Part shown: positions 1-44,130 of the stretch, one piece after another
Layout of the letters: each line of letters begins with the position of its first letter
Numbering within the stretch: the first letter of the stretch is position 1
DNA from: an uncultured bacterium
Lineage (GTDB): Bacteria > Cyanobacteriota > Vampirovibrionia > Gastranaerophilales > Gastranaerophilaceae
DNA length: 44,130 nucleotides
Reading direction: 5' to 3'
Assembly (NCBI GenBank): GCA_949297715.1
Contig: CASFTJ010000013.1
Span: 1-44,130 of the forward strand
The notes under the pieces: model-generated
What the model saw: the letters and a program-made list of their open reading frames with translations, nothing else
What the model was told of the DNA's origin: nothing
Database searches by the model: none
Position numbers and translations under genes: made by a program

Positions 1-91
1 GCTGTAGTGCTTTTGCGATTTGCGAATGCAAATTAGCAAAACACGAAATGCCGTTACACGCGAGCGACCAAGACAATCGCGCCGGGGCCGG
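1..91 (+). repeat. Partial tRNA-tail hairpin element (left edge copy)
   Basis: The window opens inside a copy of the element also seen after tRNA-Gly and tRNA-Tyr near the right end. Bases 51-76 (GCCGTTA, then GCGAGCGACCAAGAC) match the Tyr copy almost exactly. Bases 11-41 form a strong hairpin (TTTTGC, ATTTGC / GCAAAT, GCAAAA) at the place where the other copies carry hairpins of different sequence. After AAGAC comes AATCGCGCC GGGGCCG, which reads as the T-loop 3' half, T-stem and acceptor strand of a tRNA. The parent tRNA would lie left of base 1. The reading frame through 3-126 is open, but I see no reason to call a gene. Confidence 0.6.
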
Positions 92-114
92 ATTTTTTTG
101 GGGGGAGGATAATT

Positions 115-702
115 TTATTTCTGCATAAACCAATCAAGCATCGGACGAATTTCGCCGAACTCCAAAGAGCTAAACTCCTCAGGCAAATTCCTTTCATAAT
201 AATTCAGATTTAAAGAATGTTTTACAGGAGATTCCACCCCGAAATTTTTGAAGTTTTCAACTATCACATCTTTGCCATCATAAACTTCTGAGTAATTCAA
301 TCCCTCATTTACACACTCAGGCAATTTCACATAAACACCATTTTCAGAATTTTCAAAACATGCAAGCCCATGCGCACGACAAACAAGCCCTCGTCTTTCA
401 TATAAAAAACAAGTTTTTTCTTCTGACAAAAAAGGACACCTGTGCATAAATCGCCCGTTAAAAGAAGCTTTATCTTCTAAAAGTCTTTTAATTTCAGCTT
501 TTATCTTTTTTTGAGCTTGAACATCCAACGTCAAAATCCCTGCCATCAAATATTCCATCTCAAGCCGTGAAAAAGGATAATCTCCAACTTCACAACATAA
601 AGAACATCCTTTTTTGCATTTAATAAAAGGTTTCTGGCTCTCAAATTCCGCTTCAAGAGTATTATCTATGAGTTCCAAATATTTCTTATACAGGCTGAAC
701 AT
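115..702 (-). CDS. YkgJ-type CxxCxxCC-cluster protein (putative metal-binding)
   Basis: A 195-residue soluble protein with the cysteine cluster typical of the YkgJ family (putative zinc- or iron-chelating domain): C29, C33, C36, C37, followed by C89, C98, C108 and C115 in the contexts HRCPF, TCFLY, LVCRAHG and LACF. Family members are widespread and thought to bind Fe or Zn (some resemble Fe-S proteins), but no reaction is firmly assigned. No signal peptide or membrane segment is visible, so it is probably cytoplasmic. Its ATG lies inside the end of thyX (17-base overlap), so the two are very likely co-transcribed and translationally coupled. The name is based on the cysteine pattern; the biological role is unknown. 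Confidence 0.8.
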   Translation of the reverse strand: MFSLYKKYLELIDNTLEAEFESQKPFIKCKKGCSLCCEVGDYPFSRLEMEYLMAGILTLDVQAQKKIKAEIKRLLEDKASFNGRFMHRCPFLSEEKTCFLYERRGLVCRAHGLACFENSENGVYVKLPECVNEGLNYSEVYDGKDVIVENFKNFGVESPVKHSLNLNYYERNLPEEFSSLEFGEIRPMLDWFMQK

Positions 703-1402
703 TCAAAAAAGCTTCTTTAGTCGGTTTTCTGCCGCAAGACTTGTCTTCATCACAGAATCCCCATCTTTCACATTTCGGGACAAGATAAGGCTTCAACCAG
801 GGTTCTTCCTCAACAAGCGCTTCGCACATTTTTTTAACCAGCATCCTAATCTCATACTGTGCACGTGTACAAAGCCTTAAATTTGCAAGATGAATCATTT
901 CTCTTAAATTTAAACTTGCAACCATTGAGCTTGCTGCAGCATTCGGAAGAACAAACCTTGCATCTTCTGCCGGAATTCCTGCCTCTACAAATTCCAGATA
1001 CTGCTCTGAAATTTTGCCCATAAACGCAATAAATTTCTCTTTTAATTCAGGATCTTTATCAATTGTCGGCGGAATTATATAATCAAACTGTCCTTTTTCT
1101 TTTACATATCTTTGGGACTTCTGCGAAAATGACATGTGTCTGTGTCTTACGAGCTGATGTGTGCAGGCTCTTGAAACATTCGATATCGCAAAACTTATCT
1201 GAATATGCTCAATTGTCGAATAATGTCCCGACGAAATTACTCGCTCAATAAGTTTAAGCATCTTTGCTTCGTCATCAGTGCTGTTATAAATATTAATCGG
1301 CATATCGGCACTGTAACAAGTTCTGCAAGCCGTATAAACAGTTTTTAGCATATTTTCCGGTTTTGAAATTAAATTTACTACCGGCTGATTATTTCCTTCC
1401 AT
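686..1402 (-). CDS. thyX: Flavin-dependent thymidylate synthase ThyX
   Basis: ThyX makes dTMP from dUMP using methylene-tetrahydrofolate and reduced FAD, and replaces classical ThyA. The diagnostic ThyX signature is at residues 86-98 (RHRHMSFSQKSQR, i.e. RHRxxSxxxxSxR), and the 238-residue length fits the family. I place the start at the ATG at 1402, because GGGAGG sits just upstream of it. The longer open frame (to 1435) would begin inside the rpmE terminator hairpin. The end overlaps the start of the downstream cysteine-cluster gene by 17 bases. No thyA-type gene is seen in this window. Confidence in the function is high. Confidence 0.96.
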   Translation of the reverse strand: MEGNNQPVVNLISKPENMLKTVYTACRTCYSADMPINIYNSTDDEAKMLKLIERVISSGHYSTIEHIQISFAISNVSRACTHQLVRHRHMSFSQKSQRYVKEKGQFDYIIPPTIDKDPELKEKFIAFMGKISEQYLEFVEAGIPAEDARFVLPNAAASSMVASLNLREMIHLANLRLCTRAQYEIRMLVKKMCEALVEEEPWLKPYLVPKCERWGFCDEDKSCGRKPTKEAFLNVQPV

Positions 1403-1422
1403 AAGTTCCTCCCTTTTGAAAA

Positions 1423-1457
1423 AATAATACCACACCTTTTTAGGTGTGGCATTATTT
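1423..1457 (-). terminator. Intrinsic terminator of rpmE
   Basis: A long near-perfect palindrome (core CCACACCT tttt AGGTGTGG, flanked by AATAAT/ATTATT) lies 24 bases after the rpmE stop on the leftward strand and is followed there by a T run. It separates rpmE from thyX. Confidence 0.85.
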
Positions 1458-1481
1458 AAAGCTTTCGTTACAAATATAAAC

Positions 1482-1685
1482 TTATGATTTTTTACCGTAA
1501 CGTTTGTTAAATCTTTCTACTCTGCCTTCAGAGTCTAAAATTTTCTGCTGACCTGTATAGAACGGGTGGCAGTTGTTACAAATTTCAACAGTGATGTTTT
1601 CGCCTACTGAACCTGTTTCAATTTCGTTACCGCATACGCATTTGATAACTTGTTTCTTATAATTCGGGTGGATTCCGTCTTTCAT
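1482..1685 (-). CDS. rpmE: 50S ribosomal protein L31, zinc-binding type
   Basis: A 67-residue protein starting MKDGIHPNY, the usual start of bacterial L31. The zinc ligands C16, C18, C36 and C39 (CVC and CNNC) are all present, so this is the C+ (RpmE) form rather than the zinc-independent YkgM form. L31 sits on the central protuberance of the 50S subunit and bridges to the 30S. AAAGAGG is well placed before the ATG. The gene appears monocistronic: its own -10 box lies upstream at 1751-1756 and a strong terminator follows. Confidence 0.97.
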
Positions 1686-1750
1686 TTCTAACCTCTTTCC
1701 TTGGTTTCAAGATTCCAAACTTGATAATTGTTAATTTCGACTACTTAGAT

Positions 1751-1779
1751 ATTATACCGCAAAATAAAAATAAGCAAGC
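1751..1779 (-). promoter_or_regulatory. Probable rpmE promoter
   Basis: On the leftward strand a perfect TATAAT (plus-strand 1751-1756) has a weak -35 candidate (GCTTGC, 17-base spacing). The resulting leader to the rpmE ATG would be about 60 bases. Confidence 0.5.
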
Positions 1780-1952
1780 TTTTTTTAATATTTATTTACT
1801 CTTTTGAGTATTTTCAAGATAAATTCATGCATTTATACTAGGAAATTACAAAAGTATTATATAAAAGGTTGATGTTATTTTACCGATAATTTGAAATAAT
1901 AAAAATACACTTTAAATGAAGGTTGGTACATTATTACAGGTAAATCAAACAC
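1780..1952. other. AT-rich intergenic DNA, nothing recognised
   Basis: Very AT-rich spacer between rpmE and the next rightward gene. I see no open frame of note, no strong hairpin and no convincing promoter. Confidence 0.5.
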
Positions 1953-2120
1953 ATGAATCTGCACGAACAATGTCTGTTAAGATATTTACAAAAGCCGGAT
2001 GAGCTTTCATATTCTACTGAAATTTTAAAATTAAATAACTTTATACTTGAAAAACGTTTTCTTATTAAAAATTTTGTTGCCAAAACATCCCTAATCAATT
2101 ATACTGAAAATGTGAAATAG
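1953..2120 (+). CDS. Possible small protein (55 aa), uncertain
   Basis: An ATG-to-TAG frame of 55 residues (start MNLHEQCLLRYLQKPDELS) sits 34 bases ahead of the CHASE2-GGDEF gene and on the same strand. The composition is plausible for a helical protein. There is no Shine-Dalgarno before the ATG and no family is recognised. It could be a real small gene, a leader of the downstream operon, or chance in AT-rich DNA. Confidence 0.25.
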   Translation: MNLHEQCLLRYLQKPDELSYSTEILKLNNFILEKRFLIKNFVAKTSLINYTENVK

Positions 2121-2154
2121 TATTAATTTTTTCAATTAATCAGGGAAGAGTGTA

Positions 2155-3942
2155 ATGTTAAAAAAAATTTTATATACAATATGGTTGGTGCTTTTTTGTG
2201 TAGCTGTATTTTTTAGTCTTAGAAGCACAAATTTTAATGCATTTATCGACATGGTTGAGAACAGGACGTTCGATTTAAGACAAAATATTATGATTAACGC
2301 CCGCACAAAACAGCCCAATCAAGACATTGTAATTGTCGCAATTGATGAAGCAACTTATGAATATATCCTTGATCATTACGGCGAATGGCCTTTACCAAGA
2401 GATGTGTATGTAAAAATTATTGATTATCTGGAAACACAAACCCCACAGATTATTGCATTCGACTTAATGTTTGTAAAATCAATGAAAAGCCCTGTTAACG
2501 CTGATGAAGCTTTAATTAACGCAATGTCAAAATACAAAAACGTATTTACGGCAATGAACCTTGACAATCAACCCGAAGATTTAAGGAAGCCTCCTAAATT
2601 ACCGGATTCTCTTGCAGTTAATGTTACGAACTACTCAGATATAGATTTTGCCGACCTAACATTTTCAAATTGCAGAAGTATTCTTGAAGGGATTTTGAAA
2701 GTTACGGACAACATCGGCATGATAAACGTTTCCAGAGCTGACGACGGAATTTTAAGAAAAATGCCTTTGTTTGTGAAATATCAAGATAAATTCTATTCTC
2801 AATTAGGTTTGAAAGTCGCACTGGAAGCACTCAATCTGAGAACAGAAGAAAAAATAAATACAAAGAATTTTATAATAGACAAAGATTCAAATTTAATTCT
2901 CGGGGAACGTAAGATTTACGCAGACAAAGACGGCAGCGTAATCCTCAACTGGTACGGCCCTAACGGCACTTATACGCAAGTTCCGATGTATAAGCTTATA
3001 AAAGTTATCAACGGAGAAGCTCAAGATTCAGGATTTAATTTTAAAAACAAAATAATCTACTTTGGCACAACAGCCTCCGCACTTTTTGATATTAAGACAA
3101 CCCCGACAGGCAAAACCGTTCCTGGAGTAGAAGTTCAGGCAACTTATCTTAACAACTTTTTGGACAACAATTTTATAGTTAAAACCGACAAAGCAGTTAC
3201 GGCATTTACGGGAATTATACTTGCGCTTTTGACGGGATTCTGCATAATGAGGATTACATCAGCCTTTACGGCATCATTTGCGTCTTTATCTCTGTATTTA
3301 TTATATATTCTTATTTCATACTATATGATGAAATATTTTAATATATGGATTGAAGTAATTTATCCTCTAATGCTTGCGACACTTGCGTTTGTTTCGGCAT
3401 TTATCGTCAAATACCTTATCAAATCGAGAGATTTCGAGCAGCAGTATAAACTGGCAACAACGGACGGGCTTACGGAGCTTTATAATCACAGGTATTTTCA
3501 GGAGCAAATGCTTATGATGGTAGAAAATGCCAAACGCTATGACAAGGAGTTTTCACTTATAATACTTGATATTGATTTCTTCAAAAAATTCAATGACACC
3601 TTTGGGCATCAGGCAGGCGATGCTGTTTTAAGACAAGTTGCACACACGCTAAAGAAGAATGTTCGTGCAACTGATATTGTCTGCCGTTATGGGGGAGAGG
3701 AAATGAGTATTATTCTACCAAACACACCAAAGGATGAAGCTTCTGGGACAGCTCAAAAAATTTGTGAAAGAGTCGCTAATAATAAATACAAACTCAGCAA
3801 CGACAAAGAAGGTCAGGTTACCATAAGCCTTGGTGTTGCAACTTATCCCCACGACGGTTCAACCCCATCTGAAATAATTGAAGCAGCCGACAAACGACTT
3901 TACTCAGCCAAAAACAATGGCAGAAACAGAGTCGGAGAATAA
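2155..3942 (+). CDS. CHASE2 sensor diguanylate cyclase (GGDEF)
   Basis: A 595-residue membrane sensor. One N-terminal transmembrane helix (about 5-22) is followed by an extracytoplasmic CHASE2 domain (about 35-340), three transmembrane helices (about 350-425) and a C-terminal GGDEF domain. The domain opens with TTDGLTELYNHRYF; the active-site loop at about 512-516 reads GGEEM instead of the usual GG(D/E)EF. An inhibitory I-site RxxD (RATD) lies five residues before it. It probably makes cyclic di-GMP in response to an outside signal, with product feedback. The final Met in the loop is unusual but the metal/catalytic Glu is kept, so activity is likely. GGGAAGAG precedes the ATG. No effector (PilZ, EAL) is adjacent. 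Confidence 0.9.
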   Translation: MLKKILYTIWLVLFCVAVFFSLRSTNFNAFIDMVENRTFDLRQNIMINARTKQPNQDIVIVAIDEATYEYILDHYGEWPLPRDVYVKIIDYLETQTPQIIAFDLMFVKSMKSPVNADEALINAMSKYKNVFTAMNLDNQPEDLRKPPKLPDSLAVNVTNYSDIDFADLTFSNCRSILEGILKVTDNIGMINVSRADDGILRKMPLFVKYQDKFYSQLGLKVALEALNLRTEEKINTKNFIIDKDSNLILGERKIYADKDGSVILNWYGPNGTYTQVPMYKLIKVINGEAQDSGFNFKNKIIYFGTTASALFDIKTTPTGKTVPGVEVQATYLNNFLDNNFIVKTDKAVTAFTGIILALLTGFCIMRITSAFTASFASLSLYLLYILISYYMMKYFNIWIEVIYPLMLATLAFVSAFIVKYLIKSRDFEQQYKLATTDGLTELYNHRYFQEQMLMMVENAKRYDKEFSLIILDIDFFKKFNDTFGHQAGDAVLRQVAHTLKKNVRATDIVCRYGGEEMSIILPNTPKDEASGTAQKICERVANNKYKLSNDKEGQVTISLGVATYPHDGSTPSEIIEAADKRLYSAKNNGRNRVGE

Positions 3943-3963
3943 ACTCAAAAAGAGAATTAATGC

Positions 3964-4686
3964 CTAATCAGATAAAGTTTCCAAATCTGATACTTCAATT
4001 CCACGCCGTTCCCAAGTTATATTTTCTTTAACCTTTCTCGCCGGCATTCCTGCATATATACAATTTGGCTCATCGCAATTTTTTAAAACAAGGCTGTTCG
4101 AACCGATTACACAATTATCGGCAATTTTTACACCTTTAAATATTTGCGAATTATTTACAACCCAACAATGATTTCCAATCTCAATACCTTTATCATAATT
4201 CAATATTTTATTATTATCTTTGTTTCTGACAATGTGACCGTCGGAAGTTCGGAGTGTAATATTTGTAGCGAACATGCAATCATCACCAATATTAACTTTC
4301 ATCCCCGGCAACTTACCAAATATAATCCTGCAACCATTCATCACTGAAAAATTTTTTCCTACAGTAACAAATACTCCGTTAGGTTTTCCCCTTATTATAA
4401 ATTTTTTCACTCTATCTTCAGATTCTTTAAAAATAACTTTGGAGTTATCACCAAGAGATATTCTGCTACATATAAACTTTGGAAAAGGTTTATGCAAAAT
4501 AATTGTAGAATTTTTGCCCTTAAAACGTATAAAAAGACCTCTTACAAAAAATATTCTCTTCTCTTTACCGTTTTGGTCAACAGCTATTATTTTGTTTCCA
4601 CCAAAAATTAACTGGTCTACAAATTTATTATAAAATTTTTTCCAAAAATTTTTACATATAATATTCATATTAACAATCATATCCAT
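3964..4686 (-). CDS. Left-handed beta-helix (hexapeptide) acyltransferase
   Basis: A 240-residue protein with a hexapeptide-repeat left-handed beta-helix in the C-terminal two thirds: GVFVTVGKNFSVMNGCRIIFG, later VNIGDDCMF, IEIGNHCWV, VKIADNCVIGSNSLVLKN, then a YAGMPARKVKENITW cap. This is the classic ending of maltose/galactoside/capsule O-acetyltransferases, and the candidate catalytic His is in TSDGH. It most likely acetylates a sugar of a surface polysaccharide; the substrate cannot be told. The ATG is 14 bases after the stop of the upstream secreted protein on the same strand, suggesting an operon. No Shine-Dalgarno is obvious, and a start at Met3 or Met7 is possible. Confidence 0.8.
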   Translation of the reverse strand: MDMIVNMNIICKNFWKKFYNKFVDQLIFGGNKIIAVDQNGKEKRIFFVRGLFIRFKGKNSTIILHKPFPKFICSRISLGDNSKVIFKESEDRVKKFIIRGKPNGVFVTVGKNFSVMNGCRIIFGKLPGMKVNIGDDCMFATNITLRTSDGHIVRNKDNNKILNYDKGIEIGNHCWVVNNSQIFKGVKIADNCVIGSNSLVLKNCDEPNCIYAGMPARKVKENITWERRGIEVSDLETLSD

Positions 4687-4700
4687 TCAAATATCTAATT

Positions 4701-5387
4701 TTAAATAACCGGGACATCAACAGGATTTTCAAGAATTACATTCAAGACTTCACCCGTAGGTAAATCAACATGTTCACCTTTTCTAATCAAATCCGCAATT
4801 GTATCGTAAACAAAGTAACCAGTACTTCCGATTGCACCACCGATAGCGCAAACAGGAACCGTTATAATTCTTAAATATCCGCCTGCTGTATCTTCGAAGG
4901 TTTCATTTCCCCAATTAACGGCAGTTTTAGTAATATCACCGCTTTTTTTCATGGTTTTTCTAAACGCTTCACCAAACCCGCTGCCGTTTTGAATTCCGCC
5001 GTCAAGCGTCAAATCCTCTCTTCCGACAATAGAAAAAGCTAAAGGTAATTGACGTCCGTTCGGGGTAACTACATGGTCAAAATCCATATACAAAATCGCA
5101 CCTTTAGACATTCTTTGAGGCTCAACAATTTTGCTGACAGTTCCCCTTACAAGCGAACCTGAGGGAAGAATTACATCATTTCCTTCACTCTGATCGTTTA
5201 GCAGAATCGCCGAAAATTGCGACCCGGGACGACCTGAAACAGATGTAACAGGAGTTAAAAGTTCAAGCGAAAATTTTGTTCCGGCAGGGATTCTCTTTGT
5301 CTTTGCGTTTGCGCTGAAAGCACCCGCAAATGCACACCCCGCAAATACCATTAAAGCCATTATTACTGATAATATTTTTAATTTCAT
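4701..5387 (-). CDS. Secreted protein of unknown function
   Basis: A 228-residue protein with a clear signal peptide (MKLKILSVIMALMVFAGCAFAGAF, cleavage probably near ANA-KT; the FAGC could be an imperfect lipobox). The mature part starts IPAGTKFSLELLTPVTS and has repeated beta-strand segments with GSLVRGTVSKIV. This resembles small beta-barrel modules of envelope proteins, but I do not recognise a family. A C-terminal Gly/Ala-rich hydrophobic stretch (VPVCAIGGAIGSTGYFVYD) may associate with a membrane. AAGGAG lies just before the ATG. It is likely periplasmic or outer-envelope; function unknown. Confidence 0.75.
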   Translation of the reverse strand: MKLKILSVIMALMVFAGCAFAGAFSANAKTKRIPAGTKFSLELLTPVTSVSGRPGSQFSAILLNDQSEGNDVILPSGSLVRGTVSKIVEPQRMSKGAILYMDFDHVVTPNGRQLPLAFSIVGREDLTLDGGIQNGSGFGEAFRKTMKKSGDITKTAVNWGNETFEDTAGGYLRIITVPVCAIGGAIGSTGYFVYDTIADLIRKGEHVDLPTGEVLNVILENPVDVPVI

Positions 5388-5465
5388 TTCAAACTCTCCT
5401 TATTTTTTAAATGTATTTTAAACATTTTAGCACAAAAAATCAATATCTGGGTATTTATTAACAAG

Positions 5466-5494
5466 TTGAAAATAATCAAACAAATTGTTATTAT
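5466..5494 (+). promoter_or_regulatory. Promoter of TPR gene, possibly leaderless
   Basis: TTGAAA (5466-5471), 17-base spacer, TATTAT (5489-5494), then only 6 bases to the ATG at 5501. The transcript would start at or next to the ATG, and no Shine-Dalgarno is present. Confidence 0.55.
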
Positions 5495-5500
5495 ATATTT

Positions 5501-6427
5501 ATGTCAAAAGCGGAAAGAATAGAAGAATTACAAAATCAATTAAGCCAAGACAGCACAAATCTTGATGTCAGAAGAAAGCTTGCGGTGCTTTTGCTTGACA
5601 GCGGTTATGCTGATGAAGCATTAATGCACTTTTTGTATTTAAGGAAGGCGCTTCCGGAAGACAGCGGAATTTTTTATAATCTTGGAATTGCCTGCGAAAA
5701 ACTTAAAAGATACCCTGAAGCAAAAGAAGCTTACGAAACCGCAATTGAGCTTTCTCCAAATGAACTGGATGCTTCATATAATCTTGGGCTTGTTCTAACC
5801 GAGATGCAAGAGTATGACGAAGCAATAGAATGTTTTCAAAAAGTTCTTGCCACTGATAATCAAGACTCAAATTCTTACTTTAATTTAGGAATTTGTTATC
5901 TTAAAAAGGGTGATTTAGAAAACGCTTACGCTAATTTTCAAAACACAATAGCCATAAATGATCAAGATATTTACGCACATTTTTATACAGCAAATATTTT
6001 AAAAGAAGTCGGAGATATAGAAAACGCATTTGCGGAATTTAACAAAGTTATAGAAATTTCTCCTGATTATAGCTGGGCGTATTATAATATTGCATCAATA
6101 TTTTGGGAAGCGGGACAGCCTGAAAATGCGCTTAATTACCTTGATAAAACCTTAGAACTAAATCCCAAAGACGTGGAAGCTTACATAATTTATGCCAAAA
6201 TACTTTCAGCATACGGGCAATATGAAAATGCACAGGCAAAAATTCAACAGGCAATAGAAGCTTGCGGAAATAACGGCAACCTTTTTTACATAATGGCACA
6301 AATCGAAAAGCACCTTCAAAACCGTGACGAAAGCCTTAGATATTTTAATCTTGCACTTCAAAACAGCGCAACTCTTAATACCGACATAAAATTTGTTAAC
6401 AGAGAAATTCAATCGCTTGGATTTTAA
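5501..6427 (+). CDS. Tetratricopeptide repeat protein
   Basis: A 308-residue protein built almost entirely of TPR units of about 34 residues, e.g. GIFYNLGIACEKLKRYPEAK, ASYNLGLVLTEMQEYDEAI and SYFNLGICYLKKGDLENAY; I count about seven to eight. TPR arrays are protein-binding scaffolds. No signal peptide, membrane helix or catalytic domain is seen, so it is probably a cytoplasmic adaptor. The partner is unknown. It is read just ahead of proS (111-base gap), possibly as one unit. There is no Shine-Dalgarno; the promoter geometry suggests a leaderless message. Confidence 0.9.
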   Translation: MSKAERIEELQNQLSQDSTNLDVRRKLAVLLLDSGYADEALMHFLYLRKALPEDSGIFYNLGIACEKLKRYPEAKEAYETAIELSPNELDASYNLGLVLTEMQEYDEAIECFQKVLATDNQDSNSYFNLGICYLKKGDLENAYANFQNTIAINDQDIYAHFYTANILKEVGDIENAFAEFNKVIEISPDYSWAYYNIASIFWEAGQPENALNYLDKTLELNPKDVEAYIIYAKILSAYGQYENAQAKIQQAIEACGNNGNLFYIMAQIEKHLQNRDESLRYFNLALQNSATLNTDIKFVNREIQSLGF

Positions 6428-6538
6428 ACGGTATAAATAAAAGTTATAAAGATAATATAAAAATCCCACCAATATTTTTTTCATGCTAAAATAAAACAGC
6501 GGAAAAAGATTAAATAAAAAGAGGATTTAAAACATATT

Positions 6539-8272
6539 ATGAAAATGTCGAAATTGTTTGTACAAACTTTAAGAGAATTTCCGTCGGATGCGGAAGTTGT
6601 TTCTCACAAAATGCTTGGAAGAGCGGGTTTTATAAAGAAACTTGCCCCCGGAGTATACACTTATATGCCCCTGATGTGGCGAGTTTTAAAGAAAGTTGAA
6701 AACATTGTAAGAGAAGAAATGGACAGAGCAGGCGCACAGGAATTACTGATGCCGTTTGTTCAACCCAAAGAACTATGGGAAGAATCAGGCAGATGGGAAG
6801 TTTACGGCAAAGAATTAATGCGCCTAAAAGACCGTCACGACAGAGATATGTGTCTTGGACCGACTCACGAAGAAATTATAACAGCCGTAACAAGAGATGT
6901 ATTAAAATCCTACAAACAATTGCCTGTAAACCTTTACCAAATTCAATCAAAATTCAGAGATGAAATCCGCCCGAGATACGGACTTTTAAGAGGCAGAGAA
7001 TTCATAATGAAAGACGCATACAGCTTCGACATAGATGAAGCTGGACTTGATAAAGAATATCAAAATATGGCGCAAGCTTACAAAAAAATCTTTGAACGCT
7101 GCGGACTTGCGACCAAAATGGTTCAATCAGATTCAGGAGCAATAGGCGGAAGCGTTTCACACGAATTTATGGTAATTACAGACACAGATGCCGGCGAAAA
7201 CGATGTTTTCTACTGTAATGAATGCGATTACAGCGCAAATTCAAACCACGCAATATCAAAATTACCCCCCGCAACAGTCGACGGAAAAGAATATTTTAAA
7301 GAAAAGAAAATTCTTGATACTCCACACACACACTCAATCGAAGAACTGAGCGAATTTTTGAAGATACCGTCAACATTAATTTTAAAATCCTTAATTTACA
7401 TAATAGATAAAAAACCTGTAATTGCCTTAATCAGAGCAGACAAAACGGTTGAAGAAACCAAATTAATGAACGCAGCAGGCGGGATTGATATAAGAATAGC
7501 AACCGCAGGCGAAATTGAAGAATTGATGCAGGAAAAAGGATTCACAGCCGAAGCAGGTTTCATCGGCCCGAACGGAATGAATGGCATCAAAATTATTGCA
7601 GACGAAACCGTTTATGATATGAAAAACTTTGTAGTCGGAATAAACCAAACTGACAAGCATTTAGTTGGTGCAAACCTTGAAGATGTATTAACAGATGAAG
7701 TCATAAAAGCCGATATAAGACTTGTAGAAGCAGGCGAACTTTGCCCTGAATGCGGCAAACCGCTTTTTGTAACGAAAGGAATAGAAGTCGGAAACATCTT
7801 TAAACTCGGCACAAAATATTCAAAACCGATGAATGCGGTCTACACAGACATAAACGGACAAACACACCCTTATATTATGGGTTGCTACGGAATCGGAATT
7901 TCAAGAACTGCAGCGGCAGCGGTTGAAGCACACCATGATGAACACGGAATTAAATGGCCGCTTGCAATAGCGCCATACCATGCTGTTATAGTTCCTGTTA
8001 ATATTCTTGACGAACAACAGATGAAAGTTGCTGAAAAAATTTACTCCGAACTTCTTTCAGCAGGTGTTGAAGTTGTACTTGACGACAGAGATGAAAGAGC
8101 AGGGGTTAAATTCAAAGATGCTGATTTAATCGGTTTCCCATTTAGAATTACGGCAGGCAAAACGCTTTCAGAAGGGCTTGTCGAATGCAAAGTCAGAGCG
8201 ACAGATGAAGCGCTTAAACTTACACCAGATGAGGCAGTTAAAAAGATTATTGACGCAGTCAAAGAATTATAA
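6539..8272 (+). CDS. proS: Prolyl-tRNA synthetase (bacterial type, with editing domain)
   Basis: Class II aminoacyl-tRNA synthetase that charges tRNA-Pro. The start MSKLFVQTLREFPSDAEVVSHKMLGRAGFI is typical of bacterial ProS. Motif 2 reads FRDEIRPRYGLLRGREFIMKDAYSF (about 140-163) and motif 3 contains GCYGIGISR. The region between motifs 2 and 3 (about 225-410) holds the INS/YbaK-like domain that edits mischarged Ala-tRNA-Pro. The C-terminal anticodon-binding domain starts near PYHAVIVPVN. The 577-residue length is normal. AGAGG lies 16 bases before the first ATG and 22 before the second (Met3), so the exact start is not certain. A strong terminator follows. Confidence 0.97.
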   Translation: MKMSKLFVQTLREFPSDAEVVSHKMLGRAGFIKKLAPGVYTYMPLMWRVLKKVENIVREEMDRAGAQELLMPFVQPKELWEESGRWEVYGKELMRLKDRHDRDMCLGPTHEEIITAVTRDVLKSYKQLPVNLYQIQSKFRDEIRPRYGLLRGREFIMKDAYSFDIDEAGLDKEYQNMAQAYKKIFERCGLATKMVQSDSGAIGGSVSHEFMVITDTDAGENDVFYCNECDYSANSNHAISKLPPATVDGKEYFKEKKILDTPHTHSIEELSEFLKIPSTLILKSLIYIIDKKPVIALIRADKTVEETKLMNAAGGIDIRIATAGEIEELMQEKGFTAEAGFIGPNGMNGIKIIADETVYDMKNFVVGINQTDKHLVGANLEDVLTDEVIKADIRLVEAGELCPECGKPLFVTKGIEVGNIFKLGTKYSKPMNAVYTDINGQTHPYIMGCYGIGISRTAAAAVEAHHDEHGIKWPLAIAPYHAVIVPVNILDEQQMKVAEKIYSELLSAGVEVVLDDRDERAGVKFKDADLIGFPFRITAGKTLSEGLVECKVRATDEALKLTPDEAVKKIIDAVKEL

Positions 8273-8296
8273 TTTGAATTAAACAAACATTCTAAA

Positions 8297-8328
8297 AACA
8301 ACGGAAATAAAAACTCCGTTGTTTTTTA
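8297..8328. terminator. Bidirectional terminator between proS and GtrA-like gene
   Basis: Hairpin AACAACGGA / TCCGTTGTT with T runs on both sides, placed between two convergent genes (proS from the left, the GtrA-like gene from the right). Confidence 0.85.
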
Positions 8329-8757
8329 TTAAACATCAGCCAAAGTTTTCCTTCGAAAAGCAAAATGCTTAAACAAAACATAAGTAAGAATTGACACTAA
8401 AAATATTGAAATAATCTGCGCAAAATAAACATTCATATCCAATTCCTTGACGAGCAATTCAAGAATAATCGCATTAAACACATAACTTACAAGCCAAGTT
8501 GTACAGCATTTCAGATATTCCTTAATCCAATTACCTTTTGTACAAAACACAAAAACTTTCTGATTTACAAACGAAAAAACAGACGAAATTCCCCACTGAA
8601 GGGCCACGCAAATTTGATAGAATTTCCCGCCCAAAACAAAAACAGCCCCCGCAAAAATCAAATAAGAAACAGCTGCGTTTACCCCGCCGATAATCAAAAA
8701 TCTTATTTTATCGGGAATTTTGCACCATTTTTCATATAATAAAGCAAGTTTATTCAT
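8329..8757 (-). CDS. GtrA-family membrane protein
   Basis: A 142-residue protein with four predicted transmembrane helices, starting with the family hallmark IRFLIIGGVNAAVSYLIFAGAV and ending in the typical VLFKHFAFRR. GtrA-like proteins help move polyprenyl-linked sugars across the inner membrane or act in surface polysaccharide glycosylation; the substrate here is unknown. I prefer the start at 8757, because the upstream GatD-like gene ends TGATATG, with the stop one base before this ATG, which indicates translational coupling. A 12-residue longer version from 8793 would overlap that gene. Confidence 0.85.
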   Translation of the reverse strand: MNKLALLYEKWCKIPDKIRFLIIGGVNAAVSYLIFAGAVFVLGGKFYQICVALQWGISSVFSFVNQKVFVFCTKGNWIKEYLKCCTTWLVSYVFNAIILELLVKELDMNVYFAQIISIFLVSILTYVLFKHFAFRRKTLADV

Positions 8758-8758
8758 A

Positions 8759-9466
8759 TCAATAATCTTTACCGACAACAGCTCTATGCGCAATATACTC
8801 TAACTTATCATCCAAAGATGCTAATTCAATCTCATCCTCATATCGCTTCTCAAGCGCAAGCGTAATCAAAAAATCAGCAAAATGCGGATTTTTAGGAAGC
8901 AAAGAGCCGTGAAGATAAGTTCCAAAAACATTCATAAACTTTGCACCTTCCGTATTGTCAAACCCGTTGTTACCGTTTCCGATTGTCAAAATCGCAAGAG
9001 GTTTTGTGTCCCCCTTGATATAAGTTAACCCCGAATGATTTTCAAACCCGACAAGAGTTGAAGGTCTTAAAAAACCTGTGCGGGCTGTAACATTTCCGAT
9101 AAATCTTTTTTTACCAGCAACGGTATAAGCATCCAAAAGACTTATACCATTAAGCCTTTCACCTTCAAAAGGCTGATAATAATGCCCGAAAAGCTGGTAT
9201 CCTCCGCAAATTCCCAAAAACACCGCCCAATTTTCTCTTTGTTCGATAAGAAAATCTTTTTGTTCATACAAATATTTAGACACTTCAACTTGTTCTTTGT
9301 CCTGACCACCGCCAATAAAATATATGTCACAACTTGGGATTTTATCACCAGCATTGACTTCAATATATTCAAAATCAATTCCCCTCCATTTTATGTTTCC
9401 CATATCTCCGTATAAATTCAATTGTTTCGGATATAGATGTCCAACCGTAATTTTTATATTTTCCAT
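8759..9466 (-). CDS. gatD: GatD-like glutamine amidotransferase (CobB/CobQ type)
   Basis: A 235-residue class I glutamine amidotransferase. The start VGHLYPKQLNLYGDMGN is characteristic of GatD, the glutaminase subunit of MurT/GatD that amidates the D-Glu of lipid II. The nucleophile is C87 in GICGGYQ, and the catalytic His is H186 in YLHGSLLPKNP. In known systems GatD needs MurT, usually encoded next to it; here the neighbour is GtrA-like and no MurT gene is in the window. The ATG at 9466 is chosen because a longer frame would run into the divergent TatD gene. A cobyric-acid-type role is less likely given the short single domain. Confidence 0.85.
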   Translation of the reverse strand: MENIKITVGHLYPKQLNLYGDMGNIKWRGIDFEYIEVNAGDKIPSCDIYFIGGGQDKEQVEVSKYLYEQKDFLIEQRENWAVFLGICGGYQLFGHYYQPFEGERLNGISLLDAYTVAGKKRFIGNVTARTGFLRPSTLVGFENHSGLTYIKGDTKPLAILTIGNGNNGFDNTEGAKFMNVFGTYLHGSLLPKNPHFADFLITLALEKRYEDEIELASLDDKLEYIAHRAVVGKDY

Positions 9467-9475
9467 GGCTCTAAT

Positions 9476-9504
9476 TATAACATAAATTAGATTCGTGATA
9501 TACT
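9476..9504 (+). promoter_or_regulatory. Promoter of tatD, possibly leaderless
   Basis: TATACT at 9499-9504 lies 7 bases before the tatD ATG (9512); the -35 (TATAAC at 9476) is weak. No Shine-Dalgarno is present. The whole divergent gap to the GatD-like gene is only 45 bases. Confidence 0.45.
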
Positions 9505-9511
9505 TTGTAAT

Positions 9512-10282
9512 ATGAATGAAATATATCTTATCGACACCCACTCTCATATTAATATGGTTGAAAAAATTTCCTTAGATGAAGTAATTAAAAACGCTTTATC
9601 TATGGGAGTAAAAAAGATTGTTGTTCCGGCATCATCCGCTAAAGATATTGATGAAGTTTTTGAACTTTCACAAAAATATGACAATGTTTATTGCTACTTA
9701 GGAATCCACCCCGAAGAAGCAAAAGAATGGGATGAGGGGATTATGGATATAATCAGAAAATATTCAGCATCCTCTAAAGTTGTCGGCATTGGTGAAATCG
9801 GACTTGATTACTATTGGGACAAAAGTCATGTTGAATTACAAAAAGAAATTTTTATAAAACAAATTCAACTTGGCAATGAATTAAATTTACCTCTTAATAT
9901 TCACGACAGAGAAGCCCATAAAGATACTTTTGACATCTTAAAAGAATACAACAAAAATTCAACAGTAATCATGCACTGTTTTTCAGGAAGCCCCGAATTT
10001 GTCTTGGAATGTATTAAAGAGGGTTGGTATATAGCTTTAGGAGGTGTTGTTACCTTCAAAAACGCAAAAAAAATGAAAGAAGTCGCAAAAGTTGTACCGC
10101 TTGAAAGACTTTTGCTTGAAACAGATGCCCCTTACCTTACCCCGATGCCTCACAGAGGAGAAGAAAACCAGCCTGCTTACGTAAAATTTACGGCAGAAGA
10201 AATCGCTAAAATCAAAGAAATTTCATTTGAAGAATTGGCAAAACAAACAACACAAAATGCCGAAAAAATACTGCTTATCTGA
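9512..10282 (+). CDS. tatD: TatD-family metal-dependent hydrolase / DNase
   Basis: A 256-residue TIM-barrel amidohydrolase-fold protein. The metal ligands appear as DTHSH (residues 8-12), GEIGLDYYW, INIHDREAH-like (LPLNIHDREAH), MHCFSGSPE and LLETDAPYLTP, the full TatD/YcfH pattern. Family members are 3'-5' DNases or D-aminoacyl-tRNA-type hydrolases acting in DNA repair or turnover; which applies here is open. The gene ends in TGA and overlaps the end of the convergent XRE gene by 8 bases. Confidence 0.92.
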   Translation: MNEIYLIDTHSHINMVEKISLDEVIKNALSMGVKKIVVPASSAKDIDEVFELSQKYDNVYCYLGIHPEEAKEWDEGIMDIIRKYSASSKVVGIGEIGLDYYWDKSHVELQKEIFIKQIQLGNELNLPLNIHDREAHKDTFDILKEYNKNSTVIMHCFSGSPEFVLECIKEGWYIALGGVVTFKNAKKMKEVAKVVPLERLLLETDAPYLTPMPHRGEENQPAYVKFTAEEIAKIKEISFEELAKQTTQNAEKILLI

Positions 10283-10592
10283 AAATCTCATTTAACAACT
10301 TGTGCGCAAGTTTTAATTCATCAAAATTAAGCTTATTTAAAATAATTTCAATATCATCCCTTAAATATTTTTCCGATTCCATATAAGGGAAATTAAAAAG
10401 TTCTTTTATATTTACCTGCAAAATTTCCGCAATTTTAGCAAGTGTCTCAACAGAAGGAGAATTTACACCATTTTCTATTCTACTGACATGTCTTGGTGCA
10501 ACTCCGACCGCTTCTGCAAACTGCTCCTGAGTATACCCTAATTTATGTCTTAAACTTCTGATTCTTGCCCCTAATGCGGATTTTACATTCAT
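10275..10592 (-). CDS. XRE-family transcriptional regulator
   Basis: A 105-residue protein with an N-terminal helix-turn-helix of the Cro/C1 type (residues about 8-62: GARIRSLRHKLGYTQEQFAE, VAPRHVSRIENG, PSVETLAKIAEIL) and a short C-terminal helical tail that could dimerise. It is transcribed divergently from the broken prepilin gene, and repeated TAATGTC boxes lie in the shared 150-base gap, so it may regulate itself and that gene. GAGGAGC precedes the ATG. Its 3' end overlaps tatD. Confidence 0.88.
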   Translation of the reverse strand: MNVKSALGARIRSLRHKLGYTQEQFAEAVGVAPRHVSRIENGVNSPSVETLAKIAEILQVNIKELFNFPYMESEKYLRDDIEIILNKLNFDELKLAHKLLNEIFR

Positions 10593-10634
10593 AGTCAGCT
10601 CCTCTAATAAGGATATCTTTTATTAAATTGAAAA

Positions 10635-10724
10635 TTAATGTCATAATTAGTCTTAAAAAATATTGACTTTCCACTAATAATGTCTATAATTATTCATGTC
10701 TGATTTAAATAAATTAATAGACAT
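10635..10724. promoter_or_regulatory. Divergent control region: sigma70 promoter and repeated boxes
   Basis: A good rightward promoter (TTGACT 10663-10668, 16-base spacer, TATAAT 10685-10690) drives the prepilin gene. Two direct repeats, TTAATGTCATAATTAGTC (10635-10652) and TAATGTCTATAATTATTC (10678-10695), and an inverted pair ATGTCT/AGACAT (10696-10701, 10719-10724) surround it. They are candidate operators of the adjacent XRE regulator. The second copy overlaps the -10 box, a good place for repression. Confidence 0.55.
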
Positions 10725-10744
10725 GTTATATCAAGGAGGATTAA

Positions 10745-11452
10745 ATGAAAGCATTCACTTTATCGGAAGTATTAATAACAATAGGAATAATAGGTCTTGT
10801 TGCTGCAATGACAATGCCAGGTGTTATAAAAAATTACCAGCGCAAAGAAACAGAAACAAGATTACAAAGAGCATATTCAATAATTAATCAAGCTTTTATG
10901 GCTGCACAAGTAAAACACGGAGAAATTAAAGATTGACCGGAATGGGATGATGCAGAATTTATTCTTGAAAATTACATCAAACCGGAAATTAAAGAGGCAA
11001 AATTTTTTCCATCAAGTGAAAGTTCAACAAATTTAATGTGCTTTGAAGGTGATTTTGTTGGAAATTATACCCTAAATAATGCAAGCACACAATATGGATG
11101 GATGGACAATGTACACATCTCTAACCCATTTTTTAAAAATATAACCAGTTCAATAAAACTTATGGATGGAACTTGCATTGGTTTGAATTCTAACCAAACT
11201 GAATACTCAAGATTTTCCCAAATGATATTTATAGATACAAACGGTAGTTACAGAAGGCCTAACAAAGCAGGAATTGATTTATTCTTCTTCATTGTTGATA
11301 AAAACAGAATTATGCCATACGGATACGATAAATCATTAACCGAAATATCTGACAAAAGCACTTATAACGCTTGTCATTTACAGGCTCGTTTTGGTGGGCT
11401 GTATTGTGCCGCAAAAATTATGGCAGAAGGTTGGAAAATAAATTACTGGTAA
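10745..11452 (+). pseudogene. Prepilin-type protein, interrupted by in-frame TGA
   Basis: The frame from the ATG at 10745 to the stop at 11452 is open for 235 residues except for one TGA at 10934-10936. The N-terminus (MKA, then FTLSEVLITIGIIGLVAAMT) is a type IV pilin/pseudopilin signal: cleavage before F4, Glu at +5, hydrophobic helix after it. Such proteins are numerous in Gastranaerophilales. After the TGA the frame continues PEWDDAEFILENYIKPEI and ends with a Cys-containing C-domain (NACHLQARFGGLYCAAKI). A single change from TGG (Trp) would restore it. The strong AAGGAGG and promoter upstream are intact. It may be a recent pseudogene, a sequencing error, or a readthrough product; the intact 3' part argues for a very recent event. 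Confidence 0.75.
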
Positions 11453-11481
11453 ATTAATATTGCTCATGATATTTTCATATT

Positions 11482-12297
11482 ATGAATAAAGAAAGACTGG
11501 ACAAATATTTAACAGATTTAGGATATTTTGAAACCAAAAGCAAAGCTGCAGCCTCAATTCTTGCAGGTCATGTAAAAATTGATGATGTTTACGTGACGAA
11601 AGCAGGATTTCAAATTAACCCGAATAAAGAATATGACATACAGGTAAAATCAATGCCCTACGTTTCAAGGGGCGGATTTAAGCTTCAAAAAGCGCTGGAA
11701 ACCTTTGATGTCAATATAAAAGATAGAATTTGTCTTGATGCAGGGGCATCCACCGGCGGATTTACGGATTGTCTTTTGCAGAGGGGCGCAAAATTTGTAT
11801 ACGCGGCAGATGTCGGCTACGGTCAGCTTGACTGGAAAATCAGATCCAACAATCGGGTTAAAGTTATTGAAAGAACAAATCTTAAAAACTGTGAATTCTC
11901 AGAAATTTACGATGAAAACGACATTATTGCAGATTTACTTGTCAGCGATCTTTCTTTTATTTCACTTACGAAGGTTCTGGATAATCTAAAAAAACTTCTT
12001 TCGCCTGAATTTCACGAAATGATTCTGCTTATTAAACCTCAGTTTGAAGCAGGAAAAGAACTGGTTGAAAAAGGCGGGGTTGTAAGAGATAAAAAAGTTC
12101 ACACCCAAGTTATACAAAATGTTGTTGAAAAAGCGATTTCACTTTCTTACACAATCAAAGGGCTTACATTTTCATCAATCAAAGGACCTGCCGGAAATAT
12201 TGAATATCTTCTTTGGATTACGACTGAAAACTCCGCACCTTTTGATTTAAAAACAATTCCCCAAATTGTTGATGTGGCTTTTGAGAGGTTAAACTAA
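11482..12297 (+). CDS. tlyA: TlyA-family rRNA 2'-O-methyltransferase (S4 + FtsJ-like)
   Basis: A 271-residue protein: an S4 RNA-binding domain (about 1-60: RLDKYLTDLGYFETKSKAAASILAGHV) followed by YVSRGGFKLQKAL and a Rossmann methyltransferase with SAM motif LDAGASTGGFTDC (about 88-100) and DVGYGQLDWKIR. TlyA methylates 2'-O of cytidines in 16S and 23S rRNA and in some bacteria determines capreomycin sensitivity; older annotations call it hemolysin A. The short linker and full domain set make it a normal-length member. No Shine-Dalgarno is seen. Its end overlaps the convergent secreted-protein gene by 4 bases. Confidence 0.93.
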   Translation: MNKERLDKYLTDLGYFETKSKAAASILAGHVKIDDVYVTKAGFQINPNKEYDIQVKSMPYVSRGGFKLQKALETFDVNIKDRICLDAGASTGGFTDCLLQRGAKFVYAADVGYGQLDWKIRSNNRVKVIERTNLKNCEFSEIYDENDIIADLLVSDLSFISLTKVLDNLKKLLSPEFHEMILLIKPQFEAGKELVEKGGVVRDKKVHTQVIQNVVEKAISLSYTIKGLTFSSIKGPAGNIEYLLWITTENSAPFDLKTIPQIVDVAFERLN

Positions 12298-12782
12298 CCC
12301 CCTTTTGGGATATTTTGCAAGTATTCGCCAGCATTAACTTCAATATACTTATACATATTTAAAACAATTCCGGGCGCAAAAAAGTAATTGTTATTAGCCG
12401 GAGTAATCTTCAGCATAGAGCGATATTTGTCTATAGTTATTACACTTGCAAGAAATTCCTTTCCTACTGCCGAAAACAAAATATACCCCGTTTTTGACTG
12501 AATTTCCTTGATTTCAAATCGGTTAGCGTTAACTGCGGCAAGCGTCAGATAAAACAATCTGTCGTTATTCATCGCAAAAGTTTTCGTGCACATATCAAAA
12601 GATACATTCTGCGGTGTAACAAGCGTGCTTAAGCTTGGGGTATTAAATTGAGGTATGGACTGATTTTGTGAAGCATCCGATGCTGAGCTTACCGGTTGAG
12701 TTATTTCCTCAGCAACTGATGGCATCACACAAATTAAACAAATACCAACAGCTATTATAAATTTATTTCTTATTCTTTCCAT
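12294..12782 (-). CDS. Secreted protein of unknown function
   Basis: A 162-residue protein with a signal peptide (RNKFIIAVGICLICVMPSVAEE, cleavage after SVA), a Ser/Gln/Pro-rich linker (about 27-50) and a compact mature domain with VSFDMCTKTFAMNNDRLFYLTLAAVNA and IQSKTGYILFSAVGKEF. I do not recognise the family. The start overlaps the end of polA by 13 bases, so it is the last gene of the tig-clpP-clpX-polA run and likely coupled to polA translation. It is probably periplasmic or surface-exposed. Function unknown. Confidence 0.75.
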   Translation of the reverse strand: MERIRNKFIIAVGICLICVMPSVAEEITQPVSSASDASQNQSIPQFNTPSLSTLVTPQNVSFDMCTKTFAMNNDRLFYLTLAAVNANRFEIKEIQSKTGYILFSAVGKEFLASVITIDKYRSMLKITPANNNYFFAPGIVLNMYKYIEVNAGEYLQNIPKGG

Positions 12783-15622
12783 GATCCACCTGCACTAACA
12801 TCTATAAGAAGCGGAACTTCAAACGGCTGACCAAGTTCCATTGACTCTAAAACCAGAGATTTAACCTTATCAAATTCCGACTTTTTAACCTCTAAAACAA
12901 GTTCATCATGAACCTGCAATATCATTTTTGACTCAAGATTATTTTCTTTAAGCTTTTTATTTAATTCAATCATTGCAATCTTAATCAAATCCGCAGCCGT
13001 ACCTTGCATAGGATGGTTAATCGCCGCACGCTTGCCAAACTCTCTTAACTGAATATTAGAACTGAAAAGTTCATCTTCCAAATGCCTTTTCCTGCCGTAA
13101 ATTGACTCGACATATCCTTGTTTTTCGGCAAGTTTTACAATATTATTCATATATTTTTTTACACCGGGGTAAGTTTTAAAATATTTATTTATAAAATCTT
13201 CAGCTTCTTCCCAGGTTATATCAAGAGCTTTAGCAAGCCCGTATTTGCTCTGACCGTATATTATTCCGAAATTTACGGCTTTTGACTTGTAGCGCATTTC
13301 CTTCGTAACTTCTTCAACAGGGACATCAAAAACTTTTGATGCAGTAAGAGTATGGACATCAACTCCGGATCTGAAAGCTTCGATTAAGTGCTTATCTCCA
13401 GAAATATGCGCTAACAACCTTAATTCTATCTGAGAATAGTCTGCTGACATAATTAAATAATTTTCTCTATCTTTAGGCACAAAAGCATTTCTGATTTTGT
13501 TACCTTCTTCGCTTCTAATTGGGATATTCTGCAAATTAGGATTTGAAGATGATAACCTGCCTGTCGCCGTTATCGTCTGATTAAATGTTGTATGAATTCG
13601 ACCATCAAACGAGCTTATCAACAACGGAAGCGCATCTGTATATGTTGATTTTAATTTTGTATATTTTCTGTACTGCAAAATTAATTCCGCAATTTCATAA
13701 TTTTCGGCAAGTTCTTCTAAAATTTCCGCACTCGTTGAATACTTTTTATTCTTTCGTTTTTTAGGATTGGGAATTTGAAGTTTATCAAACAAAACTTCCC
13801 CAACCTGACGAGGCGAATTCAGGTTAAACCCTTCACCTGCTATATCATAAATTTTTCGCTCAAGCTTATGTGAAGAATTTTCCATTGCCGCTGATAGATT
13901 TTTAAGATATCCAACATCAACTGAAACCCCGACATATTCCATATCAGCAAGCACACAAGAAAGCGGCATTTCAATCTCTCTAAGCAAGTTTAACTCTTTT
14001 TCATCTAACTGCTTATACCAATAATCCGTCAGCTCAATTATCGTTGCCGCAGCATCCGACGCATAAGAATAAACCCCTTCATCAGAAGCTTCCGATACAC
14101 CGATCCGCTTCTTTTTATTTGCTTCAAACGGCGCAAATTCAGCCATTATATGATTTATTCTCTCTATTGCCTGAACATCCAGCGCATGATTTCTTGCAGG
14201 TTCCTTTATATAACTTGCAAGCATTACGTCAAATACAAACCCCTTAAAATCAATCTCGGATAATCTGAAAATATTATATTCACTCTTTAAATCATAAGTT
14301 ATTTTCTTTATACATTCATTTTCCAAAATCGGCTTTAATTCCGCCCAAATATCTTCCTTAGTCAACTCGCCAGACTTATTAAACGGAACAAAATAACTTT
14401 GCGTTCTAAATTCTTCACCATCTTTAAATGATAAGCCATCTGTATAAGATATTTTTTTATTATATGCAAACGCAATTCCCCGAAGATTTACATCTACAGG
14501 GCTTTTAACCTCCCCTATTGACTTTATTGCAAATACTCCAACACTTGAGAGTTCTTCTGCCATTTGCTTCAAATCAGCGGCATTTAAAATTTCTTTTTTA
14601 TCATATTTAATATCAAATTTATTAATCTCATTTCTTACGGTATCGCCAAAAAGTCCAAGCTGTAACCCGCTTGTTGAAGCTGCCGTTTCAACTTTATTTG
14701 TTTTATCAGGTATTACCTGTCCTTTGTTAAACGAAGCTAAAATTGTATTAATATTTCTTAAAAAACTGTAAAACTGAAGTTTCGCCAAAAATTCACTCAC
14801 TGCCTTCACATCAGGAAGCTCAATATCCGCTTTTGAAAAATCAAAATCAATATCCAAATCTCTTACAATAGTTGCAAGATACTGACTTAATTTTGCAATC
14901 TCAACTCCGTTTTTTATTTTTTCTTTCACTGCTTTTTCAGTTATTTCATCAGCGTGAGAAAGAATATTATCAAGATTTTCAAATTTTTCCAAAAGCCTGC
15001 AGGCTGTCTTTTCGCCAATACCCTTAATACCAGGAATACAATCTGAACTATCCCCTCTTAAAGCTTTATAATCAATAACCTGATTCGGATAAACCCCGAG
15101 CTTTTCATAAATCCTATCCCAATTATATTCAACAAGCTCACCTTTGGAAGGAAGAATAACTTTAACGCACCCGTTTTCATCCACAAGCTGAAAAGCGTCC
15201 TGATCACCTGTCAGAATAAGAACCTTATGTCCTAATTCACAAGCCTTTTTAGAAATTGTTCCGATAACATCATCAGCTTCAAAGCCTTCTTTTGTATAAA
15301 TCGGAATATTAAAAGCCCTCAATCCTTCATAAATCAAATCCATCTGAATTCTCATCGGATCAGGCATTGCAGCTCGATTAGACTTATACTCGGGAAACTT
15401 CTCCACACGAAAAGTTTGATGACTTACATCAAAAGCTACTGCTATCGCATCCGGATTTAAATCTTTATTCTTCAACAAATCAAATATCGACTTAAAAAAT
15501 CCATAAACCGCCCAGCTTGGAGTGCCGTCCGTCGTCTTCATATTCGTACGTTCAAGCGCATAATATTGTCGAAATGCAAGCGCATGCCCATCAATTAAAA
15601 TTAGCGTCTTTTCATTTCCCAT
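12770..15622 (-). CDS. polA: DNA polymerase I, proofreading site degenerate
   Basis: A 950-residue DNA polymerase I for gap filling and primer removal. The N-terminal 5'-3' exonuclease (about 1-290) is intact (LILIDGHALAFR, GFEADDVIGT, LTGDQDAFQL, IKGIGEKTACRLL). The middle region occupies the place of the 3'-5' exonuclease, but where the family has FDTET it reads VFAIKS, so proofreading is probably lost. The polymerase domain has motif A (SADYSQIELRLLAHISGD, about 718-735), the O-helix (KAVNFGIIYG, about 780) and motif C (QVHDELVLEV, about 900). I choose the ATG at 15622 because GGGGAGAG lies just before it, instead of eight codons upstream. It follows clpX by 41 bases. Confidence 0.96.
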   Translation of the reverse strand: MGNEKTLILIDGHALAFRQYYALERTNMKTTDGTPSWAVYGFFKSIFDLLKNKDLNPDAIAVAFDVSHQTFRVEKFPEYKSNRAAMPDPMRIQMDLIYEGLRAFNIPIYTKEGFEADDVIGTISKKACELGHKVLILTGDQDAFQLVDENGCVKVILPSKGELVEYNWDRIYEKLGVYPNQVIDYKALRGDSSDCIPGIKGIGEKTACRLLEKFENLDNILSHADEITEKAVKEKIKNGVEIAKLSQYLATIVRDLDIDFDFSKADIELPDVKAVSEFLAKLQFYSFLRNINTILASFNKGQVIPDKTNKVETAASTSGLQLGLFGDTVRNEINKFDIKYDKKEILNAADLKQMAEELSSVGVFAIKSIGEVKSPVDVNLRGIAFAYNKKISYTDGLSFKDGEEFRTQSYFVPFNKSGELTKEDIWAELKPILENECIKKITYDLKSEYNIFRLSEIDFKGFVFDVMLASYIKEPARNHALDVQAIERINHIMAEFAPFEANKKKRIGVSEASDEGVYSYASDAAATIIELTDYWYKQLDEKELNLLREIEMPLSCVLADMEYVGVSVDVGYLKNLSAAMENSSHKLERKIYDIAGEGFNLNSPRQVGEVLFDKLQIPNPKKRKNKKYSTSAEILEELAENYEIAELILQYRKYTKLKSTYTDALPLLISSFDGRIHTTFNQTITATGRLSSSNPNLQNIPIRSEEGNKIRNAFVPKDRENYLIMSADYSQIELRLLAHISGDKHLIEAFRSGVDVHTLTASKVFDVPVEEVTKEMRYKSKAVNFGIIYGQSKYGLAKALDITWEEAEDFINKYFKTYPGVKKYMNNIVKLAEKQGYVESIYGRKRHLEDELFSSNIQLREFGKRAAINHPMQGTAADLIKIAMIELNKKLKENNLESKMILQVHDELVLEVKKSEFDKVKSLVLESMELGQPFEVPLLIDVSAGGSWKE

Positions 15623-15663
15623 ACACCTCTCCCCAACATATAGCAACTTCTTGAACGTAAATG

Positions 15664-16974
15664 CTACGCAATGATTTCTTTATCGTCATTACCGTTGTTT
15701 TTGGTCGGAAGCTGTATTAACTCAGCTTTATTACGGTTTTTAACCATATCTGCGGTAATAACAAACTTGTCAATGTTTCCTTTTGTCGGAACATCATACA
15801 TTACATCAAGCATAATTTCTTCAACAATTGATCTTAATGCTCTTGCGCCTGTATTACGTTTCAACGCTTCCTGAGCAATCAAATCCACTGCCTCCGGTTC
15901 AAATTCAAGATCCACACCGTCCATTTCCATCAAACATTTGTACTGTTTAAGAACAGCATTCTTCGGCTCTGTCAAAATGTTCTTCAAAGCCTTTTCATTC
16001 AACTGATCAAGAACGGCATAAATTGGAACACGACCGATAAATTCAGGAATCAACCCAAATTTAACAAGGTCATCTGGCTGAAGCTTTTTCAATAACTTAA
16101 CGGCATTAGCCTCCTTATCAGCCTGCGAGATAGGAGCCTTCGCGCCAAACCCGATTGTTGAACCGTCATTTGTGCGGCGTTCTATAATTTTTTCCAAACC
16201 CACAAACGCTCCGCCAACAATAAATAAAATATTACTTGTATCTATTTCTATGAACTCTTGATGCGGATGTTTTCTGCCACCCTGAGGAGGCACATGAGCA
16301 ACCGTACCCTCAATCATTTTTAATAAAGCCTGCTGAACGCCTTCTCCTGAAACATCTCGGGTAATTGAAGTATTTTCAGACTTTCTTGAAATCTTATCAA
16401 TTTCATCTATATAAATTATTCCTCTTTCGGCTTTAGAACTGTCAAAATCAGCGTTCTGATAAAGTCTTAAAAGAATATTTTCAACATCATCACCAACGTA
16501 ACCAGCTTCCGTAAGTGTTGTTGCATCAGCGACAGCAAACGGTACATCCAACATTTTGGCTAATGTTTGAGCCAACAAAGTCTTACCGCTTCCGGTCGGA
16601 CCAACCAAAAGAATGTTTGATTTTTGAATTTCTACATTATCCTTTAAGTCAGACGATTTGTTGTGTTTTAAACGTTTGTAATGATTGTAAACTGCAACAG
16701 CAAGAACTTTCTTTGCATCATCCTGCCCAATAATATATTGGTCAAGATAATCCTTTATCTCATGTGGTTTTGGAATCGGTTTTTCATCTTTAACTTCTTC
16801 CTCTACACCGTCTTTTTCTTTGTTTTCAAAAAATTCTTCATCAAGAATTTCGTTACAAAGTTCAACACATTCGTCACAAATATACACTTCCGGCCCCGCA
16901 ATCAGTTTTTTAACCTGATCTTGCGACTTTCCGCAAAATGAACATTTTAATCTGCTGTCATCATGTTTAGGCAT
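15664..16974 (-). CDS. clpX: ATP-dependent Clp protease ATP-binding subunit ClpX
   Basis: A 436-residue AAA+ unfoldase that feeds tagged proteins to ClpP. The zinc-binding domain has C11, C14, C33 and C36. Walker A is GPTGSGKT (about 125-132), Walker B is [11 protein letters not shown], sensor and arginine-finger region [11 protein letters not shown] near the C-terminus, and the pore loop GYVGDD is present. The ClpP-docking IGF-type loop appears as [14 protein letters not shown] precedes the ATG. It is 14 bases after clpP, the standard tig-clpP-clpX order. All functional motifs look intact. Confidence 0.98.
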
Positions 16975-16988
16975 TTTATCTCCTTTTA

Positions 16989-17582
16989 TTAGCCTTTAAC
17001 ACCGTCACGTGTTACTACCTTATCAATCATACCGTACTCTAACGCTTCCGCCGGAGTCATGATATAATCTCTATCGGTATCTTTTTCAATTTTCTTTAAT
17101 GACTGACCTGTATTATTTGCAAGAATTTCATTCAAAGTCTTTTTAATTCTTACAATTTCTGCAGCTTGTATTTCAATATCAGTAGCCTGACCTTGAGCAC
17201 CGCCTAAAGGCTGGTGAATTAGGACTCTGGAATGAGGAAGAGCCATTCTTTTTCCTTTTGCGCCTGCTGCCAACAAGAAAGCTCCCATTGAAGCTGCTTG
17301 ACCTAAGCATATTGTAGAAACATCTGCTCTTATATGCTGCATTGTATCATATATAGCCAAACCTGCTGTTACACTTCCGCCCGGACTGTTTATGTATAAC
17401 ATAATGTCTTTTTCCGGATTTTCGCTGTCAAGCAATAGAAGCTGCGCAACTATTAAGTTCGCAACCATATCATCTATCGGAGCACCCAAAAAGATTATGC
17501 GCTCTCTTAACAATCTTGAAAATATGTCGAAAGAACGTTCGCCTCTGCTTGATTGTTCTATTACAACAGGTACAAAGCTCAT
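16989..17582 (-). CDS. clpP: ATP-dependent Clp protease proteolytic subunit ClpP
   Basis: A 197-residue serine protease forming the tetradecameric Clp barrel. The catalytic triad is S98 ([14 protein letters not shown]), H123 ([10 protein letters not shown]) and D172 ([18 protein letters not shown]). The start [24 protein letters not shown] is the usual ClpP propeptide/axial-loop region. AAGAAAGGAA precedes the ATG. It sits between tig and clpX in one leftward run, as in many bacteria; only this one ClpP copy is in the window. Confidence 0.98.
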
Positions 17583-17620
17583 GATTTAGTTTCCTTTCTT
17601 ATTTCATTATAATATTTTTA

Positions 17621-18943
17621 CTATTTAGTTTCTACTTTTTCTTTTTTAGGTTTTACAAAATTAACGGAATTTTTTTCCATCAGAAAATCTCTGACTTTGT
17701 CATTTAGAGCCTGCTGAGAAAGTGAAGTGATAATTTCCGGATTTTTGCCAAGCTGTTTCATCAAATCATTTTGGTTCATCCCGTAAGCTGCACTAAGCTG
17801 CCCTAACTTTGCATTAATATCAGCCGGTTCAAGTTTAATGTTTTCTTCCTGCGCAATTTTGCCGATTACTAAAGAGTTTTTGATTCTTATTTTAGCATCT
17901 TCTTTAATTGTATCCGCTAGCTTTTCACTGCCTTCAGTTTTTTCAACTGCATCCCAGCTTAACCCTTGCGCTTGAAGTCTTTGTTTATAATCATTTGTTA
18001 AAGATTCAGCTTCTCTGTCTATCATTGTTTGAGGAATGTCAACACTTGCTGCTTCTACAACTTTTTCAAAAATTGCATTTTCTGATTTTTGTTTATCTGA
18101 ATTTTCTTTTTGATCATCAAGATACTTCTGTATATCAGCTTTCAACTCATCTACTGTTTTAAAAGGCCCGACTTTTTGAGCAAAAGCATCGTTTAATTCA
18201 GGAACTTTTCTTTCTTTAATTTCGTTAAGCTTAATTTTGAAAATTGCCGGCTGACCTTTCAATTTATCATCATGATAATTTTCAGGGAACGTAACTTTGA
18301 TTTCAAATTCATCTCCGATATTTTTGCCAGGAATTTGCTCTGCAAATCCGGGAATAAAGTTTGAATTACCTAAATCTAACGGATAATTTTTGGCATCTCC
18401 GCCTTCTATCTTTTCACCGTTCACATAACCTTCAAAATCAATAACCGCTATATCAGTATCTTTAGCAGCTCTATCAACAACCAACTCTAAAGTTGAATAT
18501 TGATTTAAGATGTTTTGAAGAGCTTTATCGAAAGCATCTACCGGAATTTCCGTACTTTCAACTTCAATTTTTAAATCTTTATATGCACCAAGAACAACAT
18601 CCGGTCTAGTTTCAACTTTGACTTCTACAGTCAAATCCTGCCCTAAAGTATAATCAAAACTTGTAATATAAGGCTGAGTAATAACATCAAGGTCATTTTC
18701 TCTAACAGCTTGTGCGATTGCTGAAGGCATAAGTCTGTCAAGGGCTTCATGCTTAATTCTTTCAGTCCCGACTTGTCTTTCTATTACAGAACGCGGAGCC
18801 TTACCTTTTCTAAAACCGTCTACGTTCACATATTGTGCTATTCTTCTTACGGCTTCATCGTATGCTTTTGCCGCATCTTTAGCAGGTATCGTAATATTTA
18901 TTTTGTAAATATTGTCATTTTCTTTTTCTACTGCAAATTTCAT
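17621..18943 (-). CDS. tig: Trigger factor
   Basis: A 440-residue ribosome-bound chaperone and peptidyl-prolyl isomerase. The ribosome-docking signature GFRKGKAP is at residues 43-50, followed by a PPIase domain (about 150-245: DTDIAVIDFEGYVNGEKIEGG, FPENYHDDKLKGQPAIFKIKL) and a long helical C-domain. It meets nascent chains at the exit tunnel. AAAGGAAAGAG precedes the ATG. It is the first gene of the leftward tig-clpP-clpX-polA run, so the operon promoter should lie in the about 140 bases before it, shared with the divergent acyltransferase gene. Confidence 0.97.
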   Translation of the reverse strand: MKFAVEKENDNIYKINITIPAKDAAKAYDEAVRRIAQYVNVDGFRKGKAPRSVIERQVGTERIKHEALDRLMPSAIAQAVRENDLDVITQPYITSFDYTLGQDLTVEVKVETRPDVVLGAYKDLKIEVESTEIPVDAFDKALQNILNQYSTLELVVDRAAKDTDIAVIDFEGYVNGEKIEGGDAKNYPLDLGNSNFIPGFAEQIPGKNIGDEFEIKVTFPENYHDDKLKGQPAIFKIKLNEIKERKVPELNDAFAQKVGPFKTVDELKADIQKYLDDQKENSDKQKSENAIFEKVVEAASVDIPQTMIDREAESLTNDYKQRLQAQGLSWDAVEKTEGSEKLADTIKEDAKIRIKNSLVIGKIAQEENIKLEPADINAKLGQLSAAYGMNQNDLMKQLGKNPEIITSLSQQALNDKVRDFLMEKNSVNFVKPKKEKVETK

Positions 18944-19086
18944 AACTCTTTCCTTTTACTGATTAACATTAATATCTTTTAAAATTATATCTGAAAAAAC
19001 TTTTTGTGCAAGTCCACCGAAAATACGATATATTAAAGAAAACAGAGTGCTTGCAAAAAAGAAAATTATGTGCTAGCTTAGTCGAT

Positions 19087-19791
19087 ATGGTTAGACTTAT
19101 TAATTCTAACAACTTAATTTATCTAAAACACATCGTAAACGGGATACTTAAGACTCAGGAGATTTTTACAATAATAAAAAGTGTGGATCATCCTGATGTC
19201 GGGCCTTGTCTTTATGCAATTTGGCACGGAAACCAGTTTTGCGTTTACGGAATACCGAACAGAGGCAAAGTTAATGTCCTTGTAAGCACTTCTATGGACG
19301 GAGATATTATTTCATATTGCACCAGAAATCTCGGACTTAAAACCATAAGAGGTTCGACTGCAAGAAGAGGTTCCGTTGGCGGCACCATGCAGATTTTGGA
19401 AGCTTTAAAAAACGGGGAATCCGCAGCTATTATGGTTGACGGGCCTAAAGGTCCAGTTAAAAAAGTAAAAGGCGGAATAATTAAGATTGCTCATATGGCT
19501 AATGTTCCGATTGTTCCTGTTCACTGGTATTCACCGCAATTTAATTTTGTTAAACTGCCAAGCTGGGACAGTTTGACTATGCCGCTTTTGTACACCAGAC
19601 TTATTAACATCTACGGAACACCCATTTATGTTCCAAAAGATCTTGATGCCGAAACTGAAAAAATATACCAGGATAAAATTAAAGAATCTTTGATTAATTT
19701 AGAAGCAAAGGCTCCTCAAATTTATAAGGAGGTTAAAAAAGAAATTCCATGGAAACTAAATCTGGACTTAAATTATCCGCGCTACAATTAA
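19087..19791 (+). CDS. DUF374 lysophospholipid acyltransferase-family protein
   Basis: A protein of 234 residues from this ATG (261 from a GTG at 19006). It has the DUF374/LPLAT pattern: LYAIWHGNQFCVYGI, LVSTSMDGDIIS, IRGSTARRGSVGGTMQILEAL, AAIMVDGPKGPVKKVKGGI and IAHMANVPIVPVHW. The family transfers acyl chains to lipid A-like or other glycolipid acceptors at the inner membrane; the exact acceptor is unknown. I prefer the ATG at 19087 because the longer version would cover the space needed for the divergent tig promoter and has an atypical Cys/Lys-rich start; this is not certain. The 3' end overlaps the nitrilase gene by 43 bases, implying an operon. Confidence 0.85.
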   Translation: MVRLINSNNLIYLKHIVNGILKTQEIFTIIKSVDHPDVGPCLYAIWHGNQFCVYGIPNRGKVNVLVSTSMDGDIISYCTRNLGLKTIRGSTARRGSVGGTMQILEALKNGESAAIMVDGPKGPVKKVKGGIIKIAHMANVPIVPVHWYSPQFNFVKLPSWDSLTMPLLYTRLINIYGTPIYVPKDLDAETEKIYQDKIKESLINLEAKAPQIYKEVKKEIPWKLNLDLNYPRYN

Positions 19792-20576
19792 ATTCCGTAA
19801 CCGGTAATAAACAGACTAATCTTGAAAAAGTCAATAATTTAGTAACTCAAAACATCGCACCTGATACAGATGTTTTAATATTACCGGAAGTTTGGACCAT
19901 AGGTTGGGATTGCGAAGAATTTACAAAAAGCGCTGATTATCTTGAACCTAAAAGCCCTGTATTTCGGCTTTTGTCTTCTATCGCTAAAAAATATAATATC
20001 TGGATTATTGGCGGAAGTTTTATAAGAAAAGCAGAAAACGGACTTTTATACAATAGTTGCCCAATATTTAACAGACAAGGCGAACTTATTGGCGTTTACG
20101 ACAAAAACCACCTTTATTCATACTGCGGATGCAGAGAAGGAAGCTTCATAACCCCCGGTGAATCAGGATTAATTGTCGACATCGAAGGGATTAAAACCGG
20201 AATTACAATATGTTATGATATAAGATTTCCTGAAATTTTCAGAGAATACAGAAAGCAAGGTGCTCATTTATTTATAAATGCCGCGGCCTGGGGTAGTGAA
20301 AAGCCGATTCCTTGGGAAATGCTTACAAAAGCAAGAGCTATCGAAAATCAGGCTTATATGGTTGCCCTCACTCAGTGCGGAAATATTGACCTTAAACATG
20401 CAAATATAGGGCATTCAAGGATTATTGATTATTTAGGAAACACTATCTCCGAAATTAAAGACCAAAAAGAAGGTTTTATGAGTGCAATTATTGACTTTTC
20501 CGAAATGGAAAAATACAGAAAACAATGCACTATCTTAAATGATTTAAAAAACAATTACGAGGTAATAACTAAATGA
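19749..20576 (+). CDS. Carbon-nitrogen hydrolase (nitrilase/omega-amidase superfamily)
   Basis: A 275-residue member of the nitrilase superfamily. The catalytic triad is complete: E47 (LPEVW), K119 (YDKNHLYS) and C155 (ITICYDIRFPE). The overall pattern (LQLNSVTGNKQTNLEKV, GGSFIR, TKARAIENQAYMVALTQCG, GHSRIIDYLG) is closest to omega-amidase/NIT2-like enzymes that hydrolyse alpha-keto-omega-amides, but substrate cannot be assigned. It overlaps the acyltransferase before it and shares ATGA with the carboxypeptidase gene after it, so the three are translationally coupled. It ends in TGA. An AAGGAGG is present 17 bases before the ATG. Confidence 0.9.
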   Translation: METKSGLKLSALQLNSVTGNKQTNLEKVNNLVTQNIAPDTDVLILPEVWTIGWDCEEFTKSADYLEPKSPVFRLLSSIAKKYNIWIIGGSFIRKAENGLLYNSCPIFNRQGELIGVYDKNHLYSYCGCREGSFITPGESGLIVDIEGIKTGITICYDIRFPEIFREYRKQGAHLFINAAAWGSEKPIPWEMLTKARAIENQAYMVALTQCGNIDLKHANIGHSRIIDYLGNTISEIKDQKEGFMSAIIDFSEMEKYRKQCTILNDLKNNYEVITK

Positions 20577-21922
20577 AAAAAGTTCTTTTAACTTTTATTC
20601 TTATTATGTGCGGGCTTTCGGTAAATGCCATACCAGCGTCAATTGATGCTGCAATATCAGATACACATGTTAATAAAGACGCAATCTCAATCTCCGTTAA
20701 AAACACAACCGACGGAAAAACTTTATATGAACATAATCCCAATTCTCCGATTCCGCCGGCTTCCACTCTTAAAACAATTACGGCAACCGTTGCTGCTGAT
20801 ATGCTTGGAAATGATTACGAATTTAAGACTTCTCTTTATAAAACTTCTGACAACAGCCTGTATTTAAAATTAAGCGCAGATCCGATGCTTACTAAAGGTG
20901 ACCTTGAAACTCTTATGAAATCGGCAGCATCTAAAAAAATTGTCGAACCTAAGGCTTTTTATATTGATGATTATGTAATTGACGGAGTTGAATGGGGAGA
21001 AGGCTGGCAATGGGATGATGATTTAAATCCGCTTATGCCTAAATTCAGTTCTTATAACCTCGACGGCAACCTTCTCAATATTATAATAGATCCCAAAAAG
21101 AAAGGTGCTCCGGCTTCAATTAGACTTTCTACGTTTTACCCTGTGACATTTATGAATCTTACGGTATCTTCCGATAAAAATTCAATAGAAATTTTACGAA
21201 ATAACCATATTGCACCTGATGTTATTACAATCAAGGGCGAAGTAGATTCCAGAATTCAAGATAAAATTCCTGTAAACTCACCAAAAAGATACTTTATAAT
21301 AAAACTTGAGGAAGCAATAAGTTCCGCTAAACTCGGATATTACGGAGCTTTTCCGCAAAAGAAACTGCCATCCTCAAACGTAACCCTTGTAAGCGAAATA
21401 CAACATCCCATTAATCCGGTTCTAAAAAGCATATACAAGTCTAGCGATAATATGATGGCTGAAACCTTGTTTAAAGTTGCAGGCGGGAAATTTGTCAATA
21501 ATACCGGCTCTATTAAAAGTGCTATCTCAATGTTTGACGAATACTGTAAAAAGCATAATCTTAACAACGAAAATATAAGAATTACGGACGGAAGCGGAGT
21601 ATCTAAAAACAATCTTATGACTGCGGATTTTATGACCGATTTTTTAGTGCTTCAAGCTGAAAGACCTGATTTTGAAAACTTTATGACAATGCTGCCGACA
21701 GCAGGCGAAGGCACTTTATCAAACAGAATGCTTTATTTTAAAGACGTTATTTATGCAAAAACCGGTACTTTATCTGATATCAGCGCAATTTGCGGGTATA
21801 TAAAAACCAGAAACGGAAATCTTGTGGCTTTTGATATTATGATTAATGACGCAAAATTAAGTTCTTCTGACAAGAAGGCGACAGAAGAACAGATAATCCG
21901 GGCAATTTACAATAAATATTAA
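20573..21922 (+). CDS. dacB: D-alanyl-D-alanine carboxypeptidase/endopeptidase (PBP4, peptidase S13)
   Basis: A 449-residue periplasmic penicillin-binding protein with a signal peptide (KKVLLTFILIMCGLSVNA). Active-site motifs are SxxK at S64-K67 (PASTLK), SxN as SSDNMMAE and KTG as AKTGTL. The large insert between SxxK and SxN is characteristic of class C/PBP4. It trims or opens peptidoglycan cross-links. The start overlaps the nitrilase stop (ATGA). Co-occurrence with a lipid acyltransferase points to an envelope operon. Length and motifs look complete. Confidence 0.94.
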   Translation: MKKVLLTFILIMCGLSVNAIPASIDAAISDTHVNKDAISISVKNTTDGKTLYEHNPNSPIPPASTLKTITATVAADMLGNDYEFKTSLYKTSDNSLYLKLSADPMLTKGDLETLMKSAASKKIVEPKAFYIDDYVIDGVEWGEGWQWDDDLNPLMPKFSSYNLDGNLLNIIIDPKKKGAPASIRLSTFYPVTFMNLTVSSDKNSIEILRNNHIAPDVITIKGEVDSRIQDKIPVNSPKRYFIIKLEEAISSAKLGYYGAFPQKKLPSSNVTLVSEIQHPINPVLKSIYKSSDNMMAETLFKVAGGKFVNNTGSIKSAISMFDEYCKKHNLNNENIRITDGSGVSKNNLMTADFMTDFLVLQAERPDFENFMTMLPTAGEGTLSNRMLYFKDVIYAKTGTLSDISAICGYIKTRNGNLVAFDIMINDAKLSSSDKKATEEQIIRAIYNKY

Positions 21923-21958
21923 ACGGATAGAGCGGATGTAGAATACACAGAATAGGAA

Positions 21959-22789
21959 TTATGCATCTTTAACTTTATTCACTGAATACACACCGACTAA
22001 AACACCTGCAATCCCTGCAAGTATTCCACCCATTATTGAGGAATATGTTCTGGATTTAGGTATATATTTCTTGACCATAGAATAGTCTTTTTTAAGATCT
22101 TCCTGAACTCTTAATGTGGCAAGTTTTTCGTACATAACATTGGCTCTCGTTGAAACAGCACGCATAACTTTATTCCATTGTTCGCTGATTGCTTTGCCTT
22201 TATCAGGAAGATTAAGAATAGCCTCTTCTCTTGCTGCTCTAAAGGAACTGCGTGCCTTTTTATATGCTTTTAACGGTTTATCCACTGCAAGCTGCGCATC
22301 AGCAAAATCTCTGGCGGCTGCCTTCATTTCAAGATATAAATTTGTATCTTTTGGATTTGCAACGGCTTTATTATGCGCAAGTATCAGCTTGTTTTTTAAT
22401 TCCATATAATTGGCATCCTTCAAAGACTGCTGATAAAGTGCTTTTGTTTGAGCTACTTCTGAAACAAACTTGTCTTCTACATTAACGTCATTTACCATTT
22501 TACGCCATAAGGAAGCAGCCGGACGAATTTCTTCTTTTGTAATCTGCTTTCCTGAATCCAGATAAGATTTTGTCGCACCTCTAAGCGATTCTACAGCTTT
22601 GCTTTCTTCTTTTGTGGCTGTCCTCATTGCACTTGGCGAAAAAATCTTATCAAAAGTTTTGTCATCCTGCATTATCAATCGTTCAAGTGTAAACTTTCTC
22701 GGCGCCAATATATACCCTGCACCAAGCCCTAAACCTGATGAAATCGCACCAACTCCACACGGAGATACAGAAACCGTATTTGAACCCAT
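21959..22789 (-). CDS. Helical protein of unknown function with two hydrophobic ends
   Basis: A 276-residue protein I do not recognise. A Gly/Ser-rich hydrophobic N-terminal segment (GVGAISSGLGLGAGYILAP, about 12-30) and a C-terminal one (SSIMGGILAGIAGVLVGVYSV, about 250-270) flank a long, charged, Ala/Lys/Glu-rich helical middle with coiled-coil character (e.g. KARSSFRAAREEAILNL). It could span or tether to a membrane at both ends. ATAGGAGT precedes the ATG. It is convergent with dacB and not obviously in an operon. Likely lineage-specific. Confidence 0.7.
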   Translation of the reverse strand: MGSNTVSVSPCGVGAISSGLGLGAGYILAPRKFTLERLIMQDDKTFDKIFSPSAMRTATKEESKAVESLRGATKSYLDSGKQITKEEIRPAASLWRKMVNDVNVEDKFVSEVAQTKALYQQSLKDANYMELKNKLILAHNKAVANPKDTNLYLEMKAAARDFADAQLAVDKPLKAYKKARSSFRAAREEAILNLPDKGKAISEQWNKVMRAVSTRANVMYEKLATLRVQEDLKKDYSMVKKYIPKSRTYSSIMGGILAGIAGVLVGVYSVNKVKDA

Positions 22790-22951
22790 ACCGACACTCC
22801 TATATTCCTCAAATGTAAACCACTAAAACTACCAGATACATTATTACTCATAAATTAAATTTTTGTGGATTTTTTTTAGTTTTTTTTACAAGTTGTTACA
22901 ATTATGAAAACTGTAAAGACTGTGTTATATTAAAGGAGGAGATGTAGAAAA

Positions 22952-23800
22952 ATGGATCCTTTAATTAGTATCATAACACCCACACTTAATATTGTAGAAA
23001 ACGAGCACGCAGATGAATTTAATCTTCTTGTTACTCTTTTGGAAATGCAAACATATCCTAATATTGAGCATATAGTTATAGACGGATCTTCTACAGACGA
23101 AACAATTAATCTATTAAAGGATTACAAAAACAAAGGCTATATAAACTTTTTTACCGAAAAAGATACAGGAAAATACCACGCACTCAATAAAGGAATTATG
23201 AGGGCAAAAGGCAAATACATAGCATTTTTAAGTTGTGACGATTTCTACCATGATATAACCGCAATTGCGGATGCAGTTAATGCTATGGAAAATGAAAAAG
23301 CAGACTTTCTGTTTTCTCCTGCATACTGCAGGCACCCTGAAGGATACACTTATCTTTTCATGCCTGCGATGTACAATGCATTCCAAGTTATTCCCTGTGC
23401 TCGTCAGGGGATGATTTTCAAGCGTTCCGTACTTGAAGAAGAACGCTATTTTGACGAAAAATTTAAAATCATGTCTGATATGGATTTAATAATCAGACTT
23501 CTTATGAAAAGACGCAAAGGTATATTTTTTGAAACTAATTTTACAACCTATAAATTAAGCGAAAAAACATACCAGAATGATGAACAATGTATTAATGAAA
23601 CAAGATTGATTTTCCATAAAAACTACCGAACACTTGCACCTCTAAATGATGAAACATTAGAAGCAATGGTATTTTATTCTGAATTTCCGCCTGAACTTCT
23701 TAATAAACTTGCAGGATATTTTTCACCTGATGACAGAGATTTGTTCTTTGATCGCTGCGAACAAATGCACCAATTAAGAATTCAGCAATACGGAGGATAA
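22952..23800 (+). CDS. Glycosyltransferase family 2
   Basis: A 282-residue GT-A fold transferase: SIITPTLNIVENEHADEF, EMQTYPNIEHIVIDGSSTDET, EKDTGKYHALNKGIMRAKGKYIAFLSCDDFYHD with the metal-binding DD at 96-97, then a basic acceptor region. The TYPNIEHIVIDGSSTDGT style is typical of WcaA-like enzymes adding sugars to surface polysaccharides; donor and acceptor are unknown. A strong AAAGGAGGAG lies before the ATG. It stands alone between convergent or opposite-strand genes, not in a polysaccharide cluster. Confidence 0.92.
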   Translation: MDPLISIITPTLNIVENEHADEFNLLVTLLEMQTYPNIEHIVIDGSSTDETINLLKDYKNKGYINFFTEKDTGKYHALNKGIMRAKGKYIAFLSCDDFYHDITAIADAVNAMENEKADFLFSPAYCRHPEGYTYLFMPAMYNAFQVIPCARQGMIFKRSVLEEERYFDEKFKIMSDMDLIIRLLMKRRKGIFFETNFTTYKLSEKTYQNDEQCINETRLIFHKNYRTLAPLNDETLEAMVFYSEFPPELLNKLAGYFSPDDRDLFFDRCEQMHQLRIQQYGG

Positions 23801-23805
23801 TAAAA

Positions 23806-23838
23806 AACCGGCATCTTGTTTTTGTAAGTCTGCCGGTT
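23806..23838 (-). terminator. Terminator overlapping the stop codon of the axial-like gene
   Basis: Hairpin AACCGGCA / TGCCGGTT with a T run only on the leftward strand. The stem contains part of the stop codon of the leftward gene (stop at 23837-23839), so it ends that transcript with almost no 3' UTR. It may also block the convergent glycosyltransferase transcript. Confidence 0.75.
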
Positions 23839-25306
23839 AGCCAAATGTTTTAAATGATCCTTCAACGTTCTTTTCAATAACTTTTTCGACTGAATCCATT
23901 TCGGTTTGTATTGCGTTTTGCTCGGTGTCTAACTGTTGAAGTCGAAGTTCAAGGTTTTTGTCCTGAGCCTGAATAATTTCAATTTTTGCGTTAATCTGAT
24001 CAATAGACTGATCATACAAATATTTTTCATGTTCATACTCATTCATTGCATCATTATAAGCATCTTGATCAGTTACTGTAGAAGTTGTCAAAGCATACGT
24101 TGAATAAGTTCCGGTACCGTCATCATTCGGAATAGATATTGAGATGAATCTTCCGGATGAATCTCTTTCAACTCGGCATCCTCCTACAGCTTTAACTTCT
24201 TTAACTTTTGTATCACTGCCGATTGTATAGCAATTTATATTTGTCAAAATATTACCGTTTTCATCAGTATTACCTGCATTATTTTCAAGATCAGCTTTTT
24301 TATAAAAATAAGGAACAGCATCACCTGTAGTTGTATTTTCAACATATCTTACGTACCATTCATCAGTTCCGTATTTTTGATTAAGCTGTGCAATCCAAGC
24401 TTCCTCTTCTTTCAACGCTGCAGAAACTTCCTCCGGTGTAAGACCACCAAAATACGGATCATTTTCAAGTCCGGGATAAGTTGTAATTCTGTTTATATCA
24501 GCATCCGTCAAAACATAACGATTGGTAGTTTCAACAATTCCTTCTTTTACATAATTACCGTCAGCATCTTTCTGAACAAGAGTTACAGCTTTCTCTGGAT
24601 CAGTTGCGTTTTCATCCCAAAGATAAATAACAAGCATATCTTCATTAATATCGGGACGTAAAACTTCATTACCTTCATCATTAAGTGTATAAAAAGAACC
24701 GTCTTCTTTTTTATAAACCAATTCTGAATCTGCCAAACTTGATCCAACTAAAGAATATTCGAAATTTGCAATATCTTCGGATGTGCAAGGTACCACCCCT
24801 TGAGTCTTTGTAACCTTATCAATTACATACTCTGAACCTTCCTGTCTTACAGGATATTCAACACCATCAATAGTAATTGAATTACCTATAACAGGAATAG
24901 TATCAGCAGTACCAAGTTCTCTTAACTTTGTTGCACCAACAAAATATTCTCCACCTTGTACATTAATAATACTTGAAGAAGCTGCAACAGGCACATAATC
25001 ATCTTGCCATTTGGAAAGATAACTTACGGTATAAGTTCCGCCATTAGCAATCAAGGCTGTAATTTCATTAGTCAATGCCCCATCATCAAATGTGTAAACC
25101 GTTTTTGTATAACTGTCAACAGAAGGAGGTACAGGTACCGACATACCCAACAAGTCATTATAGTAATTGGCAGACTGATTAGACAATGAAGTTCGCTGTT
25201 GGTTAATTTGCTGGCCTTCGAACTCAATATTTGTCTTTCTGGCTGTCAAACCTAAGAATCTAGCTTGTGAAGCTGCCATTCCCATAATTGGCTTTTTCCT
25301 TTCCAT
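23837..25306 (-). CDS. Coiled-coil, axial-like exported protein (lineage-specific)
   Basis: A 489-residue protein with no classical signal peptide. The N-terminal helix (MGMAASQARFLGLTARKTNI, then EFEGQQINQQRTSLSNQSAN) and the C-terminal helix (about 425-489, YDQSIDQINAKIEIIQAQDK to the end KNVEGSFKTFG) are heptad-rich. They flank a large beta-rich middle with poor repeats (about 55-415). Helical ends around a variable centre is the plan of flagellin, hook and other axial proteins. I recall similar MGMAASQARFL starts in Gastranaerophilales but no defined function. ATG8 (25285) is an alternative start because GGAAAGG precedes it. It is read after the metalloprotease gene on the same strand, 116 bases apart. 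Confidence 0.7.
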   Translation of the reverse strand: MERKKPIMGMAASQARFLGLTARKTNIEFEGQQINQQRTSLSNQSANYYNDLLGMSVPVPPSVDSYTKTVYTFDDGALTNEITALIANGGTYTVSYLSKWQDDYVPVAASSSIINVQGGEYFVGATKLRELGTADTIPVIGNSITIDGVEYPVRQEGSEYVIDKVTKTQGVVPCTSEDIANFEYSLVGSSLADSELVYKKEDGSFYTLNDEGNEVLRPDINEDMLVIYLWDENATDPEKAVTLVQKDADGNYVKEGIVETTNRYVLTDADINRITTYPGLENDPYFGGLTPEEVSAALKEEEAWIAQLNQKYGTDEWYVRYVENTTTGDAVPYFYKKADLENNAGNTDENGNILTNINCYTIGSDTKVKEVKAVGGCRVERDSSGRFISISIPNDDGTGTYSTYALTTSTVTDQDAYNDAMNEYEHEKYLYDQSIDQINAKIEIIQAQDKNLELRLQQLDTEQNAIQTEMDSVEKVIEKNVEGSFKTFG

Positions 25307-25364
25307 TTAGTTCCATTATTCAAATAAACGGCTTAAAATAGTGGAAACTTTAATAATACAAGTA

Positions 25365-25390
25365 TTAATGTTACAAATTTGTAACATTAA
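25365..25390. promoter_or_regulatory. 26-bp perfect palindrome, candidate operator
   Basis: A perfect 26-base palindrome with core GTTACAAATTTGTAAC lies in the gap between the metalloprotease gene and the axial-like gene, about 60 bases upstream of the latter's start. It has no T run, so it is not a simple terminator. A related inverted repeat with GTTAC/GTAAC arms occurs at 31857-31876. Confidence 0.5.
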
Positions 25391-25422
25391 ATTACATTAA
25401 AACCATTTTCATACTAAATATT

Positions 25423-27132
25423 TTATGCGTAAGTCCACCATTTCCAATCAGGAACAGCCTCAACACCAACTTCGACTAAATTACCATAATCATCATATTT
25501 CTTTTGATTTGTATCATAAGCAGCTTGAATATGTGCAATAATTGCATCTTTCTCTTTATCGCCGTCGACAGCACCTGCCATTCCTAATCCGAGAGGGCTA
25601 TTTGATTTATATATATCGCCTGCAATACTATCAATATAATCCGCATCTGTTTGATATGCCATATATTCTCCCCAAGCAGCACTCGCAAGGTATCTCAAAC
25701 GTATTCCTTTCTCTGAAGTCAAATCCATAGTAGTTCTGTTGGCAGTATACCAATTATAATCAGCCTGAGACAAAGCACCAATATCATATAATTGGTCAAG
25801 CAAAGCTTGACTCGGAGAAGTATAATAATAACTTCCACCACTTTCATATAAAATACTATACTGATATGCAGTTGCATGAGTAAGTTCGTGAACAAGTGTA
25901 TCTACAGCTGTATACCAAGCTTCATCCAACAATCTTATATCCAAAGTAAGCCCGCAATCACCAAACCCGGCAGAATCAGAATCGGTTCCCCAAGTTGTAA
26001 TATCATATTTACCATCATAAACCTCTGGAATACCTGCTGATTGATAAGCTCCTAGAGTAAAGTCCCCAGAACCCGTAAATCCCGGATTTAAATCCATAAA
26101 CCCGATTTGTCCTATTTTTATTGTCTTACCTGGCTGAGCATCAGTCTGACTTAAAAGTCTATCTAAGGCCTCTATTTGCGCTGTTAAACCTGCAGCCTTC
26201 AAATACTCTCTGGTTCTATCAATTATATAATTAAGCTTTTGCATATCACTAAGGGAATCATACTCACTTTGAAGTTGAGCAGCATAACTTTCAACTTTTG
26301 ATTTATAAGCAGCAAATGAATCTCCTATTTCTTCGCCTATCAGCTTTTTTATTTCTGTTACGGTCAGAATACCGTTATCATCTTCATCTAACGCATCAAA
26401 TACCCTGTTGATTGACCCGAAAAAATCATAATTAGCGTCTTCCCATCGGTCATTATGCGACAGTTCAACCAACTGAGCTCTAGTAATTCCTGTTGATGCC
26501 GAAATTGTCGGATCCTGCTCGTGTAACCAATCAAACATACTTTCAACATCATCAAATTCATTTATAAATGACGGTTTCGGTTCTTCTGGTTCCTCAGGTT
26601 CTTCTGTTTCACCGCCTTCGCCGCCGGGTTCTACGGTGGAACCGCCTTCGCCTTCCTCGCCGCTTTCACCGCCGGGTTCTGTTTCTGTTTTTTTATGGTG
26701 TAAATCATAAATTATTTTCTTTATATTATAAATTTCAGATTCTGTTAAATCAGTAAATGTAACCGAATACTGGCTATCTATGGTTAAATCTGATACTATC
26801 TTTTCACCAATATCATCAGCATATTCAATTTTTCCACCTGCAGTACTACTTGTTACTAAACTGCTTGCATTAGGATTTGCAGTTTCTGTTTTTCCGCTAT
26901 TACTAACAGTTAACCCTTTAGCATACCCTGCAGCAAGTTCATCAGCTATTGAATAAACCGTCGCATCCTTGTTGGCAGCAAGCAACTCATTAACAATACT
27001 AGTTGTATCAACAGAATTTGCAGAAACTCCCGCTTCTGAAGCTGATTTTTCAACCTCAGTTTTTACCTGTTTTTGCAACTCCGCTGCCTGCGATTTAGCT
27101 ACAATTGTCAATAATTTTTGATTTATCTGCAT
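25423..27132 (-). CDS. EF-hand-containing HExxH metallopeptidase-like protein
   Basis: A 569-residue protein without a classical signal peptide. N-terminal helical region (1-60), then a Glu/Gly/Pro-rich low-complexity linker (about 147-184). One canonical EF-hand loop DEDDNGILTVTE (about 247-258) follows. A zincin motif HELTH at about 416-420 (DTLVHELTHATAYQ) has a downstream GEY (about 480) that could supply the third zinc ligand. This suggests a calcium-responsive zinc protease. It ends in WKWWTYA. Function and substrate are inferred only from the motifs. Its neighbour downstream is the axial-like coiled-coil protein, so the two may be exported together; flagellinolysin offers a precedent for a protease built into an appendage. 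Confidence 0.72.
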   Translation of the reverse strand: MQINQKLLTIVAKSQAAELQKQVKTEVEKSASEAGVSANSVDTTSIVNELLAANKDATVYSIADELAAGYAKGLTVSNSGKTETANPNASSLVTSSTAGGKIEYADDIGEKIVSDLTIDSQYSVTFTDLTESEIYNIKKIIYDLHHKKTETEPGGESGEEGEGGSTVEPGGEGGETEEPEEPEEPKPSFINEFDDVESMFDWLHEQDPTISASTGITRAQLVELSHNDRWEDANYDFFGSINRVFDALDEDDNGILTVTEIKKLIGEEIGDSFAAYKSKVESYAAQLQSEYDSLSDMQKLNYIIDRTREYLKAAGLTAQIEALDRLLSQTDAQPGKTIKIGQIGFMDLNPGFTGSGDFTLGAYQSAGIPEVYDGKYDITTWGTDSDSAGFGDCGLTLDIRLLDEAWYTAVDTLVHELTHATAYQYSILYESGGSYYYTSPSQALLDQLYDIGALSQADYNWYTANRTTMDLTSEKGIRLRYLASAAWGEYMAYQTDADYIDSIAGDIYKSNSPLGLGMAGAVDGDKEKDAIIAHIQAAYDTNQKKYDDYGNLVEVGVEAVPDWKWWTYA

Positions 27133-27307
27133 ATTCCTCTAAGTCCTTTAATACGCAAATCGGCTATTTTGCAATAAAACTTTATACCACAGTGAATTTT
27201 ATTTACAAAAATTTACTTTTTTATTTTCTTTAAATATTTGCAAAATAAAATCTGCCTGTAATATAATAAAATTAGGATATAAGTACATTAAATTTAAAGG
27301 ATTGGAA

Positions 27308-28306
27308 ATGGCAGAACAAAGAATAGCAGTAATCGGCTGCGGTATGTGGGGCAGAAATATCGTCCGAAATTTTTATAACTTAAATGTTTTGGATACGGTC
27401 TGCGATATTGATGATGAAAACTTAAAAAAAGTTACCGAACAATACCCCGGAGTAAAAACAACTAAGGATTTTAATGAAGTTTTAAATAACAAAAACATTA
27501 CATCCGTTGCCGTTGTAACTCCAAGCCATACTCATTTCAAACTTGTTAAAGCAATGCTTGAGGCAGGTAAAAACGTCTATGTCGAAAAGCCGATTTCTAC
27601 GGTTGCGCAGGAAGCACGTGATTTATCGGAGCTTGCTCATCAAAAAGGGCTTGTTCTTATGGTCGGACATCTTCTGCTTTATCATCCTGCCGTAAACAGA
27701 CTTAAAATGCTTATTGAAGACGGTGTTTTAGGTGAAATTGTGTATGCTCAAAGTGACAGACTCAACGTAAACTTCCACAAAAATGACAGAAGCGTAATGT
27801 GGGATTTAGCACCTCACGATGTTTCGATGATTAGCTATGTAACAGGCAAAACTCCTTTAAGAGTAATTTCTGCTATAGGATGCTCGTCTGACAGAACAGA
27901 TATTATGGATATAACTCATATCGGAATTCAATTTGAAGACGGTGTTATAGGACATATTTCTGACAGCTGGATTACACCAAGAAAGCACGTGACGTTATTA
28001 GTCAGAGGCTCCAAAGCTACTGCAATTCTTGACGATACCGTACCTGAAAACAAACTTGTAGTATATGATAATTTTGAACAAAGTTCAACACATATTACAG
28101 CACCGGACGTTCTTGAAATTGAACCTCTTAAACTTGAATGCCAGCACTTTATAAGCTGCTGCGAAACCGGCAAAAAAGCCCGTTCTGACGGCGATAATGG
28201 ATTTATGGTTACACAGATTCTCGAAGAAGCCGAAAAAATTATGCTTGGGGAAAGAGTTAAAAACCTTGATTCTGTTAATTTTGCGCTTTCAAGAATGAAA
28301 AAATAA
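27308..28306 (+). CDS. Gfo/Idh/MocA-family NAD(P)-dependent oxidoreductase
   Basis: A 332-residue sugar-type dehydrogenase. Rossmann motif GCGMWG (10-15), EKP at 93-95 with the catalytic Lys K94, and D166-x3-H170 (WDLAPHD), the usual catalytic trio. The closest pattern is of UDP-sugar 3-dehydrogenase-like members (WbpB/WlbA type), but the substrate is not certain. The ATG at 27308 is used because AAAGGA precedes it; an in-frame TTG two codons earlier is not needed. It starts a rightward run with the CDP-alcohol transferase, trmL and nnrD. Confidence 0.9.
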   Translation: MAEQRIAVIGCGMWGRNIVRNFYNLNVLDTVCDIDDENLKKVTEQYPGVKTTKDFNEVLNNKNITSVAVVTPSHTHFKLVKAMLEAGKNVYVEKPISTVAQEARDLSELAHQKGLVLMVGHLLLYHPAVNRLKMLIEDGVLGEIVYAQSDRLNVNFHKNDRSVMWDLAPHDVSMISYVTGKTPLRVISAIGCSSDRTDIMDITHIGIQFEDGVIGHISDSWITPRKHVTLLVRGSKATAILDDTVPENKLVVYDNFEQSSTHITAPDVLEIEPLKLECQHFISCCETGKKARSDGDNGFMVTQILEEAEKIMLGERVKNLDSVNFALSRMKK

Positions 28307-28336
28307 TTTTAAATTATAAATAAGAAGGACATCAAA

Positions 28337-28957
28337 ATGGATATTAAAAACAACACAGCGAACATTGTTTCGATAAGCAGAATTTTTGTTGCATTTGTAG
28401 CAATAGGACTTTTATATTTAAACTCACGTACAGCATATCTTATATCGCTGCTTTTAACGATAATTGCTTTCAGTATGGACGGAGTTGACGGGTATATCGC
28501 AAGAAAATACAACCAAGCCTCAGAACTTGGATCTGTGCTTGATATTATGGGTGACAGAATTGTTGAAGCGTCATATTGGATAGCTTTTGCGGTTATGGGA
28601 TGGCTTCCTATTTTATTTCCAATAGTTTGTGTTACAAGAGCTTTCACAACAGACAGCATCAGAAGCGTTGCTCTTTCTAAAGGAATGACCGCTTTTGGAG
28701 AAAAATCCATGCAGACTACAAAGTGGGGAAAATTTATCTGCGCTTCTAAATTTATGAGAATAAGTTATGCTGTAGCAAAAGTTGCGGCATTTGTTCTTAT
28801 TATAGCTGCCTACACGCCTGATATAAACTTTAATCTTGCAGACGGAATCAGATTTATCGCAGAAATTCTTGCTTGGATTGCGATTATCTTCTGTGTTGTA
28901 AGAGCAATTCCGGTTGTAGCTGAAAGCGGAAAGCTGTTTGAAAATGACAAAAATTAA
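28337..28957 (+). CDS. CDP-alcohol phosphatidyltransferase family protein
   Basis: A 206-residue membrane enzyme. The full family signature DxxDGxxARx8Gx3Dx3D is present: D48, D51, G52, A55, R56, G65, D69 and D73, with multiple transmembrane helices around it. These enzymes swap CMP of CDP-diacylglycerol for an alcohol; phosphatidylglycerophosphate synthase (PgsA) is the most likely role, but inositol- or other alcohol-specific forms share the motif. The end overlaps trmL by 14 bases, so translation is coupled. Confidence 0.88.
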   Translation: MDIKNNTANIVSISRIFVAFVAIGLLYLNSRTAYLISLLLTIIAFSMDGVDGYIARKYNQASELGSVLDIMGDRIVEASYWIAFAVMGWLPILFPIVCVTRAFTTDSIRSVALSKGMTAFGEKSMQTTKWGKFICASKFMRISYAVAKVAAFVLIIAAYTPDINFNLADGIRFIAEILAWIAIIFCVVRAIPVVAESGKLFENDKN

Positions 28958-29393
28958 TATAGTTTTATATGAACCTGAAATTCCTCAAAATACAGGTAAC
29001 ATTGCGCGGCTTTGCGCCTGCACGGGGGCTTCGTTGTATCTTGTGGGGAAGTTAGGGTTTTCACTTTCAAGCAAATATACAAAACGCGCCGGATTAGACT
29101 ATTGGGACAGCGTTGATCTTCATAAAATTGACTCTATGGAGGAATTGTTCAGCGCAAATCCTGATGCTACATTTTATTACCTGACGACAAAAACAAAAAG
29201 AAAATATACGGATGTACAATTTAACGACGGCGATTTTATTGTTTTCGGTCCTGAGACAAGAGGTTTGCCAGAGGTTTATGTAAAAGATAAAAATGCTCTG
29301 ACAATTCCGATGAAAGAAGGTCAAAGAAGCCTTAATCTTTCTAATTCCGTTGCAATAGTCGCTTATGAGGTAATTAGACAAAATGGAATTTGA
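28944..29393 (+). CDS. trmL: tRNA (cytidine/uridine-34-2'-O)-methyltransferase TrmL
   Basis: A 149-residue SPOUT methyltransferase that modifies the wobble base of tRNA-Leu. It has the classic start INIVLYEPEIPQNTGNIARLCA, the knot motif FIVFGPETRGLPE and the end IPMKEGQRSLNLSNSVAIVAYE. The ATG at 28944 is preferred over an in-frame TTG two codons earlier. It overlaps both neighbours (14 bases with the phosphatidyltransferase, 11 with nnrD), so it is part of a tight operon. Confidence 0.95.
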   Translation: MTKINIVLYEPEIPQNTGNIARLCACTGASLYLVGKLGFSLSSKYTKRAGLDYWDSVDLHKIDSMEELFSANPDATFYYLTTKTKRKYTDVQFNDGDFIVFGPETRGLPEVYVKDKNALTIPMKEGQRSLNLSNSVAIVAYEVIRQNGI

Positions 29394-30189
29394 ACTGCCT
29401 TTAAGAAGTGAAAATGCAAATAAGGGAACTTTCGGTAGAGTCTTAAATATTGCAGGCTCTGATTATATGCCGGGTGCTGCTTATTTATCAAGTGTTGCGG
29501 CTTTAACATCAGGATGCGGGTATGTTTTTTTGGCAACAACAGAACGCGCAATTAGTGCCGTTGCTGCACAAACTCAAAATGTAGTTTTTGCGCCTCTTTC
29601 AGATATTGATTCTTTACTTGAAACCGCAGATGTGCTTTTAATCGGATGCGGAATCTCAACTGATAAAAAAGCTAAACAAATATTTTTTGACACAATAAAA
29701 AACGAGAAAAATATTCCGGTCATAATAGATGCTGACGGGCTTAATATTTTGGCAGAAGCTGATGAAATTCAACTTCCAGAAAAACTTATCCTGACTCCGC
29801 ACATAAAAGAAGCTTCAAGACTTTTGCACACAGCTTCAGAAAAAATTTCAGCAGATATGGAATTTTTTGCAAAACAATTAACAGAAAAATTTTCCTGCAC
29901 AACAGTTTTAAAATCAAGCGAAACAGTCGTTTGCGGAAAAGATTTGACTATATACAGAAACCAAAAACAAAACAGCGCACTGGCTAAAGCCGGAAGCGGA
30001 GATGTTTTAGCAGGAATTATTGCAGGGCTTGCGGCGCAAGGATTGGACGAATTTAATGCCGCTAAAACAGGTGTTTATATTCATAGTCTTGCAGGTGAAT
30101 ACGCAAAAAATAACCTGACCGAGTATTCTGTACTTGCAGATGACCAGATCAGGTATATTTCTTATGCTTTTAAAAAGCTTTTAAATTAG
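29383..30189 (+). CDS. nnrD: ADP-dependent NAD(P)H-hydrate dehydratase
   Basis: A 268-residue ribokinase-like enzyme that repairs damaged NADH/NADPH hydrates. Motifs: GTFGRVLNIAGS, MPGAAYLSSVAALTSGCGYV, VIIDADGLNIL, LTPHIKEASRLL and NSALAKAGSGDVLAGIIAGL (about 199-218). Only the dehydratase domain is present; the epimerase half (NnrE) that is often fused N-terminally is absent and must be elsewhere if it exists. It overlaps trmL by 11 bases and the convergent small gene by 4. Confidence 0.93.
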   Translation: MEFELPLRSENANKGTFGRVLNIAGSDYMPGAAYLSSVAALTSGCGYVFLATTERAISAVAAQTQNVVFAPLSDIDSLLETADVLLIGCGISTDKKAKQIFFDTIKNEKNIPVIIDADGLNILAEADEIQLPEKLILTPHIKEASRLLHTASEKISADMEFFAKQLTEKFSCTTVLKSSETVVCGKDLTIYRNQKQNSALAKAGSGDVLAGIIAGLAAQGLDEFNAAKTGVYIHSLAGEYAKNNLTEYSVLADDQIRYISYAFKKLLN

Positions 30190-30530
30190 CCAAAGAAATT
30201 GAAAGCGCCGTCGCCGTTTTTGCAGCTAATTCCATAAGCTTCTGCTATTTCAGCAGGAGTCGGCATTGGAATTGCTTCTTTTGCAACTTCAACTTTCGGT
30301 GCTTCAATATTTCTTTTTGCAACTAATAAAGATGCAATTCTTCCGGCAAAAGTATCTTTATCTTCTGCGAATTTTGCATCTCTTAACTGTCTTTCTGCTA
30401 ATTTATTATTAATAGTTCCTTCAAGATTTGAAGAAGCTGAAACGTATGCTTCTTGCATATTCTTGACTACCTTGTTAGCAACTCTTTGTTTTGCACCAGT
30501 AAATGATACATTTTGAATTCTTGAAATCAT
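30186..30530 (-). CDS. Small protein of unknown function with N-terminal VSFTG motif
   Basis: A 114-residue protein starting MISRIQNVSFTGAKQRV. The rest is a charged helix-rich segment (about 20-75) and a Pro-rich turn (PMPTPAEIAEAYG) before a short GAFNFFG tail. No family is recognised. The VSFTG near the N-terminus resembles the ISFSG of the small protein at 37822, perhaps a lineage-specific signal. AAAGGAG lies six bases before the ATG. It is convergent with nnrD (4-base overlap). Confidence 0.7.
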   Translation of the reverse strand: MISRIQNVSFTGAKQRVANKVVKNMQEAYVSASSNLEGTINNKLAERQLRDAKFAEDKDTFAGRIASLLVAKRNIEAPKVEVAKEAIPMPTPAEIAEAYGISCKNGDGAFNFFG

Positions 30531-30673
30531 CTTTTTCTCCTTTGAATTTTAAATTTGTTGGGGTAACAATACATTTTTCTTTTTCGGTTACCTTATTAAT
30601 AACCCAAAAAAATTTTTTTTGCTACCCTAAAAATTTTTAGTTTACAAATATTAATCTAACATAAAAAGATAAT

Positions 30674-31804
30674 CTAGCAATTAGTCAACTTACCTAATAC
30701 TGTTCTACGGCGTGCGCCGGTGCATTCGGGAAGATTACTCGGAATATTATAATAAGCACAATACCCTAAAAGTGCAAAGGCCATAACTTCTTTAAAATTA
30801 TTCGAAATCCCGTAATTTTCATGAGTTTTCAAATCAATATGTTTTGGCAAATAATGACGCAGATATTTCATAAGAGTCGGATTATAAGCGCCCCCGCCGC
30901 CGACAACAACTTCGTTAATATCAACAGACGGATACACAAATCTTTCATAAGCCTGCGTAATTGATTTTGCCGTAAGCGCAGTAAGTGTTGCAATAACATC
31001 TTTAGGCTCATGCGGAGCAAACCTCAGAGCATTTTCCGCATAATCTTTTGAAAAATATTCTCTGCCTGTCGTTTTAGGAGGATTTCTGAAATAATACTCA
31101 TCCTGCAACAAACACTCTAACCAACTTTCTGATATAGTTCCGGAATTTGCAATATCTCCATTTTCATCAAACGGTCTGTTATAAAACTTCTGCATACAGT
31201 AATCTATCATCATATTACCGGGGCCTGTGTCAAATCCGAAAGTTGCATTATCATTCGACACAACAGTAACATTCGAAATCCCGCCGATATTTTGAATACA
31301 AAAATTCTTTTTATAAGGTTTAAACCATTTTTCATCGGCAAAACAAACCAAAGGTGCACCCTCACCGCCATTAGCAATATCGGCTTCTCTGAAATTAGAA
31401 ATTGTCATACACCCTGTCTCCTTTGCAATAACAGAGCTTTCGCCAATCTGCAAAGTGCTTTTTAAAGAAATACCGTCTAATTTTTCATCAAAAGGAAAAT
31501 GATAAATCGTCTGCCCATGACTTGAGATAAAATCCGGTTTTCCATGCTCGGATATTATAATGTTACAAGCTTCCGCAAAACATTTTCCGACCGCAAAATT
31601 CATCTGGCAAACATCTTTGACGGAAGCATTGTCATTAAAAAGATTAAATAACTTAGCTCTGATATGCTCCGGATATTTATAATTAATTCCATGAACAAGC
31701 TTGCAGCTTAAATCCGGCGAAACAATACAAAGTCCGGCGTCTATACTATCGCATGACGTTCCGGACATTAAAGCTATAATTTTTTTACTTTCCAATTCCT
31801 GCAT
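30674..31804 (-). CDS. anmK: Anhydro-N-acetylmuramic acid kinase
   Basis: A 376-residue ASKHA-fold kinase that phosphorylates and opens anhMurNAc during cell-wall recycling. Motifs: ALMSGTSCDSIDAGL (11-25), ISSHGQTIYHFP, GFDTGPGNMMIDY and EVVVGGGGAYNPTLM. The ATG at 31804 is preferred; the longer frame begins at a TTG. It is monocistronic here, with a large non-coding gap upstream. Length is normal. Together with dacB and the GatD-like gene it marks peptidoglycan metabolism in this window. Confidence 0.94.
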   Translation of the reverse strand: MQELESKKIIALMSGTSCDSIDAGLCIVSPDLSCKLVHGINYKYPEHIRAKLFNLFNDNASVKDVCQMNFAVGKCFAEACNIIISEHGKPDFISSHGQTIYHFPFDEKLDGISLKSTLQIGESSVIAKETGCMTISNFREADIANGGEGAPLVCFADEKWFKPYKKNFCIQNIGGISNVTVVSNDNATFGFDTGPGNMMIDYCMQKFYNRPFDENGDIANSGTISESWLECLLQDEYYFRNPPKTTGREYFSKDYAENALRFAPHEPKDVIATLTALTAKSITQAYERFVYPSVDINEVVVGGGGAYNPTLMKYLRHYLPKHIDLKTHENYGISNNFKEVMAFALLGYCAYYNIPSNLPECTGARRRTVLGKLTNC

Positions 31805-32425
31805 TACTCTATTTATTTTATTAAACCTGATACTCGCAGGCAACTTTTTTTACTACTGTTACAATATAATGTAACAACAAACTCCCCAAATTCTCTAATA
31901 AACCTACTTTTAACTCTCTTTAATTTAACAATTCAGCCCCTTTAATAAAAATATCCCTAATCTTTAACCAGTATCTACACCTCTAACCTAACAGGACTTT
32001 TGCCATCACCTCTTTTTCTTTCACTGTCCTTACTATCTTCTCCCGATGCTTTTTTAAAAAGCTTCCTCCGTTATCGTTCCGGTAGTCGAACTATTAAGTT
32101 TTAATTTTTTCTTTATTTGTCGTTTTTCTCTCGACTCTTTTAATGTAACTTTAAGTTAAAAGCTTGACAAGTAAAAAATAATTAATTAAATTTTACAATT
32201 GGCCATGCCCCTTGAACCTCTAAGAAAAAATTCAAGTTCTTAAATCTTAATGAAGAAAATTTAATGAAATTACGTAAATTTTGCACTAATTTTTAATTGA
32301 CAAAATAAAATTATAGAAATTATTTTTTTTGTAGTATAATCATGGTGTTGGAAAGATAGTTTGAAAAAGTTTTATTTTTCTTGTAAATAATATTTAAAAG
32401 TTTCATTGTTTTATCGGGATAGATT
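31805..32425. other. 620-bp gene-free gap with strong strand skew
   Basis: No intact gene found. Bases about 31900-32160 are C/T-rich on the given strand (purine-rich on the other). On the leftward strand one frame is nearly open for about 80 codons and broken by two stops (pieces include RDIFIKGAELLN and VGLLENLGSLLLHYIV), which could be decayed coding DNA or chance. A GTTAC/GTAAC inverted repeat is at 31857-31876. A candidate promoter (TTGACA at 32297, TATAAT at 32335) lies before the WYL pair. Confidence 0.45.
31857..31876. promoter_or_regulatory. GTTAC/GTAAC inverted repeat
   Basis: TGTTAC and GTAACA arms separated by 8 bases that include a TATAAT-like core, 53 bases upstream of the anmK ATG. 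The arms match the core of the 26-bp palindrome at 25365-25390, suggesting a shared DNA-binding protein. Confidence 0.4.
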
Positions 32426-33364
32426 ATGAAAGAGTTTATTAAGAGCAATAAAATAACATATAACCTAATGTCATTTACTGCATTTAAAACTTTATTGATA
32501 TTTTCTTTGCTTTTAGAAGCCCCCCGTTCATACAACGACATCATTGAATACTTTGCAAACCATGACTATATAAACGAAAAAATTTCTATAGACACTGCAA
32601 GAGTGTATATAAATTCTCTTCGTGTGGCAGGCTGCGTAATAGAAAAAACTAATCGGGCAGAAGGTTCAAAATTTGTACTTATTTCACATCCTTTTGAACT
32701 TGAAGTTCCGCCTGAACAACTCAAGGTTTTTGCTAAAATTTACAAAACTCTTTCAAAAAATATAAGCGTAGAAGAACTTTTAATGCTTGAGAAGTTTCTC
32801 AGAAAGTTATGTTTAAAAATAAAAAATTCTGAGTTTCAGCAAATATTTGAAAAAATTTCACCTCTAAGCAGCTATGACACCGAATTGCTTGAAAATCTTT
32901 TAACCTGCTGCAGAAAGAAAAATCAAATTTCTGTTGAATATAATTCTCCGCACTCAGGAATTAAACCAATGGAGATTATATGCAACAAAATAGATTTTGA
33001 AAACAATAAACTATATCTTTACGGCACAAGCATTGATTACAAACAATCCGCATATCTTCAATTAAGCAGAATTATAAAAATATTAGAAATAAAATTACTC
33101 AAAAACGAAAACATAAATATTCCTAAAATCAAAGCTTTGTTTACCGTAAACACAAACTTGCAAGAACTTTTGCTTAAAGAGAACGAAAAGATTATCTCTG
33201 TAACTAACAACCACACTTTGATAGAAGCAATATCTTCAAATAAATTTGCGTTGAAACAGAGAATACTTTCATTTGGAAGTGCCTGCAAAGTAATAGAACC
33301 GGTGGAATTAAGAAATGAAATAATTGAAACTTTAAAAAATATGAGGGCAGGATATCAATTATGA
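32426..33364 (+). CDS. WYL-type transcriptional regulator, first of a pair
   Basis: A 312-residue protein. The N-terminal part (about 10-90) looks like a winged helix-turn-helix (SYNDIIEYFANHDYINEKISIDTARVYINSLRVAGCVIEKT), followed by a WYL-like domain (about 165-240: QISVEYNSPHSGIKPMEIICNKIDFENNKLYLYG) and a C-terminal extension (LKQRILSFGSACKVIEP, like the WCX module). WYL proteins sense nucleic acids or nucleotides and control DNA-damage or defence genes. The stop overlaps the next start by 4 bases (ATGA), making a tandem pair reminiscent of PafB/PafC. Assignment is from domain pattern. Confidence 0.75.
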   Translation: MKEFIKSNKITYNLMSFTAFKTLLIFSLLLEAPRSYNDIIEYFANHDYINEKISIDTARVYINSLRVAGCVIEKTNRAEGSKFVLISHPFELEVPPEQLKVFAKIYKTLSKNISVEELLMLEKFLRKLCLKIKNSEFQQIFEKISPLSSYDTELLENLLTCCRKKNQISVEYNSPHSGIKPMEIICNKIDFENNKLYLYGTSIDYKQSAYLQLSRIIKILEIKLLKNENINIPKIKALFTVNTNLQELLLKENEKIISVTNNHTLIEAISSNKFALKQRILSFGSACKVIEPVELRNEIIETLKNMRAGYQL

Positions 33365-34287
33365 AAAAGATAAGCGACAAATATAATGAAGCCTGTATAA
33401 AAGTATTTGACATGCTTAAGCTGCTCTCAAACGGAACTGCAAGATACAGAGATATAATAGAACTTTTCTCAACCAGTGATAAAACTGAGAATGCCGCAGC
33501 TAACGTAATTCTTAACAAATATCTTAATACATTAAAAATTTTTGGTATAAACATATACAAAACCAAGAATATTTACCATCTTCAAAATTCATTTTTTTCA
33601 ATAAATTTAGATGAAAATGATTCCAGAGCTTATTGTATTCTAAAGTCGTCGAAAGACTATCTTACAAATTCAAAACAGCAAGAAATTTTTGACAAATTCT
33701 TAAGAAGTATAGAAATGCGTCTTACAAAAGCCTCAAAAGAAATGGTTGATTTAAAGGATTCGGAATTTAAAAACATAAACAGTTCAGAATATCTTAACAA
33801 ATACCGTGATATAATTGCAAGATGCGAAACCTGTTGTTATGAAAATCAAAAACTTGAATTAAGTTACACCCAAGACAACAAAGATTATAAAGTAATCTGC
33901 AGTCCGAGAGAAATAACCTTTAAAAACGGCAAGGCTTATTTATCGGTATTTAACCATTTAAGCCGACAGATTTTTGATGTTTCGGTAGACTTAATAACCT
34001 CAATGAAGCAAATGCCTGTGATATCAAAAGGTAATGAAGTTTCGGTGACAGTAGTTTATAAAATAGGCAACGCACTTGCAAAATCATATTGTCTGAAAGA
34101 ATGGGAAACCTGTGACGGCAAGCCGGACGAAAACGGCTGGCTTACTATTATCAACCACAACGAAGATTTTGACGAACTACTTAAACGCTTAATGAGATAC
34201 GGAAGCAACTGTGTAGTATTATCACCCAAGAATTTCAGAGAAAGCATGATTACGGCAATTGATAATACGTTAAAGAACTATGAATAA
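33361..34287 (+). CDS. WYL-type transcriptional regulator, second of a pair
   Basis: A 308-residue protein with the same layout as its upstream neighbour: helix-turn-helix-like start (KVFDMLKLLSNGTARYRDIIELF), a WYL-like middle (LELSYTQDNKDYKVICSPREITFKNGKAYLSVFN) and a C-terminal WCX-like part (DFDELLKRLMRYGSNCVVLSPKNFRE). The ends of both proteins align (FGSACKVIEPVELRNEI versus YGSNCVVLSPKNFRESM), so they are diverged duplicates and probably work as a heterodimer. The gene lies 52 bases before dnaE. Regulatory targets are unknown. Confidence 0.75.
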   Translation: MKKISDKYNEACIKVFDMLKLLSNGTARYRDIIELFSTSDKTENAAANVILNKYLNTLKIFGINIYKTKNIYHLQNSFFSINLDENDSRAYCILKSSKDYLTNSKQQEIFDKFLRSIEMRLTKASKEMVDLKDSEFKNINSSEYLNKYRDIIARCETCCYENQKLELSYTQDNKDYKVICSPREITFKNGKAYLSVFNHLSRQIFDVSVDLITSMKQMPVISKGNEVSVTVVYKIGNALAKSYCLKEWETCDGKPDENGWLTIINHNEDFDELLKRLMRYGSNCVVLSPKNFRESMITAIDNTLKNYE

Positions 34288-34339
34288 TAAAATTTAACAA
34301 AGAGTTTTAATTAACTTTTGTATGTAATATTCTTATACT

Positions 34340-37300
34340 ATGAGCACACAACAAGCATACGTACCGCTGCATTTACACAGCGAATATTCCTTACTTGACG
34401 GGGCAATAAGAGTAAAAAAACTTTGCGAATTTGCAAAAGAAAACAACATGCCAGCCGTTGCAATAACCGATCACGGTGTAATGTATTCTGCGATAGAATT
34501 TTACAGAACCGCGAAAGAAATGGGAGTAAAATCCATAATCGGCTGTGAATTTTACGTCCATGACGGAGATATCCATGACAAAAATCCGTCGCACAATCCT
34601 CTTTACCACCTTGTGCTTTTGGCAAAAGACAAAGACGGATATATGAACCTTGTAAAGCTTGTTTCAATTGCGCATTGCGAAGGCATGTACTATAAACCCA
34701 GAATTAACTTTGAACTTCTTCAAAAATATTCAAAAGGATTAATCTGCTCCTCAGCCTGTCTTGGCGGAGAAGTCTTGCAAAATCTGCTTCAGAAGAATTA
34801 CGAAGGCGCAAAAGAGTGTGCCAAAAAATACAAAGATTTATTTGGTGAAGATTATTATATTGAGCTTCAGGATCATGGTCTTGATGAACAGAAGAAAACC
34901 AATCCCGATTTAATCAAAATTGCCCGAGAGCTTGATATAAAAATGATTATCACAAATGACTCACACTATTTAAAAAAAGAAGATGCCGACTGGCATGACA
35001 CGCTTCTTTGTTTACAGACAAATTCACTTAAACATGAAGAAAACCGTTTTCATTTCCCGAACAACGAATTTTACGTAAAAACAGCGGAAGAATTACGGGA
35101 TGCTTTCAAGTGGATGGACAGAGAAACCTTTGATGAATGTATAAAAAACACCGTAGACATCGCAGAAAAATGCCATCTTATATTAGAAATGGGTAAAAGT
35201 CCTCTTCCGCATTACGAAGTTCCGTCAGGTTATACCGTTGAAAGCTACCTTGATTATATAGTTCACCAAGGATTAAAAGAACGCTACGGAGAAATTCCCA
35301 AAGAAATTGAAGAGCGTGTCAGATACGAACTCGGCATCATAGAACAGATGGGATTTTCGGCATACTTTCTAATAACATGGGATTTTGTGCATTTTGCAAA
35401 AACCCACGGGATTCCGGTCGGCCCCGGAAGAGGCTCTGCCGCAGGCTCAGTTGTTGCCTATGCGCTAAAGATTACCGAACTTGACCCGATAAGGCATCAT
35501 TTATTGTTTGAAAGATTCTTAAACCCTGAACGATACTCCATGCCTGATGTCGATATTGACTTCTGCATTGAACGACGGGGAGAAGTAATTGACTACGTTT
35601 CAAACAAATACGGAGAAGACAAAGTCTGCCAGATTATAACATTTGGAACTTACGCAGCGAAAGCCGCAATGAAAGGAGTTGCAAGAGTTCTGGATATACC
35701 TTATGCAAAAAGTAACCAACTTGCATCACTTATTCCGAGTGAACCCAAGACACATATAGATGATGCCCTTCAACCCGGCATGGAACTGAAAAAGCTTTAC
35801 GACGAAGATCCTGAAGTTAAAAAGCTTGTTGACATGTCAAAAGCTATAGAGGGAATCAAGAACAACACAGGAACCCACGCAGCAGGTGTAATTATTGCGC
35901 ACAAACCTCTTAACGAAATTGTACCAGTTCAGCCTTCAAAAGACGGAATTATCGTAACAGAATATCCGATGGCGGATTTAGAAAAACTCGGGCTTTTAAA
36001 AATGGACTTTTTGGGGTTAAGAAACCTCACAATGATTCATAAAACAATGAAACTTATTAAAAAGCGTCAGGGAATTGAATTTGATATAGACAGAATTCCT
36101 CTTGATGACAAACCGACATACGATATGCTGATTGCAGGGGATACTGACGGCGTGTTCCAGCTTGAATCTTCGGGTATGAAAAAATTGGTTAAAGATTTAA
36201 GACCTGACGTATTTGAAGATTTAGGCGCATTAGTAGCACTTTTCCGCCCCGGTCCGTTAGAATCAGGCATGGTTCAAGACTTTGTTGAAAGAAAACACGG
36301 ACGACAGGAAATTAAATACGCACATCCTTTATTGGAGCCGGTATTAAAAGACACTTACGGAACGATTGTATATCAGGAACAGATTATGCAGGTATTTCAA
36401 GTGCTTGCGGACTATACCCTTGGTCAAGCCGACATGGTTCGAAGAATGATGGGTAAGAAAAAGCTTGATGAAATGGCTCAGCAAAAAGGTAAATTCATTG
36501 AAGGCGCCGCACGCCACGGGATGGAATCAAAAGATGCGGCAGCACTCTTTGAACAGATTGAAAAATTTGCATCATACTGCTTCAATAGATCGCATTCAGC
36601 AGCTTACGCATTTGTAGCCTATCAGACGGCATACTTAAAATGCCATTATCCTGTTGAATATCTTGCATCTCTTTTAACCTCAGTATCAGGCGACCAGGAC
36701 AAAACTCAATTATATATAGAAGAAGCCTTGAAAAAAGGTATAAAGGTCATGCCTCCTGATATCAACAAATCCTACGCAGAATTTACCCCCGACGGAAACG
36801 ATATCAGATTTGGGCTTGCATCAATAAAACAAGTCGGAGAAGCGGTTGTAGAAGCGATTATAGAAGAACGAGAGAAGAATGGAGAATTCAAATCTATTTA
36901 CGATTATTGTAAAAGGCTTGATGCAAAATGCTGCAACAAAAAGACACTTGAAGGTTTAATAAAATCAGGCGCCTTTTCAAACATAGAAAAAAGCCGCAAG
37001 CAATTAATGGAGAATATTGATTACATAACGGCAACCGCCTCAAAAGAGGCAAAAGCAAAAGAAAGCGGACAGGGAAGTCTTTTTGATTTATTAAGCGACA
37101 CCTCGGAAGTGGAAGATGCAAAATTTAAACTTGCAGGCTCTGATGAAGAATATGAGCAGCGCCAATTACAAATATTTGAGAAAGAATTTTTAGGATTTTA
37201 CGTAACAAGCCACCCTCTGTCCACAATAAGGGATAAACTGCCGTTTTTAATGACACACAAAATTTCAGAAATTCCTGACCAAAAGAATGATAAAGTAGTA

Positions 37301-37819
37301 ACAATTTGCGGACTTATCACTGCGACCAAACAAATTCCGACCAAAAAAGACCCGGCAAAATTCATCCGATTTGTGACGGTGGAGGATTTGACAGGCAAAG
37401 TTGAAGTTATAGCATTTAACAAACAGATTCAAGAATACGGAAGTTATTTAGAATCCGAGCAGCGAGTAATAATTTCAGGCAAAGTAAGCCGAAGAAGCGA
37501 AGAAGAACCGCCTGTTCTATTAGTTGATACCGTAAAGCCCGTTGATAATTCAAACATTTTTACACTTCAATTGAACGACGAATTCAAATTTGAAGAACTT
37601 GTATATTTAAAAAATCTTTTATGTGAGCATTCAGGTTCAGATCCTTTGATGATAAAAATGAGAGATGAAGTAGGTGAAGTAAAGATTTTAACGGCCTCAA
37701 TGTTCTGGGTAAATTCAACAAACACTCTTGTTGATCTATTAAGGAGTAAATTTAAAGAACGAATTGACATAAATATCCGCTCACTAGATTCACAAGAAGA
37801 AAAGTCAGAAGCCGCATAA
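34340..37819 (+). CDS. dnaE: DNA polymerase III alpha subunit
   Basis: A 1159-residue replicative polymerase (C-family, DnaE type, without built-in exonuclease). N-terminal PHP domain: VPLHLHSEYSLLDGAI and AVAITDHGVMYSA. Palm: GPGRGSAAGSVVAYAL and the catalytic PDVDIDFCIERR (about residue 402-413). Helix-hairpin-helix region about 830-890 and an OB fold (VVTICGLITATKQIP, about 990). It copies the chromosome with the beta clamp. There is no Shine-Dalgarno before the ATG. The next small gene starts 2 bases after its stop. Confidence 0.98.
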   Translation: MSTQQAYVPLHLHSEYSLLDGAIRVKKLCEFAKENNMPAVAITDHGVMYSAIEFYRTAKEMGVKSIIGCEFYVHDGDIHDKNPSHNPLYHLVLLAKDKDGYMNLVKLVSIAHCEGMYYKPRINFELLQKYSKGLICSSACLGGEVLQNLLQKNYEGAKECAKKYKDLFGEDYYIELQDHGLDEQKKTNPDLIKIARELDIKMIITNDSHYLKKEDADWHDTLLCLQTNSLKHEENRFHFPNNEFYVKTAEELRDAFKWMDRETFDECIKNTVDIAEKCHLILEMGKSPLPHYEVPSGYTVESYLDYIVHQGLKERYGEIPKEIEERVRYELGIIEQMGFSAYFLITWDFVHFAKTHGIPVGPGRGSAAGSVVAYALKITELDPIRHHLLFERFLNPERYSMPDVDIDFCIERRGEVIDYVSNKYGEDKVCQIITFGTYAAKAAMKGVARVLDIPYAKSNQLASLIPSEPKTHIDDALQPGMELKKLYDEDPEVKKLVDMSKAIEGIKNNTGTHAAGVIIAHKPLNEIVPVQPSKDGIIVTEYPMADLEKLGLLKMDFLGLRNLTMIHKTMKLIKKRQGIEFDIDRIPLDDKPTYDMLIAGDTDGVFQLESSGMKKLVKDLRPDVFEDLGALVALFRPGPLESGMVQDFVERKHGRQEIKYAHPLLEPVLKDTYGTIVYQEQIMQVFQVLADYTLGQADMVRRMMGKKKLDEMAQQKGKFIEGAARHGMESKDAAALFEQIEKFASYCFNRSHSAAYAFVAYQTAYLKCHYPVEYLASLLTSVSGDQDKTQLYIEEALKKGIKVMPPDINKSYAEFTPDGNDIRFGLASIKQVGEAVVEAIIEEREKNGEFKSIYDYCKRLDAKCCNKKTLEGLIKSGAFSNIEKSRKQLMENIDYITATASKEAKAKESGQGSLFDLLSDTSEVEDAKFKLAGSDEEYEQRQLQIFEKEFLGFYVTSHPLSTIRDKLPFLMTHKISEIPDQKNDKVVTICGLITATKQIPTKKDPAKFIRFVTVEDLTGKVEVIAFNKQIQEYGSYLESEQRVIISGKVSRRSEEEPPVLLVDTVKPVDNSNIFTLQLNDEFKFEELVYLKNLLCEHSGSDPLMIKMRDEVGEVKILTASMFWVNSTNTLVDLLRSKFKERIDINIRSLDSQEEKSEAA

Positions 37820-37821
37820 TT

Positions 37822-38217
37822 ATGGATAATATATCATTTAGCGGAAGAATATTATTTATAAATAAAGAATCATATAAGAATTTTATTAATCAAAGACGAG
37901 AAATAAACCAGCTAAAACACCATTGCGGGAACAACAGACTTACACATTTTATCCAAGACGACAAAGATTTTTTCGCAATAACAACGGTATATGAACATGA
38001 ACTAAAGATTGATGAGATAAGTTCACATGTACTCTCGGAGTTTTACAACAGCCCCAAAAGAGAAATACTTGAAGATATAATAGCGAACCACATAAACAAA
38101 ATAAAAGACTGGAAGTCAAAGATTGACATAACCCCAAACTACACTCCCCCAGAAAGAGCAGACGAAACAAGACAAAATTTTCTGGAAAGAATAAAAAGGA
38201 TTTTCAAAAAAAGATAA
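37822..38217 (+). CDS. Small protein of unknown function with N-terminal ISFSG motif
   Basis: A 131-residue, basic, charged protein starting MDNISFSGRILFINKES. No family is recognised. It sits 2 bases after the dnaE stop and is surely co-transcribed with it; the genome-lineage habit of an early SF-S/T-G motif is shared with the protein at 30186. The C-terminus is strongly basic (RIKRIFKKR). It could be an accessory to replication by position only; there is no direct evidence for that. Confidence 0.7.
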   Translation: MDNISFSGRILFINKESYKNFINQRREINQLKHHCGNNRLTHFIQDDKDFFAITTVYEHELKIDEISSHVLSEFYNSPKREILEDIIANHINKIKDWKSKIDITPNYTPPERADETRQNFLERIKRIFKKR

Positions 38218-38224
38218 AAAAGAC

Positions 38225-38252
38225 TTGCAAAAAAAAAATCAGCATGTATTAT
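38225..38252 (+). promoter_or_regulatory. Promoter of tRNA-Gly
   Basis: TTGCAA (38225-38230), 16-base spacer, TATTAT (38247-38252); start would be about 10 bases before the tRNA. Confidence 0.6.
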
Positions 38253-38268
38253 AGAAAAGTACCGATAA

Positions 38269-38343
38269 GCGGGGGTAATTCAGTGGTAGAATGCCTCCTT
38301 GCCAAGGAGGATGTCGCGAGTTCGAGCCTCGTCTCCCGCTCCA
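38269..38343 (+). tRNA. tRNA-Gly (anticodon GCC)
   Basis: Complete cloverleaf: acceptor GCGGGGG/CTCCCGC, anticodon loop TTGCCAA, T-arm GCGAG TTCGAGC CTCGT, discriminator T and encoded CCA. A terminator follows at 38350. Its 3' part from T-loop position 58 is duplicated 190 bases downstream. Confidence 0.97.
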
Positions 38344-38534
38344 TAAAGAAGAGTCTGAATTTCAGGCTCTTTTTTATTTTATAGGGAGATTTTGACGAGA
38401 ACTCGCTTTTTCGAGTTCGGCGACCTGTGAGCAGAGGGCGAAGGCTTGCCTGCGTATGGATTAAACCATTTAAGCAGGCAACCGAAGACCCGTTTAATGC
38501 GAGCAGGTCAAGACAGCCTCGTCTCCCGCTCCAT
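38325..38534 (+). repeat. tRNA-Gly tail duplication enclosing a hairpin element
   Basis: The 20 bases 38325-38344 (T-loop A58 through CCA plus T) recur exactly at 38515-38534. Between them lie the tRNA terminator, a hairpin GAACTCG/CGAGTTC (38399-38418) ending in GTTCG, and a 95-base insert (38420-38514). The insert has GTGAGCAGAGG, a central hairpin TTGCCTGC/GCAGGCAA (38446-38481) and ends GCGAGCAGGTCAAGAC. The same framework is found after tRNA-Tyr and at the window start. No gene is encoded. It looks like a short mobile or structured element fused to the T-loop. Confidence 0.75.
38350..38377 (+). terminator. Terminator of tRNA-Gly
   Basis: Hairpin AGAGTCTG / CAGGCTCT (one G-T pair) followed by a T run, starting seven bases after the CCA end. 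Confidence 0.85.
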
Positions 38535-38771
38535 TTAAAACATAAGTCCAGTAAGCCTTTTGGGAAACTGGATTATTTTTTTATTTTGGCTTTTTTCATT
38601 TATGCTCATATTTTGCTCATATTTTTCTGAAAAAATATTCCCGATTTGTAATGTCGCTTTTTTAACCATGCCTGCACCCTCAAATAAATCAATACAGTCA
38701 TTTAAATTTCCGTTTAAAAATTTTTGTATTTTTATATCAAATTTTTCACGTAATTTTTTATCAAAATACTG
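38535..38771 (-). pseudogene. Possible 5'-truncated gene remnant
   Basis: On the leftward strand a frame is open for about 78 codons with coding-like composition (KKLREKFDIKIQKFLNGNLN, DCIDLFEGAGMVKKATLQIG, ending KKIIQFPKRLTGLMF). Its stop codon abuts the duplicated tRNA-Gly tail. There is no start codon at its left part except an internal ATG (38669, giving 44 residues). It may be the C-terminal remnant of a lost gene, possibly from the agent that made the tail duplication. No family is recognised. Alternatively it is chance; bases 38547-38580 also form a terminator-like hairpin on the + strand. Confidence 0.35.
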
Positions 38772-38830
38772 TTAACTTAAAAATCAATGCACTTATAAGA
38801 ATTTTATGATATAATAAAAACGGAGTTATT

Positions 38831-39949
38831 ATGAATATAGAAGGCAAATATACAACAGCCAAAATTTACGCATCAACAATAGATGACGGCACAATAGAAC
38901 AAACAAAAAACATTTGTGACCACCCGATTTTTGCGGACTGTAAAATCCGCATCATGCCTGACTGCCACAAAGGGAAAGGGTGCACAATAGGTTTCACCTC
39001 AGAAATGCCCAAAGGCGGAGAAATTATTCCAAATATAATCGGAGTAGACCAGTCTTGCGGAATGTATGTCGTCAAGCTAATTGATTCAGATAACTTGGAC
39101 GAATATGAAAAACTAGATAAAGTAATCAGAAAAAATATTCCGACAGGAACAGGTGCAAGAAAAGAGCTTAGTGAACTTATTCAGGAAGAACTCAAAGAAA
39201 AAATTTGCCAAATTTCAAAAGATATTTTAAAAGAAGAATCGAGCGAGGAAGATTTACTCAAAATCGGAACTTTAGGAAGCGGAAATCATTTTATCTCAAT
39301 TGAAAAAGGGACAACAGGAACTTATTTAATAATCCATAGCGGCTCAAGAAATTTTGGGAACAAGCTTGCAATTCATTTTCAAAATCTTGCAATAGAAAAA
39401 AACTGTTACGGTGATAATTATTTAAAACAGCTTTCATATCTGACAGGAAAAGATGCCGAAAATTATTTATACTGCGCCGATGTATGCCGGGATTACGCCC
39501 ACTGGAGCAGAAAAATAATGGCGGAAGAAATTCTTAAGAATATGAACTGGCAAGCAGAAGAAACATTTGAAACCCTGCACAATTATATCGGAAAAGACAA
39601 TATAATTCGCAAAGGCGCAATTTCAGCACATAAAAATGAAAAAGTTTTAATACCTTTAAATATGGCAGACGGCTCACTAATATGTATCGGCAAAGGCAAC
39701 AAAGACTGGAACGATTCAGCCCCGCACGGTGCAGGCAGAATAAGCACCCGCACCCAAGCTAAAGCAAACCTTTCAATGGATGAATACAAATCAAGAATGC
39801 AAGGAATTTTCACGACCTGTATTTCTACAGGCACACTTGATGAGTCGCCGATGGCATACAAAAATGCCGACGAAATTATAAAATCAGTAGAACCTACAGT
39901 TGAAATTATTGACCACATAAAACCTCTATACAATTTTAAAGCAGGTTAG
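38831..39949 (+). CDS. rtcB: RtcB-family RNA ligase
   Basis: A 372-residue RNA ligase that joins 2',3'-cyclic phosphate and 5'-OH RNA ends using GTP and Mn2+, repairing cut tRNAs. Metal and active-site residues are visible: MPDCHKGKG, D73 and C76 (GVDQSCGM, where E. coli has GVDIGCGM), GNH at 151-153, H169 (IHSGSRNFG), H250 (LHNYIG), and the guanylylated H299 in PHGAGR. It is on the short side of the family. A TATAAT at 38810 and CGGAG precede the ATG. No archease or RtcA/RtcR gene is adjacent. It is the first intact gene after tRNA-Gly and its tail element. Confidence 0.93.
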   Translation: MNIEGKYTTAKIYASTIDDGTIEQTKNICDHPIFADCKIRIMPDCHKGKGCTIGFTSEMPKGGEIIPNIIGVDQSCGMYVVKLIDSDNLDEYEKLDKVIRKNIPTGTGARKELSELIQEELKEKICQISKDILKEESSEEDLLKIGTLGSGNHFISIEKGTTGTYLIIHSGSRNFGNKLAIHFQNLAIEKNCYGDNYLKQLSYLTGKDAENYLYCADVCRDYAHWSRKIMAEEILKNMNWQAEETFETLHNYIGKDNIIRKGAISAHKNEKVLIPLNMADGSLICIGKGNKDWNDSAPHGAGRISTRTQAKANLSMDEYKSRMQGIFTTCISTGTLDESPMAYKNADEIIKSVEPTVEIIDHIKPLYNFKAG

Positions 39950-40100
39950 ATATTTACATTCTAATTAAGTGGAAATATTATTCGATTTGTAACTGCAATT
40001 CGCCAATAGAAAAAAGTTTGTGCTATGATTTTTATTAATATAATTCAGGTTAGCAAAAATATTTTTGCTTGTTTTTTAAATACCATAAAAGGCAACTCTA

Positions 40101-40838
40101 ATGAAAATTCAAAATAACAACAACTCAAGCACAACATTCACACAAATTTACATAAAATCAAACGAAGCCCAAAAACTTCTAAAAAAAGCAGACAGAGCAG
40201 TAAAAGCCATTGATGCAAAATTCATAAACACCAATATTCCCTCCGGTCACAGAAAACCGCTTTGGTCAGTATTATCGACAGAAATAGAACAGCGTCAGGC
40301 AAATAATCCGAACAATATTATCATAGACATTTCAAACAAAGCAAAACAACTTCTTGCAATAATAACAACAGACAATAAAGGATTTTTAGTAAGCAAAACG
40401 GAAGTATGCCCGCTTCCGGTAATCGGAAGCAAAAACGATATGTTTCCGACAAACGATTTATATAGAAGATACTGTTATTCACTAGATCAAACAGTTTACG
40501 GACGCTCAGACTTTTTTGATGCGATAGATAATGCGGAATATGAAGTTGATCTATTAAAAATGAAGCAGCAAGCTGAAGCACCGGAAATGCAAACAAGCAT
40601 CCGTGCGCATGAAAAACACCCCACACCGCCGAAAGATCCCAAAATCATAAAAAATCCAAGACGCCACGAAAAAGCAAGACTTAAATTTAAAGAACACATT
40701 CAACGCCCGTTTGAAAGATTGAGAACCCTCATAGATTTCTCGCAGCTTGACCAAACACAAAAACTACAACCGAAAAATAAAGAAAAAATCCCGAGAAAAC
40801 TTAAAAAATCAAACACAAATTCAGCCCAATCACAGTAA
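40101..40838 (+). CDS. Protein of unknown function with basic C-terminus
   Basis: A 245-residue protein I do not recognise. The Asn-rich start (MKIQNNNNSSTTFTQIYIKS) is followed by a globular region (about 20-150) and a very basic, Pro-containing tail (from about 165: HPTPPKDPKIIKNPRRHEKAR to SNTNSAQSQ) that could bind nucleic acid or be disordered. There is no signal peptide. The TTFTQ near the N-terminus loosely resembles the SF-S/T-G start of other small proteins here. It precedes pckA by 66 bases. Confidence 0.7.
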   Translation: MKIQNNNNSSTTFTQIYIKSNEAQKLLKKADRAVKAIDAKFINTNIPSGHRKPLWSVLSTEIEQRQANNPNNIIIDISNKAKQLLAIITTDNKGFLVSKTEVCPLPVIGSKNDMFPTNDLYRRYCYSLDQTVYGRSDFFDAIDNAEYEVDLLKMKQQAEAPEMQTSIRAHEKHPTPPKDPKIIKNPRRHEKARLKFKEHIQRPFERLRTLIDFSQLDQTQKLQPKNKEKIPRKLKKSNTNSAQSQ

Positions 40839-40904
40839 AAATAAGAAAAGACTTTAAAAAAAATATTTACATGGTAGAGTATAAAATGTAAGGAGGATAT
40901 AAAT

Positions 40905-42509
40905 ATGGAAACATATGGAATTGAAAAATTTGGCATAATAGGACCGAAAGCAGTTTACAGAAACCTGACTCCGGCACAGTTGACAGAAGCAGCTTTGCGT
41001 CTGGGAGAAGGTAAATTAAGCAACACAGGCGCCCTTGTTGTAACAACAGGTAAATACACCGGCAGATCGCCTAAAGACAAATTTATCGTAGATACCGACA
41101 GTATCCACAACGAGATTGCTTGGGGTAAGGTAAACCGCCCAATCAGCAGAGAGAAATTTAACTCAATTAAAGGTAAAATTGCAGCATACCTTCAAAACCG
41201 TGAAATCTTCATTTTCGACGGATACGCAGGCGCTGACAAAACTTACACTCAAAAATTCAGAGTTATCAACGAATTAGCAAGCCAAAACTTGTTCATTCAC
41301 CAACTATTAATCAGACCGACCGCAGAAGAACTTTCAACATACGGCGCACCTGATTACACAATACTTTGCGCACCGGGCTTCAAATGCGACCCTGAAGTTG
41401 ATGGAGTAAATTCGGAAGCATGCATCGCAATTGACTACGAAGCACACGAAATCATCATCTGCGGTTCACAATACGCAGGCGAAATCAAGAAATCAGTATT
41501 CGCAACAATGAACTACATCATGACTAAGAAAAATGTACTTCCGATGCACTGCAGCGCAAACATGGATCCTCAAACCGGAGAAACAGCAGTATTCTTCGGA
41601 CTTTCAGGAACAGGAAAAACAACCCTTTCAGCAGATCCGAACCGCAAACTTATCGGTGATGACGAACACGGCTGGTCACCTGATGGTATCTTCAACTTTG
41701 AAGGCGGCTGCTATGCAAAATGTATTCACCTATCTAAAGAACATGAACCTGAAATTTACAATGCAATCAGATTTGGTTCATTGGTAGAAAACGTAGTTAT
41801 GGATCCTGAAACAAGAGAATTTGACTTTGATGATGGAAGCCTAACCGAAAACACTCGTGTAGGTTACCCGATTAACTACATTGATAACGCTCAAATTCCT
41901 TCAAAAGGCGGAATACCGAAAGTTGTTATCTTCTTAACAGCAGATGCATTCGGAGTATTGCCTCCTATTTCAAGACTTGATAACAAAGCCGCAATGTACC
42001 ATTTTGTAACAGGTTTCACATCAAAACTTGCAGGAACAGAAAGAGGCGTAACAGAACCGCAACCGACCTTCTCAACATTGTTTGGTGAACCGTTTATGCC
42101 AATGGATGCATCAGTATACGCAAAAATGCTTGGCGAAAAACTTGAAAAATACGGCACAAAAGTTTACTTGGTTAACACCGGATGGGCTGGCGGAAGCGCA
42201 GCTTCAGGTGCAAAACGTATGAAACTTTCATACACTCGTGCAATGGTAACAGCAGCACTTAACGGATACTTTGATAACGTTGAATTTAAACACCACGACA
42301 TCTTCAACGTAGATTATCCGACAAGCTGCCCGAATGTACCTGATGAACAGCTTGACGCTCGCGGTATGTGGGCTGATAAAGCAGCTTATGACGAACAAGC
42401 TAACAAACTTGCTCAAATGTTCGCTGATAACTTCGCAGCTAAATATCCGAACATGCCCGCTGAAATAGTTGCAGCAGGTCCAAAACCGAAAGCACAACAG
42501 CTTATATAA
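40905..42509 (+). CDS. pckA: Phosphoenolpyruvate carboxykinase (ATP)
   Basis: A 534-residue PEP carboxykinase of the ATP type, interconverting oxaloacetate and PEP. P-loop GLSGTGKT (232-239), kinase-2 LIGDDEHGW (249-257), YTGRSPKDKF (51-60) substrate site and LVNTGWAGG are all present. In gut anaerobes it often runs toward oxaloacetate during fermentation, an inference here. AAGGAGG lies before the ATG, and its codon choice is more C-ending than its neighbours, which suggests high expression. A strong terminator follows. Confidence 0.97.
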   Translation: METYGIEKFGIIGPKAVYRNLTPAQLTEAALRLGEGKLSNTGALVVTTGKYTGRSPKDKFIVDTDSIHNEIAWGKVNRPISREKFNSIKGKIAAYLQNREIFIFDGYAGADKTYTQKFRVINELASQNLFIHQLLIRPTAEELSTYGAPDYTILCAPGFKCDPEVDGVNSEACIAIDYEAHEIIICGSQYAGEIKKSVFATMNYIMTKKNVLPMHCSANMDPQTGETAVFFGLSGTGKTTLSADPNRKLIGDDEHGWSPDGIFNFEGGCYAKCIHLSKEHEPEIYNAIRFGSLVENVVMDPETREFDFDDGSLTENTRVGYPINYIDNAQIPSKGGIPKVVIFLTADAFGVLPPISRLDNKAAMYHFVTGFTSKLAGTERGVTEPQPTFSTLFGEPFMPMDASVYAKMLGEKLEKYGTKVYLVNTGWAGGSAASGAKRMKLSYTRAMVTAALNGYFDNVEFKHHDIFNVDYPTSCPNVPDEQLDARGMWADKAAYDEQANKLAQMFADNFAAKYPNMPAEIVAAGPKPKAQQLI

Positions 42510-42543
42510 TTATCAACCCTAAATAATCGGGTTTGCTAAGGAG

Positions 42544-42580
42544 GCGCAGACTTATTAATTAATAAGTCTGCGCTTTTTTA
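42544..42580 (+). terminator. Terminator of pckA
   Basis: A perfect 30-base palindrome (GCGCAGACTTATTAA and its complement) followed by a T run, 34 bases after the pckA stop. Confidence 0.92.
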
Positions 42581-42582
42581 TA

Positions 42583-42610
42583 TGACTTTTTCAAAAAAAT
42601 AAAATATACT
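42583..42610 (+). promoter_or_regulatory. Promoter of small gene, possibly leaderless
   Basis: TATACT (42605-42610) lies 6 bases before the ATG at 42617, with an ATGACT-like -35 about 17 bases upstream and no Shine-Dalgarno. Confidence 0.45.
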
Positions 42611-42616
42611 GTAATT

Positions 42617-42856
42617 ATGCATTTTATAATAATTCTTGACGAAACAAAAAAACAATATTATGTAATAAAAACCCCATTTTTGCCCGAATTTTATTCGATA
42701 ATTAAACGCAAAAACGACAAAAAATATAAGCTGAAAGTTTTTGACGTAACCTATCCTCAGCGTTTAATGAAAATATTTTATGTGAAATTTTTACTTAACA
42801 AAAAATATAAATATCGCCGCAAACTTTTGAATGATTTTTTAAGCGGAGAAAACTAA
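42617..42856 (+). CDS. Small basic protein of unknown function
   Basis: A 79-residue Lys/Tyr/Phe-rich protein (start MHFIIILDETKKQYYVIKTP, end RRKLLNDFLSGEN). No family is recognised. It has its own promoter-like box with leaderless geometry after the pckA terminator, and its last base abuts the stop of the convergent DUF486 gene. The composition suggests RNA or membrane contact, but that is a guess. Confidence 0.55.
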   Translation: MHFIIILDETKKQYYVIKTPFLPEFYSIIKRKNDKKYKLKVFDVTYPQRLMKIFYVKFLLNKKYKYRRKLLNDFLSGEN

Positions 42857-43198
42857 CTACCATTTTTTAAAAATAAAAAATACAGCAAAAATAATGAAAA
42901 CAAATCCGACAAGATAATTCCACTTAAATTCTTCTTTCAGATATGCAACTGAAAAAACGCTAAATACAAGAAGTGTAATAACTTCCTGAATAGTTTTTAA
43001 TTGAGCGGCACTGTAGAACTCATGCCCGATTCTATTAGCCGGAACCTGAAAGCAGTATTCAAAAAAAGCAATTCCCCAGCTAACAAGAATAACAATGAAA
43101 ATCGGGGCAGCCTTAAATTTAAGATGTCCGTACCACGCAAAAGTCATAAATATATTAGAAATAGTTAAAAGCAAAATTGGTGCAATCTGTCTAATCAT
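42857..43198 (-). CDS. DMT-superfamily small membrane protein (DUF486)
   Basis: A 113-residue membrane protein with four transmembrane helices. Family pattern: ISNIFMTFAWYGHLKF, SWGIAFFEYCFQVPANRIG, FYSAAQLKTIQEVITL and WNYLVGFVFIIFAVFFIF. It is related to small drug/metabolite transporters, but the transported molecule is unknown. The ATG at 43198 is certain because GGAGG lies just before it; a longer frame would cover the tRNA-Thr promoter. Confidence 0.9.
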   Translation of the reverse strand: MIRQIAPILLLTISNIFMTFAWYGHLKFKAAPIFIVILVSWGIAFFEYCFQVPANRIGHEFYSAAQLKTIQEVITLLVFSVFSVAYLKEEFKWNYLVGFVFIIFAVFFIFKKW

Positions 43199-43246
43199 AA
43201 AAACCTCCGCAAAGATTGTAAGACAATTATAAAACAAATAAAAGTC

Positions 43247-43275
43247 TTGACAGTAAATTATTTTCTTAATAGAAT
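43247..43275 (+). promoter_or_regulatory. Promoter of tRNA-Thr(TGT)
   Basis: TTGACA (43247-43252), 17-base spacer, TAGAAT (43270-43275), 14 bases before the tRNA. Confidence 0.8.
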
Positions 43276-43289
43276 AAGACATGTGACAA

Positions 43290-43361
43290 GCCGACTTGGC
43301 TCAATGGTAGAGCAACGGTTTTGTAAACCGTAGGTTGTAGGTTCGATTCCTATAGTCGGCA
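43290..43361 (+). tRNA. tRNA-Thr (anticodon TGT)
   Basis: Acceptor GCCGACT/AGTCGGC, D-arm GCTC/GAGC, anticodon loop TTTGTAA, T-arm GTAGG TTCGATT CCTAT, discriminator A. CCA is not encoded. Confidence 0.96.
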
Positions 43362-43397
43362 TTTTTTCTGAAAATTTAATAATCAAAGTTAATAAAA

Positions 43398-43648
43398 TTT
43401 GAGCCTTTGTGGCAAGGACTCCGCGCAGTTAACTGAGTGTTAACGGAGTGGAGGGTGAGTAGCAGAACTCCATTGGTACATTTGTTCAAAACAATTTGAG
43501 CCTTTGTGGCAAGGACTCCGCGCAGTTAACTGAGTGTTAACGGAGTGGAGGGTGGGTGTGGCAAGGACTCCGCGCAGTTAACTGAGTGTTAACGGAGTGG
43601 AGGGTGGGTGGCAGAACTCCATTGGTACATTTGTTCAAAACAATTTGA
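43398..43648 (+). repeat. Tandem palindromic repeats carrying tRNA-Thr 5' ends
   Basis: A unit of about 97 bases is repeated. It begins GCCTTTGTGGC (the exact first 11 bases of the following tRNA-Thr), continues with a core of about 50 bases containing a hairpin ACTCC..GTTAAC / GTTAAC GGAGT, then GCAGAACTCCATTGGTA and TTGTTCAAAACAA. The core occurs three times (at about 43410, 43507 and 43559); the second unit is cut short by 52 bases. The part after the core resembles the anticodon arm and T-loop of tRNA-Thr(GGT), so the units look like degenerate tRNA-Thr copies with an insert in the D-arm. No gene is found here. Confidence 0.7.
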
Positions 43649-43720
43649 GCCTTTGTGGCGCAGGGGTAGCGCACTCCCTTGGTAAGGGAGAGGCCACGGG
43701 TTCAAATCCCGTCAAAGGCA
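43649..43720 (+). tRNA. tRNA-Thr (anticodon GGT)
   Basis: Acceptor GCCTTTG/CAAAGGC, D-arm GCGC/GCGC, anticodon loop TTGGTAA, T-arm ACGGG TTCAAAT CCCGT, discriminator A. No encoded CCA. Preceded by tandem repeats that copy its 5' end. No promoter of its own is obvious, so it may depend on read-through from tRNA-Thr(TGT). Confidence 0.96.
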
Positions 43721-43737
43721 ATTTAAAAATTAAATAA

Positions 43738-44130
<393 letters not shown>

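Follow-up and report, generated by a model that had tools for sequence, protein, structure and literature searches.

Right end of a probable RtT-like mini-element array behind tRNA-Arg(CCU) at a contig edge of a Gastranaerophilales genome

The window analyzed here is the whole of contig C13 (44130 nt) of a Gastranaerophilales genome (G000), and its base 1 is the assembly end on the left. The first 90 nt are the right end of a ~180-nt unit that is cut by the left contig edge, and the unit is followed by the minus-strand gene of a Cys-cluster protein. The tRNA-Gly(GCC) and tRNA-Tyr(GTA) genes of the window are each followed by a related element (Table 1). Downstream of the Gly(GCC) element lies a gene that reads from its sequence as an RtcB-like RNA ligase (38830-39950). 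Positions 43408-43640 hold elements of mirror-image, 5′ type, in which the 11 nt that begin tRNA-Thr(GGT) (GCCTTTGTGGC) recur in tandem, each copy being followed by a conserved hairpin core with the loop TTGAGT or CTGAGT. The same genome has elements of this 5′ type ahead of tRNA-Ile(GAT), Leu(GAG), Met and Val(GAC), and a model of their core has matches in 14/14 genomes of the genus, with 2-55 copies each. At the right edge, 44042-44130 is identical over ~88 nt to the end of another contig (G000:C20:25591-25679, minus strand) inside the second Tyr unit, so that C13 and C20 can be joined.

Table 1. Positions of the elements, tRNA genes and neighboring gene in the window
Feature	Position	Strand	Basis
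3′ part of element core, class A: end of P4 hairpin, internal loop, CGTTA, ACGCGAGCGACC, CAAGAC	1..74	+	R1 match; left half on contig C28
ACGCGAGCGACC, 3′ strand of tandem G-A helix	within 1..74	+	
CAAGACA end motif, ahead of the tRNA tail copy in nearly all elements	69..75	+	Per-element tables
Displaced 3′ tail copy of tRNA-Arg(CCT): T-loop 75-77, T-stem CGCGC 78-82, acceptor CGGGGCC 83-89, discriminator G 90	75..90	+	Identity to 3′ end of C28:84-157
Copy of tRNA-Arg trailer; direct repeat extends past the tRNA	91..129	+	75-129 98% identical to C28:45-99
Cys-cluster protein gene A, YkgJ-like judged from its cysteines; synteny anchor	115..702	-	Orthologs/paralogs in 9/14 genomes of the genus; adjoins tRNA-Arg(CCT) in G010
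tRNA-Gly(GCC)	38269..38343	+	ARAGORN
Gly-linked element, class B core: anti-tail arm 38384-38399, core 38414-38519, tail copy 38515-38534	38384..38534	+	R1 36.4 bits; direct repeat; fold z -5.4
tRNA-Tyr(GTA)	43738..43823	+	ARAGORN
Tyr-linked element, complete unit: anti-tail arm 43861-43872, core 43890-43990, tail copy 43986-44004	43860..44004	+	Direct repeat; fold; R1; full-length RtT match of 16.4 bits, sub-threshold
Second Tyr unit, cut by right contig edge; continues in contig C20 (reverse complement)	44005..44130	+	Exact ~88-nt overlap; direct repeat; R1

In a search of the window's own genome, positions 45-78 match the end of the Tyr-linked element (43956-43989) with 94% identity (E 5.9e-8), verifying the initial annotation, which had equated 51-76 with that insert end. 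Covariance model R1, which was built from other copies with window 1-79 left out, matches 1-79 with 48.6 bits (E 5e-15), the 5′ side of the match being cut by the contig edge. The element then gives way to AATCGCGCCGGGGCCG, which is identical to the 3′-terminal 16 nt of the tRNA-Arg(CCT) gene carried by contig C28. The earlier reading of this tail, both its sequence and its parse into T-loop, CGCGC, CGGGGCC and G, stands, while its position is 75-90 rather than 77-91. Furthermore, a search of the genome with the first 400 bases shows that 75-129, comprising the tail and 39 nt of trailer, matches C28:45-99 (minus strand) with 98% identity (E 1e-20); the tail match between window and C28 is not due to chance. 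The element does lie at a contig edge, and the contigs of G000, G002, G005 and G008 all break in the tRNA-Arg(CCT) array, as would be expected of an assembly artefact or chimera with an accidental tail match to C28; but G004, G006 and G010 carry copies at the same locus within single contigs, which makes an artefact highly improbable.

Because contig C13 stops at base 1, a tRNA to its left is not directly readable. Contig C28 carries tRNA-Arg(CCT) at 84-157 (minus strand), with exactly the tail found in the window and oriented toward the window's left edge. Its sequence, GGCCTCG...CGCGCGTTCGAATCGCGCCGGGGCCG, is followed by CTCCGGCTACGATGAGAACGCC...GTTCGAGCGGGAGC, where C28 ends; this last stretch supplies the left half of the element, and the window begins with its right half. 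There is no overlap between C28 and C13, and ~8 nt, or whole extra units, are missing between them. Specifically, if one unit spans the gap, ~8 nt would be missing, the unit would measure ~181 nt as gauged from related copies, and tRNA-Arg(CCT) would lie ~91-165 nt left of base 1; with more units it would lie farther away. In the relative G010, a single contig comprises gene B, tRNA-Arg(CCT), a truncated element and the ortholog of the window gene at 115-702, and this synteny places tRNA-Arg(CCT) beside the window's first gene. The C28 gene, the G010 synteny and the estimated distance together support the earlier prediction of a tRNA with the same tail about 100-200 bases left of base 1. Its proposed identity as tRNA-Glu or tRNA-Asp was wrong, as the tRNA found has the anticodon CCU along with discriminator G, and its acceptor 5′ strand is GGCCTCG, with one G-U pair, in place of the expected GGCCCCG. 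In its narrow form the tRNA prediction is right, and by now ordinary. The tRNA-Arg(CCT) array lies between two paralogous Cys-cluster genes that share ~41% identity (window 115-702 and L007 300-950), and a shorter second RtcB-like ORF is present on C28 past tRNA-Arg(CCG) (L007 5521-5952).

The elements share one order, 5′ to 3′: tRNA, terminator-like hairpin, anti-tail arm, GATGAGAA, T-arm hairpin, core, CAAGACA and tail copy. Units measure ~150-200 nt, the T-arm hairpin is built with the tRNA's own T-arm 5′ half, and the tail copy begins at about T-loop A58. The hairpin between tRNA and element, which resembles an intrinsic terminator, is found in 42/50 first units versus 92/2000 random stretches. 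GATGAGAA is present in the arms exactly in 16/91 cases and with at most one mismatch in 34/91, compared with 0 and 2 in control stretches. The arms are predicted to pair more stably with the tail of their own tRNA (-13.1 kcal/mol) than with those of other tRNAs (-10.0 kcal/mol), and in this swap test 0/5000 permutations reach the observed mean.

The core is strongly structured. In particular, 80% of its cells are paired, and covariation amounts to 0.477 versus 0.112 after shuffling; in a larger set the values are 0.326 and 0.100, and slid-partner controls abolish the signal. A tandem G-A is invariant (G-A in 92/92, A-G in 90/92) and its flanking pairs covary, and a second, outer tandem G-A is present in 82/92 elements. 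Whole-element folds beat their shuffles in three of five tested cases (z -3.3, -5.4 and -5.1), the Leu and Ser copies giving -1.4 and -0.8. A degenerate tandem tRNA duplicate, that is, a pseudogene with random sequence between its halves, would account for the tail copy and the T-arm half, which do derive from the tRNA; this very unlikely reading is refuted by the core, whose conservation and covariation extend over unrelated kinds of tRNA and whose sequence is not that of a tRNA. A G-U wobble on one DNA strand corresponds to A-C, a mismatch, on the opposite strand. G-U pairs make up 0.9% of the standard pairs in the elements, versus 8% in the acceptor stems and 6% in the anticodon stems of tRNAs of the same loci, which, for sequences related to one another, gives only a hint that the fold may be kept at the DNA level.

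Model matches are present in 13/14 genomes of the genus, some of the weakest being without tRNA linkage; element counts range from 0 in G011 to 13 or more in other genomes. Across the phylum, model R2 has matches in 117/292 genomes, 116 of them in the window's own family, although absence outside the family is weak evidence because the survey used strict filters and a model trained on that family. The contig names of the matches are those of Candidatus Gastranaerophilales/Melainabacteria gut MAGs. A same-strand tRNA lies 62-298 nt upstream of 60 of 100 distinct elements, with 19 anticodon kinds and tail copies of up to 19 nt; by our estimate (~42 tRNAs in 2 Mb), chance would give such linkage in <1%. 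Throughout the Gastranaerophilales, tRNAs of at least 19 kinds are followed by such units. A literature search on repeats in Gastranaerophilales found nothing relevant.

Comparison of orthologous tRNA loci reveals gain, loss and exchange. Behind tRNA-Arg(CCT), class A is found in the present genome and in G010 (truncated), class B in G002, G004, G006 and G008, a truncated unit in G005 and no element in G013. Among the genomes read at tRNA-Tyr, four sites are filled, with class A in G000 and G010 and class C in G002 and G008, and seven are empty. The filled tRNA-Tyr site of G008 differs from the empty sites of G004 and G006 by 202 bp, cleanly inserted and accompanied by a direct repeat of 25 nt, AATCCACCCCTGCCCAAACTTTTTT. 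Without these 202 bp the locus reads like the empty sites, tail, AAACTTTTTT, terminator and gene all falling in register, and an insertion of this size leaves no room for an integrase gene. Insertion into the tRNA 3′ end is discrete and leaves the tRNA with an entire tail of its own, a second tail copy with some trailer lying beyond the element. The length of the direct repeat varies by site, from 25 nt at tRNA-Tyr in G008 to 55 nt at tRNA-Arg in the present genome, unlike a fixed target duplication, which weighs against a mobile element.

A wide range of tRNAs are followed by nearly the same core, with arms and tail in each case fitting the tRNA of the locus. Specifically, cores behind tRNA-Ser(GCT) and tRNA-Leu(GAG) are up to 94% identical, whereas their arms are only ~49% alike, indicating that cores travel between tRNA loci and that arms and tail adopt the local tRNA. 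This fit also speaks against mobility: for arms and tail it holds without exception, and simple cut-and-paste would need copying or later conversion to produce it. At tRNA-Leu(GAG) (L014 1501-1740), a class C core (GGATTTGC...GCAAATCC) directly follows the AAGACA of a class A core, in a nested or composite arrangement. A further tail-repeat class, with an unrelated core that ends in AGCAAAG before the tail copy, lies behind tRNA-Thr(CGT) in the present genome (L031 from 1575) and behind tRNA-Leu(CAG) in G013 (L304).

The elements are built like the RtT RNA of the Escherichia coli tyrT operon. In E. coli rttR, behind tyrT/tyrV, GGGGAAGG pairs with CCTTCCCC and is followed by GGATGAGAA, AAGGTTCGA, CGAGCGnnAGCGAG and a tail copy, in four units. 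Both systems comprise a ~180-nt unit 3′ of a tRNA that ends in a copy of the tail of that tRNA, an arm complementary to the tail and containing GATGAGAA, a T-arm 5′ hairpin with GGTTCGA, AGCGnnAGCGAG, and tandem copies. Both also have a covarying helix around a tandem GA, as reported for RtT (PMC7657543, PMC8250186). In Salmonella, RtT is reported as a 175-bp VNTR (PMC2658671), and RtT has also been reported beside tRNA genes in Pasteurellaceae (PMC4986893). The present elements differ in having another core, the CAAGACA end, several core classes, filled and empty sites, and tRNA partners of at least 19 kinds instead of tRNA-Tyr, and in belonging to another phylum. With the Rfam RtT model (RF00391, gathering cut-off 45 bits), the best score is 16.4 bits, for the Tyr element, while the E. 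coli control exceeds the cut-off; no match above it was found in 40 family genomes or at 20 element loci, and an Rfam scan of the element loci of the window's genome returned only tRNA above threshold. As the cut-off is missed, the elements are not filed as RtT, only as built like RtT. Conversely, our core model R1 gives 7 bits on E. coli rttR, which is no support, so that the link to RtT lies in the architecture and short motifs.

The shared architecture also bears on an alternative in which transcripts of tRNA operons contain the unit as a functional, RtT-like RNA domain that is under RNA selection, tandem-amplified and not mobile. Such a domain would be released by tRNA processing enzymes via a pseudo acceptor/T helix, and the likeness of cores would arise by gene conversion. 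RtT is reported to be released from tRNA transcripts and, in Actinobacillus, where it lies next to Asn and Lys tRNA genes, to be seen on Northern blots (PMC4986893), and the covarying tandem-GA helix reported for RtT has its counterpart in the strong covariation found here. An RNA domain is nevertheless disfavored by the terminator-like hairpin between tRNA and most first units, by presence and absence at orthologous tRNAs, and by the scarcity of G-U pairs, and we regard it as unlikely, albeit as an alternative of some weight.

The favored reading, a mobile element, is illuminated by two known systems. Integrative elements (ICEs, prophages and islands) have att sites in tRNA 3′ ends, as described in a passage of PMC9897764 that cites Williams 2002. 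Like them, the present elements target the tRNA 3′ end, leave one complete tRNA and a displaced tail copy, and show a direct repeat that starts in the T-loop; at tRNA-Tyr of G008, the direct repeat of the tRNA 3′ end bounds a discrete insertion absent from relatives. Unlike them, the units are 150-200 bp long, lack an integrase gene, form tandem arrays and are fitted to many tRNAs, with a strongly folded core inside the second T-loop. With IS200/IS605-like and REP/RAYT elements they share small size, non-coding nature, conserved imperfect hairpins and a low G-U content that suggests DNA-level constraint, but they differ in their flanking direct repeat and tRNA-specific arms and in the absence of a Y1 transposase from the present genome.

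A Y1 transposase (PF01797), the natural suspect where single strands fold, was considered as the mobilizer and rejected, since none was found in G000 and only 2/31 Y1 loci have an element within ~1.5 kb. PF01797 is present in 1/14 congeners and 119/383 family genomes, and the element in 116 family genomes among those sampled. The only Y1 transposase of the genus (G006:C16:1459-1962, L310) is encoded ~60 nt past the tail copy in an element linked to tRNA-Leu(CAA); with palindromes of its own, GTAGGTCGGATTTACTAATCCGAC, on its flanks, as in REP/RAYT pairs, it reads like a REP-associated transposase.

We conclude that window 1-90 is probably the right end of the last unit in an array of RtT-like mini-elements behind tRNA-Arg(CCU) that are non-autonomous, tail-targeted and tandem-amplified. 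Such an element would need no gene of its own and would be moved by a putative enzyme, from the host or a phage, that acts where T-loop and tail lie. The exchange would bring or duplicate a tail, allowing the tRNA to survive the insertion, and the long direct repeats would let units multiply and shrink via unequal exchange; the same repeats may have broken the assembly at both ends of C13. An RNA released from the units may have a role as well, as proposed for E. coli RtT. More tentatively, RtT and the present units could belong together in one broad, so far unrecognized class of mini-mobile elements at tRNA ends, moving as single DNA strands in folded form. A helper enzyme would insert the tandem-GA core at the T-loop, arms and tail would be copied from the host tRNA, and a mirror class would occupy tRNA 5′ ends; we regard this wider scheme as possible rather than probable.

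The element adds a new form to the RtT-like kind, which is known yet poorly understood. RtT has so far been an isolated curiosity of gamma-proteobacterial tRNA operons, and finding its architecture behind many tRNA kinds in another phylum, with filled and empty sites and exchange of cores, makes it a testable element class. The genome set offers unusually good data for the mechanism and a direct route to the enzyme that moves the elements, and the elements explain assembly breaks at the tRNA loci of these gut bacteria.

What the first reader, a model, noticed from the sequence alone, without database searches (positions are those of the whole stretch)
38325..38534. tRNA-Gly tail duplicated exactly from T-loop nucleotide 58, enclosing a 95-bp insert
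Seen directly: 38325-38344 equals 38515-38534. The copied block starts at A58 of the T-loop and ends one base past CCA. The second copy is preceded by an insert (38420-38514) that follows another GTTCG, so the downstream arrangement is a T-arm split between positions 57 and 58. The same break and the same 20-base length occur after tRNA-Tyr. Integrases often use the tRNA 3' end as attB, but an element of under 200 bases with no genes is not a normal integrated element. It could be a non-autonomous mini-element, a remnant of excision, or an RNA-derived insertion.
Basis: partly seen in the sequence, partly recalled or inferred. Interest (0 to 1): 0.85.

Follow-up and report, generated by a model that had tools for sequence, protein, structure and literature searches.

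The report
Gene-less cassettes copying tRNA tails
Behind many tRNA genes of the gut bacteria Gastranaerophilales sit small gene-less DNA cassettes that end in an exact copy of that tRNA's tail and carry a mirror copy of its T-arm; they share a blueprint with the old, unexplained RtT repeats of E. coli, so an old oddity becomes a testable, apparently mobile system found in two distant phyla.

Summary
The 20-nt tail of tRNA-Gly (from A58) recurs 190 bp downstream behind a 95-nt insert; the same holds for tRNA-Tyr. The insert is a covarying hairpin element (97.6% of stem cells paired; 214 compensatory cells against 76 in shuffles), found in 161 of 192 sampled genomes of the order and in none listed outside it. 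Of 144 cores, 88 run into a tRNA tail (random positions 3/2000). Own genome: 8 of 34 tRNAs scanned have a tail copy. Sister genomes give occupied/empty pairs, decay and reshuffled arrays, so these are insertions, not fixed parts. Each unit also holds an inverted copy of its own tRNA's T-arm/tail whose dinucleotide opposite G57-A58, the insertion point, is GA rather than TC (GA best of 16; 44 vs 5). The same plan occurs in E. coli RtT repeats behind tyrV and proK, although Rfam's RtT model does not match here. Best reading: a gene-less, RtT-like tRNA-tail cassette family, inserted at the T-loop through a hairpin/guide intermediate, multiplying by tail-to-tail recombination. The enzyme is unknown; neither Y1/RAYT transposase nor reverse transcriptase tracks it.

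The parts
38269..38343 (+). tRNA-Gly(GCC), intact host gene
   Evidence: ARAGORN; Rfam tRNA 63.5 bits
38325..38344 (+). tail copy 1 (A58 to one base past CCA)
   Evidence: direct repeat D4
38345..38377 (+). terminator-like hairpin of the tRNA; the same hairpin follows the empty tRNA-Gly(GCC) in sister genomes
   Evidence: sequence; fold; orthologues
38384..38406 (+). inverted copy (anti-tail / anti-T-arm, 'guide') GGGAGATTTTGACGAGAACTCGC, complementary to the tRNA-Gly T-arm and acceptor 3' strand; eroded in this copy
   Evidence: fold; family-wide test
38400..38419 (+). small hairpin AACTCG..CGAGTT followed by GTTCG, the T-arm 5' copy
38420..38514 (+). structured core (type I), 95 nt, ending GCGAGC-AGGT-CAAGAC
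   Evidence: CM hit 38409-38515, 92.8 bits, E 1.7e-22; covariation
38515..38534 (+). tail copy 2
43738..43823 (+). tRNA-Tyr(GTA), second host gene in the window
43805..43824 (+). Tyr tail copy 1
43861..43883 (+). Tyr guide GCAGGGGTGAGATGAGAAACACC = reverse complement of T-arm/tail with GA opposite 57-58
   Evidence: score 17.0, the joint best of 61
43896..43985 (+). type I core of the Tyr unit
   Evidence: CM hit 43885-43986, 86.5 bits
43986..44005 (+). Tyr tail copy 2
44006..44130 (+). second Tyr unit, cut by the contig end (appears to continue at the end of contig C20)
1..90 (+). right part of another unit: core end 1-74, then tail of tRNA-Arg(CCT) 75-90

Best explanation
It is one member of an RtT-like family of gene-less, hairpin-forming cassettes that live behind tRNA genes. 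A cassette reads: tRNA tail from A58, a terminator, an inverted copy of that tRNA's T-arm/tail carrying GA opposite G57-A58, a small hairpin ending GTTCR, a structured core, then the next A58 tail. Shown: the anatomy, the A58 boundary in several unrelated core families, covariation of the core, occupied versus empty tRNAs in sister species, tandem and reshuffled arrays, decay, and bare cores nested in other hairpins. Inferred: (1) insertion occurs between G57 and A58 in the T-loop, through a single-stranded RNA or DNA in which the inverted copy pairs with the T-arm around a tandem G.A mismatch; (2) a functional tRNA 3' end is kept because the tail is copied, as a target duplication or by exchange within the tail; (3) units then multiply, are lost and swap by recombination between identical tails; (4) the enzyme is supplied in trans and is unknown. 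In the window the result looks harmless: tRNA-Gly and tRNA-Tyr stay intact and each gains one or more downstream cassettes.
For: A58 tail copies: 82/210 tRNAs in the loci and 8/34 in the own genome; spacing peak 178-193; CAAGAC just before 64/100 copies. Tail identity with the nearest tRNA is high: 14 or more of 16 in 60% (null 0.4%), most others differ by a 1-nt shift or a 55/56 break. Inverted T-arm copy with GA. Core covariation. Occupied/empty: Tyr G008 versus G004/G006 with the same downstream gene, tail and native trailer duplicated for 25 nt; Gly(GCC) G000 versus G010/G009. Decay in G012 and G002. Arrays of different order at tRNA-Gly(TCC). Clean insertion of a 62-nt core inside another core, L050 versus L052. 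Other insert families with the same A58 boundary, several with a T-arm complement. Same plan in E. coli tyrV and proK.
Against: No enzyme identified; no movement seen within one strain, only between species. Compensatory changes and E. coli's annotated rtT RNA could mean a cellular RNA function instead. Tail exchange by ordinary homologous recombination could explain much of the array behaviour. The guide is eroded in some units (including the window's Gly unit), and 12 of 61 comparisons of GA with TC are ties.
Confidence: 0.5

Rival explanations
1. A functional RNA, not a mobile element: the unit is a read-through, processed sRNA as described for E. coli rtT, and its T-arm complement acts on tRNA or its precursor, for example as a sponge or regulator of tRNA supply; tail copies are kept for processing.
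For: Strong covariation; rtT RNA is annotated in E. coli and reported as released from tRNA operon transcripts with an effect on the stringent response (PMC4986893); more G.U than A.C in stems (22 vs 11 outside one fixed G.U).
Against: A terminator-like hairpin separates tRNA and unit; empty and decayed orthologues in the same genus; copy number and position differ widely between species; several unrelated core families share the position; bare cores occur away from tRNAs.
Confidence: 0.25
2. Att-site debris: minimal remnants of integrative elements that use the tRNA T-loop/3' end as attB through a tyrosine recombinase.
For: Tail identity blocks are typical of att sites; this tRNA-Gly seems a real hotspot, with integrase-like sequence after several orthologues (inspection only); cores occur in partial tRNA-Asp and tRNA-Lys fragments that look like attR (L031, L054, L020).
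Against: Uniform unit length, a conserved internal T-arm palindrome and a structured core do not arise from random deletion of large elements; no integrase gene in a unit; duplication can extend far beyond the tRNA (up to 94 nt).
Confidence: 0.12
3. Tandem duplication of tRNA 3' regions by slippage or unequal crossing-over, with an independently mobile palindrome (RPE/REP/ERIC-like) landing in the T-loop of the non-functional copy.
For: Bare cores insert in hairpins on their own (L050/L052; L055); duplications of 56-94 nt exist; arrays end in partial units.
Against: Different insert families share the A58 boundary and the inverted copy; the GA dinucleotide in the inverted copy is not explained by plain duplication.
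Confidence: 0.13

Closest known systems
RtT repeats of E. coli (178-bp repeats of tyrT/tyrV; Rfam RF00391; also proK and argVYZQ)
   Same: Tail copies start at A58; unit length 168-178 at tyrV and proK (133-135 at the arg cluster); order tail, trailer or terminator, inverted T-arm copy with GA (GGGGAAGGATGAGAA in tyrV, GAGGATGAGAACCTCC in proK), GGTTCG, structured body, A58; tandem array with a partial last unit.
   Different: Body sequence differs (E. coli ends GAGT|A58, here CAAGAC|A58); the Rfam RtT model does not match the units tested; here at least 26 anticodons are used, with several body families.
Rickettsia palindromic elements, REP/BIME, ERIC (from general knowledge)
   Same: Short gene-less hairpin elements with compensatory changes, able to insert into genes or other repeats.
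   Different: None of these is known to me to start at A58 of tRNAs or to carry a complementary copy of its target; RAYT (Y1) genes do not track the cores.
IS110 bridge RNA (PMC11208160)
   Same: A non-coding RNA complementary to both sides of the insertion point.
   Different: No IS110-type recombinase was looked for or seen in a unit; here the complement faces the insertion dinucleotide with a mismatch (GA); mechanism unproven.
Integrative elements at tRNA 3' ends
   Same: tRNA tail as identity block; the tRNA stays functional.
   Different: Under 200 bp, no integrase, internal palindrome, variable duplication length.

Membership tests
RtT (Rfam RF00391 / E. coli tyrT repeats) | copies of the host tRNA tail from A58 flank each unit | tested here: met
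   E. coli
RtT (Rfam RF00391 / E. coli tyrT repeats) | unit of about 178 bp, often tandem | tested here: met
   spacing peak 178-193; 16 of 82 tRNAs with copies have two or more
RtT (Rfam RF00391 / E. coli tyrT repeats) | inverted T-arm copy with GA opposite 57-58 (feature recognised here) | tested here: met
   E. coli tyrV 17.5 (GA) vs 12.5 (true complement), proK 16 vs 11; here 44 vs 5 loci
RtT (Rfam RF00391 / E. coli tyrT repeats) | match to the Rfam covariance model | tested here: not met
   no RtT hit in the window at gathering nor up to E=1 in L004, L005, L278, L048, L302, while E. coli L333 scores 134-138 bits
RtT (Rfam RF00391 / E. coli tyrT repeats) | stable processed transcript | not testable with these tools
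   no RNA data
REP/RAYT system | Y1/RAYT transposase present and linked | tested here: not met
   none in the own genome; over the cut-off in 60/192 genomes of the order; 3 of 20 Y1 regions examined have a core nearby, one of them with its own different palindrome
Retroelement | reverse transcriptase tracks the element | tested here: not met
   81/192 genomes over the cut-off; core-rich G002, G021, G042, G065 have none; the own genome has one RT on another contig
Integrative element with tRNA att site | own integrase between the tail copies | tested here: not met
   no room for a gene: about 170 nt between copies
Integron cassette (attC) | GTTRRRY core site at the cassette end | tested here: not met
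   by inspection units end CAAGAC|A, without GTTRRRY at the junction
IS110 bridge RNA element | IS110 recombinase using the RNA | not tested

The most novel reading that the evidence does not exclude
The inverted T-arm copy is a true guide: an RNA (or folded single strand) made from the unit pairs with its tRNA gene across the T-loop and directs insertion at the G57|A58 step marked by a tandem G.A mismatch. RtT repeats in Proteobacteria and these cassettes in Gastranaerophilales would then be two branches of an undescribed, self-targeting, nucleic-acid-guided insertion system specialised on tRNA genes.
Probability: 0.15. Interest if true: 0.92.

Novelty: new variant of a known kind. Interest (0 to 1): 0.62.

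Why it matters
RtT repeats have been an unexplained curiosity of E. coli for decades (my knowledge). Finding the same blueprint, with a tRNA-specific mirror copy and a fixed mismatch at the insertion point, in a distant phylum suggests it is a general kind of element and gives concrete predictions (guide, insertion point, empty sites). It also explains assembly breaks at tRNA genes and tail duplications that could be mistaken for att sites.

Tried and rejected
Rfam: no known family in the window except tRNA, and no RtT hit here up to E=1. Phage collection: no match to the Tyr units; IMG/VR: one contig. RAYT/Y1 as mobiliser: absent from the own genome; the closest case (L192) carries its own different REP. 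Reverse transcriptase: does not track. Literature: nothing found on such repeats in Gastranaerophilales; no palindromic-element paper of direct relevance; Bosl and Kersten 1991 is not held. Exact duplication length was considered as a measure of target duplication but is blurred by arrays and decay. The T-arm 5' copy was first read as tRNA-derived; in many units only GTTC(G) is kept, so it may be an element feature.

Full report
Check of the observation. The 20 bases 38325-38344 recur exactly at 38515-38534. The first copy is the 3' part of tRNA-Gly(GCC), 38269-38343, beginning at A58. The insert 38420-38514 follows GTTCG and ends in CAAGAC. The same is seen after tRNA-Tyr, where 43805-43824 recurs at 43986-44005 and a second unit is cut by the contig end. 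The motif GCGAGCN{2,6}CAAGAC occurs three times in the window where 0.01 is expected. The third copy, at the window start, ends in the tail of tRNA-Arg(CCT); that tRNA lies at the edge of another contig. Both ends of this 44-kb contig therefore look like assembly breaks inside such repeats.

Where it occurs. The own genome (2.02 Mb, 34 contigs) has 13 matches to a covariance model of the core. Within the order 161 of 192 genomes have the core. A draw of 292 genomes from the phylum gave 117 positive, and every positive genome listed was of the same order.

The core is structured. In 126 aligned cores 13 stem pairs are 97.6% paired. There are 214 cells with changes on both sides against 76 in shuffles (0 of 500 shuffles reach it), and sliding the partners destroys the signal. 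The window's unit folds far better than shuffles (z -7.25). By inspection the outer stem also contains GA facing GA (for example GGGAGCGAGC facing GCGAGCGACC), which some copies replace by Watson-Crick pairs (GGCCTGCGAGC facing GCGAGCAGGCC).

The link to tRNAs. Of 144 cores with both ends recognised, 77 have an intact tRNA within 400 nt upstream on the same strand, over 26 anticodons, and the bases after the core are that tRNA's tail (14 or more of 16 in 60%; tails of other tRNAs 0.4%; most of the rest differ by a one-base shift or a break at 55/56). In total 88 of 144 run into a tRNA tail against 3 of 2000 random positions. A scan that starts from the tRNA and knows nothing of the core finds a tail copy behind 8 of 34 own-genome tRNAs scanned and 82 of 210 in all loci (the latter sample is enriched for cores), spacing peaked at 178-193. 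Some copies follow other, unrelated structured inserts (ACACAGTG|A58 in L073, L092, L200; L265, L295, L302), so the A58 boundary belongs to the mechanism or the site and not to one core.

The inverted copy. Between terminator and core lies a reverse complement of the host tRNA's own T-arm and tail. It scores above the 99th percentile of other tRNAs in 16 of 62 loci. When the dinucleotide opposite positions 57-58 is varied, GA is the best of all 16 and beats the true complement TC in 44 loci against 5; GAYGAGAA is present in 22 of 61 loci and GAYTCGAA in none. Pairing of this stretch with the T-arm would thus give a tandem G.A mismatch exactly at the insertion point. The window's Tyr unit is among the two best examples (GCAGGGGTGAGATGAGAAACACC); the Gly unit is eroded.

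Evidence for insertion and turnover. In the genus, tRNA-Tyr is empty in G004 and G006 but occupied in G008 in front of the same downstream gene, with a 25-nt exact duplication that begins at A58 and includes the native trailer; G002 has the same insertion with a decayed second tail. tRNA-Gly(GCC) is empty in G010 and G009, occupied here and decayed in G012. At tRNA-Gly(TCC) six sister genomes show different orders and numbers of units with different terminators. A bare 62-nt core sits cleanly inside another core in L050 compared with L052. Exact duplications from A58 range from 14 to 94 nt.

What moves it. Y1/RAYT transposases are over the cut-off in 60 of 192 genomes and not in the own genome; 3 of 20 Y1 regions examined have a core nearby, and in the clearest one (L192) the gene has its own different palindrome. 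Reverse transcriptases occur in 81 of 192, and core-rich genomes exist without one. No enzyme can be named.

Comparison with the known. E. coli K-12 tyrV carries the RtT repeats. Fetched and tested here, their tail copies start at A58, the unit is 178 bp, and each contains GGGGAAGGATGAGAAGCTTC, the complement of the tRNA-Tyr T-arm/tail with GA at the same place (score 17.5 against 12.5 for the true complement), followed by GGTTCG and a structured body. proK has the same (168 bp, GAGGATGAGAACCTCC), and argVYZQ has related tail copies. The units here are not matched by the Rfam RtT model. So they work like RtT and share its plan, but are not members of the curated family. The literature describes RtT RNAs as released from tRNA operon transcripts with an effect on the stringent response (PMC4986893). 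Whether the inverted T-arm copy in RtT was described earlier could not be checked.

Verdict. A real, widespread, gene-less cassette family; a new variant of a known kind. The insertion mechanism is inferred: hairpin or guide pairing at G57|A58, tail copying, then recombination between tails. Rival readings are a functional RNA, att debris, or plain tandem duplication plus a mobile palindrome.

Noticed in passing
window 43391-43659: Upstream of tRNA-Thr(GGT) a ~97-nt repeat (GGACTCCGCGCAGTTAACTGAGTGTTAACGGAGTGGAGGG, three copies, only here in the genome) carries copies of the first 11 bases of that tRNA (GCCTTTGTGGC): a mirror-image case at a tRNA 5' end.
   Followed up: partly
window 38535-38790: After the second Gly tail lies a terminator and TGCTCATATTTTGCTCATATTTT, resembling the sequence before an integrase-like end next to tRNA-Gly in G013 (L250): the second tail may have served as attB for an integrative element.
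   Followed up: no
L031, L054, L020 and own genome C8:54441 (L183): Cores behind 3'-half tRNA-Asp or tRNA-Lys fragments that begin at the anticodon loop, looking like attR of larger elements.
   Followed up: no
L013, L015, L025, L032, L184, L278: A second core type (..GAGCGTGGAGCAAATCCAAGAC|A58) shares the 5' domain GAGAAC-hairpin-GTTCG and the A58 boundary but has a different body.
   Followed up: partly
L073, L092, L200, L265, L295, L302: Further unrelated insert families at A58, some with their own T-arm complement (L200 CGACGGGACTAAACCC, L302 GGAACTTGAACC).
   Followed up: partly
L192 1430-2070: A RAYT-like Y1 gene behind a tRNA-Leu unit, with its own REP-like palindrome GTCGGATTTACTAATCCGAC nearby.
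   Followed up: partly
L334/L335 (E. coli proK): The array ends in a partial unit that repeats tail, terminator, inverted T-arm copy and GGTTCGACTCGA and then diverges; NC_000913.3 carries no RtT annotation at proK.
   Followed up: partly

Follow-up and report, generated by a model that had tools for sequence, protein, structure and literature searches.

Hairpin elements at the ends of tRNA genes and reading frames in Gastranaerophilales, proposed as a family of short mobile palindromes

Behind a tRNA-Gly(gcc) gene of an uncultured bacterium of the Gastranaerophilales lies an element whose central hairpin cannot be aligned with those of its sister copies, each of which pairs within itself. The question raised by this locus is what keeps the fold while the letters change. 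The window analysed here is a stretch of 44,130 nt that forms the entire contig C13 of a 2.02 Mb genome in 34 contigs (G000 below), and at gathering scores Rfam yields tRNAs in it and nothing else. As developed below, we propose that the element belongs to a family of short mobile DNA hairpins spread through the gut-dwelling Gastranaerophilales, a variant of palindromic mobile repeats. A literature search covering few subscription journals found no such elements described in Gastranaerophilales or at stop codons.

The element is about 150 nt long and stands 3' of tRNA-Gly(gcc) and its terminator; like the other parts of the window copies given here, it lies on the plus strand. The tRNA gene (38269..38343; ARAGORN, Rfam RF00005) is the source of the 3'-end copy behind the element. 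Between the two is the intrinsic terminator of the tRNA, GAGTCTGAA-TTTCAGGCTC-TTTTTT (38351..38375), and an element-free tRNA-Gly(gcc) in a second genome, G001, is followed by a nearly identical one. Sequence and fold then place the left arm of a stem, P1, at 38384..38399 (GGGAGA-TTTT-GACGAG), which repeats the tRNA 3' end in inverted form and complements CTCGTCTCCC within the 3' copy. It runs into a second hairpin, P2 (GAACTCG...CGAGTTCG, 38398..38419), in which the 5' half of the T arm occurs both inverted and direct. The core, P3 (38420..38515), scores 49.0 bits (E 1e-10) with R1, a covariance model trained on 33 related copies that include the Tyr copy of the window and not the Gly copy. 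It consists of an outer stem, GA mismatches, an inner stem P3b (GGG/CCC) and the central hairpin P3c (38446..38481), in which TTGCCTGC at 38446-38453 pairs with GCAGGCAA at 38474-38481, and it ends in AAGACA. The last 20 nt of the element (38515..38534; direct repeat D1) repeat the tRNA-Gly 3' end exactly, from the T loop onward, and 3' of them comes a second terminator-like hairpin, TCCAGT...ACTGGA with a T run (38547..38580). An RtcB RNA ligase gene (38831-39949) comes after the element, probably by chance.

Model R1 finds four matches in the window. The initial annotation had counted three copies, and the fourth is the next tandem unit 3' of the Tyr copy. Behind tRNA-Tyr(gta) (43738..43823; ARAGORN), a P1 left arm, GCAGGGGTG-A-GAT, and a P2 hairpin, CACC-CCC-GGTG with a final GGTTCGA, occupy 43861..43896 (sequence and fold) and represent the tRNA-Tyr 3' end copied first inverted, then direct. 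The core at 43897..43986 reaches 92.7 bits (E 5e-22), has GAATTTTG (43919-43926) and CAAAATTC (43947-43954) as its central stem, and falls within a sub-threshold match to RF00391 (43850-44004). A copy of the tRNA-Tyr 3' end, AATCCACCCCTGCCCACCA, follows at 43986..44004 (direct repeat D3), and at 44032..44130 a second unit begins with a 180-bp period (repeat D2); its core, from 44077, scores 32.2 bits over 44077-44130 before the contig end cuts it. The remaining match is the right part of a core from a tRNA-Arg(cct) copy (1..75, 45.2 bits), cut by the contig start, with central stems TTTTGC/GCAAAA and ATTTGC/GCAAAT at 11-41 and a copy of the tRNA-Arg(cct) 3' end, AATCGCGCCGGGGCCG, at 75..90; the matching left arm is found at the tRNA-Arg that terminates contig C28. 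Both ends of contig C13 thus break within element copies. All central stems named earlier are present in the sequence where they had been placed, and 38420, given as the start of the Gly element, is the exact start of the R1 match. What had been overlooked is that every copy sits within a duplicated and inverted tRNA 3' end.

Elements accompany 8 of the 42 tRNA genes of G000, namely tRNA-Tyr, Leu cag, Leu gag, Ser tga, Gly gcc, Gly tcc, Gly ccc and Arg cct, the Ser and Arg carriers having been recognised by eye, and one orphan copy adjoins a tRNA-Asp-like 3' end. Related arrangements occur nearby and elsewhere in the genome. Between tRNA-Thr(tgt) and tRNA-Thr(ggt), three direct repeats (43391-43659) include a palindrome together with the duplicated 5' end of tRNA-Thr, GCCTTTGTGGC; they are a tRNA 5'-end counterpart of these elements. 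Behind tRNA-Thr(cgt) on contig C20 (L010, 1574-1740), and in G001 too, another hairpin core has the same placement, in the layout of an inverted tRNA 3'-end copy, a different core and a tRNA copy from the T loop.

The plan seen in the window recurs among relatives: P1 left arm, GA, P2, core, AAGAC(A) and the remaining tRNA sequence, T loop to end. The fetched loci hold 143 distinct copies, 123 of them with a recognisable left end. The P1 left arm is the inverted 3' strand of the T stem, sometimes extended into the acceptor and often carrying a bulged A; its pairing with the tRNA copy is weak in many cases, the own partner beating others in only 45 of 80. P2 is the 5' half of the T arm, inverted and direct, with a final GTTCGA. 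The 3' end of the gene occurs a second time, with the core lodged in the T loop of this copy and the inverted copy ahead of it, and tRNA-borne cores come after TTCGA or TTCA, not TA. The right-hand tRNA copy starts 4 or 5 nt past T54 in 49 of 57 measurable copies (5 nt in 36 and 4 nt in 13; 2 nt in 4, 3 nt in 2 and 8 nt in 2). Cores are about 75-100 nt long and follow the scheme GCG-X-GA-YZ-GA-GC ... GC-GA-Z'Y'-GA-X'-C, with an outer stem rich in G-C pairs, GGC/GCC or GGG/CCC as the inner stem, a variable hairpin inside and a conserved single-stranded tail, AAGACA.

The hairpin keeps its fold while its letters change, as the initial annotation had supposed from three copies. Across 33 diverse cores, 97.6% of alignment cells are paired and 41 cells carry double changes, against 11.4 after shuffling, a covariation score matched by none of 500 shuffles; shifting the partner by one to three columns lowers the paired cells to 17-44%. 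The 104 model matches (99 distinct) contain 310 double changes against 105.5 shuffled, in an alignment that leans to the model, being fitted to R1. All four GA, forming two tandem G-A/G-A mismatches, are retained in 109 of 114 cores, and the base pairs between these near-invariant mismatches switch on both sides together; the outer pair X is C-G in 75 cores, G-C in 25, T-A in 10 and something else in 4. The central hairpins are near perfect (1401 matched positions, 155 mismatched, 94 gapped), and in 106 of 106 distinct copies the central arms pair better with each other than, on average, with the arms of ten other copies. Compared with mononucleotide shuffles, the fold has a mean Z of -3.7, with 10 of the 106 copies above -2. 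A larger alignment and a search for copies without a central hairpin had been suggested as checks; the first gave the excess of covariation just described, and the second turned up a small minority. In 29 of 64 cases (7.7 expected), the nearest copy from another locus shares the tRNA isotype. The earlier idea of a palindromic element that gains new palindromes comes close: the central hairpin and the P2 hairpin both vary from copy to copy, and related genomes may have or lack a core at one and the same site.

Whether such a fold is maintained in RNA or in DNA can be approached through the kinds of pairs that it tolerates. RNA helices accumulate G-U, and acceptor stems taken as a control, those of 134 tRNAs at these loci, show 49 GU and 3 AC. 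A search for a G-U excess on both strands of the core helices, set against this control, found none: P3 and P3b of 110 distinct cores have 6 GU and 11 AC, the central hairpin by neutral alignment has 11 and 3, and the larger alignment has 15 GU and 12 AC in P3 and P3b with 35 and 44 in the central hairpin, all of these counts coming from related copies and so not being independent. The missing excess makes a DNA hairpin maintained for the sake of mobility more likely than a simple functional RNA, and between the two possibilities left side by side in the initial annotation, functional RNA and protein-bound DNA hairpin, it leans towards DNA. The case is also a warning that covariation alone is no proof of a functional RNA.

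The leading alternative is a structured RNA, in which the core would be transcribed with the tRNA, tmRNA or mRNA before it and act either after release, as a small RNA, or at the 3' end of abundant transcripts, which it would protect or terminate. Several observations point that way. The layout equals that of E. coli rtT; the preceding genes are usually highly expressed, and 18 cores follow open reading frames in sense; and in 95 of 106 copies it is the plus strand that gives the more stable fold, an advantage that comes in part from the favourable scoring of GA mismatches. One report has rtT-family RNAs expressed in A. pleuropneumoniae (PMC4986893). Against this, 42 of 59 copies have a terminator between the tRNA and the core, compared with 3 of 177 shuffled stretches, so that transcription of the core would need read-through; a terminator-like hairpin also lies past the core in 35 of 59 tRNA-borne copies (11 of 177 shuffled stretches). 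Besides the lack of a G-U excess, orthologues of the same gene in relatives do without the core, and whole genomes do without any copy. On balance a structured RNA seems unlikely, if worth keeping in mind.

The distribution of the family can be followed with R1, whose E-values in genome searches are rough and were combined with strict filters. Matches occur in 164 of 192 sampled Gastranaerophilales genomes and in 35 of 45 genera (E 0.01), leaving 28 of the 192 genomes without any copy. In a sample of 146 genomes from the phylum, 58 have matches and all 58 belong to the window's own family, the other orders drawn giving no R1 match. Copies per genome reach at least 22 where 22 candidates were scored and 25 where 28 were. 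The hosts are tRNAs of 15 isotypes and tmRNA. By context, 67 of the 143 copies have a tRNA at most 260 nt upstream, 60 of these with a tRNA 3'-end copy of at least 8 nt; 5 follow tmRNA, 7 are tandem, 6 have a direct repeat with no called tRNA, 16 are too short to judge and 42 have none of these, many of the latter holding tRNA-like copies with the tRNA interrupted or missing. Elements grow in tandem arrays, including the 180-bp period at tRNA-Tyr. Some copies (L087, L101, L130, L135, L158) come from metagenome-assembled genomes titled Clostridiaceae, Fusobacterium, Muribaculaceae or Brachyspira, labels that may be wrong. Others (L056, L068, L078, L163, L193, L072, L074) are cut by sequences with repeated AATCAAAC motifs, several of which end ..TTCTTTTACAG; these resemble the ends of larger transposons using elements as landing sites.

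The same core also lies at the ends of many unrelated protein genes, essential ones among them, at an exact position. Among 64 cores with both ends recognised, 32 stand behind tRNA or tmRNA, 18 at the end of an open reading frame, 5 in tandem and 9 elsewhere, shares that are not genome-wide, as the 80 stretches fetched came from high-copy genomes and were picked from the best-scoring R1 matches. In 15 of the 18 the stop codon starts 2 nt before the core (-2, TA|G), so that the first G of the core completes TAG. A wider set of 153 cores likewise has 18 within 10 nt of a reading-frame end and 15 at -2; antisense ends, sought among 16 leftover cores, number 3. The genes include, by Pfam, an S4-domain ribosomal protein, S14, L22, L23, L31, L33, RpoB, FtsZ, GroEL, ribonucleotide reductase, NDK and GcvT, together with two pilin-like proteins that have no Pfam match and one gene with a sub-cut-off match alone. 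Exact stop-codon cores were found for S4, S14, L22, L33, rpoB, ftsZ and groL, while L23 (-24), L31 and NDK (+7) and GcvT (+28) lie off the -2 position. The rpmG, rpsD, groL and pilin copies are common to two genomes and may go back to one inherited event each. No consistent target duplication was found at stop codons among the ORF-end cores. The spot behind the rpsD stop codon is a palindrome hot spot: in the rpsD-rpoA spacer of different genomes (L411-L430), other palindrome families, GGAAGG-rich or of the CGGTGCCTGAGGCAC type, directly follow the stop.

A coding role of the kind seen in Rickettsia palindromic elements had been entertained for the Tyr copy. It fails for the window copies; in relatives, cores lengthen the C-termini of L31, NDK, GcvT and EF-G (fusA, L134, identified from its C-terminal sequence only) and one in-frame core within a ribonucleotide reductase gene (L309, 667-741) encodes 25 linker residues. 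An antisense or purely coding reading of the family was rejected: among 104 matches there are 14 open frames, and one, that of L309, is credible by eye.

Cores are present or absent at the same site across related genomes. The rplV-rpsC spacer gives the clearest instance, the core being missing in 11 of 14 located same-genus genomes, with two filled (G089, G067) and one remnant (G134); ten more distant genomes gave seven empty spacers and three that were not located. Filled rplV alleles differ from empty ones also over the next ~16 nt, which implies that insertion is not letter-perfect. The tRNA-Arg(cct) site is graded, with the full element in G000, half of it in G001, the arms only in G010 and nothing in G011. 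At three tRNA sites everything downstream differs between G000 and G001, and element-free tRNA sites of G001 were accordingly set aside as proof of insertion.

We consider it moderately probable that the element is a non-autonomous, hairpin-forming mobile repeat whose mobile unit is the core, placed at gene ends by an enzyme acting in trans. Such an enzyme would recognise the folded core, probably as single-stranded DNA, and insert it behind an A. At stop codons the core would land between TA and the third base, its first G restoring TAG, and at tRNA and tmRNA genes in the T loop of the fold-back copy of the 3' end, so that both types of landing would spare the host gene. The fold-back tRNA copy could be a landing pad or be made while inserting. 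The covarying fold, the exact positions, the spread over many unrelated genes, the variable occupancy of one site and the tandem growth are observed; the single-stranded intermediate, the enzyme and a fold kept for movement rather than for a host task are what we infer. The mobilising enzyme was not found. A Y1 transposase (PF01797) is not supported in this role: it is absent from G000 and G001 and occurs in 16 of 59 genomes with no link to element carriers, and only one of the 24 Y1 places that were read adjoins a core, behind tRNA-Leu(caa) on contig C16 of genome G003 (L278).

Three further readings deserve less weight. The attachment sites that tyrosine integrases of islands prefer are blocks of tRNA and tmRNA genes that start at the T loop and reach the 3' end, and the elements might be remnants of site-specific integration, either minimal integrative elements or scars parasitising such sites. 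Direct repeats that span T loop to gene end at tRNAs and tmRNA agree with this, as does the differing downstream DNA of G000 and G001, typical of integration hot spots. The reading leaves the same core on protein-gene stop codons and the inverted copy unexplained, and the Pfam-named neighbours of the window copies are housekeeping genes (RtcB, PEPCK, DNA polymerase III alpha) with no integrases, which makes it rather improbable. About equally doubtful is that the core moves as RNA, joined into cut RNAs and returned to the chromosome by reverse transcription and recombination. The cuts would fall at exposed places, the stop codon in the ribosomal A site at UA|G and the T loop of tRNA or tmRNA; RelE-type nucleases cut the A-site stop codon at UA|G. 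If true, this would account for the TA|G precision, for the fold-back copies of tRNA 3' ends and for the bias towards abundant transcripts, and the elements would represent a new, RNA-borne class of bacterial mobile element. Least credible is a fold under no selection, in which template switching during replication perfects palindromes and alone makes the arms co-vary, for although the central hairpins are highly perfect and turn over rapidly, the tandem GA mismatches that such correction would remove stay unpaired in nearly all cores and the AAGACA tail is conserved. Template switching may speed the turnover of the central hairpin.

The closest known system in layout is rtT, which has reportedly figured since 1991 as a small RNA, of unclear function, encoded in one E. 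coli operon. Like RtT (RF00391; E. coli tyrT/tyrV), the elements form tandem units of ~180 bp, each ending in a tRNA 3'-end copy. The K-12 units have a P1 stem GGGGAAGGAT/ATCCTTCCCC and GA, then a T-arm hairpin, an insert that separates TTCGA from ATCC, and finally the copied tRNA 3' end; an inverted copy before the insert (GGGGAAGGAT in rtT), a GAUGAGAA linker, the T-arm hairpin and the T-loop insert are common to both. A tandem GA motif is also reported for RtT (PMC7657543). Judged by the RtT layout, the elements have the tRNA upstream with its 3'-end copy, the inverted copy and the T-loop insert, with a left-arm pairing that is often weak. They differ in an insert that folds differently, in their many tRNA isotypes, tmRNA and stop codons, and in the terminator that mostly stands in front. 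RF00391 gives a single match on G000 (E up to 10), the Tyr copy at 16.4 bits, and seven on 146 genomes (E up to 2), the best at 24.8 bits and six of them on elements (L302 being the exception); none in the 146 genomes reaches the gathering threshold of 45 bits, and the elements are therefore called RtT-like, not RtT. E. coli genomes have a median of 6 core-similar places each at a loose cut-off. By analogy, elements laid out like rtT may also work like it.

Other palindromic repeats share parts of the picture. Rickettsia palindromic elements, likened here by description only, are short, many-copy palindromes in coding and non-coding places; to our knowledge, neither TA|G and T-loop precision nor tRNA fold-back has been described for them. 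Yeast mitochondrial GC clusters are G+C-rich mobile palindromes of an AT-rich genome that form tandem arrays, and one class is thought to target an upstream TAG, according to one study (PMC4464245). The 15 of 18 ORF-end cores at TA|G are comparable, while tRNA-borne copies follow TTCGA or TTCA instead; the organisms are of another kind, and no shared sequence is claimed. We know of no tRNA 3'-end copies in GC clusters. REP and BIME sequences are intergenic hairpins with mismatched stems in tandem arrays, both features of the present elements, and enterobacterial rtT-like elements have been placed among BIMEs (PMC2965389). Unlike the REP/RAYT pair, the elements have no Y1 transposase in G000 or G001 and show no association with one in relatives. 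If rtT-like hairpins across the order hold up, rtT would appear as one manifestation of a mobile palindrome specialised for gene ends, and how a hairpin of 75-100 nt finds stop codons and T loops harmlessly becomes a testable question.
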